A stretch of 38,914 nucleotides of DNA from Pseudobdellovibrionaceae bacterium (GTDB lineage Bacteria; Bdellovibrionota; Bdellovibrionia; Bdellovibrionales; UBA1609). The DNA lies in NCBI GenBank assembly GCA_025354795.1, contig JANXMF010000207.1:1-38914 (forward strand), written 5' to 3'. The position numbers and the translations under genes were made by a program. Positions within the stretch are counted from its first letter, which is position 1. Each line of letters begins with the position of its first letter. Below are positions 1 through 38,914 of this stretch, piece by piece. The notes under the pieces are model-generated. The model saw only the letters and a program-made list of their open reading frames with translations. It had not been told where the DNA came from and ran no database searches.

Positions 1-1
1 G

Positions 2-1030
2 ATTTTGCGCGAAGCGCGCGCGGGTAACGCAGAAAAACGCTTTTTTCACCTGCCCACTTACTTGCAAGAAGACTCCACGCCGCGGGTGAATTCTCAGCCA
101 CGCCACCGCGCCTATTTGAAAATTTCCGAGGGCTGCAAAAAACGTTGTGCATTTTGCGCCATCCCTCTGATCCGCGGCGATCTTCAATCGCGCACGCTCA
201 AGGGCATCGCCAGCGAGGCCAAGCTCTTGGTTGCAGGCGGCGCCAAAGAACTAATCGTGATCAGCCACGACTTCACCGACTTTGGCTGGGATTTGCGCAA
301 AAAAAATGCCGAGGCAATAGAGTCGCCGGACGAATTGCTGCGAGTGCTGGCCGATGAGTCCGGAGCGGAATGGATCCGCGTACTCTATCTCTATCCGGAT
401 GGAGTTTCCGAAAAAACCTTGGATTTAATTCGTAGACGCAAAAACCTGGTGAAGTATTTCGATATGCCCCTGCAACATATCAACAACGAAATGTTAAAAA
501 ACATGAACCGCCGCATGACCCGGCAAAAGATTGAGCAAACCTTGCACGACATTCGCGCGTGCATTCCCGAAGCCACACTGCGCACGCAATTTATCGTCGG
601 CTATCCCGGCGAGACCGAGGCGCACTTCGAGGAACTTCTGCGCTTCGTGGAAGAGATGCGCTTTGACCGGGTCGGCTGTTTTCAGTATTCGCAAGAGGAG
701 AACACTAAGGCCGGTACGCTTCCGGGCCAGGTGGATGAAGCGACTAAACAATATCGACATGACACGCTGATGGCGCTGCAAATGGAAATCTCGCGCGCCA
801 AACATCGCGAGTTCATCGGCAAGACCCTCGAGGTTTTGGTCGAAGGCTACAGTGAAGAAACTGATTTGTTGCTCATGGGCCGTCACTCCCAACAGGCTCC
901 TGACATTGATGGCGTCACTTACATCAACGATGGCCAAGCCAAAATCGGTGATATCGTGCGGGTTAAAATCACACAGTCGATGGACTATGATCTGCTGGGT
1001 GCAATTGTCCCGAGCGGCGGGCCGCAGTAA
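2..1030 (+). CDS. rimO: Ribosomal protein S12 methylthiotransferase RimO (5' end missing)
   Basis: Radical-SAM enzyme that methylthiolates an aspartate of ribosomal protein S12. The frame is open to the left window edge, so the N-terminal domain is outside; about 340 of the roughly 440 residues usual for the family remain. The radical-SAM cluster motif CKKRCAFC (CxxxCxxC) follows YLKISEG, a context typical of RimO rather than MiaB. The later segment CFQYSQEENTKA also fits RimO, and the last 60 or so residues look like the TRAM RNA-binding domain. It ends at TAA 1028-1030 with no clear terminator behind it. RimO is the confident choice; MiaB/MtaB are less likely. Confidence 0.92.
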   Translation: MLREARAGNAEKRFFHLPTYLQEDSTPRVNSQPRHRAYLKISEGCKKRCAFCAIPLIRGDLQSRTLKGIASEAKLLVAGGAKELIVISHDFTDFGWDLRKKNAEAIESPDELLRVLADESGAEWIRVLYLYPDGVSEKTLDLIRRRKNLVKYFDMPLQHINNEMLKNMNRRMTRQKIEQTLHDIRACIPEATLRTQFIVGYPGETEAHFEELLRFVEEMRFDRVGCFQYSQEENTKAGTLPGQVDEATKQYRHDTLMALQMEISRAKHREFIGKTLEVLVEGYSEETDLLLMGRHSQQAPDIDGVTYINDGQAKIGDIVRVKITQSMDYDLLGAIVPSGGPQ

Positions 1031-1111
1031 GATATTAGAATCATACACGTAATCGTTGACATCTGACGCCTTGCCCTGTGCAATGCGAATTGAGGGTTTG
1101 GGGGGGGTAAT

Positions 1112-1189
1112 GTGATTACTGGTCAATTTGTGATGATGTTTGTCTATTCCGTGGTGATTTTTTTCGTCGTCAATATGCTGGTCAATTAA
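1112..1189 (+). CDS. Possible 25-residue hydrophobic micro-protein
   Basis: A GTG-started frame of 25 codons lies between rimO and the next gene. The peptide begins MITGQFVMMF and is almost entirely hydrophobic, ending NMLVN, so it could be a single membrane segment. A run of seven G (1101-1107) sits four bases before the GTG and could act as a ribosome-binding site. A hairpin (1196-1204 with 1210-1218, loop of five, two G-T pairs) follows the stop. No family is recognised; it may be chance. Confidence 0.25.
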   Translation: MITGQFVMMFVYSVVIFFVVNMLVN

Positions 1190-1229
1190 GCACTATGGGA
1201 GCGAAGTTCTCGCTTCTACCAAGTTATGC

Positions 1230-1258
1230 TTGACGCTTATATCGCATTGCATTAAAAA
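1230..1258 (+). promoter_or_regulatory. Probable sigma70-type promoter for the outer-membrane protein gene
   Basis: TTGACG (1230-1235), a 17-base spacer, then TAAAAA (1253-1258). The expected transcription start is near 1265, leaving a leader of about 20 bases that contains the GGGAG ribosome-binding site (1276-1280) of the gene starting at 1286. Confidence 0.5.
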
Positions 1259-1285
1259 CTGAGCTCGCAAGTTTTGGGAGTTCCA

Positions 1286-2527
1286 GTGGCTTTTCATCTA
1301 AGTCGTGTCGGCCTTTGCCTCGTTCTGGTGGGTTCACTCCCACTGTCTGCCGACGTCATGTTTCACAACTCCCACACCTGGCGGCGCGCTAAACTCATCG
1401 TTCCAGGCCAGCAGATACTCTCGCTACAGAGTTTCTATCAAAACGTATCGAAACGCTTTTCGATGGATGGTCGATCCGAGCCCTTAGGGTCCGGTTACAC
1501 CCGCGCGGTGACGTGGGGTCAACTGTTACAGGCCGACAGCGTTGATAAGGCGAACGTACAAGCCTATATGAATCAAAATAATCTGGAGCCGGGTGGAGTT
1601 GCAGCGACCGCCAATTATCAGGTGGATACCGAGGAGCTTGGGTTTGGTTTCAACTGGGCTTACGGGCTCACGGACAATTGGATGCTCGGCATCGATATTC
1701 CGCTCACTTTGCGTAAGACTCGTGTTCGTCAGAGAGTGGACATGACCCCGATTCCCGCCCAGACTGCGGTCACAGCCAAGTCCGCGGCTATTAGTCGGAC
1801 CGAGTTGCAAAATAAAGTCCGCGCGCTAGCCGAGAGTCAGCTGGCGGCATCGGGCTACGATCAGGTGCCTGAACAGAGAAAGAGCTGGGACTTTGGCGAT
1901 ATCAGCCTGCTCAGCCAAGTTCTGCTGCGCGAGTCCTACCATTGGAATTGGTCGCTGCAGCAGCTGGTGCGTTTGCCGACCGCGCAAAGTCCGCGCACCT
2001 CCGATTACATTTCTTCGGCGCAAGGCGAGGGCGCGGTCAATCTGGGGCTGGCCACGCTGTTTGATTATCAAACCTTAGGCTGGCTGTGTGGCGTTCGCGG
2101 TGGATATGTCTATCAGCTTCCCGATCGTCCGAAAGTGCGCGTGCCGAGTTCCGACGCCACCGACAGCGGCCGCATCGAACCCAAAGTCGACCGCCAATCT
2201 GGAAGCTGGTGGTGGGCGGCGGCCGACACCGAAACCAAGCTAAGCCGACGTGTTAAGCTGGCGCTGGAGTATTCATATTTAATGAGAGCCAAGGACCGCT
2301 ACAGCGGAGAAACCCTGACGGCCGCCGACCGCGCCCGTCTTGCCGACGGCACCGATCAGCGGCTGCACCAAACGCGCGTTGGATTTCTGTTTCGTCTCAA
2401 CCCTGAGTCTTCGCGCAACAGCGTGCTGAACAAATGGGTGGCCTCGATCGACTACACTTATCCTTGGATTGGCCGCAACGCCAATGATAGCGCCCGCACC
2501 TCGCTCGAACTGATCAATTATTTTTGA
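1286..2527 (+). CDS. Probable outer-membrane beta-barrel protein
   Basis: Exported protein of 413 residues with no recognised family name. From GTG 1286 it has a signal peptide (MAFHLSRVG, hydrophobic core LCLVLVGSLPL, cleavage after SA). GTG 1286 is preferred over the upstream TTG 1274 because GGGAG at 1276-1280 is correctly spaced for it. The mature part has alternating aromatic and polar strands such as LGFGFNWAYGLTDNWMLGID and WWWAAADTETKLSRRVKLAL, and the last residue is Phe, the usual signal for outer-membrane insertion. This suggests a transporter or porin-like barrel. Its 3' end overlaps the convergent solute-binding gene by 14 bases. Confidence 0.7.
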   Translation: MAFHLSRVGLCLVLVGSLPLSADVMFHNSHTWRRAKLIVPGQQILSLQSFYQNVSKRFSMDGRSEPLGSGYTRAVTWGQLLQADSVDKANVQAYMNQNNLEPGGVAATANYQVDTEELGFGFNWAYGLTDNWMLGIDIPLTLRKTRVRQRVDMTPIPAQTAVTAKSAAISRTELQNKVRALAESQLAASGYDQVPEQRKSWDFGDISLLSQVLLRESYHWNWSLQQLVRLPTAQSPRTSDYISSAQGEGAVNLGLATLFDYQTLGWLCGVRGGYVYQLPDRPKVRVPSSDATDSGRIEPKVDRQSGSWWWAAADTETKLSRRVKLALEYSYLMRAKDRYSGETLTAADRARLADGTDQRLHQTRVGFLFRLNPESSRNSVLNKWVASIDYTYPWIGRNANDSARTSLELINYF

Positions 2528-4082
2528 GTCGCCAATAAAAGGGAATGCGGTCTTCGCTGCCTTTCGGCACTTCGATACGCTGGTTTAGCAAGTAGACGCC
2601 GTCGGTGGATTCAAATCCCACAATCTTAATCGTCAGTTGATCGATGCGGGCGGCGATTTTCATTTCCAGTAGCAATCGTTGCTTGGGATCAAAAGCAGAG
2701 GGAAGCTCTGCAAGCCATTTGTCCACCTGCTTATCGGCTAACCCCACATAATTAAAGGCCGCGCCAGATTGGAGCACGCTGGGAATTACGCTCGACCAAT
2801 CGGAGGCGATGCTGGCGAAAAGCTCGAATTTCTTTTCATTAAGCACTTTCCAGGTGTTAGACGGTTCGGTTTTTTGCAGGTTGAAAACCACGCCGATATT
2901 GGCGGCATCTTCTTTGAGCAAACCTAAAAATGGCTCAAGGTTGGCGTCCTCATAGAGGATTTGCAGTTTCAAAGTCTGACCGTCCTTATTCACCAAAACT
3001 GGTTGATCGGCCGCTTGTTTCCAGCCCTCCTCCTTAAGAAGTTTCGCGGCCCGCTTCGGTTCATAAACGTAGCCATGGCCTGGCTTAAAAAAGGGTGACG
3101 AGCGCCCAAAGTACGACTGGGAAGGAACCAAGTGTCCATGGAAAACCTTGGTGGCAAGTGCCTCGCGATTGAGCAAAAGATTAAGTGCCTCACGCACATG
3201 GATGTTGGCGAGAACCGGGTTTTTCAAATTCATTTCGATGCCCAATGTATGCGCGAAATTGCGGGCGTGGCTGTGATGGTAGAAGGTTTTCCCATGGCTT
3301 GACGCCACCATCTCTTTTACCAAGTCGACGTCCACCGGGGATTTCAATTCCGCGACATCCATTTCGCCTTTGCCGACCATTGCCGCCGCAGTCCAGGCAT
3401 CCGGTTGCACACGGAACAAAACTTCCGGGAAGGTATGGGTTTTTGCAAGCTGAGGATCACCGCGGCCCCACCATTTGGGATTTTGTTTGAGCAGGATTTG
3501 TTTGCCCGGCACAAAGCGTGAAAGCACGTAGGGGCCAGTTCCAAGAATGGTTTTGTCCCAGTCCGCACGGGCGCGCAAAAAATAACCCGAAGGATAAATG
3601 CGCAGCTGGGTCGCCACCATTTTCCACAATTCAAAATCGACATGGTCACAAGTGAAGCGCACTTCGCCGGGAGCGCCGGCCTCGACCTTTTGCACCCCGA
3701 CAAAAATGTTCTGCCATGCGGCACCCTTTAGAGCCGGATCAAAGAGCATCTTGAAGGAATACACCACATCCTCCGCAATCAGTCGATGGCCGTCGGAAAA
3801 CTGCACGTCTGGCCGCAATTTAAAGGTAAAAACCTTTCCGTCCTTCGAGATCGTCCAACTGCTCGCAAGCACAGGTCGATAGGTGCCATCGTCGTCGAGG
3901 TGGGCCAGTCGTTCCACCACTAAGTCGGTGACGACCAAAAAATTTCCATTGTCGAGCGTGAACGGATGAATGGAATGAATCGGGCTAGCCAAGCTAAATA
4001 CGACGGGTTTATTTGGAGCGCCCCATGCGCTCACCAACCCAAGTAAGAGCCATTTACTGAGTAAAATTATAAATATCGCCAT
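2514..4082 (-). CDS. Peptide-type ABC transporter solute-binding protein (family 5)
   Basis: Periplasmic binding protein of the DppA/OppA superfamily, 522 residues. The signal peptide starts MAIFIILLSKWLLLGLVSAW. Family features include VVTDLVVERLAHLDDDGTYRPVLASSW-type N-terminal sequence, FKLRPDVQFSDGHRLIAEDV, and the middle segment with VREALNLLLNREALA. The start is ATG 4082, inside the 3' end of hpt (29-base overlap), so the signal peptide and the end of Hpt share DNA in different frames. No permease or ATPase genes are nearby, so it is an orphan binding protein; the substrate, likely peptides, cannot be told from sequence. The Shine-Dalgarno is weak, consistent with translational coupling to hpt. 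Confidence 0.85.
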   Translation of the reverse strand: MAIFIILLSKWLLLGLVSAWGAPNKPVVFSLASPIHSIHPFTLDNGNFLVVTDLVVERLAHLDDDGTYRPVLASSWTISKDGKVFTFKLRPDVQFSDGHRLIAEDVVYSFKMLFDPALKGAAWQNIFVGVQKVEAGAPGEVRFTCDHVDFELWKMVATQLRIYPSGYFLRARADWDKTILGTGPYVLSRFVPGKQILLKQNPKWWGRGDPQLAKTHTFPEVLFRVQPDAWTAAAMVGKGEMDVAELKSPVDVDLVKEMVASSHGKTFYHHSHARNFAHTLGIEMNLKNPVLANIHVREALNLLLNREALATKVFHGHLVPSQSYFGRSSPFFKPGHGYVYEPKRAAKLLKEEGWKQAADQPVLVNKDGQTLKLQILYEDANLEPFLGLLKEDAANIGVVFNLQKTEPSNTWKVLNEKKFELFASIASDWSSVIPSVLQSGAAFNYVGLADKQVDKWLAELPSAFDPKQRLLLEMKIAARIDQLTIKIVGFESTDGVYLLNQRIEVPKGSEDRIPFYWRLKNN

Positions 4083-4566
4083 AGTTACGGCCGATCTCTT
4101 CGGAGTCCATGCCGTAGCCGATGACAAAACGGTCTTCGATGGTGCGACCAACGTAATCCGGATTGAGCGGCAACTCACGCAGCGCGGGCTTGTCGAGCAA
4201 GGTCACAATCTTTAACGTGGCCGGGTACGAGGCATTGATGCGCGCCTTTAAGAAGCTGAGCGTGCGGCCGGCGTCGATGATCTCCTCGATAATCAGCACA
4301 TGTTTGCCCTGAATATCCACTGAAATGTCCTTAACGATCCGACAACTCTCACCCTTAGGCGACGTGACGTAAACGAAATCTATTACTTGCGGAAGCTTAA
4401 TCTTGCGCGAAAGATCGGCCATAAAAAGCACCGAACCTTTAAGCGGGCAGATCATCACCAGCTCTTTGCCCTCGAAGTCGCGCTCGATCTCGCGCGCCAA
4501 ACCCGCGACCATTTCGTCGATCTCTTTGCGGCTGATTGATGGTATCATTCCTTCGCGCATCTGCAT
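4054..4566 (-). CDS. hpt: Hypoxanthine/guanine phosphoribosyltransferase
   Basis: Purine salvage enzyme transferring phosphoribosyl from PRPP to hypoxanthine or guanine; 170 residues, normal for the family. The PRPP-binding loop is VLIIEEIIDAGRTL (residues 90-103); most homologues have E-D where this has E-E, a mild change. The N-terminal flexible-loop segment LKGSVLFMADL and the C-terminal DRFVIGYGMD are also typical. The start ATG has a strong AGGAG about five bases upstream. It lies 11 bases after the TPR gene and overlaps the solute-binding gene downstream, so all are probably one transcript from bamD. Confidence 0.92.
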   Translation of the reverse strand: MQMREGMIPSISRKEIDEMVAGLAREIERDFEGKELVMICPLKGSVLFMADLSRKIKLPQVIDFVYVTSPKGESCRIVKDISVDIQGKHVLIIEEIIDAGRTLSFLKARINASYPATLKIVTLLDKPALRELPLNPDYVGRTIEDRFVIGYGMDSEEIGRNYGDIYNFTQ

Positions 4567-4577
4567 AAATACTCCTT

Positions 4578-5312
4578 TTATATATCAATGGACCGATGGG
4601 TGATCGCCTGCGCCTGGCGCAACAAGCGTTGTGCCTCCGCATGGCTCGGATCGCGGTGAGTGGTAGCCTCCCACTGCTCTATCGCACCTTGCACGTCGCC
4701 GCTGTCATAAAGCATTTTACCCAGGCGCACGCGCGCACTCAGGAATCCGGGAAAATCTTTGATTAGCGAGCGCAGTTCTTTGATCGCTTTGTCGAGATCT
4801 TCGAGGCGAACAAAACATTCGACAATTTTCATGGTCAGTTCAGGCTTGCGATTGCTAAGCGACAAGGCCTTGTAGTTCTGCTCGAGGGCCTCTTTGAAGC
4901 GGCCGTGGTGAAAATACATTTCTCCCAGCTCATCATGCTTCACGCTGAATTTTTCGTTGATGTAGGGGTCTTCATTGGCGGACTGCTTGTTGAGCAAATC
5001 GCGGGCTTCTTCAAAGACCTTGCGACCCTCGGCGTATTTGCCGATATCGTTTAAAATAATGCTAAGACCCACGCTGGCATCGGTAAAGGTGGGCTCGATT
5101 TCGAGCGCGCGGCGGAAAGCACGGATCGCTTTATTAAACTTGCCTTGATCGTAGTAAATGGTGCCGAGCATATGGAAGACTTCGGGAGACTTGGCGTTTT
5201 TGAGAATGAGTTGATTGAGCAAGGGTTCGGCAAAGGCATACTTGTTTTCGCGGAAGTACTCGCGTGCGCTAAGTAGAAGCTCGTCGCTACTAGATATTGC
5301 TTCCAATCTCAC
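4578..5312 (-). CDS. Tetratricopeptide-repeat protein
   Basis: 244-residue protein made mostly of TPR units, for example LGTIYYDQGKFNKAIRAFRR, LGEMYFHHGRFKEALEQNYK and LGKMLYDSGDVQGAIEQWEA. No signal peptide or membrane segment is visible, so it is probably a cytoplasmic scaffold. The GTG start at 5312 overlaps the end of bamD by 23 bases; a TTG at 5306, with GAGG seven bases upstream, is an alternative start. Its position between bamD and hpt gives no firm function. The TPR call is secure; the role is unknown. Confidence 0.8.
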   Translation of the reverse strand: MRLEAISSSDELLLSAREYFRENKYAFAEPLLNQLILKNAKSPEVFHMLGTIYYDQGKFNKAIRAFRRALEIEPTFTDASVGLSIILNDIGKYAEGRKVFEEARDLLNKQSANEDPYINEKFSVKHDELGEMYFHHGRFKEALEQNYKALSLSNRKPELTMKIVECFVRLEDLDKAIKELRSLIKDFPGFLSARVRLGKMLYDSGDVQGAIEQWEATTHRDPSHAEAQRLLRQAQAITHRSIDI

Positions 5313-6042
5313 GCCTCGCTTTCTCGGCTTCCGAGCTGTCTTTGAATTCGCTGTCTAACTTATGAAAATAAGTTTTGGCTTTGGCCAGTTCTTTCAATTT
5401 GTAGGCGCTCACTGAGGCTCCATAGAGCGCCTTGGCATCGAAACCGAGGTTTGGATATTTGTCCAGCAATCCCTCAAAGCGGCTCAGGGCACTCTCGTAA
5501 TGATCGCGGATGAAATAAAAGTGCGCGACGTACCATTCCTTTTCGGCCAACATCTTTAGGGCCTTGGTTTTGTTTTCCTTAGCCTCGCCAACGTATTGGC
5601 TTTTGGGAAAAGACTGCACCACTTCGTCGAAGTACAAAATCGCGCGATCGGCCACCGACAGATCGCGGTCGATTGTCGACGGCAGCTGATTAAAAAAGCT
5701 GAGACCTAAACGAAATGTGACATAGTCGATCTGCGCATGCGTGGGATGGAGCTCCTTAAACACTTGATACGAACTTTGGGACTCGACAAATTCCTCGCGT
5801 TTAAAATGAATCTCGGCGATTCGCAGTTCGGCCTCGGCCGCTAACTTAGAATACGGATGTTTGTTTTTAAGCTGAGTGTACTGGGTGATGGCTTCTTCAA
5901 AGCGCTCATCCTTTTCATATTTCTCGGCAAGTTTATAAGCGCCTTCGGGCGTACTGGTGTCGATGTCTGGCGTCGACGAACAACCAGGCAGAAAATGAAG
6001 GCAAAGGAGGCCGGCTAAAAGGAGGCGTTTACAGCTCATCAT
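5290..6042 (-). CDS. bamD: Outer-membrane assembly lipoprotein BamD
   Basis: Essential lipoprotein of the BAM complex that inserts beta-barrel proteins into the outer membrane. 250 residues, close to the usual 245. The signal peptide MMSCKRLLLAGLLCLHFLPG ends at Cys21, a slightly unusual lipobox (LPGC) with Pro at -2. TPR-like segments follow, including YTQLKNKHPYSKLAAEAELR and RYFDEVVQSFPKSQY-like sequence, both typical of BamD. The start is ATG 6042 or 6039. There is no clear ribosome-binding site, and a promoter -10 box lies only nine bases before the ATG. It heads the bamD-TPR-hpt-SBP cluster. Confidence 0.88.
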   Translation of the reverse strand: MMSCKRLLLAGLLCLHFLPGCSSTPDIDTSTPEGAYKLAEKYEKDERFEEAITQYTQLKNKHPYSKLAAEAELRIAEIHFKREEFVESQSSYQVFKELHPTHAQIDYVTFRLGLSFFNQLPSTIDRDLSVADRAILYFDEVVQSFPKSQYVGEAKENKTKALKMLAEKEWYVAHFYFIRDHYESALSRFEGLLDKYPNLGFDAKALYGASVSAYKLKELAKAKTYFHKLDSEFKDSSEAEKARREIGSNI

Positions 6043-6051
6043 GTGCCCCGA

Positions 6052-6081
6052 AGTTTACTGAACCGGGGGAAGCAAAGTCAA
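6052..6081 (-). promoter_or_regulatory. Probable bamD promoter
   Basis: On the minus strand TTGACT (6081-6076), 18 bases, TAAACT (6057-6052). Only nine bases separate the -10 from the bamD ATG at 6042, predicting a transcript with essentially no leader. Confidence 0.5.
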
Positions 6082-6107
6082 TGTGGGACGCGCGCCGGGA
6101 CTGCTTT

Positions 6108-7166
6108 TTAAGAGCGCGTATCAATCAAATGCCGATAAATCGTAGTCACCGTGACCTTCAAAGTGCTCGCCACCGGAATCGAAATAATCATCCCCAAAAT
6201 ACCCATCACCTGCGCGCCCGCGATGATCACCACAATCACCGTGACCGGATGCAAATCCACAATCCGCGCCACCATCATCGGAATCAAAACACCGGCGTCA
6301 ATCGCCTGCGCCACGATGTAGACCAGCGCGACCAGCAACACCTCAAGACCGGAGTAACCATTCACCAGCGCAATCAAAAACGCAGGAACCGCGCCCATGA
6401 TCGGGCCAAGGTACGGAATAAAATTCGTCAGCCCCGCCACCACACCGAGAAGAATCGCATAAGGGAATGAAATCAAGACCAACCCGCCGGTCGTGACCAG
6501 GCCGACGATTAAACTTTCCAATATACGGGCGCGCACGAATTGCCCGATCTGAAAGTTAATCTGATGCACCAAACTCAGCGCCGTTTCAAACAGCTGATTG
6601 GGCACTAAGCCGAGCATAAGGTTCACTGCCGCCCGCCCGTCTTTCACCATGAAAAACGCTAAAAACGGACCAAGGAGCATAACGGTGAGCAGGGTTTTCA
6701 CGAAACTCGGCGCGTGGTCAAAGAAATCTTTGGTCCATTGGGTCAGTTGCGTTTCCACATTCGCGGTCACATTCAATTTGATCAATGGGCCGGCAATGTC
6801 GTGAATCTTGGCTTCGACTTCAGAGATAAAACGCCCGAGCCCGAGAATAAAACGCGGCATATCGGTTTGCAGCCCGGAAAGCGTCGAACCCAAATACGGA
6901 AACAGCACTAGGGAGACAAAAACCAACGAGACTCCCACCAGCGAAAACACCGCCGCGGTGGCCAAACCGCGCGACACCCGTTGCCGCTCTAAATGATTCA
7001 CGAGAGGGCCAAGCGTGTAAGAAATCACAAACGCAAGCAACGACGACACCAACAAATTCTCAACGGCCACCACCACCACAAACACCAAAAGTAAAAGCGC
7101 CATCAGACCGATCAGCTTCCAGCGATTGGCGCGCATTAGACTGGATTGCGAAATCACCATACTCAT
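6108..7166 (-). CDS. AI-2E family membrane transporter (PerM/TqsA/YdiK-like)
   Basis: 352-residue polytopic membrane protein. Family hallmarks are the two N-terminal membrane segments, the amphipathic middle region with AFFMVKDGRAAV, and the C-terminal LTNFIPYLGPIMGAVPAFLI and DLHPVTVIVVIIAGAQVMG blocks. Members export small molecules, including autoinducer-2 in TqsA, or act as Na+/H+ antiporters; the substrate here is unknown. Its ATG overlaps the stop of the upstream cyclic-nucleotide-binding gene in an ATGA junction, so the two are translationally coupled. It ends 66 bases before bamD, which has its own promoter. Confidence 0.88.
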   Translation of the reverse strand: MSMVISQSSLMRANRWKLIGLMALLLLVFVVVVAVENLLVSSLLAFVISYTLGPLVNHLERQRVSRGLATAAVFSLVGVSLVFVSLVLFPYLGSTLSGLQTDMPRFILGLGRFISEVEAKIHDIAGPLIKLNVTANVETQLTQWTKDFFDHAPSFVKTLLTVMLLGPFLAFFMVKDGRAAVNLMLGLVPNQLFETALSLVHQINFQIGQFVRARILESLIVGLVTTGGLVLISFPYAILLGVVAGLTNFIPYLGPIMGAVPAFLIALVNGYSGLEVLLVALVYIVAQAIDAGVLIPMMVARIVDLHPVTVIVVIIAGAQVMGILGMIISIPVASTLKVTVTTIYRHLIDTRS

Positions 7167-7705
7167 AGTTTTTCGCTGACCCGGCGGAGGTCCTCTTTGA
7201 GTTCGGTGACTTTGAGTGTGGTTTCCTTAAGCCGGCGGCCCAGTACTTCGCCTAAGCGCAACAGAATTTTGACGCCAGTGGCGGGCTGGCGATCGAGGAT
7301 CTCAAACAAGTCTGGTTTAAAAAAACCGATTAAGCTCGACTCTTCCGCGGCAATGGCCGTGGCGGTACGGCGCGAGTTAGGCTCCACCAACGATAGCTCG
7401 CCCAGAAAATCGCCGCCGCGTAAGCGCGTGACCAATTGGCTGCGCACGGGGAGTGAATCGGAACTAAACGAATCGACAAAAATATCCAGGGCGCCATGAA
7501 GCAAGACATACATGCCCACACCCACCTCGCCTTGGCGAAAGATGCTTTCCCCGGCCTTAAAGGTGCGCACGTGAACTGTATCTTTGACAAAGCGCAGCTC
7601 CTTTTTGGCGAGAGTGCTAAAGACTATAGTTTGACGCAGAGCATCAAGAACCTCTTGATCCTGGTCGGATTGGCGAAAAAAATTGTCCCAGACGATATTT
7701 GTCAT
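7163..7705 (-). CDS. Stand-alone cyclic-nucleotide-binding-domain protein
   Basis: 180-residue soluble protein with one cNMP-binding fold (about residues 25-145). It shows FKAGESIFRQGEVGVGMYVL and the phosphate-binding-cassette region GDFLGELSLVEPNSRRTATA, in which the GEL and Arg residues that contact the nucleotide are present. There is no DNA-binding domain such as in CRP, and the C-terminal 35 residues form a charged helix. It could be a regulatory partner, perhaps of the coupled AI-2E protein; this is inference. The start is one base after the TGA of the TPR/SH3 gene (TGA-G-ATG), and its own stop overlaps the next start. Confidence 0.85.
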   Translation of the reverse strand: MTNIVWDNFFRQSDQDQEVLDALRQTIVFSTLAKKELRFVKDTVHVRTFKAGESIFRQGEVGVGMYVLLHGALDIFVDSFSSDSLPVRSQLVTRLRGGDFLGELSLVEPNSRRTATAIAAEESSLIGFFKPDLFEILDRQPATGVKILLRLGEVLGRRLKETTLKVTELKEDLRRVSEKL

Positions 7706-7706
7706 C

Positions 7707-8477
7707 TCATTGGCCCGTCGTTAAAAAGATTTCTGACGCTTTGACCCAGCCGGTGTCACCTTCGGCATTCTGCACCTGCACCCAGTGATCTTGTTGCCGA
7801 TGCACAAAAACTTCATTGCCCCCACTGAGATCAAAGAGGCTTACGCCATCGTCCGCCGGCAAGCTTCGGCCGCTGACTTTGGCGCCAATAATGGTGGCGC
7901 GCGGAGTAAGACTTTCTTTTCCCTTAAGAATACCTAGCAGACTTGACGCCAGGAACAGTGCTAGCGCCACTGCCGCTAAAGTTGGGAAAGGAGGAAGTGC
8001 CGTTTCACTCTCTAGGGCCAGGCGACGGCGACTTAAATAACGAATCCAAAGTGTACCGCCCAGACCCAGCAAGAGCGCGTTTAGGCACAGCAATTCCGCA
8101 AACGACAGAGTCTCCAAATTGCGCTGCACCCACAGAGTCAGACCGTCGCGCTCGAGCGGCCGCATTTGCATTTTGCTCTCCAGCAGATCGCGTCCCGCAC
8201 GCGCCGGACGAAAGCGTGGATCGAGATATAGCGCTTTGCGCCAAAGAGCTAGTGCAAAAGGTTTTTGATCGAGCTGATAGACTGCGAGCGCTAGGTTATT
8301 GAGCAGACTCGGATTCGCGCTATTTTGGTCCAGCAGCTTTTGGAACGCATCGCGCGCTTCGGTATATTGTTGCTTTTGATAAGCGGCAAGACCTTTTTGT
8401 AAGGTGACGTCACTCTCACTTGAGGCTGCGACTAAGGCGCCGTAAATAAAGATGGTCACGATCACTGCACGCAACAT
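7707..8477 (-). CDS. Membrane protein with TPR and SH3b domains (BatE-like layout)
   Basis: 256 residues from ATG 8477. The N-terminal signal or anchor MLRAVIVTIFIYGALVAA is followed by TPR units (AAYQKQQYTEARDAFQKLL; LALAVYQLDQKPFALALWRK), two membrane segments (ELLCLNALLLGLGGTLWI and TLAAVALALFLASSLLGIL), and a C-terminal bacterial SH3 domain with HWVQVQNAEGDTGWVKASEI. This order matches BatE-type proteins of aerotolerance (Bat) clusters, but no MoxR or VWA genes are seen here, so the name is not given. The longer reading frame to 8561 would run into the divergent gene. It leads the three-gene cluster ending in the AI-2E protein. Confidence 0.78.
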   Translation of the reverse strand: MLRAVIVTIFIYGALVAASSESDVTLQKGLAAYQKQQYTEARDAFQKLLDQNSANPSLLNNLALAVYQLDQKPFALALWRKALYLDPRFRPARAGRDLLESKMQMRPLERDGLTLWVQRNLETLSFAELLCLNALLLGLGGTLWIRYLSRRRLALESETALPPFPTLAAVALALFLASSLLGILKGKESLTPRATIIGAKVSGRSLPADDGVSLFDLSGGNEVFVHRQQDHWVQVQNAEGDTGWVKASEIFLTTGQ

Positions 8478-8484
8478 GTGAAAA

Positions 8485-8515
8485 AGTTTACGGACTCGGC
8501 GTTCAAGAGTAAACT
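8485..8515. promoter_or_regulatory. Symmetric overlapping divergent promoters
   Basis: A perfect inverted repeat AGTTTAC (8485-8491) / GTAAACT (8509-8515) with 17 bases between. On the plus strand it gives TTTACG-17-TAAACT for the aminotransferase operon; on the minus strand TTTACT-17-TAAACT for the TPR/SH3 gene. Each -35 overlaps the opposite -10. Only seven bases separate the minus-strand -10 from the ATG at 8477, while the plus side has room for an AAAGGAA ribosome-binding site (8526-8532). Confidence 0.55.
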
Positions 8516-8537
8516 GAAAATCCTGAAAGGAACCTCT

Positions 8538-9911
8538 ATGACACCAACACTCGGCCAGCAATTGCGCAATTCCAAAGAAATCAATTCGCAGCTAGACAAT
8601 TTAGTTGAACAGGTCCTTGCCGTGAGCAGCAAGATTAGCGGTGTTCGGCCAGCGGATCCGGGGCACGAGCCACAGTCCAGCGACGATGTCAAAGCGATCG
8701 GGGGGTTGCGTGGCCGTCCGTTATTTTACAACTATGTGGGCTCCGGGGCCGGGCGCGGTCCGTATGTGGAATTGGAAGATGGCAGCGTTAAACTGGATTT
8801 GATTAATGGGATCGGAATTCATTTGTTCGGCCACGCGCACCCGCGGGTGATTCGCGCCACTTTGAAAGGCGCCACGTTCGATATTTTGCAGCAGGGGAAT
8901 TTGCAGCCGAATGTGGAGTATCGCCAATTCAGTGAAAAACTAGCCAGCCTCGTGCGCCGCAACAGCCGTTTGCAATACGTGTGGCTCGCCACTTGTGGCA
9001 CCATCGCCAATGAAAACGCACTTAAGATCTCGCGCCAAAAAAAGCGTGGCGCACGCATGATCGTGACCTTCAAAAATGCCTTTGCCGGGCGCTCCACCAT
9101 GATGGCGGAAATCACCGACAATCCGACTTTCAAGGTGGGCATGCCCGACTACAACGAAGTTTTGCGTTTGCCCTTTTATAGCTCGCAGGTACCGATGGAC
9201 AAAACCCTAGCGGTGTTCAAAGAGCACGTGGAGAAATATCAGGATAAAATTTGTTGTTTCGTGTTTGAACCCATGCTTGGCGAAGGCGGCTACCGCGCGG
9301 CCCCGCGTGAGTTTTTTGTGCCCCTGCTCGAGTTTTGTAAGGAGCAGGCCATTCCGGTGTGGGCCGACGAAATTCAAACCTTCACTCGCACCGGCAACTT
9401 TTTTGCCTATGAAACTTTAGGAATCGGGCAATACATCGACGTTTGCACCATCGCCAAGACCGCGCAAGTCGGCGCGACTTTTTACACCGAAGACTTTAAA
9501 CCCGATGCCGGCTTGCTGGGTGGAACATTCTCCGGCTCCACCCCGGCACTCTGCGCGGGTCATGAAATTTTAACGATGATGGATGAGGACGGTTACCTCG
9601 GTCCCCATGGCAAAGTGATGCAGATCCATCACGGCTTTGTAAAAATGCTCAATCAACTGAACGAAACCACATGCAAAGACCAGCTGGTCGAAGCCGGGGG
9701 CCTCGGATTGATGGTCGCCGTAACTCCGCTCGACGGCAGCAAAGAAAAACAATTGGCGCTGCTCAAGACATTATTCAAAAATGGCCTGATTTGCTTTGGC
9801 TGCGGCAGCGAACCCTATCGGATCCGTTTTTTACTGCCGGCGGTCTTAACCACGGCGGATATCGACGTCGCCAAAGATATCATCGAGAAATCCATTCGGG
9901 AGTTGAGTTGA
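8538..9911 (+). CDS. Class III aminotransferase, AstC-like
   Basis: PLP-dependent aminotransferase of 457 residues. PLP contacts are visible: CGTIANENALKISR, FAGRSTM, the aspartate in WADEIQTFTRTGNF (Asp277), and the likely Schiff-base lysine 307 in TIAKTAQVGATF, followed by GGTFSGSTPALCAG. The context with AstA and AstD suggests it transaminates an N-succinylated diamino acid such as succinylornithine. It is about 50 residues longer than classical AstC and shares features of lysine 6-aminotransferases, so the exact substrate is open. ATG 8538 has AAAGGAA correctly spaced; the GTG at 8478 would cover the promoter. The stop overlaps the next gene's TTG start. Confidence 0.82.
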   Translation: MTPTLGQQLRNSKEINSQLDNLVEQVLAVSSKISGVRPADPGHEPQSSDDVKAIGGLRGRPLFYNYVGSGAGRGPYVELEDGSVKLDLINGIGIHLFGHAHPRVIRATLKGATFDILQQGNLQPNVEYRQFSEKLASLVRRNSRLQYVWLATCGTIANENALKISRQKKRGARMIVTFKNAFAGRSTMMAEITDNPTFKVGMPDYNEVLRLPFYSSQVPMDKTLAVFKEHVEKYQDKICCFVFEPMLGEGGYRAAPREFFVPLLEFCKEQAIPVWADEIQTFTRTGNFFAYETLGIGQYIDVCTIAKTAQVGATFYTEDFKPDAGLLGGTFSGSTPALCAGHEILTMMDEDGYLGPHGKVMQIHHGFVKMLNQLNETTCKDQLVEAGGLGLMVAVTPLDGSKEKQLALLKTLFKNGLICFGCGSEPYRIRFLLPAVLTTADIDVAKDIIEKSIRELS

Positions 9912-11248
9912 ATCATTTCTTGTCCGCGTGCCGGCATTTCGTGGGGCTGGAGAGCACCCCTAGCCACGGCAATATGGCTGTGGCGGAATATGCGGGCAAG
10001 CTGTGCGAAGAAGCGGGCTTAAGCGTCGACTACCAGCCGGAGTCCCTCGAAGGCGTTAGCCAATGCAATGTGATCGCGCGTCCCCAGGCGGCAATGCCCG
10101 CCGATGAAATTCTATTTCAAACCCACTTGGATACGGTCGAGGCCGGGCATTTCACGCACTGGACCATGACCCAAAGCAATCCATTCAACGCTAGTATTTA
10201 TAACGATCTGATGTACGGATTAGGCACGGCTGACGTGAAACTGGATTTTCTGTGCAAGCTCGAAGCCATGCGTGCGTTTGTCGGAAAACCTCTGCGCACG
10301 CCCTTTGTGTTGGTCGGAACTTTTGGTGCGCAAAGCGGAATGAGCGGCGCGATCAAGTTGATTCGGCGTAAAAAGATAAATGCAAGGCGCGCGGTGGTCG
10401 GCGAACCCACCGAAATGAAATTGGTGGTGGCGGGTAAAGGTCTTGCCGTGGTGGAGATCGCTGTCCCGTTTTCCGAGCAGGAGATGGCGTATCGCCGCGA
10501 TCATGACTTGCTCGAATCCAGTTCGACTCAGAGTCGTCTTTTTTCCGGCAAGGCCAGTGCGGAAGGTGTCGGCAATGAAAACGCCATTATGAAGATGTTT
10601 GCTTACTTGGCTCAGCTTCCGGACGGCATCGCGCTGATGGATCTCGACGGTGGTATTGGCCATGGCTCAATGCCGATGAGCGCGGTCTTAGAAATCGATA
10701 CCGTCGCGGGCTTTCAAGACCCAATCTTGCCTAAGATTTCACGCATTTATGAAAGTATGAAAGTTTTGGAGCGTGAGCTGCAAGAGTTTCGCGAAGAAGG
10801 CTTTGACCCGCCTTATCCGACGGTCAATTTAGGCATGGTGCGCACCTCAGCGAGCGAGGTCCGAATCACCGGCAGTTGCCGCATGCCACCGACCGTAACT
10901 GACGCCGTTTACGAAGGGTGGATGAAAAAATTGGAGCATGCGGTGCAGGCTGTGGGAGCAACATTTCGCGTCAAAGACTATCGAAAAGGCTTTACCTCAG
11001 ACGCAAACAGCGAGTTTGTGCAGACGGCGCGCGGAATTCTAGTCAATATGGGTTTAGGCGCCGAATTGCATAAGACCTCAGAGCCTACCGAGGCGAGTGT
11101 TCTCAGTCGCTTGGGCATGGAGTGCCTGGTGTGGGGTCCGGGGCAAAGTGTCGGAAATTCCCACGCGCCCAATGAAAGTGTTAAAGTCAGCGATCTGCAG
11201 ACGGCCACGGAGTTTTATAAACGATTGATTGAAAGGTTCTGTGTGTGA
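9908..11248 (+). CDS. M20-family deacylase homologue with altered catalytic residues
   Basis: 446-residue protein of the ArgE/DapE/M20 fold. Start TTG 9908 overlaps the upstream stop (TTGA) and has GGGAG at 9898-9902. Metal-site residues are visible: His73 and Asp75 (HLDTV), Asp109 (GLGTADVK), Glu166 (GEPTE) and His419 (GNSHAPNE). But the DEE that holds the catalytic base and bridging ligand in the family is Gly140-Ala141-Gln142 (GTFGAQSGMSGA), and the AHKG histidine is Gly (AGKG). By position it could be the desuccinylase of the succinylated pathway in place of AstE; with these changes it may be inactive or do other chemistry. Confidence 0.78.
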   Translation: MNHFLSACRHFVGLESTPSHGNMAVAEYAGKLCEEAGLSVDYQPESLEGVSQCNVIARPQAAMPADEILFQTHLDTVEAGHFTHWTMTQSNPFNASIYNDLMYGLGTADVKLDFLCKLEAMRAFVGKPLRTPFVLVGTFGAQSGMSGAIKLIRRKKINARRAVVGEPTEMKLVVAGKGLAVVEIAVPFSEQEMAYRRDHDLLESSSTQSRLFSGKASAEGVGNENAIMKMFAYLAQLPDGIALMDLDGGIGHGSMPMSAVLEIDTVAGFQDPILPKISRIYESMKVLERELQEFREEGFDPPYPTVNLGMVRTSASEVRITGSCRMPPTVTDAVYEGWMKKLEHAVQAVGATFRVKDYRKGFTSDANSEFVQTARGILVNMGLGAELHKTSEPTEASVLSRLGMECLVWGPGQSVGNSHAPNESVKVSDLQTATEFYKRLIERFCV

Positions 11249-12258
11249 GCTTTCTAGTGCGCGCGGCTTCGCGTGATGACCTCCAACAACTCTACGAATT
11301 GGCGCGCCAATTCACGCTGCTCAATTTACCCGCGGAAAAGCGGATTATCGAAACCAAGGTCGAGCGCAGTATGGCGTCGTTTGCCGGTGAATTAGGCAAG
11401 AACGAGGCCGAATACATATTCGTGGTGGAAGACAGCGAAGGCCAAATGGTGGCCGGCAGTTCAATGATCTTGGCCAAGAACGGCACCCCCACTTCGCCCA
11501 ATTTTAGTTTTAAGGTTTTAAAAAAAGAGCGTTTTAGCCGCGAGCTCGGCGTCGGCTTTATCCATCAGATTCTGCGCCTGAACACCAACATCGATGGACC
11601 CACCGAAGTTGGCGGTTTGGTGGTGGACCGCGCTTACCGCCGTCGGCCAGAAAAAGTCGGGCGCATGATCAGCCTCAGCCGCTTTATTTACATCGGCATG
11701 GAGCCCAAGCGCTTTGCCGAGGAACTCCATTCGGAAATGGCGCCGCCTTTGAGTGAAGAGGGCCGCAGCGAATTTTGGGAGGCGCTTGGCCGTCGCTTTA
11801 CCGGCATGCCGTACACCGAGGCCGATCAGATCAGCAGTCAAAACAATGGCTTCATTCAAAGTTTGTTTCCCGAGGAAGATATTTACCTGGCGCTGCTCGA
11901 TTCGAAAGCCCGATTGGTCTTGGGACGCGTGGCGGAAGAGACCCAGGCGGCGCTGCATCTGCTCAACCGTATCGGCTTTAAATACAAAGATGAGGTCGAC
12001 CCCTTCGACGGCGGTCCGCATTTGGGTTGTAAGACTCAAGAGTGCACTCTGATCAAAAATTTGCGGTCCTATAAACTTAAAAAACTAAAAAGTGGTCAGT
12101 TTGAACACTCGGGCCTGTTCGGACTCTCGCGTGACGGGTCCTATGTAGGTTCCGCGAGTTCGTATCGCATCGAGGGCCACGAGATCGTCCTGCCTGAAAA
12201 AACCTGGGTCCTAATGAATATGAGCGAAGGCGAAGAGATCTTTCTTTCCCCACTCTAG
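11245..12258 (+). CDS. astA: Arginine/ornithine N-succinyltransferase AstA
   Basis: Succinyl-CoA-dependent acyltransferase of the GNAT-like AstA family, 337 residues, similar to the usual 340. Family signatures: VGGLVVDRAYRRRPEKVGRM with following SLSRFIYI, SEFWEALGRRFTGMPYTEAD, and IGFKYKDEVDPFDGGPHL. It catalyses the first step of the arginine succinyltransferase pathway; some members prefer ornithine. The GTG start overlaps the upstream stop in a GTGA junction, with AAAGG eight bases before it. It is followed 13 bases later by astD. Confidence 0.9.
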   Translation: MSFLVRAASRDDLQQLYELARQFTLLNLPAEKRIIETKVERSMASFAGELGKNEAEYIFVVEDSEGQMVAGSSMILAKNGTPTSPNFSFKVLKKERFSRELGVGFIHQILRLNTNIDGPTEVGGLVVDRAYRRRPEKVGRMISLSRFIYIGMEPKRFAEELHSEMAPPLSEEGRSEFWEALGRRFTGMPYTEADQISSQNNGFIQSLFPEEDIYLALLDSKARLVLGRVAEETQAALHLLNRIGFKYKDEVDPFDGGPHLGCKTQECTLIKNLRSYKLKKLKSGQFEHSGLFGLSRDGSYVGSASSYRIEGHEIVLPEKTWVLMNMSEGEEIFLSPL

Positions 12259-12271
12259 GGAGGAGTACCTG

Positions 12272-13780
12272 ATGAAGACTTTAAGATTCCGTGGCGATTT
12301 TATTAACAATCACTGGTTGCTGAGCGAAAACGGCGACGATGAATGGACCGTGCAATCACCCGCTGATCTCAAGGACGTGGTGGTACGCGCTGGCGCCAAA
12401 TATGAACATGTGGAAAAAGCGGTGGAGGCGGCGCGCGCGGCATACCTTCCTTGGGCACACTTGGGGCTTGAAAAACGCAAACAATATTTGCAGCGCTTAA
12501 AAGAAGTCTTTATCACCAAAGCCCCCGAACTCGCTGAGATCATCGCCCGCGAAACCGGTAAGCCACTGTGGGAATCGAAAACCGAAGCCGCCGCCATGGC
12601 CAGCAAGATCGACATTACCCTCGCTCACTCCCTCAAGCTGGTGGCCGAGGAAGAAGTCAAAGATGCTCTGCCTGGAGTCAATGGCTACATTCGTTTCAAG
12701 CCGCGGGGAGTGATGGCGGTGGTCGGCCCCTTCAATTTTCCCGCGCATTTGCCCAATGGCCATATTATTCCTGCTTTGATCGCGGGCAACACCGTGGTGT
12801 TTAAACCTTCCGACAAAGCTCCCGGGGTCGGGCAGTGGATGGCTGAAGCCTATGCCTCCGCCGACTTTCCGCTCGGAGTATTCAATTTGGTGCAAGGCCG
12901 AATCGAAGTCGGTAAGCGTTTGGTCATGCACGAGTCGGTCGACGGGGTGCTGTTCACCGGTTCCTACGAGGTCGGGCTGAAAATAAAGCAAGACACGCTC
13001 ACGCACTTTTGGAAAATTCTGGTGTTGGAAATGGGCGGCAAGAACGCCACCGTGGTATGGGACGACGCCGATTTAAAAAAGGCGGTGTATGAGAGTTTGA
13101 TCGGCGCATTCATGACCGCGGGTCAGCGCTGCTCGTGCACTAGCCGCATCATACTCCACCCCGCCATTAAGGATCAGTTTATTGATCAGTTCTACGCCGG
13201 CGCCAAGAAACTAAAGATCGGCCACTGGCGCGACAACGCGTTTATGGGCCCCCTGATCAGCGCCGATTCCGTGGAAAAGTTTGTGCGTTACCAAGAGATC
13301 GCCAAACGCGAAGGGGCGGAAAGCCTCATGCGCGGCAAGGCCTTGAGTCTCGAAAACGAGGGCTATTACGTTACGCCATCGATCAATATCGTTCCCGCCT
13401 TTGAGCCCAAATCGGTTTATCAAAAGAGTGAAATTTTTGGCCCAAACGTGGCGATGTTCACAACGGATTCGTTTGAGCAGGCTTTGGCCATTAATAATTC
13501 CTCGGGTTTCGGTTTGGTGATGAGCCTGTTCACTAAAAACCGCGCGCTCTACGAGAAAGCTTTGATTGAAGCGCAGGTGGGTCAACTCAATCTCAACCGC
13601 ACCACCAATGGCGCTAGTTCCAAATTACCCTTTGGCGGTATGAACAAGTCGGGCAATGATCGCGCCTCCGCGCATTTCGCTATTCAGTATTGCACAGTGC
13701 CGGTGGCGAGCCTTGAAGATCCGGGTCCCTTTACCGGCGCCAATATGCCGCCGGGGCTGAACTTCGAAGTGAAGGACTAA
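12272..13780 (+). CDS. astD: Succinylglutamate-semialdehyde dehydrogenase AstD
   Basis: NAD(P)-dependent aldehyde dehydrogenase, 502 residues. Family features in order: GPFNFPAHLPNGHIIPALIA, the cofactor-binding VVFKPSDKAP, FTGSYEVG, active-site Glu253 in LEMGGKN, and catalytic Cys287 in GQRCSCTSR. The AHLPNGHI stretch is characteristic of AstD among aldehyde dehydrogenases. It would oxidise N-succinylglutamate semialdehyde formed by the AstC-like enzyme. It has the strongest ribosome-binding site of the operon, GGAGGAG before ATG 12272. Confidence 0.92.
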   Translation: MKTLRFRGDFINNHWLLSENGDDEWTVQSPADLKDVVVRAGAKYEHVEKAVEAARAAYLPWAHLGLEKRKQYLQRLKEVFITKAPELAEIIARETGKPLWESKTEAAAMASKIDITLAHSLKLVAEEEVKDALPGVNGYIRFKPRGVMAVVGPFNFPAHLPNGHIIPALIAGNTVVFKPSDKAPGVGQWMAEAYASADFPLGVFNLVQGRIEVGKRLVMHESVDGVLFTGSYEVGLKIKQDTLTHFWKILVLEMGGKNATVVWDDADLKKAVYESLIGAFMTAGQRCSCTSRIILHPAIKDQFIDQFYAGAKKLKIGHWRDNAFMGPLISADSVEKFVRYQEIAKREGAESLMRGKALSLENEGYYVTPSINIVPAFEPKSVYQKSEIFGPNVAMFTTDSFEQALAINNSSGFGLVMSLFTKNRALYEKALIEAQVGQLNLNRTTNGASSKLPFGGMNKSGNDRASAHFAIQYCTVPVASLEDPGPFTGANMPPGLNFEVKD

Positions 13781-13782
13781 GC

Positions 13783-14832
13783 GTGACAAAATTTGTCGCA
13801 GCCCTAGTGGCGATCGCTTTGGTGTTGGCCGGCTTTTACGCTTTCCGCTTCGTATCCACCGGCACCGGCCTGGGTTCGCAAGAGGTGGTCTTTGACGTGC
13901 CCAATGGTATGTCTTTTCACACCGTGGCCCAGCATTTGGAAGCGCAGAACTTAGTGACCAGTGCGCTCGGTCTGCGCTTGCTCGCGCGTCTCACCCACCA
14001 GGCGGCCAAGGTCAAAATCGGCGAGTACGCTTTAAACCACGCGATGACTCCGCAAGAAATTCTTGATGTGTTGGTGTCGGGCAAGAGCATTCTCTATTCT
14101 ATAACATTTCCAGAAGGCGCCAATATTTATGAAATGGCCGCCGTTTTGCAAACAAATAACATTTATAAGGCCAACGAATTTTTGGCAGCGGTGCATGAGC
14201 GCAAATTGATCCAAGAGCTAGTGGGGGTCGAGTCTTCCAGCCTCGAAGGCTATTTGTTTCCTGAAACCTATAACGTCACTAAGTTTACTCCACTAAAGGA
14301 GTTTATAGGCAACATGGTGCAAAACTTTAAAGCCGCCTACGCGGCCATTCCTCCGCCGCCCGCGGGCTTGCCGGCGCTGTCGCGCCACGAATTGGTCACG
14401 CTTGCGAGCATGGTTGAGAAAGAAACCGGTGCGCCTGAAGAGCGGCCGATAATCGCCTCGGTGTTTTATAATCGCTTGCAAAAGGGCATGAAGTTACAAA
14501 GCGATCCGACAATTCTCTACGGCATCTGGGTCAACACCGGCGCATACAAAGCCAACATCACCCATGCTGATATTATTGCGCCCACGGCTTACAACACTTA
14601 CACCGTGCCCAGGCTTCCGGCCGGCCCCATTTCCAATCCGGGACGTGAGTCGCTCACGGCCGTGCTCCATCCCGCGATTTCATCGTATCTTTATTTTGTG
14701 AGCCATAACGACGGAACCCATGCCTTCACAGCGACGTACGAAGACCATTCGCGGGCGGTGAAGAAGTTTCAGTTAAATCCTTCAAGTCGGACGGGGAAGA
14801 GCTGGCGGGATTTAAAGAAACGCAAAAGGTAA
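13783..14832 (+). CDS. mltG: Endolytic murein transglycosylase MltG
   Basis: Membrane-anchored enzyme that cleaves nascent glycan strands. 349 residues: one N-terminal membrane helix (VAALVAIALVLAGFYAFRF), a LysM-like region (VPNGMSFHTVAQHLEAQNL), then the YceG catalytic domain with ITFPEGANIYEMA, LEGYLFPETY, the catalytic glutamate 212 in ASMVEKETG, and the NTYTVPRLPAGPISNPG loop. GTG 13783 follows the astD stop by two bases, with AAGGA upstream, so it belongs to the same transcript although its function is unrelated to amino-acid use. About 80 bases with no gene or clear terminator follow. Confidence 0.93.
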   Translation: MTKFVAALVAIALVLAGFYAFRFVSTGTGLGSQEVVFDVPNGMSFHTVAQHLEAQNLVTSALGLRLLARLTHQAAKVKIGEYALNHAMTPQEILDVLVSGKSILYSITFPEGANIYEMAAVLQTNNIYKANEFLAAVHERKLIQELVGVESSSLEGYLFPETYNVTKFTPLKEFIGNMVQNFKAAYAAIPPPPAGLPALSRHELVTLASMVEKETGAPEERPIIASVFYNRLQKGMKLQSDPTILYGIWVNTGAYKANITHADIIAPTAYNTYTVPRLPAGPISNPGRESLTAVLHPAISSYLYFVSHNDGTHAFTATYEDHSRAVKKFQLNPSSRTGKSWRDLKKRKR

Positions 14833-14912
14833 TTGGTAGGGAAAATCCAGAGCTTTGAGCTTTATTCCACTCTACGGATGTTCCACCGCAATGATTTGTG
14901 AGAGCCCGTCAG

Positions 14913-15605
14913 CTACTTTGGGGGCTCAGGATTCGTCACTCCAAACGGCTTGTAGAGTAGATGCACAGTCAGCAAGAACTCAGCGCCGTTAGCGGCCAAA
15001 TAATTGGAATTGATCTGGTAGGTAGTTCCATTCCACAGCATATATGAGTCGAGAGCCTTGCCATAAGCGAGGTCTGGAGAATCCAACTTCTGATCGACAA
15101 TGTCCGGTAACGGTATTTCGATCACCGAGTCACCATTCTTCCCATACACATTGATAGCCATGTGGCGCGAGGTTGCCTTCATAGTGAAGTCGCTAGAAAC
15201 AATGATGTCGGTTACCGCGACGCCTTCGCCCTTATAACCTGACATTTGCGGAGTTGCGTTGCGCAGACATGCCACCGATGTCTTCGAAACTTTGCCATCA
15301 CTCGAGGGCGCATCGTGTGCCCAAATCAAGAAACCCTCGACATTGCTATCCCTAGATTGGCGATAAAGCATATCGCTGCTGGAGTAGGTATAGGTCCCGG
15401 GAAGCATGGCGGGCTTTTTTGCGGCGGCGGCGGCGGCATTGTCCTTTTGCTTGAGGCTCAAACGTTTGTCGGCTGGCAAGTTCATGTTCACTGGATTTGC
15501 GCCTGCTGTACAGCGGTTCCCCGGCGGCGGAGAAAATCCCCCTGAGCTGCACGCGGCTAGAAGCAAAGTCAAAAAAGCGAACAAAATCAGTCGTGAACCT
15601 TGCAT
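14913..15605 (-). CDS. Putative lipoprotein of unknown function
   Basis: 230 residues from ATG 15605. A classical lipoprotein signal peptide, RLILFAFLTLLLAAC, ends at the lipobox LAAC followed by SSGG. A Pro-rich linker and a six-alanine run encoded by a GCG triplet repeat (15421-15437 on the plus strand) come next. The rest contains two further Cys and strand-like sequence; no family is recognised. The start is preferred over an upstream in-frame one because GAGGG lies eight bases before ATG 15605. It has its own promoter candidate (15665-15693). Confidence 0.72.
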   Translation of the reverse strand: MQGSRLILFAFLTLLLAACSSGGFSPPPGNRCTAGANPVNMNLPADKRLSLKQKDNAAAAAAKKPAMLPGTYTYSSSDMLYRQSRDSNVEGFLIWAHDAPSSDGKVSKTSVACLRNATPQMSGYKGEGVAVTDIIVSSDFTMKATSRHMAINVYGKNGDSVIEIPLPDIVDQKLDSPDLAYGKALDSYMLWNGTTYQINSNYLAANGAEFLLTVHLLYKPFGVTNPEPPK

Positions 15606-15664
15606 CGCAAACACCCTCAATTGATTAGACTTTTTTAAAGCCAACTCCGGTTATAGACCCGCAA

Positions 15665-15693
15665 AATATAACACAGTGCGCAAAAATCGTCAT
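15665..15693 (-). promoter_or_regulatory. Probable promoter of the lipoprotein gene
   Basis: On the minus strand ATGACG (15693-15688), 17 bases, TATATT (15670-15665). The -10 is close to consensus and the spacing is ideal. The leader would be about 55 bases, ending in the GAGGG ribosome-binding site. Confidence 0.5.
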
Positions 15694-15715
15694 CTCTAGC
15701 GTGAGCACTCTGTAA

Positions 15716-16174
15716 TTAATGCTCGTATGGCTCGAAATGCTTCAGCGTGGGATTGTAGCGGAAAACGTTGAGATGGGGAACCAATTGATTGTCGAATGTC
15801 GGCACCAAAAGCGCCTGACGGCCGCTATTTTCAAAATCGGCGATGGCCAAGCGGGTGACATGTCCCTGGTAGTTGAATAAGCCATCGCGTTTGTCGGGCA
15901 ACAGAACCCGGTCGATAAGGGTAGTCTGGCCATTCGATTCTAGTCTCAGGATTTCCACGAAGATACCCACATCACTGCGGTACTTGATCACTTTCGTGAT
16001 AGAACCATCATTGAGTAAATCGCCTTCGGCAGTCGCTAGCACCTCATTGCCGCCGTGGCTGGAAAAATAAGCCTGCACTTTGGCGCGTAGAGGCGTGATC
16101 ACAGCCGTTGCCACCAGAACCACGGCCACAAGGCCAGCCACGCTAAATAAAATGCGCTTGGATTTTGTCACCAA
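15716..16174 (-). CDS. Small single-span membrane protein of unknown function
   Basis: 152 residues with one N-terminal hydrophobic segment (ILFSVAGLVAVVLVATAVI) and a soluble, probably periplasmic, domain. That domain has repeat-like segments (AEGDLLNDGSITKVIKYRSD and LAIADFENSGRQALLVPTFD) reminiscent of FG-GAP/VCBS beta-propeller blades, but too short for a full propeller. Start is TTG 16174 or the adjacent GTG 16171; neither has a clear ribosome-binding site. It lies 17 bases after pgeF and is probably the last gene of that run. Confidence 0.65.
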   Translation of the reverse strand: MVTKSKRILFSVAGLVAVVLVATAVITPLRAKVQAYFSSHGGNEVLATAEGDLLNDGSITKVIKYRSDVGIFVEILRLESNGQTTLIDRVLLPDKRDGLFNYQGHVTRLAIADFENSGRQALLVPTFDNQLVPHLNVFRYNPTLKHFEPYEH

Positions 16175-16191
16175 TCGATTGAAGCAAATTT

Positions 16192-16845
16192 TTAGGGATT
16201 GAGCACCACAAAACTGAACTGCCGTCCGGCCCGTGAGCCGTCGCGGCGGTAGGAGTAAAACTGTTCATCCCTTTTGGTGTCTTCGCTGCGAGCGGTGAGC
16301 GCGCAGTCGGAAAACACCGCGTGCACCTGAGCGGTGGCGAGGGCTTGCAGATTAAACAGAATTTCGCCTCCGCTTTGCGCATGCCAAAACTGAGGCGCGT
16401 CTCTTGGCGCAGCCGCCGTGAGCTCCATCGCTACATCTTGTTTAATGGCAAAACTTTGCGCTCCGATATGCGGGCCAAGCGCGACCAACTCTGGCTGAAA
16501 ACCCGTAAGAGTGGCGTGCGCCGCCGCTACAATATTTTGTGCAAGTCCGCGCCAGCCGGCATGGAGCGCAACTACGGTGGTCGCGGATGCCATCAAAATG
16601 GGCATGCAATCCGCGCTTTGCACGACCAAAGCGAGGCCGCGTTCGCGCGTGTAGTGCCCATCGGCCTCATTGTTGTGCTCGTGAGTGCCCGCAAGAACCC
16701 GGGCGCCGTGCACTTGTTTTAAAAAGGCAAAACGATAGGCTGGAAAAAGGCGCGGCAAATCCTCGCGCGGCACTTGGCGGGATCCAAAAAAGAAAAAGCT
16801 ATCGCCGTGGGTCATGGCTAAGCCGCCATGCAAAGGCTTAAACAT
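16192..16845 (-). CDS. pgeF: PgeF/YfiH laccase-domain protein
   Basis: 217-residue protein of the DUF152/YfiH family, linked in E. coli to peptidoglycan-precursor editing and in other members to purine-nucleoside phosphorolysis. The zinc-site residues are visible: His46 in QVHGARV, Cys80 in SADCMPILMA and His95 in ALHAGWRG. GPHIGAQSFAI and the C-terminal FYSYRRDG complete the pattern. The ATG overlaps the rluD stop by eight bases, which implies coupled translation. Length is slightly short of the usual 240-250. Confidence 0.9.
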   Translation of the reverse strand: MFKPLHGGLAMTHGDSFFFFGSRQVPREDLPRLFPAYRFAFLKQVHGARVLAGTHEHNNEADGHYTRERGLALVVQSADCMPILMASATTVVALHAGWRGLAQNIVAAAHATLTGFQPELVALGPHIGAQSFAIKQDVAMELTAAAPRDAPQFWHAQSGGEILFNLQALATAQVHAVFSDCALTARSEDTKRDEQFYSYRRDGSRAGRQFSFVVLNP

Positions 16846-17800
16846 CTTGGAACCCCAAGGCCGTTACCAGCTCGCGCAGTTCCGGCGGCCAGCCCACTTG
16901 AAACATCATGCTCTTCTGAGTGCGTGGGTGCACAAAACCAAGTTCGCAGGCGTGAAGGGCCACGCGCGCAAGTCCGCCCAGCAGCGGACGCAAGGTCACC
17001 GGCGCCTGGGGAACACGGGTGCGGGAGCCATACACCGAATCGCCCACGATGGGGTTGCCGAGTTCCGAAAGATGCACCCGAATCTGGTGGGTGCGGCCCG
17101 TCTCCAATTGGCAGTTGAGCCAGGCAAATGAGGAGAGACTTTGTAAAATTTTATAATGGGTGACTGCGAATTTGCCCACTCCATCGATGGCGGAGGCAAA
17201 GCGTTTACGATCGCGTGGATGGCGGGCCAAATAACTGCGCGAAGTTCCTTCAAGCGCCCGCGGCACCCCATAAACAATGGCCCAATAAATTCGGTGCACA
17301 GACTTGGTGCGAAATTGGTGGGCGAGCCCGTGATGGGCCCGGTCATTTTTGGCCACTACCAGCACACCGCTAGTGTCTCGGTCGAGGCGGTGAACAATGC
17401 CCGGCCGATTTTCGGCAAAGCCCATGGCCAGTTGGCCGACGTGATGTAACAAAATATTCACCAGTGTGTCCTGAGCGTGACCCGCAGCCGGATGCACCAC
17501 CAATCCCGCAGGTTTGTTGACGACCACGAGGTCATCGTCCTCATATAAGCGGTCCAGTGGACGGTCAAGTGGGATGAGTTCACTCGGCGGCGCGGGTGGG
17601 ATTTCGATGTGGATGGCATCGTGCTCCGTCACGCGAAACGAGGCCTTGAGCGTTCGTCCACCCATGGTAACTAAACCTTTTTCGATGAGTTGCGCGGCTC
17701 GCGAGCGCGACGCGATAAAGTCGAGTCCGCTTAACACCACATCCAGGCGCTGATTGGATTGGCCACTAGAAATCGTGATTGAGCATTTTTTATTTAACAA
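16838..17800 (-). CDS. rluD: RluD-family 23S rRNA pseudouridine synthase
   Basis: 320 residues: an N-terminal S4 RNA-binding domain (QRLDVVLSGL to about residue 70) and an RluA-type synthase domain. The catalytic motif is HRLDRDTSG (137-145, Asp140). VVNKPAGLVVHPAAGH and LETGRTHQIRVHL are diagnostic. It would modify the helix-69 region of 23S rRNA if it is a true RluD; RluA/RluC paralogues cannot be excluded without a tree. The TTG start at 17800 lies inside the end of the J/HTH gene (11-base overlap) and no ATG is available near it. Confidence 0.88.
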   Translation of the reverse strand: MLNKKCSITISSGQSNQRLDVVLSGLDFIASRSRAAQLIEKGLVTMGGRTLKASFRVTEHDAIHIEIPPAPPSELIPLDRPLDRLYEDDDLVVVNKPAGLVVHPAAGHAQDTLVNILLHHVGQLAMGFAENRPGIVHRLDRDTSGVLVVAKNDRAHHGLAHQFRTKSVHRIYWAIVYGVPRALEGTSRSYLARHPRDRKRFASAIDGVGKFAVTHYKILQSLSSFAWLNCQLETGRTHQIRVHLSELGNPIVGDSVYGSRTRVPQAPVTLRPLLGGLARVALHACELGFVHPRTQKSMMFQVGWPPELRELVTALGFQDV

Positions 17801-18491
17801 CTTTTCTGGCTTTAAAAAATTTCATGTAGGCCTCGCAGATTTTTTTTTCGTCGACCGCTAGGGCCCGGGCATATTGCATAACGAAACCGCGGGTGAACAC
17901 GGCTACCGGTAGTGCTTCCAAATCGTTGGCCTCAAGGGCCACCAACGTGGATTTGATCACGCGAATCTCCTCGCTCATTTGATCAAGGGTTACGCCTTTG
18001 TAGAGGCGGATTTTTTGTAAAAATAAACCATCGCACTCGCTGAGTTCGCGAATCTCCAATTCCAGATTCGGGTTGCTTTCATAGACGCTGAATTTGGTGC
18101 GCGCAAAGCCCGCAGGCAGTTCTTCTTTGCTTTTATGTAAAACTTTGACCGGACCTATCCACGGATCATCTACCTTTTTAGCAGCGGCCGCGGCCCGCAT
18201 GCTCTGACCGGGGCGTTCAACCGCGGCGGCTCTTGGTTGCACTTGCACTAGGCCGAGTTTGACATCATAGTCGCGCCGCTTGGCCTGATGGGAGAGGGTT
18301 TGATAAGCCTCTTCGATCAAAACCATCAACTCCTGCGCTTCTTCGGCAGTGAACATACTGTATAGAGCCGGACTGGTGGCGGAATAAGTGGCGCGTGCGC
18401 GCTGATATGCATTGTAAATCTCGCCGGGCCCAGCCTGCGGTGTGACCTCTAAAAGTTCATAGTAGGTTTGGCCGTCGTAACGCTCACTCAT
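17790..18491 (-). CDS. J-like domain fused to a RodZ-type helix-turn-helix
   Basis: 233 residues from ATG 18491. Residues 9-78 resemble a J domain (YYELLEVTPQAGPGEIYNAY; then EEAYQTLSHQAKRRDYD), but the HPD tripeptide needed to stimulate Hsp70 is missing: that loop reads TYSATSP. A low-complexity linker (about 85-105, alanine-rich) leads to a C-terminal HTH_25 domain (about 156-213) with LQKIRLYKGVTLDQMSEEI and PVAVFTRGFVMQYARAL, the cytoplasmic fold of RodZ, but no membrane segment follows. It starts 14 bases after the MinD-like gene and overlaps rluD. Likely a partner of the ATPase; this is inference. Confidence 0.8.
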   Translation of the reverse strand: MSERYDGQTYYELLEVTPQAGPGEIYNAYQRARATYSATSPALYSMFTAEEAQELMVLIEEAYQTLSHQAKRRDYDVKLGLVQVQPRAAAVERPGQSMRAAAAAKKVDDPWIGPVKVLHKSKEELPAGFARTKFSVYESNPNLELEIRELSECDGLFLQKIRLYKGVTLDQMSEEIRVIKSTLVALEANDLEALPVAVFTRGFVMQYARALAVDEKKICEAYMKFFKARKVVK

Positions 18492-18504
18492 TTGCTGGGG
18501 TCCA

Positions 18505-19476
18505 TCATCCAGCAGCTTTATGCTGCTTCGGCTTGGCAATTTTGCGGGCCATTGACATAAGTTGAGCGTACAGGTGAGTCTGGCGATTCGCCATCAAAAG
18601 ATGATGCCTTTGTCGCAGCGATTGCCATACTGCATTATCATATTCTAGTCCACCTAAGAAGTCGCACGGGAATCCAAAATATTTATTGCACACACTCTGT
18701 AGTGCGTAGCCCATGTCGATTTCCTGCCGGGTGCGTGCTTGGTTGAGCACAATTTCAAAACGCATTTCGCTAAGAATATTTTTGAGTTTTAGACCCAACA
18801 CGGGCTCGCGTTCCACCAACATACGCATCAGATCCGCGGGATTTTTGATTTTCGACTGCGCCGGATTGCTGATCAATTCATCAATTTGGGTTTTGAGTCG
18901 CAGCTGGTGTTCATAGCGGCGCAGTTTACGAAAAAAACTAGCTTTCAAAAAACGGTAGGCATTTTCCACACTCGAGGGTTCGGGCGTGAACACCACAATC
19001 TTGTGGCCGGCCATCAGAAAAAAATCGAGGGTGGACTGATGAGTTCCGGCGCTTAAATCCAGCACGATGTAATCGGTACGGTGACTAAAGATCGAAGCCA
19101 TCACGCGCGTGCGCTGGGTTTCGTCGATATTGGCGCTGTCATAGAGTTCGCTCGAGCCGCTAATCAATTTGAGTTTGGGCCACAGCGTGCCTTGGATCAA
19201 ATCGGTGAACTGGATTTTTGGATCGTTGATAAATTCGTTGATCCCGCATGGACGCAATGGCAGCCCCAGACAGGTGTGCAAGTTAGCGCCGCCCAAATCC
19301 AAGTCGATCACCAAGGTTTCATGGCCGAGCTGCGACAGAAAAATCGCTAGGCTGGAACTCAAAAACGATTTGCCGACGCCACCCTTACCACCGCCCACGG
19401 CGATAATCACGGAGCCTGCCTCGGTGCGGCCGCGTTGCAAAGAAAAATCAAAGGGCGGAGTTTGCGATATCGACAA
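18505..19476 (-). CDS. MinD/FlhG-like P-loop ATPase
   Basis: 323-residue member of the ParA/MinD superfamily. The deviant Walker A is GGGKGGVGKS (28-37), the switch region VIDLDLGGANLHTCLG has the Asp and the GGANLH common in FlhG/FleN, and Walker B is YIVLDLSAG. These ATPases place flagella, division sites or cargo by nucleotide-dependent membrane or polar binding. No FlhF or flagellar gene is nearby; instead it is coupled to a J/HTH protein. No obvious C-terminal amphipathic membrane helix is seen, only a Lys-rich tail. Start TTG 19476 is supported by GAGGAA seven bases upstream. Confidence 0.88.
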   Translation of the reverse strand: MSISQTPPFDFSLQRGRTEAGSVIIAVGGGKGGVGKSFLSSSLAIFLSQLGHETLVIDLDLGGANLHTCLGLPLRPCGINEFINDPKIQFTDLIQGTLWPKLKLISGSSELYDSANIDETQRTRVMASIFSHRTDYIVLDLSAGTHQSTLDFFLMAGHKIVVFTPEPSSVENAYRFLKASFFRKLRRYEHQLRLKTQIDELISNPAQSKIKNPADLMRMLVEREPVLGLKLKNILSEMRFEIVLNQARTRQEIDMGYALQSVCNKYFGFPCDFLGGLEYDNAVWQSLRQRHHLLMANRQTHLYAQLMSMARKIAKPKQHKAAG

Positions 19477-19496
19477 AAGCGAATTCCTCAGTGTTG

Positions 19497-20108
19497 TTAC
19501 AAGGGCTTAAGCAAACCTTGTCTCAACTTCTCTTCGGCTTCTGACGCACGAATATAAAGAGGATAGACGTCTTTCCAGTCACAAAATCGCTGCAGGTTGG
19601 CAAAGGGCAAAAGTTCGCGCGCTTGCGTTTGCGCGGTAAACCCCGGAGTTTGGCCTTCAATCAGGACTTTAGTATAGCCCTGACTCAGGCCCCGCAATTC
19701 CTCCCCAGCCACGGACTGCGGCGCCAGCACAGGCACTCCGGCCTCAAAGCCGGCCACATAAAAAAAATTTTGCACGGTCTTAATCGCCACCAAAGTTTTT
19801 ACGGGAGAGTGTGAGGCCAAGACTTCCAAACTACCGACCGGTGCCACCGGCAAATTTAAGGCATAGGCTAAAGTCCGGGCCAGATTAAAGCCCACGCGCA
19901 GCCCGGTGAAGGAACCCGGACCTACATTGACTATCAGATGGGTGAGCTGTTTGAGCTCCATGCCTAATTCGAGCAGCTTGAGCGTGATGACTTCGGAGTG
20001 AATCGCTTTTCCAGTCCACTGAATTTGTTTCGCGGGATGGGAAACTGCCAGTGAACCGGTGGGTCCGCTGGTGTCAACGGCCAGAACTTTCACCAACGAT
20101 TTGTCCAA
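19497..20108 (-). CDS. tsaB: tRNA threonylcarbamoyladenosine biosynthesis protein TsaB
   Basis: 203-residue ASKHA-fold protein that scaffolds TsaD and TsaE in making t6A37 on tRNAs. The N-terminal LAVDTSGPTGSLAV and the signature NVGPGSFTGLRVGFNLARTLAYAL are diagnostic. It is a little short of the 230 usual in E. coli. The start is uncertain: TTG 20108 overlaps the rseP stop by 19 bases, while GTG 20093 overlaps it by three; neither has a good ribosome-binding site, so translation is probably coupled to rseP. Confidence 0.9.
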   Translation of the reverse strand: MDKSLVKVLAVDTSGPTGSLAVSHPAKQIQWTGKAIHSEVITLKLLELGMELKQLTHLIVNVGPGSFTGLRVGFNLARTLAYALNLPVAPVGSLEVLASHSPVKTLVAIKTVQNFFYVAGFEAGVPVLAPQSVAGEELRGLSQGYTKVLIEGQTPGFTAQTQARELLPFANLQRFCDWKDVYPLYIRASEAEEKLRQGLLKPL

Positions 20109-21787
20109 AGATTCGAAAGGTCGTTAAAAAATGCCACCGCCATCAACATCATCAGCAGCATCAAGCCCACCTGTTGCGCAATCTCCATCTTGCGCATGCT
20201 GAGTGGCGATCCGCGTAGACCTTCGATGGTGTAAAACACTAAGTGGCCGCCATCGAGAATGGGAATCGGCAAGAGATTCAGCAGGAAGAGGTTGATCGAA
20301 ATTAAACCCATCATGCGCAAGAAAGTAGAAAGCCCGACCGCGAACGAATGCGAAGCCACTCGCCCAATAGAGATCACGCCGCCAATATTTTTAGCCGAAA
20401 CCTCGCCCTGAATGAGGCGCAGCATGCTCATCACGACGAAATCGGTCCAATACATAGTTTCGTTGAGTCCGTGTCTGAATACCTCGACGGGATTGCTGAT
20501 GCGGTAAAACACCGGCTCCGTGCCGATGGGCGAATAACCCGAGACGATACCGATAGTAAAGCGGTGCTCTTCCTGACCCTTTGCTGTCATCATCGTCGTC
20601 ATTTCCGGCTTCACCTTAAAGTTTTTTTCGGATCCCTTACTGAGGACCGTAAAGTCCAGGCCGTCGCTGGCCGGCTCAAAGGCTTTCACCTTCGCGAGCA
20701 CGTCATTCCATGTGTGGATTGGCGTAGTGCCAATGCGCAAAACTTTGTCTTTGGGCTGCATTCCGGCGCGGTCCGCCGGTGAATCCTTTTTGACCTGATA
20801 TATGTAGAGCTCCGCGGACTCCAGGCCCAGCGCTTCGACCAATTGATCGGCGTGCTGCTGCCAATCGTCTTTCAGAGCAAGCCGCAGTGAGCGCAAATTT
20901 TCAGGTTTGTCGGGCTTTTCTACCTCACGCACTTGCACCGTGACGGTTTTGTCGTCGGGCTTAAGCGTTTCTTGTAAAGTGCTTTGCAACTCGCGCCAGT
21001 AAGAAACTTTCTTGCCATTGACCGAGACGATGAGACTCAATGACTGCAGCCCAGCCGCGCCGGCGGGACTCTGCGCATCGCTCACGCCCACCAACGTGGA
21101 ACGCGATTCTTGCACAAATCCTGGAATTTGCCCGACCTGACGATTGGAGCTGAAAATATTGTCATTTTCGCCGAACACCACCGGCACGTCGAGCGCGAGC
21201 GGTTGCGCTTCGCCTTTGCGCTCCACCTTAAGCGTAAGGGCTTTCCCGCCTGAATTTTCAACCTTCTTTTGGATCTCGATCCATACCGGGGTGGCGTCAC
21301 CGTTGATCGAAAGGATTTTGTCACCGGACCGCAAGCCACTCTTGTAGGCCGTGCTGTCGGTGGCAACGTCACCTAGCACGGGGCCGGCGACCTCTTCACC
21401 AAATGCCACAATAAAACAAAAGATAAAAACTGCGAAAAACAAATTCATCAAAGGGCCGGCCAACACCACGGCAAAGCGTTGGAACAGCGGTTTATGTAAA
21501 AATGAAAACTGTTTATTTTCCTCGGGGATGTCGGCATTGGGATCATCGCCATACATTTTGACGTAGCCGCCGAGGGGAATAATTGACAAGCAATAGTTGG
21601 TATCACCGTGTTTATAGGAAAAAATCTTTTTGCCAAAACCCATGCTAAAAATCTCGACGCGCACCCCGAAATACTTGGCCACCAAGAAGTGTCCGAGCTC
21701 GTGTACGAAAATCAGAATTCCCAGCAAGATAAAAAATGGACCTACCATTGAGAATAGATTTTGGATGTAACCAATAAGAATATTCAT
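20090..21787 (-). CDS. rseP: RseP-type site-2 zinc metalloprotease with three PDZ-like segments
   Basis: Intramembrane protease of family M50, 565 residues against about 450 in E. coli. The zinc motif HELGH is at 29-33 in the first membrane helix, and NLLPIPILDGGH in the C-terminal part holds the third ligand. Between them lie three PDZ-like segments: around GPVLGDVATDSTAYKSGLRS, around SPAGAAGLQSLSLIVSVNGK, and around VKKDSPADRAGMQPKDKVL. E. coli RseP has two, so the extra one explains much of the added length. It would cleave anti-sigma factors or signal-peptide remnants. A promoter-like -10 lies seven bases before the ATG. Confidence 0.92.
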   Translation of the reverse strand: MNILIGYIQNLFSMVGPFFILLGILIFVHELGHFLVAKYFGVRVEIFSMGFGKKIFSYKHGDTNYCLSIIPLGGYVKMYGDDPNADIPEENKQFSFLHKPLFQRFAVVLAGPLMNLFFAVFIFCFIVAFGEEVAGPVLGDVATDSTAYKSGLRSGDKILSINGDATPVWIEIQKKVENSGGKALTLKVERKGEAQPLALDVPVVFGENDNIFSSNRQVGQIPGFVQESRSTLVGVSDAQSPAGAAGLQSLSLIVSVNGKKVSYWRELQSTLQETLKPDDKTVTVQVREVEKPDKPENLRSLRLALKDDWQQHADQLVEALGLESAELYIYQVKKDSPADRAGMQPKDKVLRIGTTPIHTWNDVLAKVKAFEPASDGLDFTVLSKGSEKNFKVKPEMTTMMTAKGQEEHRFTIGIVSGYSPIGTEPVFYRISNPVEVFRHGLNETMYWTDFVVMSMLRLIQGEVSAKNIGGVISIGRVASHSFAVGLSTFLRMMGLISINLFLLNLLPIPILDGGHLVFYTIEGLRGSPLSMRKMEIAQQVGLMLLMMLMAVAFFNDLSNLWTNRW

Positions 21788-21794
21788 AACTTTG

Positions 21795-21819
21795 AGTGTA
21801 AATTCGAAACGTATTTCGA
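21795..21819 (-). promoter_or_regulatory. Candidate rseP promoter with a palindrome
   Basis: A perfect 16-base palindrome, TCGAAA-CGTA-TTTCGA, at 21804-21819. Just downstream in the rseP direction is TACACT (21800-21795), a possible -10 ending seven bases before the ATG. No good -35 is visible, so if the promoter is real it may need an activator; the palindrome is a plausible operator. Confidence 0.3.
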
Positions 21820-21856
21820 GCCACTGAATTTGTGTCCCGTGCCACTGGACCTGACC

Positions 21857-21992
21857 TTAAGGCTCTGTGGAGAACTAACTTAGCCATTTTGGCTTGGACT
21901 TTTGCGTCAGCCTTGTCGGCTGCCCTTCAAGAGGGACCCTGCCGACCGTAGCCCTCCCAAAATGGCTAAGTTAGTTCTCCCCAAAGCCTAAA
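21857..21992. repeat. Long inverted-repeat element between cdsA and rseP
   Basis: Arms at 21857-21892 and 21957-21992 (36 bases each, three mismatches; the inner 24 bases are identical and include GAACTAACTTAGCC). The 64-base core holds smaller inverted repeats: GTCGGC/GCCGAC, enclosing CCCT-TCAAG-AGGG. The right arm covers the cdsA stop codon. There is no open reading frame, no T-run, and no clear target-site duplication. It could be a MITE-like mobile palindrome or an intercistronic RNA-processing hairpin. Confidence 0.8.
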
Positions 21993-22821
21993 ACGGCCGC
22001 ATCCACCAGGCAAAGGCGTAAACCAGAGGGCACGCAATGAAAATGCCGTCCAGCCGATCGAGAATGCCACCGTGTCCTGGCATAATGTGGCCCGAATCTT
22101 TCACCTGAGCCACCCGTTTGACCAAAGACATTAACAAGTCACCGGTTTGTGCCACTACACTGCAAAATATACAAAACAACAACACCTGCGGCCACGCTAA
22201 CTCTTGAAACACCGAACATAAAAACAACGTGCCAGCGCCCGCCGAGCCGAGCAGACCGGCCAGCGCACCCTCCCATGTTTTGTTAGGCGAAACATCGGGC
22301 ATCAGTTTGGAGCGCCCCAACCAACGCCCGCCAAAGTAAGCAAAGGTGTCGCCAAAAAAAACCACGATGAGCAGAAAAAAGAACCATTGCCCACCGTCCT
22401 CCAACAAGCACAAACGCAAGGCATAGGCAGGAAACAAAACACAATAAATGAGCCCAAACAAACCAAGCGCGATGGAAACCAACAGCTGATCGTTTGCTAC
22501 CCGACCGCGCGCGAGCCACAGCGACAACACCATGTGCCCGACGCTGGCCAACGCGAACGACAGCGCCGCCGCTGAGGGGAATTTGCACAACATGTAGAAG
22601 AGAACCGCGCAAATAAGCCAATAGCAATAGGTGCTCGCCGCTGGAATGGACCAATGCAACCACAGCATGCGCGAGTACTCCCGCACCGCAAGTAGCACGG
22701 CGAGCGTGCACACCACCCCCAAACCCGTCGTGCCGCCAAAATATCCGAGTGAAAATACCACGCCCGCCCCGAGAAGTGCTGAAATCACCCGCTGAATAAA
22801 GGTCACGCGAGTGTCGGCCAC
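21988..22821 (-). CDS. cdsA: Phosphatidate cytidylyltransferase CdsA
   Basis: Makes CDP-diacylglycerol from CTP and phosphatidate, the branch point to phospholipids. 277 residues with about eight hydrophobic segments. The family signature sits near the C-terminus: SLVKRVAQVKDSGHIMPGHG followed by GILDRLDG. DVSPNKTWEGALAG is also conserved. GTG 22821 is one base after the uppS stop, with no separate ribosome-binding site. Its stop is inside the right arm of the inverted-repeat element. Confidence 0.94.
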   Translation of the reverse strand: MADTRVTFIQRVISALLGAGVVFSLGYFGGTTGLGVVCTLAVLLAVREYSRMLWLHWSIPAASTYCYWLICAVLFYMLCKFPSAAALSFALASVGHMVLSLWLARGRVANDQLLVSIALGLFGLIYCVLFPAYALRLCLLEDGGQWFFFLLIVVFFGDTFAYFGGRWLGRSKLMPDVSPNKTWEGALAGLLGSAGAGTLFLCSVFQELAWPQVLLFCIFCSVVAQTGDLLMSLVKRVAQVKDSGHIMPGHGGILDRLDGIFIACPLVYAFAWWMRPF

Positions 22822-22822
22822 G

Positions 22823-23542
22823 TTAAGGCCGTAGAGCTTGTTCGCTGGTGCGCCCGAAGCGGCGCTCGCGCTGGGAGAAGGCGGTTAAGATGCGCTCCAG
22901 GTCGTTGACTTCAAAGTCGGGCCAGGGTTTCGCCTCGAATTCAATTTCACTATAGGCCGACTGCCACAAGAAGAAGTTGGAAAGTCGCGATTCGCCGCTG
23001 GTGCGGATAATTAAGTCGGGATCGGGTAAAAACGAAGAAGCAAGCAGCCCTGAGACTAATGCCTCATCCACGTCTTCCTCTTCCAACAGTCCGTTTTTCA
23101 CCTGTCGTACCAATTCACGCGCCATGGCCGTGATCTCTTGGCGGCCACCATAGGAAAGCGCAAAGGTCAAAACCATGCCTTTATTGTCCGCCGTGGTCTC
23201 CACAGTTTCGAGCACGACCGCGCGCACTTCTGGCGGTAGCCGTTCCAGATCCCCAATATATTGAAAGCGAATGTCGTTTTTCATAAGCGTCTGCGTTTCA
23301 CGCCGCAATTGGCGTTGCAACAAGTGCATTAAGAACGCGACCTCCTCAAGCGGTCGAAACCAATTTTCAGTGCTAAACGCGAACAACGTCAGAAAAGGAA
23401 TTTTGCGCCGGGCACAGTCTTCGATCACGGTTTTGGCGATCTTGGCGCCGCGCAAATGCCCATAGACGCGGCTGTGGCGCCGGTCCTTGGCCCAGCGGCC
23501 ATTGCCATCCATGATAATTGCAAGATGTCGCGGCAATTTCAA
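22823..23542 (-). CDS. uppS: Undecaprenyl diphosphate synthase (isoprenyl transferase)
   Basis: Cis-prenyltransferase producing the C55 carrier lipid for peptidoglycan and surface polysaccharides. 239 residues. IIMDGNGRWA with catalytic Asp12, LFAFSTENW, and IIRTSGESRLSNFFLWQ are all present. Start TTG 23542 has GGAG eight bases upstream, and the N-terminus LPRHLAIIMDGN fits the family. It starts 14 bases after frr. Confidence 0.95.
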   Translation of the reverse strand: MKLPRHLAIIMDGNGRWAKDRRHSRVYGHLRGAKIAKTVIEDCARRKIPFLTLFAFSTENWFRPLEEVAFLMHLLQRQLRRETQTLMKNDIRFQYIGDLERLPPEVRAVVLETVETTADNKGMVLTFALSYGGRQEITAMARELVRQVKNGLLEEEDVDEALVSGLLASSFLPDPDLIIRTSGESRLSNFFLWQSAYSEIEFEAKPWPDFEVNDLERILTAFSQRERRFGRTSEQALRP

Positions 23543-23556
23543 AACCTGTTCTCCAA

Positions 23557-24114
23557 CTAAAGGGTCATCAGTTCTTTTTCTTTGTCGGTCGCCAGCTGAT
23601 CCACTTTTTTAATATAATCATCGGTCAGCTTTTGCACTTCATCCTGAAATCGCTTGTTCTCGTCTTCACTAATCGCTTTGTCTTTGAGTTGCTTTTTCAA
23701 ATCGTCGTTGGCATCCCGGCGCACCATGCGCACGGCCACGCGCGCATCTTCACAGATTTTTTTGATATTTTTCACCAAGTCTTTGCGGCGGTCTTCCGTT
23801 AGCTCGGGTACCTTGAGACGAATCACTTTGCCGTCGTTCATCGGGCTCATGCCCAGGTCACTTTTGACGATCGAAGATTCAATTTCCTTGAGCAGCGAAG
23901 TCTCCCACGGTGAAATCAAGAAAGACCGAGCATCCGGAGTGGACAGCGCCGACACCTGGTTGAGCGGGGTCGGGGTGCCATAGTAGTTGACCTTGATGGC
24001 GTCGAGCATGGAAATCTGGGCTCGGCCCGTGCGCACTTTTTTAAGGTCGGCGAGCAACGACTGCAGCGCCTTTTCCATTTTATCTTTCGAAGAGTTCGCG
24101 ATCACTGATGCCAT
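23557..24114 (-). CDS. frr: Ribosome recycling factor
   Basis: Splits post-termination ribosomes together with EF-G. ATG 24114 gives 185 residues, exactly the common length. The upstream GTG at 24120 is rejected because it lies within the GAGGTG that serves as the ribosome-binding site. Conserved segments: LKKVRTGRAQISMLD, YYGTPTPLNQVSALS, NDGKVIRLKVPELTEDRRKD, and VRMVRRDANDDLKK. Confidence 0.96.
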   Translation of the reverse strand: MASVIANSSKDKMEKALQSLLADLKKVRTGRAQISMLDAIKVNYYGTPTPLNQVSALSTPDARSFLISPWETSLLKEIESSIVKSDLGMSPMNDGKVIRLKVPELTEDRRKDLVKNIKKICEDARVAVRMVRRDANDDLKKQLKDKAISEDENKRFQDEVQKLTDDYIKKVDQLATDKEKELMTL

Positions 24115-24124
24115 TGTCACCTCG

Positions 24125-24841
24125 CTATTTTACGATCGTCCCGATTTTTTCACCGCGCACCACGCGGGCGATGTTGCCCGGAGTGTTTAAGTTAAAGGTA
24201 ATAATAGGGAGTTTATTGTCCATGCACAAGCTGATGGCGGTGGAATCCATAACTTGTAAACCCTGCTTCAGAACGTCCATATAGGTTAGTTCTGAAAAGA
24301 ACTTGGCGCCCTCATGTTTCTTAGGGTCCTTGTCATAAATGCCGTCGACGTTGGTGGCTTTCATAATGACTTCGGCGTTGATTTCCATCGCTCGCAAGGA
24401 AGCCGCGGTATCCGTGGTAAAATAAGGATTGCCCGTGCCGGCCGCGAAAATCACTAAGCGGCCCTTTTCGAGATGGCGAATGGCCCGGCGGCGAATATAG
24501 GGTTCAGCGATTTGCGACATTTGGATGGCACTCTGCACGCGCGTGGCCAGATCGCGCTTTTCCAGCGCGTCTTGCATGGCCATGCTGTTAATGACCGTGG
24601 CGAGCATTCCCATATAGTCCGAGCTGGCTCGATCCATGCCTTGTGCCGCCTGCGCGACTCCACGCACAAAATTGCCGCCACCAATCACCAAGCCGATCTC
24701 GACGCCAAGTTTTGAGGCCTCAAGAATATCGTCGGCGATTTGGCCAATGGAGGCTGGATTGATGCCCGCACTGTGCCCGCCCGCAAGGGCCTCACCGCTC
24801 AACTTCAAAAGAATGCGACGATAACGACTCTTAGCTGCCAA
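24125..24841 (-). CDS. pyrH: UMP kinase
   Basis: Phosphorylates UMP to UDP; bacterial amino-acid-kinase fold, 238 residues. N-terminal [39 protein letters not shown] and [16 protein letters not shown] are typical. Start TTG 24841 is supported by AAGGA eight bases upstream, and no nearer ATG would keep the conserved N-terminus. It sits between tsf and frr as in most bacteria. Confidence 0.96.
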
Positions 24842-24860
24842 TTCGTGTGTCCTTTGCTAT

Positions 24861-25511
24861 TTACTGGTTCATCGCGGCGGCGACCTCAGTCGCAAAGTCT
24901 TCCTTTTTCTTTTCGATGCCTTCGCCGAGTTCGTAACGCACAAAGCGGCGAACCACTAGATTCTCACCGATTTTGGCGATCAACTCTTGCAGCAATTCCG
25001 CCACGGTTTTATCTGGATTTTTGACAAATTTTTGATCCATCAAGCAGATTTCAGAAGCCCATTTCTTGATTTGGCCGTCCAAAATCTTTTCGAGAAACTC
25101 GGGCTTTTTGCCTTCTTCGATGGCCTTGGCTTTCAATACGGATTTTTCGCGGTCACGGGTGTCTTGATCAATATCCGTTTGCTGCACAAATTGTGGGCCA
25201 AGAGCGGCGATGTGCATGGCGACGTCGCGGCAGAAGGCTTGAAATTCGTCGTTACGAGCCACAAAATCGGTTTCGGAATTCACTTCGAGGAGCACGCCGA
25301 TTCGACCACCGGCATGAATGTACGAAGTGACCAGGCCTTCGGCAGCCACGCGACCCGCTTTTTTGGCGGCTTTACTGAGGCCCTTGGCGCGCAACCAGTC
25401 CACCGCCCGTTCAAAATTGCCCTCAGTTTCCTGCAGGGCCTTTTTGCAATCCATCATTCCGGCGCCGGTTTTTTCGCGTAGCTCTTTTACGTCTGTGGCG
25501 TTGATCGACAT
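24861..25511 (-). CDS. tsf: Elongation factor Ts
   Basis: Nucleotide exchange factor for EF-Tu, 216 residues, one of the shorter forms (E. coli has 283). The N-terminal UBA-like domain ATDVKELREKTGAGMMDCKK and the core NSETDFVARNDEF are conserved. ATG 25511 is chosen because AAAGGTGG lies just upstream; the GTG-like longer frame would start inside it. It is 13 bases after rpsB. Confidence 0.95.
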   Translation of the reverse strand: MSINATDVKELREKTGAGMMDCKKALQETEGNFERAVDWLRAKGLSKAAKKAGRVAAEGLVTSYIHAGGRIGVLLEVNSETDFVARNDEFQAFCRDVAMHIAALGPQFVQQTDIDQDTRDREKSVLKAKAIEEGKKPEFLEKILDGQIKKWASEICLMDQKFVKNPDKTVAELLQELIAKIGENLVVRRFVRYELGEGIEKKKEDFATEVAAAMNQ

Positions 25512-25524
25512 AATTTCCACCTTT

Positions 25525-26505
25525 CTATTTCTTTTTCACAGGCGTGGTGGAAGCGGTTTCCGCAGGAGCACCCGTTACCGCAGCCTCAGTCGCAGTGTCT
25601 GGTGTTTCGGCGGCCTCAGGAGCTTCGGGGGCTTCAAGCTCCATTAGAATTTCAACATCCTCAGCGGTTCCAGCGGCAACTAGTTTACGGCCTTTGTTGA
25701 CCTTGACCACGGCTGGTCCAGCGGACACTGTGGCAGGAGCCTCGCTGCGGCTGCGCGGAGCACGCTCGTCAGGAGCTCGGCCCTCGGGCGCTTTGTTGCC
25801 CAGCGAGCGTACTTTTTCTTGATATTTTTTGGCGCCCTCCAAATAAGAATCGGCGATTAAGTTGGCGAATAATTTAATCGAGCGGATGGCGTCGTCATTG
25901 CCGGGAATGGGAAAATCAATCTTCTCCGGATCGACATTGGTGTCGGCGATACCTACAACTTTGATGCCCATGCGCGTGGCTTCCGCGACGGCAATATGTT
26001 CTTTGTTGAGGTCAACCACGAACATGCAATTCGGGGCTTCCTTCATATCGCGAATTCCGTCGAGATAATCGTTTAAGCGCACATATTCCTTTTCCATACG
26101 CGCGCGTTCTTTTTTCGAAAAGAAATCGAGTTCGCCCTTTTCACGCATTTGATCGATTTTTTTCAAGCGATCGATACTCGATTTGATGGTTTGGAAATTG
26201 GTCAACATTCCACCCAGCCAGCGCTTGGTCACAAAATATTGCCCGCACTTTTGCGCGGCCTCGCGAATGGGCTCGACGGCTTGCTTTTTGGTGCCGACGA
26301 AAATCATGCGGCCACCGTCGGCGGCGATTTTGTACACGAATTCCGCCGCATTCTTGGCGCTGACCACCGACTTTTGCAGGTCGATAATGTGGATCCCGCC
26401 GCGATTCGTATAAACATACGGCTTCATCTTGGGATTCCAGCGTTGGGTTTGGTGTCCGAAGTGCACGCCCGCGTCGAGCATGTCCTTCATGGTGAGCTGT
26501 GGCAT
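25525..26505 (-). CDS. rpsB: Ribosomal protein S2 with long acidic/Ala-rich C-terminal tail
   Basis: Small-subunit protein S2. Residues 1 to about 235 match the family, with DAGVHFGHQTQRWNPKMKPY, FVGTKKQAVEPIREAA, VTKRWLGGMLTNFQT and IPGNDDAIRSI. The remaining 85-90 residues are an added Ala/Glu/Pro/Thr-rich extension ending PVKKK; E. coli S2 has 241 residues in all. The tail includes an ordered-looking part (KVNKGRKLVAAGTAEDVEIL). A strong AGGAGGAAT precedes the ATG. It starts the rpsB-tsf-pyrH-frr run. Confidence 0.95.
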   Translation of the reverse strand: MPQLTMKDMLDAGVHFGHQTQRWNPKMKPYVYTNRGGIHIIDLQKSVVSAKNAAEFVYKIAADGGRMIFVGTKKQAVEPIREAAQKCGQYFVTKRWLGGMLTNFQTIKSSIDRLKKIDQMREKGELDFFSKKERARMEKEYVRLNDYLDGIRDMKEAPNCMFVVDLNKEHIAVAEATRMGIKVVGIADTNVDPEKIDFPIPGNDDAIRSIKLFANLIADSYLEGAKKYQEKVRSLGNKAPEGRAPDERAPRSRSEAPATVSAGPAVVKVNKGRKLVAAGTAEDVEILMELEAPEAPEAAETPDTATEAAVTGAPAETASTTPVKKK

Positions 26506-26644
26506 CTTATTCCTCCTGGTTAAGCCACCTTCCTGCGTGGCAAGCCCTGCCGCGCCATATGCGCGCCAAGAAAAGCCTAGAAGCCGCCGTAATTACGGAA
26601 GCACCAGAAGACCCGCAGAAAGTGAGTCGTTTAGGGCTCTTGAG
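26506..26644. other. rpsB leader / intergenic region
   Basis: The 139 bases between the oxidoreductase stop and rpsB hold no gene. They contain a perfect 12-base palindrome CCGTAATTACGG (26587-26598) and, near the gene, the strong rpsB ribosome-binding site. No convincing -35/-10 pair was found, so it is unclear whether rpsB has its own promoter here or is read from galU. S2 or another protein could bind an RNA fold in this leader, but no known leader motif is recognised. Confidence 0.35.
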
Positions 26645-27742
26645 TTAGCACGAAGCTCCGAGCTCGGGCAACTTATTTAACGTGCCGCACAGCTCAGTTT
26701 CCAATGCCTGAACGGTCTCCAAGGAACCGAGGTCACCGGGAATGGAGGCCAATGCATGGTTGGCAAGGTAAAGATTCGAAAGTTCCGGAAAACGGTAAGT
26801 GTCTTTGGTGCGCAAGGAGTGCTGCCCATAGGCATTGGCCTGCACCAAAATTTTTTCGGTGGCTGGATTTTGGCCTGCGATATCAAGAGCTTGTGGCCAG
26901 GCTCGGGTGATTTGGCGGCGGATGTGGCGAAGGCATTGTCCCATGAATTCGTGCTCGAGCGCGCGTTCGCCAGGCACCAGGCAAAGCCACTTCGAGCGGT
27001 TGCCGAAAACTCGGCCCACAACCGGTTCAAAATCTTTGGCGGTGCTGGTGAAAAAGCGCAAAGCTGAGTCCTCCACCAATGGTGAGGCGTGTTGCAGTTC
27101 CAACGTCACCGCCGTCCACGACACCATCTTGGCCAGACGGGTACGGTGCTTGGCCCTGAGGTTTTCGCCTTGCAACAGGCTATTCAGCAATACTACATGC
27201 GGAGTAAAAATCACCGTGTCTGCGGTGACGGATTTTTCGCCGTTGACTATAGCTTCGTTGACGCGTCCGTCGAACACTTTGAACGAAGTGACTTCCGACA
27301 TAGTGTGCGCGGCAAACGGCAACTGTTCGATGAGGGCGCGGGTCAGGTGCTCGAGGCCGGGCTGCAAGTCCACGCCGCTGGGGTGGCAAAAAAGCGCGGA
27401 GAGCTCGCCCACGGACTGAAATTCCACTTCGCCAAAGCCAACAAACGGCCGCCACCGGCCCTCGCCGAAGACTTGCGGGCGATGCTCGTATATCGGAAAG
27501 CTAAGCGGAATCGGTGATTGGTTGCGCAGCCACTCGAGCAAGGCGAGATGTTCCTGGCTGGCGGGAATAAAGTCGAGACCCGGAGACGAGTAAGGTTGCG
27601 CCACGCTGGGGCGCCCGTAACGGCCGCCGAGGGAATCGCGGGCTTCGACCAGGGTGACCTGGTGGCCAGCGAGGTGGAGGCGGTGGGCCAGAAAAAGTCC
27701 GCTCAAGCCGCCGCCAACAATCAGAGTGTTTTTTGTGCTCAT
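26645..27742 (-). CDS. FAD-dependent oxidoreductase (amine oxidase / protoporphyrinogen-oxidase type)
   Basis: 365 residues. The N-terminal dinucleotide-binding motif LIVGGGLSGLFLAHRLHLAG is followed by VTLVEARDSLGGRYGR, the FAD-binding pattern of the amine-oxidase superfamily. The C-terminal YLANHALASIPGDLGSLETV corresponds to the flavin-contacting end (usually GDG...GS). It is shorter than protoporphyrinogen oxidase (about 450) and no haem genes are near, so the substrate is not assigned. Its ATG overlaps the previous stop in an ATGA junction. Confidence 0.8.
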   Translation of the reverse strand: MSTKNTLIVGGGLSGLFLAHRLHLAGHQVTLVEARDSLGGRYGRPSVAQPYSSPGLDFIPASQEHLALLEWLRNQSPIPLSFPIYEHRPQVFGEGRWRPFVGFGEVEFQSVGELSALFCHPSGVDLQPGLEHLTRALIEQLPFAAHTMSEVTSFKVFDGRVNEAIVNGEKSVTADTVIFTPHVVLLNSLLQGENLRAKHRTRLAKMVSWTAVTLELQHASPLVEDSALRFFTSTAKDFEPVVGRVFGNRSKWLCLVPGERALEHEFMGQCLRHIRRQITRAWPQALDIAGQNPATEKILVQANAYGQHSLRTKDTYRFPELSNLYLANHALASIPGDLGSLETVQALETELCGTLNKLPELGASC

Positions 27743-28626
27743 AGTTTTAAATCACCAATTCTTTGCTCTGAGTTCAAGTTCTTACGCAAATGATTTGCGG
27801 TTTTCGTGAGGAACCAACGAGCGCATTTGATTTTGCGGGGACTGGTGCTGATCCAACGCGCCAGCGGCGGCGACTGGCGGTAGTAAAGCCAGATGAGTTG
27901 GCGGCCCCACCAATGCGGCCGCAACTTCTGATCCCGCCAGGCCCGCAAAATTCTAAGCTCCAGGGCATAGGGGTCGGCGGCAAACGCCGCACTGGCGACG
28001 AAACATGGCCCGCGGCCGGCTTTGCTTTCGCGTAGAAAATCGCGCATCACCGCTTGGTTTTTGCAGGTCTTTTCGAACTGCTCGGCCTTTTTCATAATGT
28101 CGGGAAGCATCGGGCTGAATTTGATAAATTTAGCGAGCTTTTGCGCGGCCCCGCGCATGCGATCGCCATAGCGCGGGCTGGTGTCGTAAATCCGCACCAA
28201 ATCCCAGTACACCGAGGCGATCACCGTGAGTTCTTTGGAGCGCGTGGAATTGTTAAAGACCGCGGGCTCGAGCTTGCCCTTTTCCAAATTGTAGACCATT
28301 TCGAGTACGCGGATGTATTTCTCGTACTGGACAGCGGCTTCAGAGTAGGCCTTTTTATACATCATCACGCGCGCATTTTTGATCAAGTGCACGCGGTTCT
28401 TCCACACCATGACTTTGTTTTTTTCGCGCTGGTCGCGCTCCATGCGCAGCTTTAACCCTTGGGAGACTGAACCGGTGAGAACGCCGTAGCAATTGGCGCA
28501 GACTTTGTCCGGGATGCTTTTTTCGCCGGCCTCTTGCATGGCCACGCGCATGCCCGCTTCGATACTGACGAAGGTGTCGGACAGTTCTCCGCAGCGCACG
28601 CATTTTTCAGTTTTAAGGGTGGCCAT
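27739..28626 (-). CDS. Zinc-ribbon protein with C-terminal CFI-box
   Basis: 295 residues of unknown function. An N-terminal zinc-ribbon-like set of cysteines (Cys9, Cys12, Cys43, Cys46: CVRC and CANC) is followed by a helical middle with TPR-like character (YSEAAVQYEKYIRVLEMVYN). From Cys208, PCFVASAAFAADPYALELRI and then WWGRQLIWLYYRQSPPLARW match the CFI-box C-terminal region (CFIATAAYG-type), a putative processing or sorting domain. There is no signal peptide. It begins nine bases after priA without a visible ribosome-binding site and is coupled to the oxidoreductase. Confidence 0.72.
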   Translation of the reverse strand: MATLKTEKCVRCGELSDTFVSIEAGMRVAMQEAGEKSIPDKVCANCYGVLTGSVSQGLKLRMERDQREKNKVMVWKNRVHLIKNARVMMYKKAYSEAAVQYEKYIRVLEMVYNLEKGKLEPAVFNNSTRSKELTVIASVYWDLVRIYDTSPRYGDRMRGAAQKLAKFIKFSPMLPDIMKKAEQFEKTCKNQAVMRDFLRESKAGRGPCFVASAAFAADPYALELRILRAWRDQKLRPHWWGRQLIWLYYRQSPPLARWISTSPRKIKCARWFLTKTANHLRKNLNSEQRIGDLKL

Positions 28627-28635
28627 ATTTATATA

Positions 28636-30645
28636 TTAGAGCATTTGAAAAGGGTCGATGTCGACCTGGACCTTAGCCCCACTCGGGAGCCACGTCAGCG
28701 GGGTCAGAATTTGCCGGCAAAAATGATTGAGGCGTTGAGCGGAGTCGCACTTAATCATCACCTGGTAGCGGTATTTTGCGCGCAACTTGAAAAGGGGCGC
28801 TTGGGCTGGACCGAGGATCTGTAGATTCTCCGCATATTTAGGATTTTGGGCCTGGAGAGTCTGCGCGCGACGCGCCAGAAGCTGTGCGGCCTGTTTGGTG
28901 TTGTCGGGATCGACACCTTGAATGCGCATCATCGCCATTCGCCAGAACGGAGGATAGTGCAGGACCTGGCGCTCATCGAGTTCAAGCTGGGCAAAGCCCT
29001 TGAAGTCGCCCCGAACGGTGTATTCGATGCTGGCATGCTGGGGATTGTAGGTCTGAATAATCACCCGGCCGGGGGACTGGCGCCCCGAGCGCCCACTCAC
29101 CTGCGTCATCAACTGGAAACTGCGTTCGCTGGCGCGAAAATCCGGCCAATGAAAGCCCACGTCCGCCAAAACTAAACCAACTAAGTTTAGATAGGGAAAA
29201 TCCAGACCTTTGGCAATCATCTGCGTGCCGATGAGCAAATCCACTTCGCGTTTTTCCATGGTGGAGATTAGATCTTCCAATTGCGCGCGGTTTTGCACCT
29301 CATCGCGGTCGGCGCGGGCCATGCGGATGGCCGGAAACAATGCGGCCATATCGGCTTCAATTTTCTCGGTGCCCAACCCCAAGGGTTCCAGCGGACCTTC
29401 CTTGCAATTGGTGCAAATTTCGACCAAACGTTCGCTATAGTCGCAGAAGTGGCAGACCAGATGCGAAAGCCCGTGTAGCGTGAGTGAGACCGAGCAATTG
29501 GGGCATTCGGGCGCAAAGCCACAAGCCTTACATTGCGCGGTTTGCGCCACTCCCCGGCGGTTTAAAAACAGCGCGGCTTGCTCGTTTTTACTAAAGACCG
29601 CTTGCAGCTCTTCATATAGACGCTGCGATAGCCAAAACGGCAAGCGGCTAGGAGTATCGCGGCGGGTTTGCTTTTCCGCGCGCAGGTCAACCACCTGAAT
29701 GTCTGGCATCGCCCGCGCGTTCACTCGTTGAGCCATGGTGTGCAGCACGAATTTGCTTTGCACCACATTGTTCCATGATTCGAGCGAGGGCGTTGCCGAA
29801 CCCAGCACGATGGGAATATTCAGAGCGCGCGCCAGCACGATCGCGGCATCGCGCGCGTGATATTTTAGCTTCTCGTCTTGTTTGTAGCTGGGTTCATGTT
29901 CCTCATCTAGAATGATTAAACCCAGGTCATTTAGTGGGCAGAATAGCGCTGAGCGCGCCCCAATCAGGATTTTCTTGTCCTTGGTCACGGCCTGCCACCA
30001 CTGATTGGTTTTTTCACGCGGGGTAAGATGAGAGTGCAACACGGCGATTTGGCCAGGAAAGCGACGCGAGAAACGTTCGATCAATTGTGGCGTAAGTGCG
30101 ATTTCGGGCACTAACACCAGCCCTTGTTTGCCGGCGGCCACCACGTCTTCGAGCAGGTGCAGATAGACTTCGGTCTTTCCGGAACCGGTCACACCGTGTA
30201 GCAGGTGCACTTGAAAATCCTTATTCTCGGCCAGGCTTCCTAGCACACTCTGTTGTTCCGCGGTCAATGGCGGCGGCGGGATACGAACCCGATGGTCTTT
30301 AACCACCGTTGAAGGTCGCGAATTGCGTGCAAGAGGCGGGAACACCGAGTCTAAAACCTGTCCAAGCGGGTGGATATAATAGGACGAGAGCCACTCGAGC
30401 CAAGTCATGTAAGCCTTAGGAAGTGGGGGCCGCTGTTCGGATGCGCCGTAAATAGCCTTGAGCTGATAGGGACCGTTGCTTACGTTTTCGTCGTGGCCAA
30501 CGACTACGCCATGGGCCCTACGCTGGCCGAGTGGCACCATCACACTTTGTCCGCGGCCAAGGGCTTCGCCGGATTCTGGAGGCAGGTAGGTTAAGACTTC
30601 GCGCAGAGGCGCATTGACCGCGACTCGGTAAGAGCCGGGTGTCAT
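28636..30645 (-). CDS. priA: Primosomal helicase PriA
   Basis: 3'-to-5' helicase that restarts replication at stalled forks. 669 residues, slightly short of E. coli (732). The N-terminal 3'-DNA-binding domain (about 1-105) leads to Walker A GVTGSGKT (151-158), the Walker B box LDEEHEPSYKQ, and the zinc-binding region with the CxxC pairs CKACG, CPNC, CHFC, CTNC. Helicase motifs such as LLIGTQMIAKGLDF and SGRSGRQSPGRV follow. ATG overlaps the previous stop (ATGA). Confidence 0.95.
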   Translation of the reverse strand: MTPGSYRVAVNAPLREVLTYLPPESGEALGRGQSVMVPLGQRRAHGVVVGHDENVSNGPYQLKAIYGASEQRPPLPKAYMTWLEWLSSYYIHPLGQVLDSVFPPLARNSRPSTVVKDHRVRIPPPPLTAEQQSVLGSLAENKDFQVHLLHGVTGSGKTEVYLHLLEDVVAAGKQGLVLVPEIALTPQLIERFSRRFPGQIAVLHSHLTPREKTNQWWQAVTKDKKILIGARSALFCPLNDLGLIILDEEHEPSYKQDEKLKYHARDAAIVLARALNIPIVLGSATPSLESWNNVVQSKFVLHTMAQRVNARAMPDIQVVDLRAEKQTRRDTPSRLPFWLSQRLYEELQAVFSKNEQAALFLNRRGVAQTAQCKACGFAPECPNCSVSLTLHGLSHLVCHFCDYSERLVEICTNCKEGPLEPLGLGTEKIEADMAALFPAIRMARADRDEVQNRAQLEDLISTMEKREVDLLIGTQMIAKGLDFPYLNLVGLVLADVGFHWPDFRASERSFQLMTQVSGRSGRQSPGRVIIQTYNPQHASIEYTVRGDFKGFAQLELDERQVLHYPPFWRMAMMRIQGVDPDNTKQAAQLLARRAQTLQAQNPKYAENLQILGPAQAPLFKLRAKYRYQVMIKCDSAQRLNHFCRQILTPLTWLPSGAKVQVDIDPFQML

Positions 30646-31472
30646 CGAAATCTCGCGTAAAACTCTTTCAGTCCATCGACTTCGGGTTCTTTGAGCGCAT
30701 CGTGCGCGGAGCTCAGGCTGCGGGATTCGAAGCGCGCATCACCGGGTTTTTGTTTACCCAAAGACCTCACTTGCAGAGTAACCACATCGACGGTGTAGGA
30801 GCCAAAGGTGTATGAACGTTGGCGCGGAAACCACAGGCCGTCTTCAAATTTGGCATAGTTATCGGCCTTGAGCACATTTTGATTGGCGCCTCGAAATTTG
30901 CGCAACACGAATTGATCCTGTTCCAGCCACAGAGTGGGCTGTAGCGTCGAGGTCGCAGGCATACCGATCGCCCACGCAATAGCTCCGCCGACTCGACTCA
31001 AGCGCAAAAAGCTGGGCGGTTGATAACTAGGCCCATCAGTGCTGAGGGTGGCGCGGTCGTGAAGGGACTCTGGCGGCGCAACCTTTAGTGCCACCAAGCG
31101 CGCGCGCAAGGATTTGCTACTGCGCATGAAAAACAGCGGTTCGAGCCAGTCTTCGCCGAGGCGCTGAGATCGCACTCCGCGGCCTGAACTGTCGAGATTG
31201 AGCCTTTGCCCGCCATCAAAAAGAATCGTGCCTTGTACGATATTCTTGAGAGCGCCACGTCCTTCGAGGGTGAGGCGCATTTTATTTTCATTGGCGACCA
31301 GCCAGGTTTCTTTCACGCTGAAGGCATCCGCGTTCTTACGGTAGGTCACTTCCTGTTCAATCAGATAGGTGCCTTTGCCGTGTTGATCGGCGGCGTGCGA
31401 AGTGATCAAAGAATATTCGGGAATATAAGCATGAGCCGCGGAAGTGACGAGTGTGAGTAAAATCAAAATCAT
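30642..31472 (-). CDS. Secreted protein of unknown function
   Basis: 276 residues with a short signal peptide, MILILLTLVTSAAHA, likely cleaved before Tyr16. The mature part is rich in beta-strand-like sequence (KGTYLIEQEVTYRKN, FSVKETWLVANENKMRLTLE, LWLEQDQFVLRKFRG), reminiscent of LolA/LolB-type lipoprotein-binding folds, but this is a weak impression. It is linked to galU upstream and priA downstream by ATGA overlaps at both ends. Confidence 0.65.
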   Translation of the reverse strand: MILILLTLVTSAAHAYIPEYSLITSHAADQHGKGTYLIEQEVTYRKNADAFSVKETWLVANENKMRLTLEGRGALKNIVQGTILFDGGQRLNLDSSGRGVRSQRLGEDWLEPLFFMRSSKSLRARLVALKVAPPESLHDRATLSTDGPSYQPPSFLRLSRVGGAIAWAIGMPATSTLQPTLWLEQDQFVLRKFRGANQNVLKADNYAKFEDGLWFPRQRSYTFGSYTVDVVTLQVRSLGKQKPGDARFESRSLSSAHDALKEPEVDGLKEFYARFR

Positions 31473-32350
31473 GGTGTGCCTCCAAAACGGTCGGTCAAAT
31501 AGCGGCCAAACGCGGGCCCGATTTCTGGGTGGCGCAAAGCCAGTTCGACGTTGGCTTTTAAAAAACCAAGCTTATCGCCGGCGTCAAAACGCTCTGCAAT
31601 TACGGTGGCCGCGAGCATTCCTTTGCGTTGCGCGAGGAGGGTCATACCGTCCGAAAGCTGGATCTCGCCGAGCCGGCCCGGCTTGATCTCCTTGAGACAG
31701 GAAAAAATTTCGCTGTCGAAAATATAACGACCTGGCAAAGCCAAGCGGCTCGGGGCTTGCTCCACAGTTGGTTTTTCCACTACGCTCTCTACTTGCCAAA
31801 GATTTTTACTCTTCGCTTGCACCTTCACGATGCCATACTTGGTGACATCGGATGGAGGAACTTCCATCACCGCCACCACCGAGGTGGTGTGCTTTTCGTA
31901 AAGGGCACAGAGTTGGGCGATGGCGGAGGCGTGCCCGGGCACCGTGACCATGATCTCGTCGCCAAGCAAGACCGCAAAAGGATCCTTGCCTACCACCGGC
32001 TCCGCGCACAACACGGCGTGGCCTAAGCCGAGGGCCTCTTGCTGGCGGATACTGATCACTTGAATCCGCTTGCGCAGGTCGCGGATGGGATTGAGCAAAT
32101 CGCGTTTGCCGGCTTTTTCAAGGACATCTTCGAGCTCGTAGGAAGTGTCGAAGAAATCTTCAATCGAAGTTTTGTCGCGACCGGCGATTAGAATCACCTG
32201 GCCGATGTCCGCGGCAATGATCTCTTCAACGTTATAAAGAATCGTCGGTTTGTCGACGATTGGAAGCATCTCTTTGGGAATGGTTTTTGTGGCTGGCAAA
32301 AACCGCGTGCCCAACCCCGCGGCGGGGATAACGGCTTTGGTGATTTTCAT
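31469..32350 (-). CDS. galU: UTP-glucose-1-phosphate uridylyltransferase
   Basis: Makes UDP-glucose for envelope polysaccharides. 293 residues. The nucleotide-binding N-terminus VIPAAGLGTRFLPATKTIPK is followed by EMLPIVDKPTILYNVEEI, and later LGHAVLCAEPVVGKDPFAVLLGDE-type sequence and VVEKPTVEQAPSRLALPGRY, all standard for GalU. It is the first gene of the coupled set galU-secreted protein-priA-CFI-box-oxidoreductase. The ribosome-binding site is weak. The 180 bases upstream, shared with the divergent lipoprotein gene, show no certain promoter. Confidence 0.95.
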   Translation of the reverse strand: MKITKAVIPAAGLGTRFLPATKTIPKEMLPIVDKPTILYNVEEIIAADIGQVILIAGRDKTSIEDFFDTSYELEDVLEKAGKRDLLNPIRDLRKRIQVISIRQQEALGLGHAVLCAEPVVGKDPFAVLLGDEIMVTVPGHASAIAQLCALYEKHTTSVVAVMEVPPSDVTKYGIVKVQAKSKNLWQVESVVEKPTVEQAPSRLALPGRYIFDSEIFSCLKEIKPGRLGEIQLSDGMTLLAQRKGMLAATVIAERFDAGDKLGFLKANVELALRHPEIGPAFGRYLTDRFGGTP

Positions 32351-32531
32351 GCATTATGAAGATTTCACAGCCGGACGTAAAAAGGCAAGCGTTGGCGCGT
32401 CTCAAAATGGGACGTTGGAAGGCCATCTAGCACCTATTGGCGGACCCTACGAAAGTGCGGTTTAGGCCTCATCCTTCGCTGCGATATTCCGATACGTATC
32501 ACATCAGGATTGCCTCGGAGGAAGCGTTAAT

Positions 32532-33749
32532 ATGAGTGTTCAGACTCGAGTGAAATATGTTTCGTTTGTCGCCCTGGTGTTAATACTTTTGGTCTATCAA
32601 AACTGCGCTCAAAATGGTGACAAAACCGCGTCCAATGAACTCAGTTATAATCAAAGCCTGCCGTTTGCCTTTAAGGCCACCATTGACACCATTGGGTACA
32701 TGTCTTGTTCCAATGTCACCGATCCAGGCGCCAACCCGCGCGCGTATTTTACCTTTCGTGCCGGAGCCTACGACAACTCCACGGGCGGTTTGTCCATGAC
32801 CAAGGATTTTTACGACGCCACGGCTTATTACACTCAGACCGAACGCGCGGTGGCGCTCGCGTCTTCCGAGTACAATAGCAACACTTTGCTCAGTTTATCG
32901 ATTCGGAGTTCCAGTGATTTCCAAAGACCCTATAGCGCGGGCGATGTGCTTGCAGGCGAAGCGCTGGACAGTTTTCTTCCGGCGCTGGATTCGGCGCAGA
33001 TTGCCGGGCCGTTTGCTTCAGAAGCTATCGACGCGAGTTCGGGCTTTGGTTTGCCACTCAATTATTTTCCGGGCACGGGCGATCAGCGTCTGATGGAAGC
33101 GAGTCTGCGCTTTTACAAAAATCCAGACAATGTGGCAAAAGCTGTGCGGGACGCCGCTGGGGGAAGCGGGTACTTGACCGTGGCCTACACCCAAACCGCG
33201 GACATTATGCACACGCTCTTGCGCAGTCCGCTCGACTTCAATTTACCTGCAGCTACGCCACCTTCGGCTTCGCAAACAACGTCCAATTCGGTATTTGGCA
33301 CGGGATATAAAATTGGTTTCACTTTACCCTATGGCTACGGTTCCGGCGAACAGCGTGTGCTCGCCAACATATCTGAGACCAATCTGCTCACCCGCGCCCC
33401 ACAGTCCGCGACCTGGAACTGCGATAGCAATTTTCAATTTTTCATCGTGCGCCCGGAAGATATATACCCGACTCCTCGGCTGCAAAATTACGTTATCGGC
33501 GCGGATAAGTCCGCGACGGCCAGTGAGCAAGCCGCGCTGATCGCCATTCGCCGCGTGCTGCGCGCCGAGGATTGGTGGGTAGACGCAAGAAATCATCTGG
33601 TGATCCCAAAGGCTCCGGGGGGTGATTACTGTTACGGTAAAATCGGCACTGCTCCTGTGGACTATCCTGGAGCGGGTTCGTCCATTGGTTGTCCGGTGTC
33701 GGCTAACGGGATTTGCCCGCATTTTGTTAGCGTTTGCATTCGTCGCTAA
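32532..33749 (+). CDS. Lipoprotein with YQNC lipobox, unknown function
   Basis: 405 residues. N-terminus: a hydrophobic segment VSFVALVLILLVYQNC with Cys25 as the probable lipidated residue; Asn at -1 is unusual, but FQNC/YQNC signals are, to my recollection, frequent in Bdellovibrio. The mature protein has paired cysteines near both ends (MSCSNV; GDYCYG, IGCPV, GICPH, SVCIRR), likely disulfides. No family is recognised. GGAGGAA eight bases before the ATG supports the start. It is followed 19 bases later by a barrel protein gene. Confidence 0.72.
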   Translation: MSVQTRVKYVSFVALVLILLVYQNCAQNGDKTASNELSYNQSLPFAFKATIDTIGYMSCSNVTDPGANPRAYFTFRAGAYDNSTGGLSMTKDFYDATAYYTQTERAVALASSEYNSNTLLSLSIRSSSDFQRPYSAGDVLAGEALDSFLPALDSAQIAGPFASEAIDASSGFGLPLNYFPGTGDQRLMEASLRFYKNPDNVAKAVRDAAGGSGYLTVAYTQTADIMHTLLRSPLDFNLPAATPPSASQTTSNSVFGTGYKIGFTLPYGYGSGEQRVLANISETNLLTRAPQSATWNCDSNFQFFIVRPEDIYPTPRLQNYVIGADKSATASEQAALIAIRRVLRAEDWWVDARNHLVIPKAPGGDYCYGKIGTAPVDYPGAGSSIGCPVSANGICPHFVSVCIRR

Positions 33750-33768
33750 GCTTCCTTAAAGTAATGGG

Positions 33769-34623
33769 ATGAGAGTTCTTACGCTGCTGATTTTATTGGC
33801 GGGAGCGTCCGCTCACGCGGAATTGTTTCAGGGCCCGCTCTCGGCGTCGATGGCAGGTTCTGGTCGTGCGGGAATTGATGGCTCGGAAGGCGCGTTCTTA
33901 AATCCGGCGCTGGTGCCGTTGCAAAAAAACTATGAAATCGACGCCTACTTTCGCGATGGGGAAGCCGACCTCGGCCAGCACCGACACGCTTACGGTCTGG
34001 GTGTTGGCGACAACACTCCCGACGTACTCTTTCCGGGCGCAATCAATTACATCCGCACCCGCGATACGGGTCGGGCCGCGGGCGCGACCGATGGCGAACT
34101 TTGGCATATGGCGATCGGGCGCAATGTTGGCGGCAAATTTGCGTTTGGAGTTTCGGGCTATCGTTTGAGTTCAAAAGTGCAGAACGACCGCGAGTACGTG
34201 CAGTGGAACTATTCGTTAGGTGTGCTGTTGATTCTCGGGCCGGACATGGGCTTGGCCTACGTACTGAACAATTTGGCTAAGCCGGGTTCGGAGGTGCCGC
34301 ATGGCCTGCGCCAGGATCTGCAGCAAGGCTTCGGCTTCTTTGCCAGTGTTTTCAATGTCGCACGTCTGCATGCAGATATAGTCCGCAACGAAGTCGATAA
34401 TCCACAACATCGCTTGGTTTATATGCTGGGTGCAGAAAACTTATCCGGCGAATTCGCGATATTCCGGCTTGGCTTCAAGCGCGATGATGAGCGCAATCAA
34501 AATTATGTGACTGCGGGCGCATGCTTAAACGGCCCCCGTCTAAAGATCGACTATTCCTTCGAAAAGAACGTGCGCGGGGTCTCTGGGGCGCTGCATAGCG
34601 TTGACATCCGCTTACCGTTTTGA
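33769..34623 (+). CDS. Probable outer-membrane barrel protein (FadL/PorV-like)
   Basis: 284 residues with signal peptide MRVLTLLILLAGASAHA. The start of the mature part, SASMAGSGRAGIDGSEGAFL followed by NPALV, resembles the N-terminus of FadL/PorV-type outer-membrane proteins, where an early gly-rich segment and an NPA motif occur. Repeated strand-like segments and a final Phe (SVDIRLPF) support a barrel. The ligand is unknown. The ribosome-binding site is poor, so expression may depend on the upstream lipoprotein gene. Confidence 0.72.
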   Translation: MRVLTLLILLAGASAHAELFQGPLSASMAGSGRAGIDGSEGAFLNPALVPLQKNYEIDAYFRDGEADLGQHRHAYGLGVGDNTPDVLFPGAINYIRTRDTGRAAGATDGELWHMAIGRNVGGKFAFGVSGYRLSSKVQNDREYVQWNYSLGVLLILGPDMGLAYVLNNLAKPGSEVPHGLRQDLQQGFGFFASVFNVARLHADIVRNEVDNPQHRLVYMLGAENLSGEFAIFRLGFKRDDERNQNYVTAGACLNGPRLKIDYSFEKNVRGVSGALHSVDIRLPF

Positions 34624-34629
34624 TAGGTT
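34601..34629 (+). promoter_or_regulatory. Possible promoter of the small basic protein gene
   Basis: A perfect TTGACA (34601-34606) followed after 17 bases by TAGGTT (34624-34629), a poor -10. It sits in the last codons of the preceding barrel gene and would give a leader of about 30 bases with GAGGAG in it. Confidence 0.3.
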
Positions 34630-34664
34630 GCGCCTCTTTCTTACATAAATTGAGGAGTTGAAGC

Positions 34665-34793
34665 ATGGCTTCGAAGACCAAGAAAACCGAATTTCGCCGC
34701 CGCCGTAAAGTTTCCAAAAGTGGCCGCGTGCGCAAGGCGAAAAATCGCAATAAGGGCACAACTAAATCGCAGAAAGAACTGTTCGGCAGCTAG
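34665..34793 (+). CDS. 42-residue highly basic protein
   Basis: ATG 34665 to TAG 34793. The peptide starts MASKTKKTEFRRRRKVSKSG and ends SQKELFGS; 19 of 42 residues are Lys or Arg, with no hydrophobic core. A good ribosome-binding site (GAGGAG) lies about eight bases upstream. The composition suggests binding to RNA or DNA, such as a small ribosome- or nucleoid-associated protein, but no family is identified with certainty. It ends nine bases before the convergent tonB stop. Confidence 0.7.
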   Translation: MASKTKKTEFRRRRKVSKSGRVRKAKNRNKGTTKSQKELFGS

Positions 34794-34802
34794 GACTCAT
34801 GC

Positions 34803-35828
34803 TTAGTCCGCCTGAGCGCCCTTGCCGCGTAAGCGTGAGGGCAACGTCACGATTTCTCCCTTTAAATTAAAGCTCACGGGATGGCGAGCCCAGCCCTCTT
34901 GTCCGGGAACATAGCGAAATTGTGAGATGGCGCGTACCGCTTCGCTATCTAAGTCTTTGTAACCGGAACTTTTAGACACTTGCACGTCGCTGACTTTTCC
35001 GTCTTTGCTTACACGATAGACAAGTTCCAACTGACCCTGGCGCTTCTCCAAGCGGGCCTGCATGGGATAGACCGGCGTTTTGTTGCCGTTCATCTGACGC
35101 AGATCCAAATACGAAACTGCCACTTCCTTCGAAGCCCCACCTTTGGGCAACTCTCCGCCAGCTGCGCCCGCTACGACCGGTGTGGGGTCGGCGGTTCTTT
35201 GTTGGTCTTCGCTTTTGGCTTCGGTCTCAGCGTCAGCGGCTTCGACTCCGGCTGGTGCGGATTCCTTTACGGGGATCAGTTTTTCTTTGGGAGCAGGGAC
35301 CGGCGTTCCTTTGGCGACGGCGGCAGCGGGAACCACTTTCGGAGTTTCTTTTTTGGGTTTTTCCACGACTGGAGCTGGAGCCGGAGCCGGAGCTTCTTCC
35401 GCGACCACGGCCGCGTCTTCGACTTTCGGGTCATCTATAGAATTTGTTTGATCGACGATAACGGGGACAGCTCTGACGGTCTTACGTGCCGGCTTGGCGG
35501 CGGCAACTTTTACTGGCACTGGCACTGGCTTTGGCGCAGGCTTCGGCTCTTCCTTAGCGATCGGCACAGGTTGTGGTTGCACCTTGGCGATCGTTTTGGC
35601 AGGCGCAGGGGCGGGAGCTTTCTCAACCACCGCTGCGGGTGCAGGCATTGACGCCGGAAGCGCGTCGCTCTGTGCGGTCCCCGGGGTTTCCGCGGGTTCA
35701 CCCATTTTGACCTCGATGCTAGTGTCGGCTTTCTCGGGTGTGAGCGTGTTCATCGGCGTCAGGGTCAGCGCGAACACGCACAAGGCGTGAAGTACTAAAG
35801 AGATAAAAACATATCCTGTGGAACGCAT
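34803..35828 (-). CDS. tonB: TonB-type energy transducer
   Basis: 341 residues from ATG 35828. One N-terminal membrane helix (GYVFISLVLHALCVFALTL), a long periplasm-spanning Pro/Ala/Lys/Glu-rich stretch with PAPAPA and PKPVPVPV repeats, and a C-terminal TonB domain: YPMQARLEKRQGQLELVYRV, SKDGKVSDVQVSKSSGYKDL and FRYVPG. It would transmit proton-motive force to outer-membrane receptors. No exbB/exbD are in the window. AAGGA nine bases before ATG 35828 decides the start over TTG 35837. A possible -10, TAGAAT, is at 35870-35865 with no good -35. Confidence 0.9.
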   Translation of the reverse strand: MRSTGYVFISLVLHALCVFALTLTPMNTLTPEKADTSIEVKMGEPAETPGTAQSDALPASMPAPAAVVEKAPAPAPAKTIAKVQPQPVPIAKEEPKPAPKPVPVPVKVAAAKPARKTVRAVPVIVDQTNSIDDPKVEDAAVVAEEAPAPAPAPVVEKPKKETPKVVPAAAVAKGTPVPAPKEKLIPVKESAPAGVEAADAETEAKSEDQQRTADPTPVVAGAAGGELPKGGASKEVAVSYLDLRQMNGNKTPVYPMQARLEKRQGQLELVYRVSKDGKVSDVQVSKSSGYKDLDSEAVRAISQFRYVPGQEGWARHPVSFNLKGEIVTLPSRLRGKGAQAD

Positions 35829-35873
35829 ATTGAGCAATCCTTGCTTAAGGTTTCCTGCTCGAGAATTCTACAA

Positions 35874-35897
35874 GCGCCATGCCAAGCCTATTGGCGC
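35874..35897. repeat. Nested inverted repeats between tonB and dedA
   Basis: GCGCCA (35874-35879) pairs with TGGCGC (35892-35897), and inside it GCCAA (35881-35885) pairs with TTGGC (35891-35895), which are alternative pairings. A second small hairpin GCCGA-AAA-TCGGC (35947-35959) followed by ATTTT lies closer to dedA. They could be operators or weak attenuators for the divergent pair. Confidence 0.3.
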
Positions 35898-35967
35898 ATG
35901 CAAAGGGTCGCCGCTGAGTTGCACCTGAAAATCGTTCAATGTCGGCGCCGAAAATCGGCATTTTCGT

Positions 35968-35996
35968 TTGCCCTGGAGAAGGCTGCACGTTAGCTT
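35968..35996 (+). promoter_or_regulatory. Possible dedA promoter
   Basis: TTGCCC (35968-35973), 17 bases, TAGCTT (35991-35996). Nine bases separate it from the dedA ATG, with no ribosome-binding site visible, so the transcript would be nearly leaderless. The -10 is weak. Confidence 0.25.
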
Positions 35997-36005
35997 TTTA
36001 GAACT

Positions 36006-36647
36006 ATGGAAATATTAGAAATTTTGCGACACCTTCCCGAGCACCTCCAGATTTGGGCCACTAACTATGGTGCAGGTCTATATATTATATTGGCGGTGGT
36101 GCTGTTTGCCGAAACCGGTCTGGTGGTTACCCCATTCTTGCCTGGCGATTCATTGCTCTTTGCCACCGGCGCAGTGTTGGCCACGGGGCTTCCAGACCTG
36201 AATTTACCCACCATGTGCGTGGTTTTGGTGGTGGCTGTCTTGTGTGGCGATTTCGTCAACTATTCGGTGGGGAGATGGGCGGCGCCGCGCTTATTCGGTG
36301 GCAAACATTTGCGCTGGCTCAATGCCAAGCACTTGCAGCGCACCAAAGAATTCTACACGCGTCACGGTGGCAAGACTATTATGCTCGCGCGCTTTTTTCC
36401 TATCGTTCGCACCTATGCGCCGTTCGTCGCCGGCGTGAGCGGTATTTCGCGCCAGCGTTTTGCCATGTTTAGTTTTATGGGTGCGACGCTTTGGATTGTG
36501 ACGTTTTTGAATCTCGGCTTCTTCTTTGGCGGTATAGCGGTGATCAAGCGCAATTTCGAATTGGTGATCTCGGCGATCGTGGTGATTTCGTTGGTACCGG
36601 TGGCCCTGGAATTCCTGCGTGGACGTCGTATCGGTAAGCCGGCCTGA
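36006..36647 (+). CDS. DedA family membrane protein
   Basis: 213-residue polytopic protein of the DedA/SNARE-associated superfamily, members of which flip or recycle carrier lipids such as undecaprenyl phosphate or phosphatidylethanolamine. Signatures: FAETGLVVTPFLPGDSLLFA, the re-entrant loop with conserved Glu and Asp, and RFFPIVRTYAPFVAGVSGIS with the essential Arg. GDFVNYSVGRW and HGGKTIMLARFFP are also typical. It is transcribed away from tonB. No ribosome-binding site is apparent. About 145 bases with no gene or clear terminator separate it from the GH16 gene. Confidence 0.93.
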   Translation: MEILEILRHLPEHLQIWATNYGAGLYIILAVVLFAETGLVVTPFLPGDSLLFATGAVLATGLPDLNLPTMCVVLVVAVLCGDFVNYSVGRWAAPRLFGGKHLRWLNAKHLQRTKEFYTRHGGKTIMLARFFPIVRTYAPFVAGVSGISRQRFAMFSFMGATLWIVTFLNLGFFFGGIAVIKRNFELVISAIVVISLVPVALEFLRGRRIGKPA

Positions 36648-36792
36648 AGCCTGAGGGGTTATTCTTTGATCTCGACCGCACACTGTAATGACACCGTCGA
36701 CTTTCAAATTCGCTTATGTCCTTCTGCAGTCACATTGACTCGGCGGTGCGGACTCACTTTTTCTTAACTTTTCGAGGACCGAGGCCCTTGTA

Positions 36793-38640
36793 TTACGGCG
36801 CTGGGGGTATAGTGCCGATTCCGACAGCAAAACGAATATAATTGCCAGGATAAGCCACGCCATTGGCGTTGAGGGTGCCGACATACACTGTATACAATCC
36901 CGGGGTCATTGTGCTTGCAATCGCGTAAGTGAAAGTTCCTGTGTATGAGGAATTTGCGTTAATTGTATTCGACAATGGAAAGTACATCCAGTCGCCAAAT
37001 ACTCCATTTATCGTACTGCCTTGTTGAAAGCTTGAACTATCGCCTAAAAAGTCCATCACTGCAACGCCACTGAGTGAGACACCAGTTAGGGCTGCGTCGC
37101 CCGCCGCAATCGTGTAGCGCACTGACACTGTGTCGCCAGGATTGTAGACGGCCCTATCAACCGTCAAACCCGTCAAATGTGCGACTGGTGTCGCTGTCGG
37201 ATTTGCATTGCTCGAATAAAACAAGTAATGAAAGACATCAAAGTAAACCGGGTTTGCTGCTGTCGCGGCGTTGGCATTCGGGGAAATCGCGGTGTTGAAA
37301 ATCGGAAACATTAAACCGCTTGGAATAATCGCAGGGGTGCTGCCGTACTCGTTCGGCGCATCGCCCTGACGAACAACTCCACACTGAACACCATCGATAT
37401 AACCTGTAATCGAAGTGGGCTCCCAATCAACCGCAAAGGTGTGCAGATCCGTCCAGTGATGACCGGTCGTATCGGCGGTATCACAGAAATGAATGGAGTT
37501 TGAATTATTGAAGTCTCCTGTGCCACTCCCATAATGCAAATGGAAATCGATATGATCTGGATCCGTCGAGAAGCGCTCCATGAAATCAATCTCTTCATAC
37601 TGAGGTGCTGTGTCCCCACCCAAGAGCCAAGTCGCAGGCCAAGTACCGAGACCACCGGCGGGAACTTCCGGAAGCTTTGTCGCCCATTCATAATAACCAT
37701 ATCCACTTTGCAAGCCGCCTTTACCGCTGAATTGTGCCGACGTCCACGGAAAGGAACAAAAGCTCACCGACGAGTCGGCGCATTGTCGATTGGCATTGCC
37801 GCCGATCGTACTAAACGACTGCTTTTTAGAAACAATACGAACCCCACCGCCCGGAAGCATCACATATTGATTCGGTAAATTGGCTTCAACTTCTCCAAAG
37901 GCATCGGCCGGATTGCTACTCAGATTGATCGCGGCCGGGGAATTGGCCTCCTGAACCATCCACTTCATCGGATCAATTGAGGTAAAGTATTCTGCGGTTT
38001 TGATTGTAAAGCCAGTTCGCGCTGGTGCGGTTTGCGTCAGACTTGGGGTTTGCGTCGGAGTCGAATTATTGACATTCAGAGCCAGATTAAGGGCAGCAGC
38101 GGTGCCACCGCTTTGACCCGCCGGTACCGAGAAAACGACGATCGCAATCGTGTCGAGGGCGTTGGCGATAAGTGCTGTGTTGATCGGTAAACTGAAGGCC
38201 CCATTTATTGGCATCACATCTGGCGATAATTTTGTGGAAAAATCGATCACACCATTAACTGTATTGAAAGCGGCAATGTTCAGCCATTGCGATCCTGTTG
38301 TACCTGTAACTTGAATTGTACCAGAGGCTGTGGATCCGTTAGCTGGGGAGGAGAGCGCGAACGCCGCTGGTGCCAAACTTAGCGCTGGAGTGGCAGTCAC
38401 AGTAGCAGGAGCCGTAGCCGTATTTGAAGAAATGACCATGGTCATCGTCGCACTAGCTACGGCACCTGTTGCATCTTTAGCCATGATCAGAACTGTCACG
38501 TTTTGAGGCGAGGCCGGGGTCTGGTAGGAACAATTCGCATTTGGTGAGGCTATGACGCTGCAATATCTCACGCCATTGACAGTGTAGGAGACGGTCACTT
38601 GTTGACCCGTGGAGCTAATTGGATTCGATGAAAACGTCAT
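36793..38640 (-). CDS. Multidomain GH16 family glycoside hydrolase, 5' end apparently disrupted
   Basis: 615 residues from ATG 38640. Order: an Ig-like segment (1-70), a Thr/Ala-rich linker, a second beta-sandwich (about 92-192), the GH16 catalytic domain (about 212-475) with EIDFME at 350-355 (Glu350 nucleophile, Glu355 acid/base) and GTWPATWLLGG just before, then a C-terminal Ig-like domain (about 490-610). GH16 enzymes cut beta-1,3/1,4-glucans or galactans. There is no signal peptide, and protein-like sequence continues in frame 48 codons upstream without any ATG/GTG/TTG before meeting TGA and TAA. Either the start is lost by mutation or a sequencing error is present. Confidence 0.82.
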   Translation of the reverse strand: MTFSSNPISSTGQQVTVSYTVNGVRYCSVIASPNANCSYQTPASPQNVTVLIMAKDATGAVASATMTMVISSNTATAPATVTATPALSLAPAAFALSSPANGSTASGTIQVTGTTGSQWLNIAAFNTVNGVIDFSTKLSPDVMPINGAFSLPINTALIANALDTIAIVVFSVPAGQSGGTAAALNLALNVNNSTPTQTPSLTQTAPARTGFTIKTAEYFTSIDPMKWMVQEANSPAAINLSSNPADAFGEVEANLPNQYVMLPGGGVRIVSKKQSFSTIGGNANRQCADSSVSFCSFPWTSAQFSGKGGLQSGYGYYEWATKLPEVPAGGLGTWPATWLLGGDTAPQYEEIDFMERFSTDPDHIDFHLHYGSGTGDFNNSNSIHFCDTADTTGHHWTDLHTFAVDWEPTSITGYIDGVQCGVVRQGDAPNEYGSTPAIIPSGLMFPIFNTAISPNANAATAANPVYFDVFHYLFYSSNANPTATPVAHLTGLTVDRAVYNPGDTVSVRYTIAAGDAALTGVSLSGVAVMDFLGDSSSFQQGSTINGVFGDWMYFPLSNTINANSSYTGTFTYAIASTMTPGLYTVYVGTLNANGVAYPGNYIRFAVGIGTIPPAP

Positions 38641-38914
38641 CCAGGTACCCGATGGATAAGTTGTATTTTGCGGTACTAAGAGATTGAGTGTGATCTTGTC
38701 CGCTGTTTTCGGTACTTGTGTCGGATTCCTAGTGGCGTAGGCAACGGGAGCCCACGAGGAGTCCGGTAAATTAGCAGGGACAATTCATTATCGCCACGCA
38801 TAATTTTGTTTTTGGTAGGGTAAAACACTTAGGATTTTCATCGTCAATGATGTGAGACCAAGAAAAGCGAGCAGGTTTGTTGGACTGTGTGAAAATTCAA
38901 TTATTTTCTCACGC
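38641..38914. other. Upstream of the GH16 gene: unclaimed coding-like sequence
   Basis: On the minus strand the GH16 frame stays open from 38784 to 38641 and reads like an Ig-domain start (PKTADKITLNLLVPQN, then TTYPSGTW), but has no usual start codon. Directly before it are TGA (38787-38785) and TAA (38790-38788), which end a 17-codon frame from ATG 38841. Beyond that to the window edge no gene, repeat or clear promoter was found. Confidence 0.5.

Follow-up and report, generated by a model that had tools for sequence, protein, structure and literature searches.

An M20 deacylase homologue without its general base in the ast cluster of a Pseudobdellovibrionaceae bacterium: a candidate pseudo-desuccinylase formed in place

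Why would an arginine/ornithine succinyltransferase (ast) cluster keep an M20 deacylase homologue that has lost the glutamate expected to activate the catalytic water? The question is raised by a 38,914-nucleotide stretch of DNA from a Pseudobdellovibrionaceae bacterium (the window, by which we mean the whole stretch analysed). M20 enzymes, AST clusters and metallopeptidase pseudoenzymes are already known kinds, and a literature search of partial coverage returned no paper on an inactive M20 protein within an ast cluster. The answer developed below is that the window protein is probably a binding or helper protein and not a working hydrolase. The cluster comprises four genes:

8538–9911, forward strand: astC-like class III aminotransferase (PF00202, 2.3e-49), immediately upstream of the M20 gene at almost every locus
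9908–11248, forward strand: M20 deacylase homologue without the general base, 446 amino acids (PF01546, 8.9e-21; alignment with ArgE; AlphaFold; Foldseek)
11245–12258, forward strand: astA, with a GTG start overlapping the M20 stop (PF04958, 4.8e-91)
12272–13780, forward strand: astD-like dehydrogenase (PF00171, 2e-118; PRK09457, 460.6 bits, below the cut-off of 514)

The start of the astC-like gene was set at the ATG at 8538, in a frame that is open from a GTG at 8478. In the reading of the open reading frames, the M20 homologue begins with a TTG at 9908 that overlaps the astC stop and ends with the stop codon at 11246–11248, which the astA start overlaps in turn; with frames overlapping on both sides, the tight coupling to astA/astC-like genes claimed in the preliminary description is borne out. 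The genes for AstA, AstC and AstD occur together at this locus by family-level profile matches, and, because all three score below their NCBIfam equivalog cut-offs, the substrates of the cluster have to be deduced. The central protein matches the M20 profile well above threshold (PF01546, 75 bits against a cut-off of 24.6) and is confidently predicted to adopt a two-domain fold (AlphaFold pLDDT 92.9), with ArgE/DapE proteins as the top Foldseek matches. Its nearest solved relative, by sequence and by fold, is Escherichia coli ArgE (7rsf, 8uw6; Foldseek E 2e-27, TM-score 0.78 by target length), with which it shares the fold, the Zn1 ligands and the positions of D109 and H419, whereas it differs from ArgE in the replacement of Glu144 by Ala and of Glu145 by Gln, in the absence of the lid His and in its location in an ast cluster. 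The ArgE models do not claim it as an equivalog, since it scores 125–144 bits against cut-offs of 298–460 (144 against 297.7 for TIGR01892).

In ArgE, Zn1 is bound by H80, D112 and E169, and Zn2 by D112, E145 and H355 (PMC11270798). Set against this scheme, the active-site features of the window protein are as follows:

10124–10132, forward strand: H73-x-D75 motif, kept, with H73 a Zn1 ligand (alignments with ArgE and relatives)
10232–10234, forward strand: D109, the bridging zinc ligand, kept (ArgE alignment and ligand numbering)
10325–10333, forward strand: G140-A141-Q142 in place of DEE/GEE, with loss of the general-base Glu and the Zn2-ligand Glu
10403–10405, forward strand: E166, a Zn1 ligand, kept (ArgE alignment and ligand numbering)
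10544–10579, forward strand: lid loop SGKASAEGVGNE, corresponding to GKAAHSSxPxxGE in relatives, with the lid His deleted in frame (alignment of relatives)
11162–11164, forward strand: H419, a Zn2 ligand, kept (ArgE alignment and ligand numbering)

HMMER aligns the window protein with ArgE 7rsf without a gap over the motif (lvgTFGAQSGMSGA against ilATADEETSMAGA), in agreement with the placement of GAQ, residues 140–142, that had been made by eye; an intact EE nearby, which a corrected alignment might have supplied, was ruled out, as the only EE pairs lie at 34 and 296. A141 thus occupies the position of the general base E144 and Q142 that of the Zn2 ligand E145. The loss of the base had been read correctly, but the residue replaced by Gln is not the metal-bridging one: that role belongs to Asp109, which is kept, and the lost Glu serves Zn2 only. 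Nor does Gly140 belong to the loss, because nearly all intact relatives have Gly at the position of the D of DEE, and the Gly at the His of "AHKG" is not diagnostic, since most intact Bdellovibrionales enzymes likewise have Gly or Ala there. Lys177 of the corresponding AKG is present in all the intact and outgroup rows compared and variable in the clade described below, and the window protein has it. ArgE numbering and the alignment of relatives agree that His73, Asp75, Asp109, Glu166 and His419 remain. The Zn1 site is accordingly complete (H73, D109, E166), and the Zn2 site has D109 and H419, with Gln142 for Glu. What the preliminary description had missed is a second lesion, in the lid, where the window protein reads GKA--SAEG against GKAAHSS in relatives and has Gly for Asn253, along with the decay and gene loss in other lineages of the window's family. 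Judged by what an active M20 enzyme carries, the protein has the Zn1 ligands and lacks the Zn2 Glu, the general-base Glu and the lid His. The general-base Glu is considered indispensable to M20 enzymes, and the conserved lid His is described as part of the oxyanion hole (PMC10699109); in a related M20 enzyme, replacing the lid His by Ala left almost no activity (Lindner et al., as cited in PMC4012986).

An orthologue group sharing GAQ, which had been proposed as a check, was found. The group, hereafter the Ala clade, consists of 12 sequences from one family of Bdellovibrionales, uncultured relatives of Bdellovibrio, all 12 with Ala at the base position; the motif is GAQ in eight, GAE in two, GAH in one and GAF in one. 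Twenty-five rows of this family form a single branch of the M20 tree with support 95, a branch that excludes the fast-evolving G018, whose position is unsure, G025 having been omitted as incomplete. When the tree is built from the adjacent AstC, AstA and AstD proteins, without any M20 data, the 12 Ala rows amount to one change (support 74). Grouping the other 11 Ala rows to the exclusion of G013, the GAF member, was rejected (AU p 1.8e-5), because G013 belongs among them. The five ligand columns are invariant in all 11 of the Ala-clade rows compared and the lid His is present in 10 of these; G013, the twelfth member, keeps the ligand motifs and has lost the lid His, which leaves it in 10 of 12. 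Only three positions (14, 141 and 154) show a fixed difference between the Ala clade and the intact set, and the alignment of the two contains no newly fixed Asp, Glu, His or Cys in the Ala clade, so that no compensating acidic residue appears to have become established there. At columns conserved in intact enzymes (n = 116), the window protein deviates 20 times, most of the Ala clade 11–18, G013 22 and decayed rows 19–41; the extra deviations of the window protein fall within the lid loop, which G013 lost independently. Judged by these residues, with the lid His and Asn253 gone, the window's species has eroded further.

Is such a protein under constraint, or on its way out? As a descriptive measure, we divided M20 distances by AstC distances over identical, non-independent pairs and took medians, which gave 1.24 for the Ala clade (8 loci), 1.51 for intact enzymes and 2.35 for other members of the window's family; here, as in the comparison of ligand columns, G013 was counted with the other family members. 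These values argue that the Ala clade is not relaxed and that the other family members are. Within the genus, the M20 distances of the window protein relative to AstC are no larger than those of its congeners, and dN/dS, where defined, is 0.06–0.07, with dS near saturation. As far as sequences can tell, catalytic residues have been lost here while the gene appears to be held by purifying selection, the combination that marks a pseudoenzyme. The kept but changed function suggested at the outset is therefore supported by the existence of the GA[Q/E/H/F] group, its invariant ligands and its rate of 1.24 against 1.51, but the different nucleophile or base offered with it is not, as no acidic residue, His or Cys has been fixed.

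Elsewhere in the window's family no orthologue examined has the intact residue set, and the other members have lost ligands too, with ligand columns 28–94% conserved (G013 included). Decayed M20 proteins also occur in three further families of the order, namely f2 (G036, G044, G049), f6 (G040) and f9 (G043). In five genomes (G027, G037, G041, G047 and G052) the M20 gene is absent and astC adjoins astA; a clean astC-astA-astD arrangement without M20 is seen at loci L131–L137, in these five genomes and in G020 and G033. The converse arrangement exists as well: in G018, G029, G039 and G046 (L039, L035, L030 and L031) astA is cleanly gone from between M20 and astD while astC, M20 and astD stay, and the M20 protein has GEE in G039 and G046 and is decayed in G018 and G029. 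Separately, in a Bdellovibrio CG10 metagenome-assembled genome (L093:2067-3418), a frameshift follows the GEE of M20 and one frame contains 11 stops, which may reflect a fault in the assembly.

Of 59 genomes sampled from the whole order, 44 have an orthologue of the M20 protein. Its gene immediately follows astC in almost every Bdellovibrionales locus examined and, if astA is present, immediately precedes astA. Most lineages outside the window's family have an intact GEE in the same astC-M20-astA-astD cluster, and Bdellovibrio, B. bacteriovorus strain kdesi included, has an intact GEE site; the Bdellovibrio orthologues (kdesi, L100) resemble the window protein in this gene order, in identity of about 50% and in the ligands but, unlike it, have GEE, the lid His and Asn253. 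Distant relatives occur in other phyla (Deltaproteobacteria, Myxococcales, Omnitrophota, Thermoleophilia, Actinomycetota), mostly beside astA and/or astD, although for L117 and L126 no ast neighbour was detected. HxD, D, (G/A)EE, E, the lid His and His are retained in almost all of these relatives. An intact GEE with the same neighbours in Bdellovibrio and in outgroups from other phyla implies that the active form is ancestral. At six loci from other phyla (L115, L120, L122, L124, L128 and L130) the order is M20-astA-astD, with no astC neighbour detected, and these clusters suggest a wider AST variant with an M20 desuccinylase.

The remaining enzymes of the pathway are unevenly distributed. 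AstB was found in 12 of the 59 genomes and strong AstE-like genes in eight; AstE, a member of an unrelated, M14-like family, is presumed to catalyse the same step as the M20 homologue. Neither occurs in the 13 intact (GEE) genomes, and AstB occurs in one of 11 Ala-clade genomes, none of which has a strong AstE-like gene, whereas AstB, AstE or both were found in 15 of the 31 genomes in which M20 is decayed, or is absent with astA present (Fisher p 0.0015 against intact and 0.03 against the Ala clade, uncorrected for kinship). In these surroundings the Ala clade resembles the intact clade, which argues that the protein still matters and cautions against regarding it as simply dead. The window's own genome, 94% complete, has no AstB, no clear AstE and no other M20 protein, a DapE-type one included; its two distant PF24827 matches resemble MpaA-type and DUF2817 proteins. 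AstE was rejected as a general replacement, since it is present in some decayed or M20-less lineages and absent from the Ala clade. Divergent AstE-like proteins of Bdellovibrionales (L047–L050), well below the TIGR03242 cut-off, were seen mainly in genomes with a decayed or absent M20. An M14 gene beside dapD was likewise rejected as a replacement: being nearly universal in the genomes searched, intact ones included, it cannot explain the difference. In the window's genome this MpaA-like gene overlaps the dapD start by 4 bases (L188:269-1767, contig C209), and close relatives of it occur in 57 of the order's 59 genomes; it may encode the succinyl-diaminopimelate desuccinylase that is missing.

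We propose the following scenario. The ancestor would have been an active M20 N-acyl-amino-acid deacylase, most likely, to go by gene order, an N-succinylglutamate desuccinylase that had been set within the ornithine/arginine succinyltransferase cluster in the place of AstE. In the ancestor of the clade, the water-activating Glu would have changed to Ala and, in most members, the Zn2-ligand Glu to Gln, His or Phe, whereby hydrolysis, to judge from what the water-activating Glu does in M20 enzymes (PMC10699109), would have been lost or nearly so. Purifying selection then appears to have preserved the Zn1 site together with H419 and Arg325, as well as the lid His and Asn253 in the majority of members. 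The resulting protein would bind one zinc and succinyl intermediates and, made in step with AstC and AstA through the overlapping stops and starts, could serve as a subunit, sensor or scaffold for those intermediates. With the ancestral activity presumably gone and the Zn1 site apparently under selection, a one-zinc, ligand-binding pseudo-desuccinylase is the reading that we favour, and we give about even credence to the Ala-clade protein being constrained and non-hydrolytic in this sense. A one-metal binding protein fits the residues kept, and a putative regulatory-subunit role fits as well. Two observations restrain this reading: G018 and G029 keep a decayed M20 without astA, so that a role with AstA alone cannot be general, and lid residues are starting to disappear from the window protein and from G013. 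There are precedents among metallopeptidase pseudoenzymes, such as Ecm14 (M14), where, according to PMC11266112, the general-base Glu is replaced and zinc ligands are kept, as here; the passages of that review consulted describe no M20 case, and the window gene is single-copy at a fixed position and not an extra paralogue.

The same erosion could mean that the desuccinylase is unneeded in the window's family and that the gene persists mainly through translational coupling to astA, losing residues stepwise until it is deleted. The faster, ligand-losing relatives, the five genomes in which astC adjoins astA and the independent damage to the lid in the window protein and G013 are all as such a relic would have it. 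We nonetheless think it unlikely, because the Ala-clade ligands are invariant and the rate is not raised, because the window protein has diverged, relative to AstC, no further than its congeners and because G018 and G029 retain the gene with no astA to be coupled to.

Since Ala-clade genomes have no strong AstE-like gene and, in all but one, no AstB, either the final step must be carried out by some protein or the pathway itself is different, and for want of a clear replacement desuccinylase in these genomes residual or altered catalysis has to be weighed. The Ala-clade protein might still be a catalyst, through residual hydrolysis by zinc-bound water, substrate-assisted hydrolysis or acyl transfer to an amine. 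The complete Zn1 site, Arg325 and the lid His in 10 of 11 rows would suit such chemistry, as would the lack of any other M20 protein in the window's genome, and there is a crystal structure of ArgE itself in which Zn1 is the sole zinc site occupied (PMC11270798). However, the base that the clade lacks is regarded as essential in M20 enzymes (PMC10699109), no newly fixed acidic residue stands in for it, and the window protein is without the lid His too; a changed mechanism thus strikes us as doubtful, and rather improbable on the whole.

The acetyl cycle is made cyclic by ArgJ, which offers a model for a cyclic AST pathway. By analogy, loss of the water-activating Glu could have turned the Ala-clade protein into a succinyl transferase acting from N-succinylglutamate to ornithine; if true, this would explain the missing desuccinylase in Ala-clade genomes, but we hold it to be very unlikely. 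Finally, an assembly or sequencing error, conceivable in a draft genome of 243 contigs that is 94% complete, is hardly credible, being refuted for GAQ by its presence in seven other assembled genomes and contradicted by an open frame and a lid change that is itself in frame.

The observations on the candidate pseudo-desuccinylase have implications beyond this locus. They suggest that, in Bdellovibrio and various bacteria besides, the succinyl pathway ends with an M20 protein and not with AstE. At one fixed genomic position, with no sign of duplication, the whole path can be seen from an active enzyme, through a base-less form with conserved ligands, to ligand loss and gene deletion. This makes the family a natural series in which the origin of pseudoenzymes in place, and the non-catalytic jobs that a metabolic enzyme can keep, can be put to the test.
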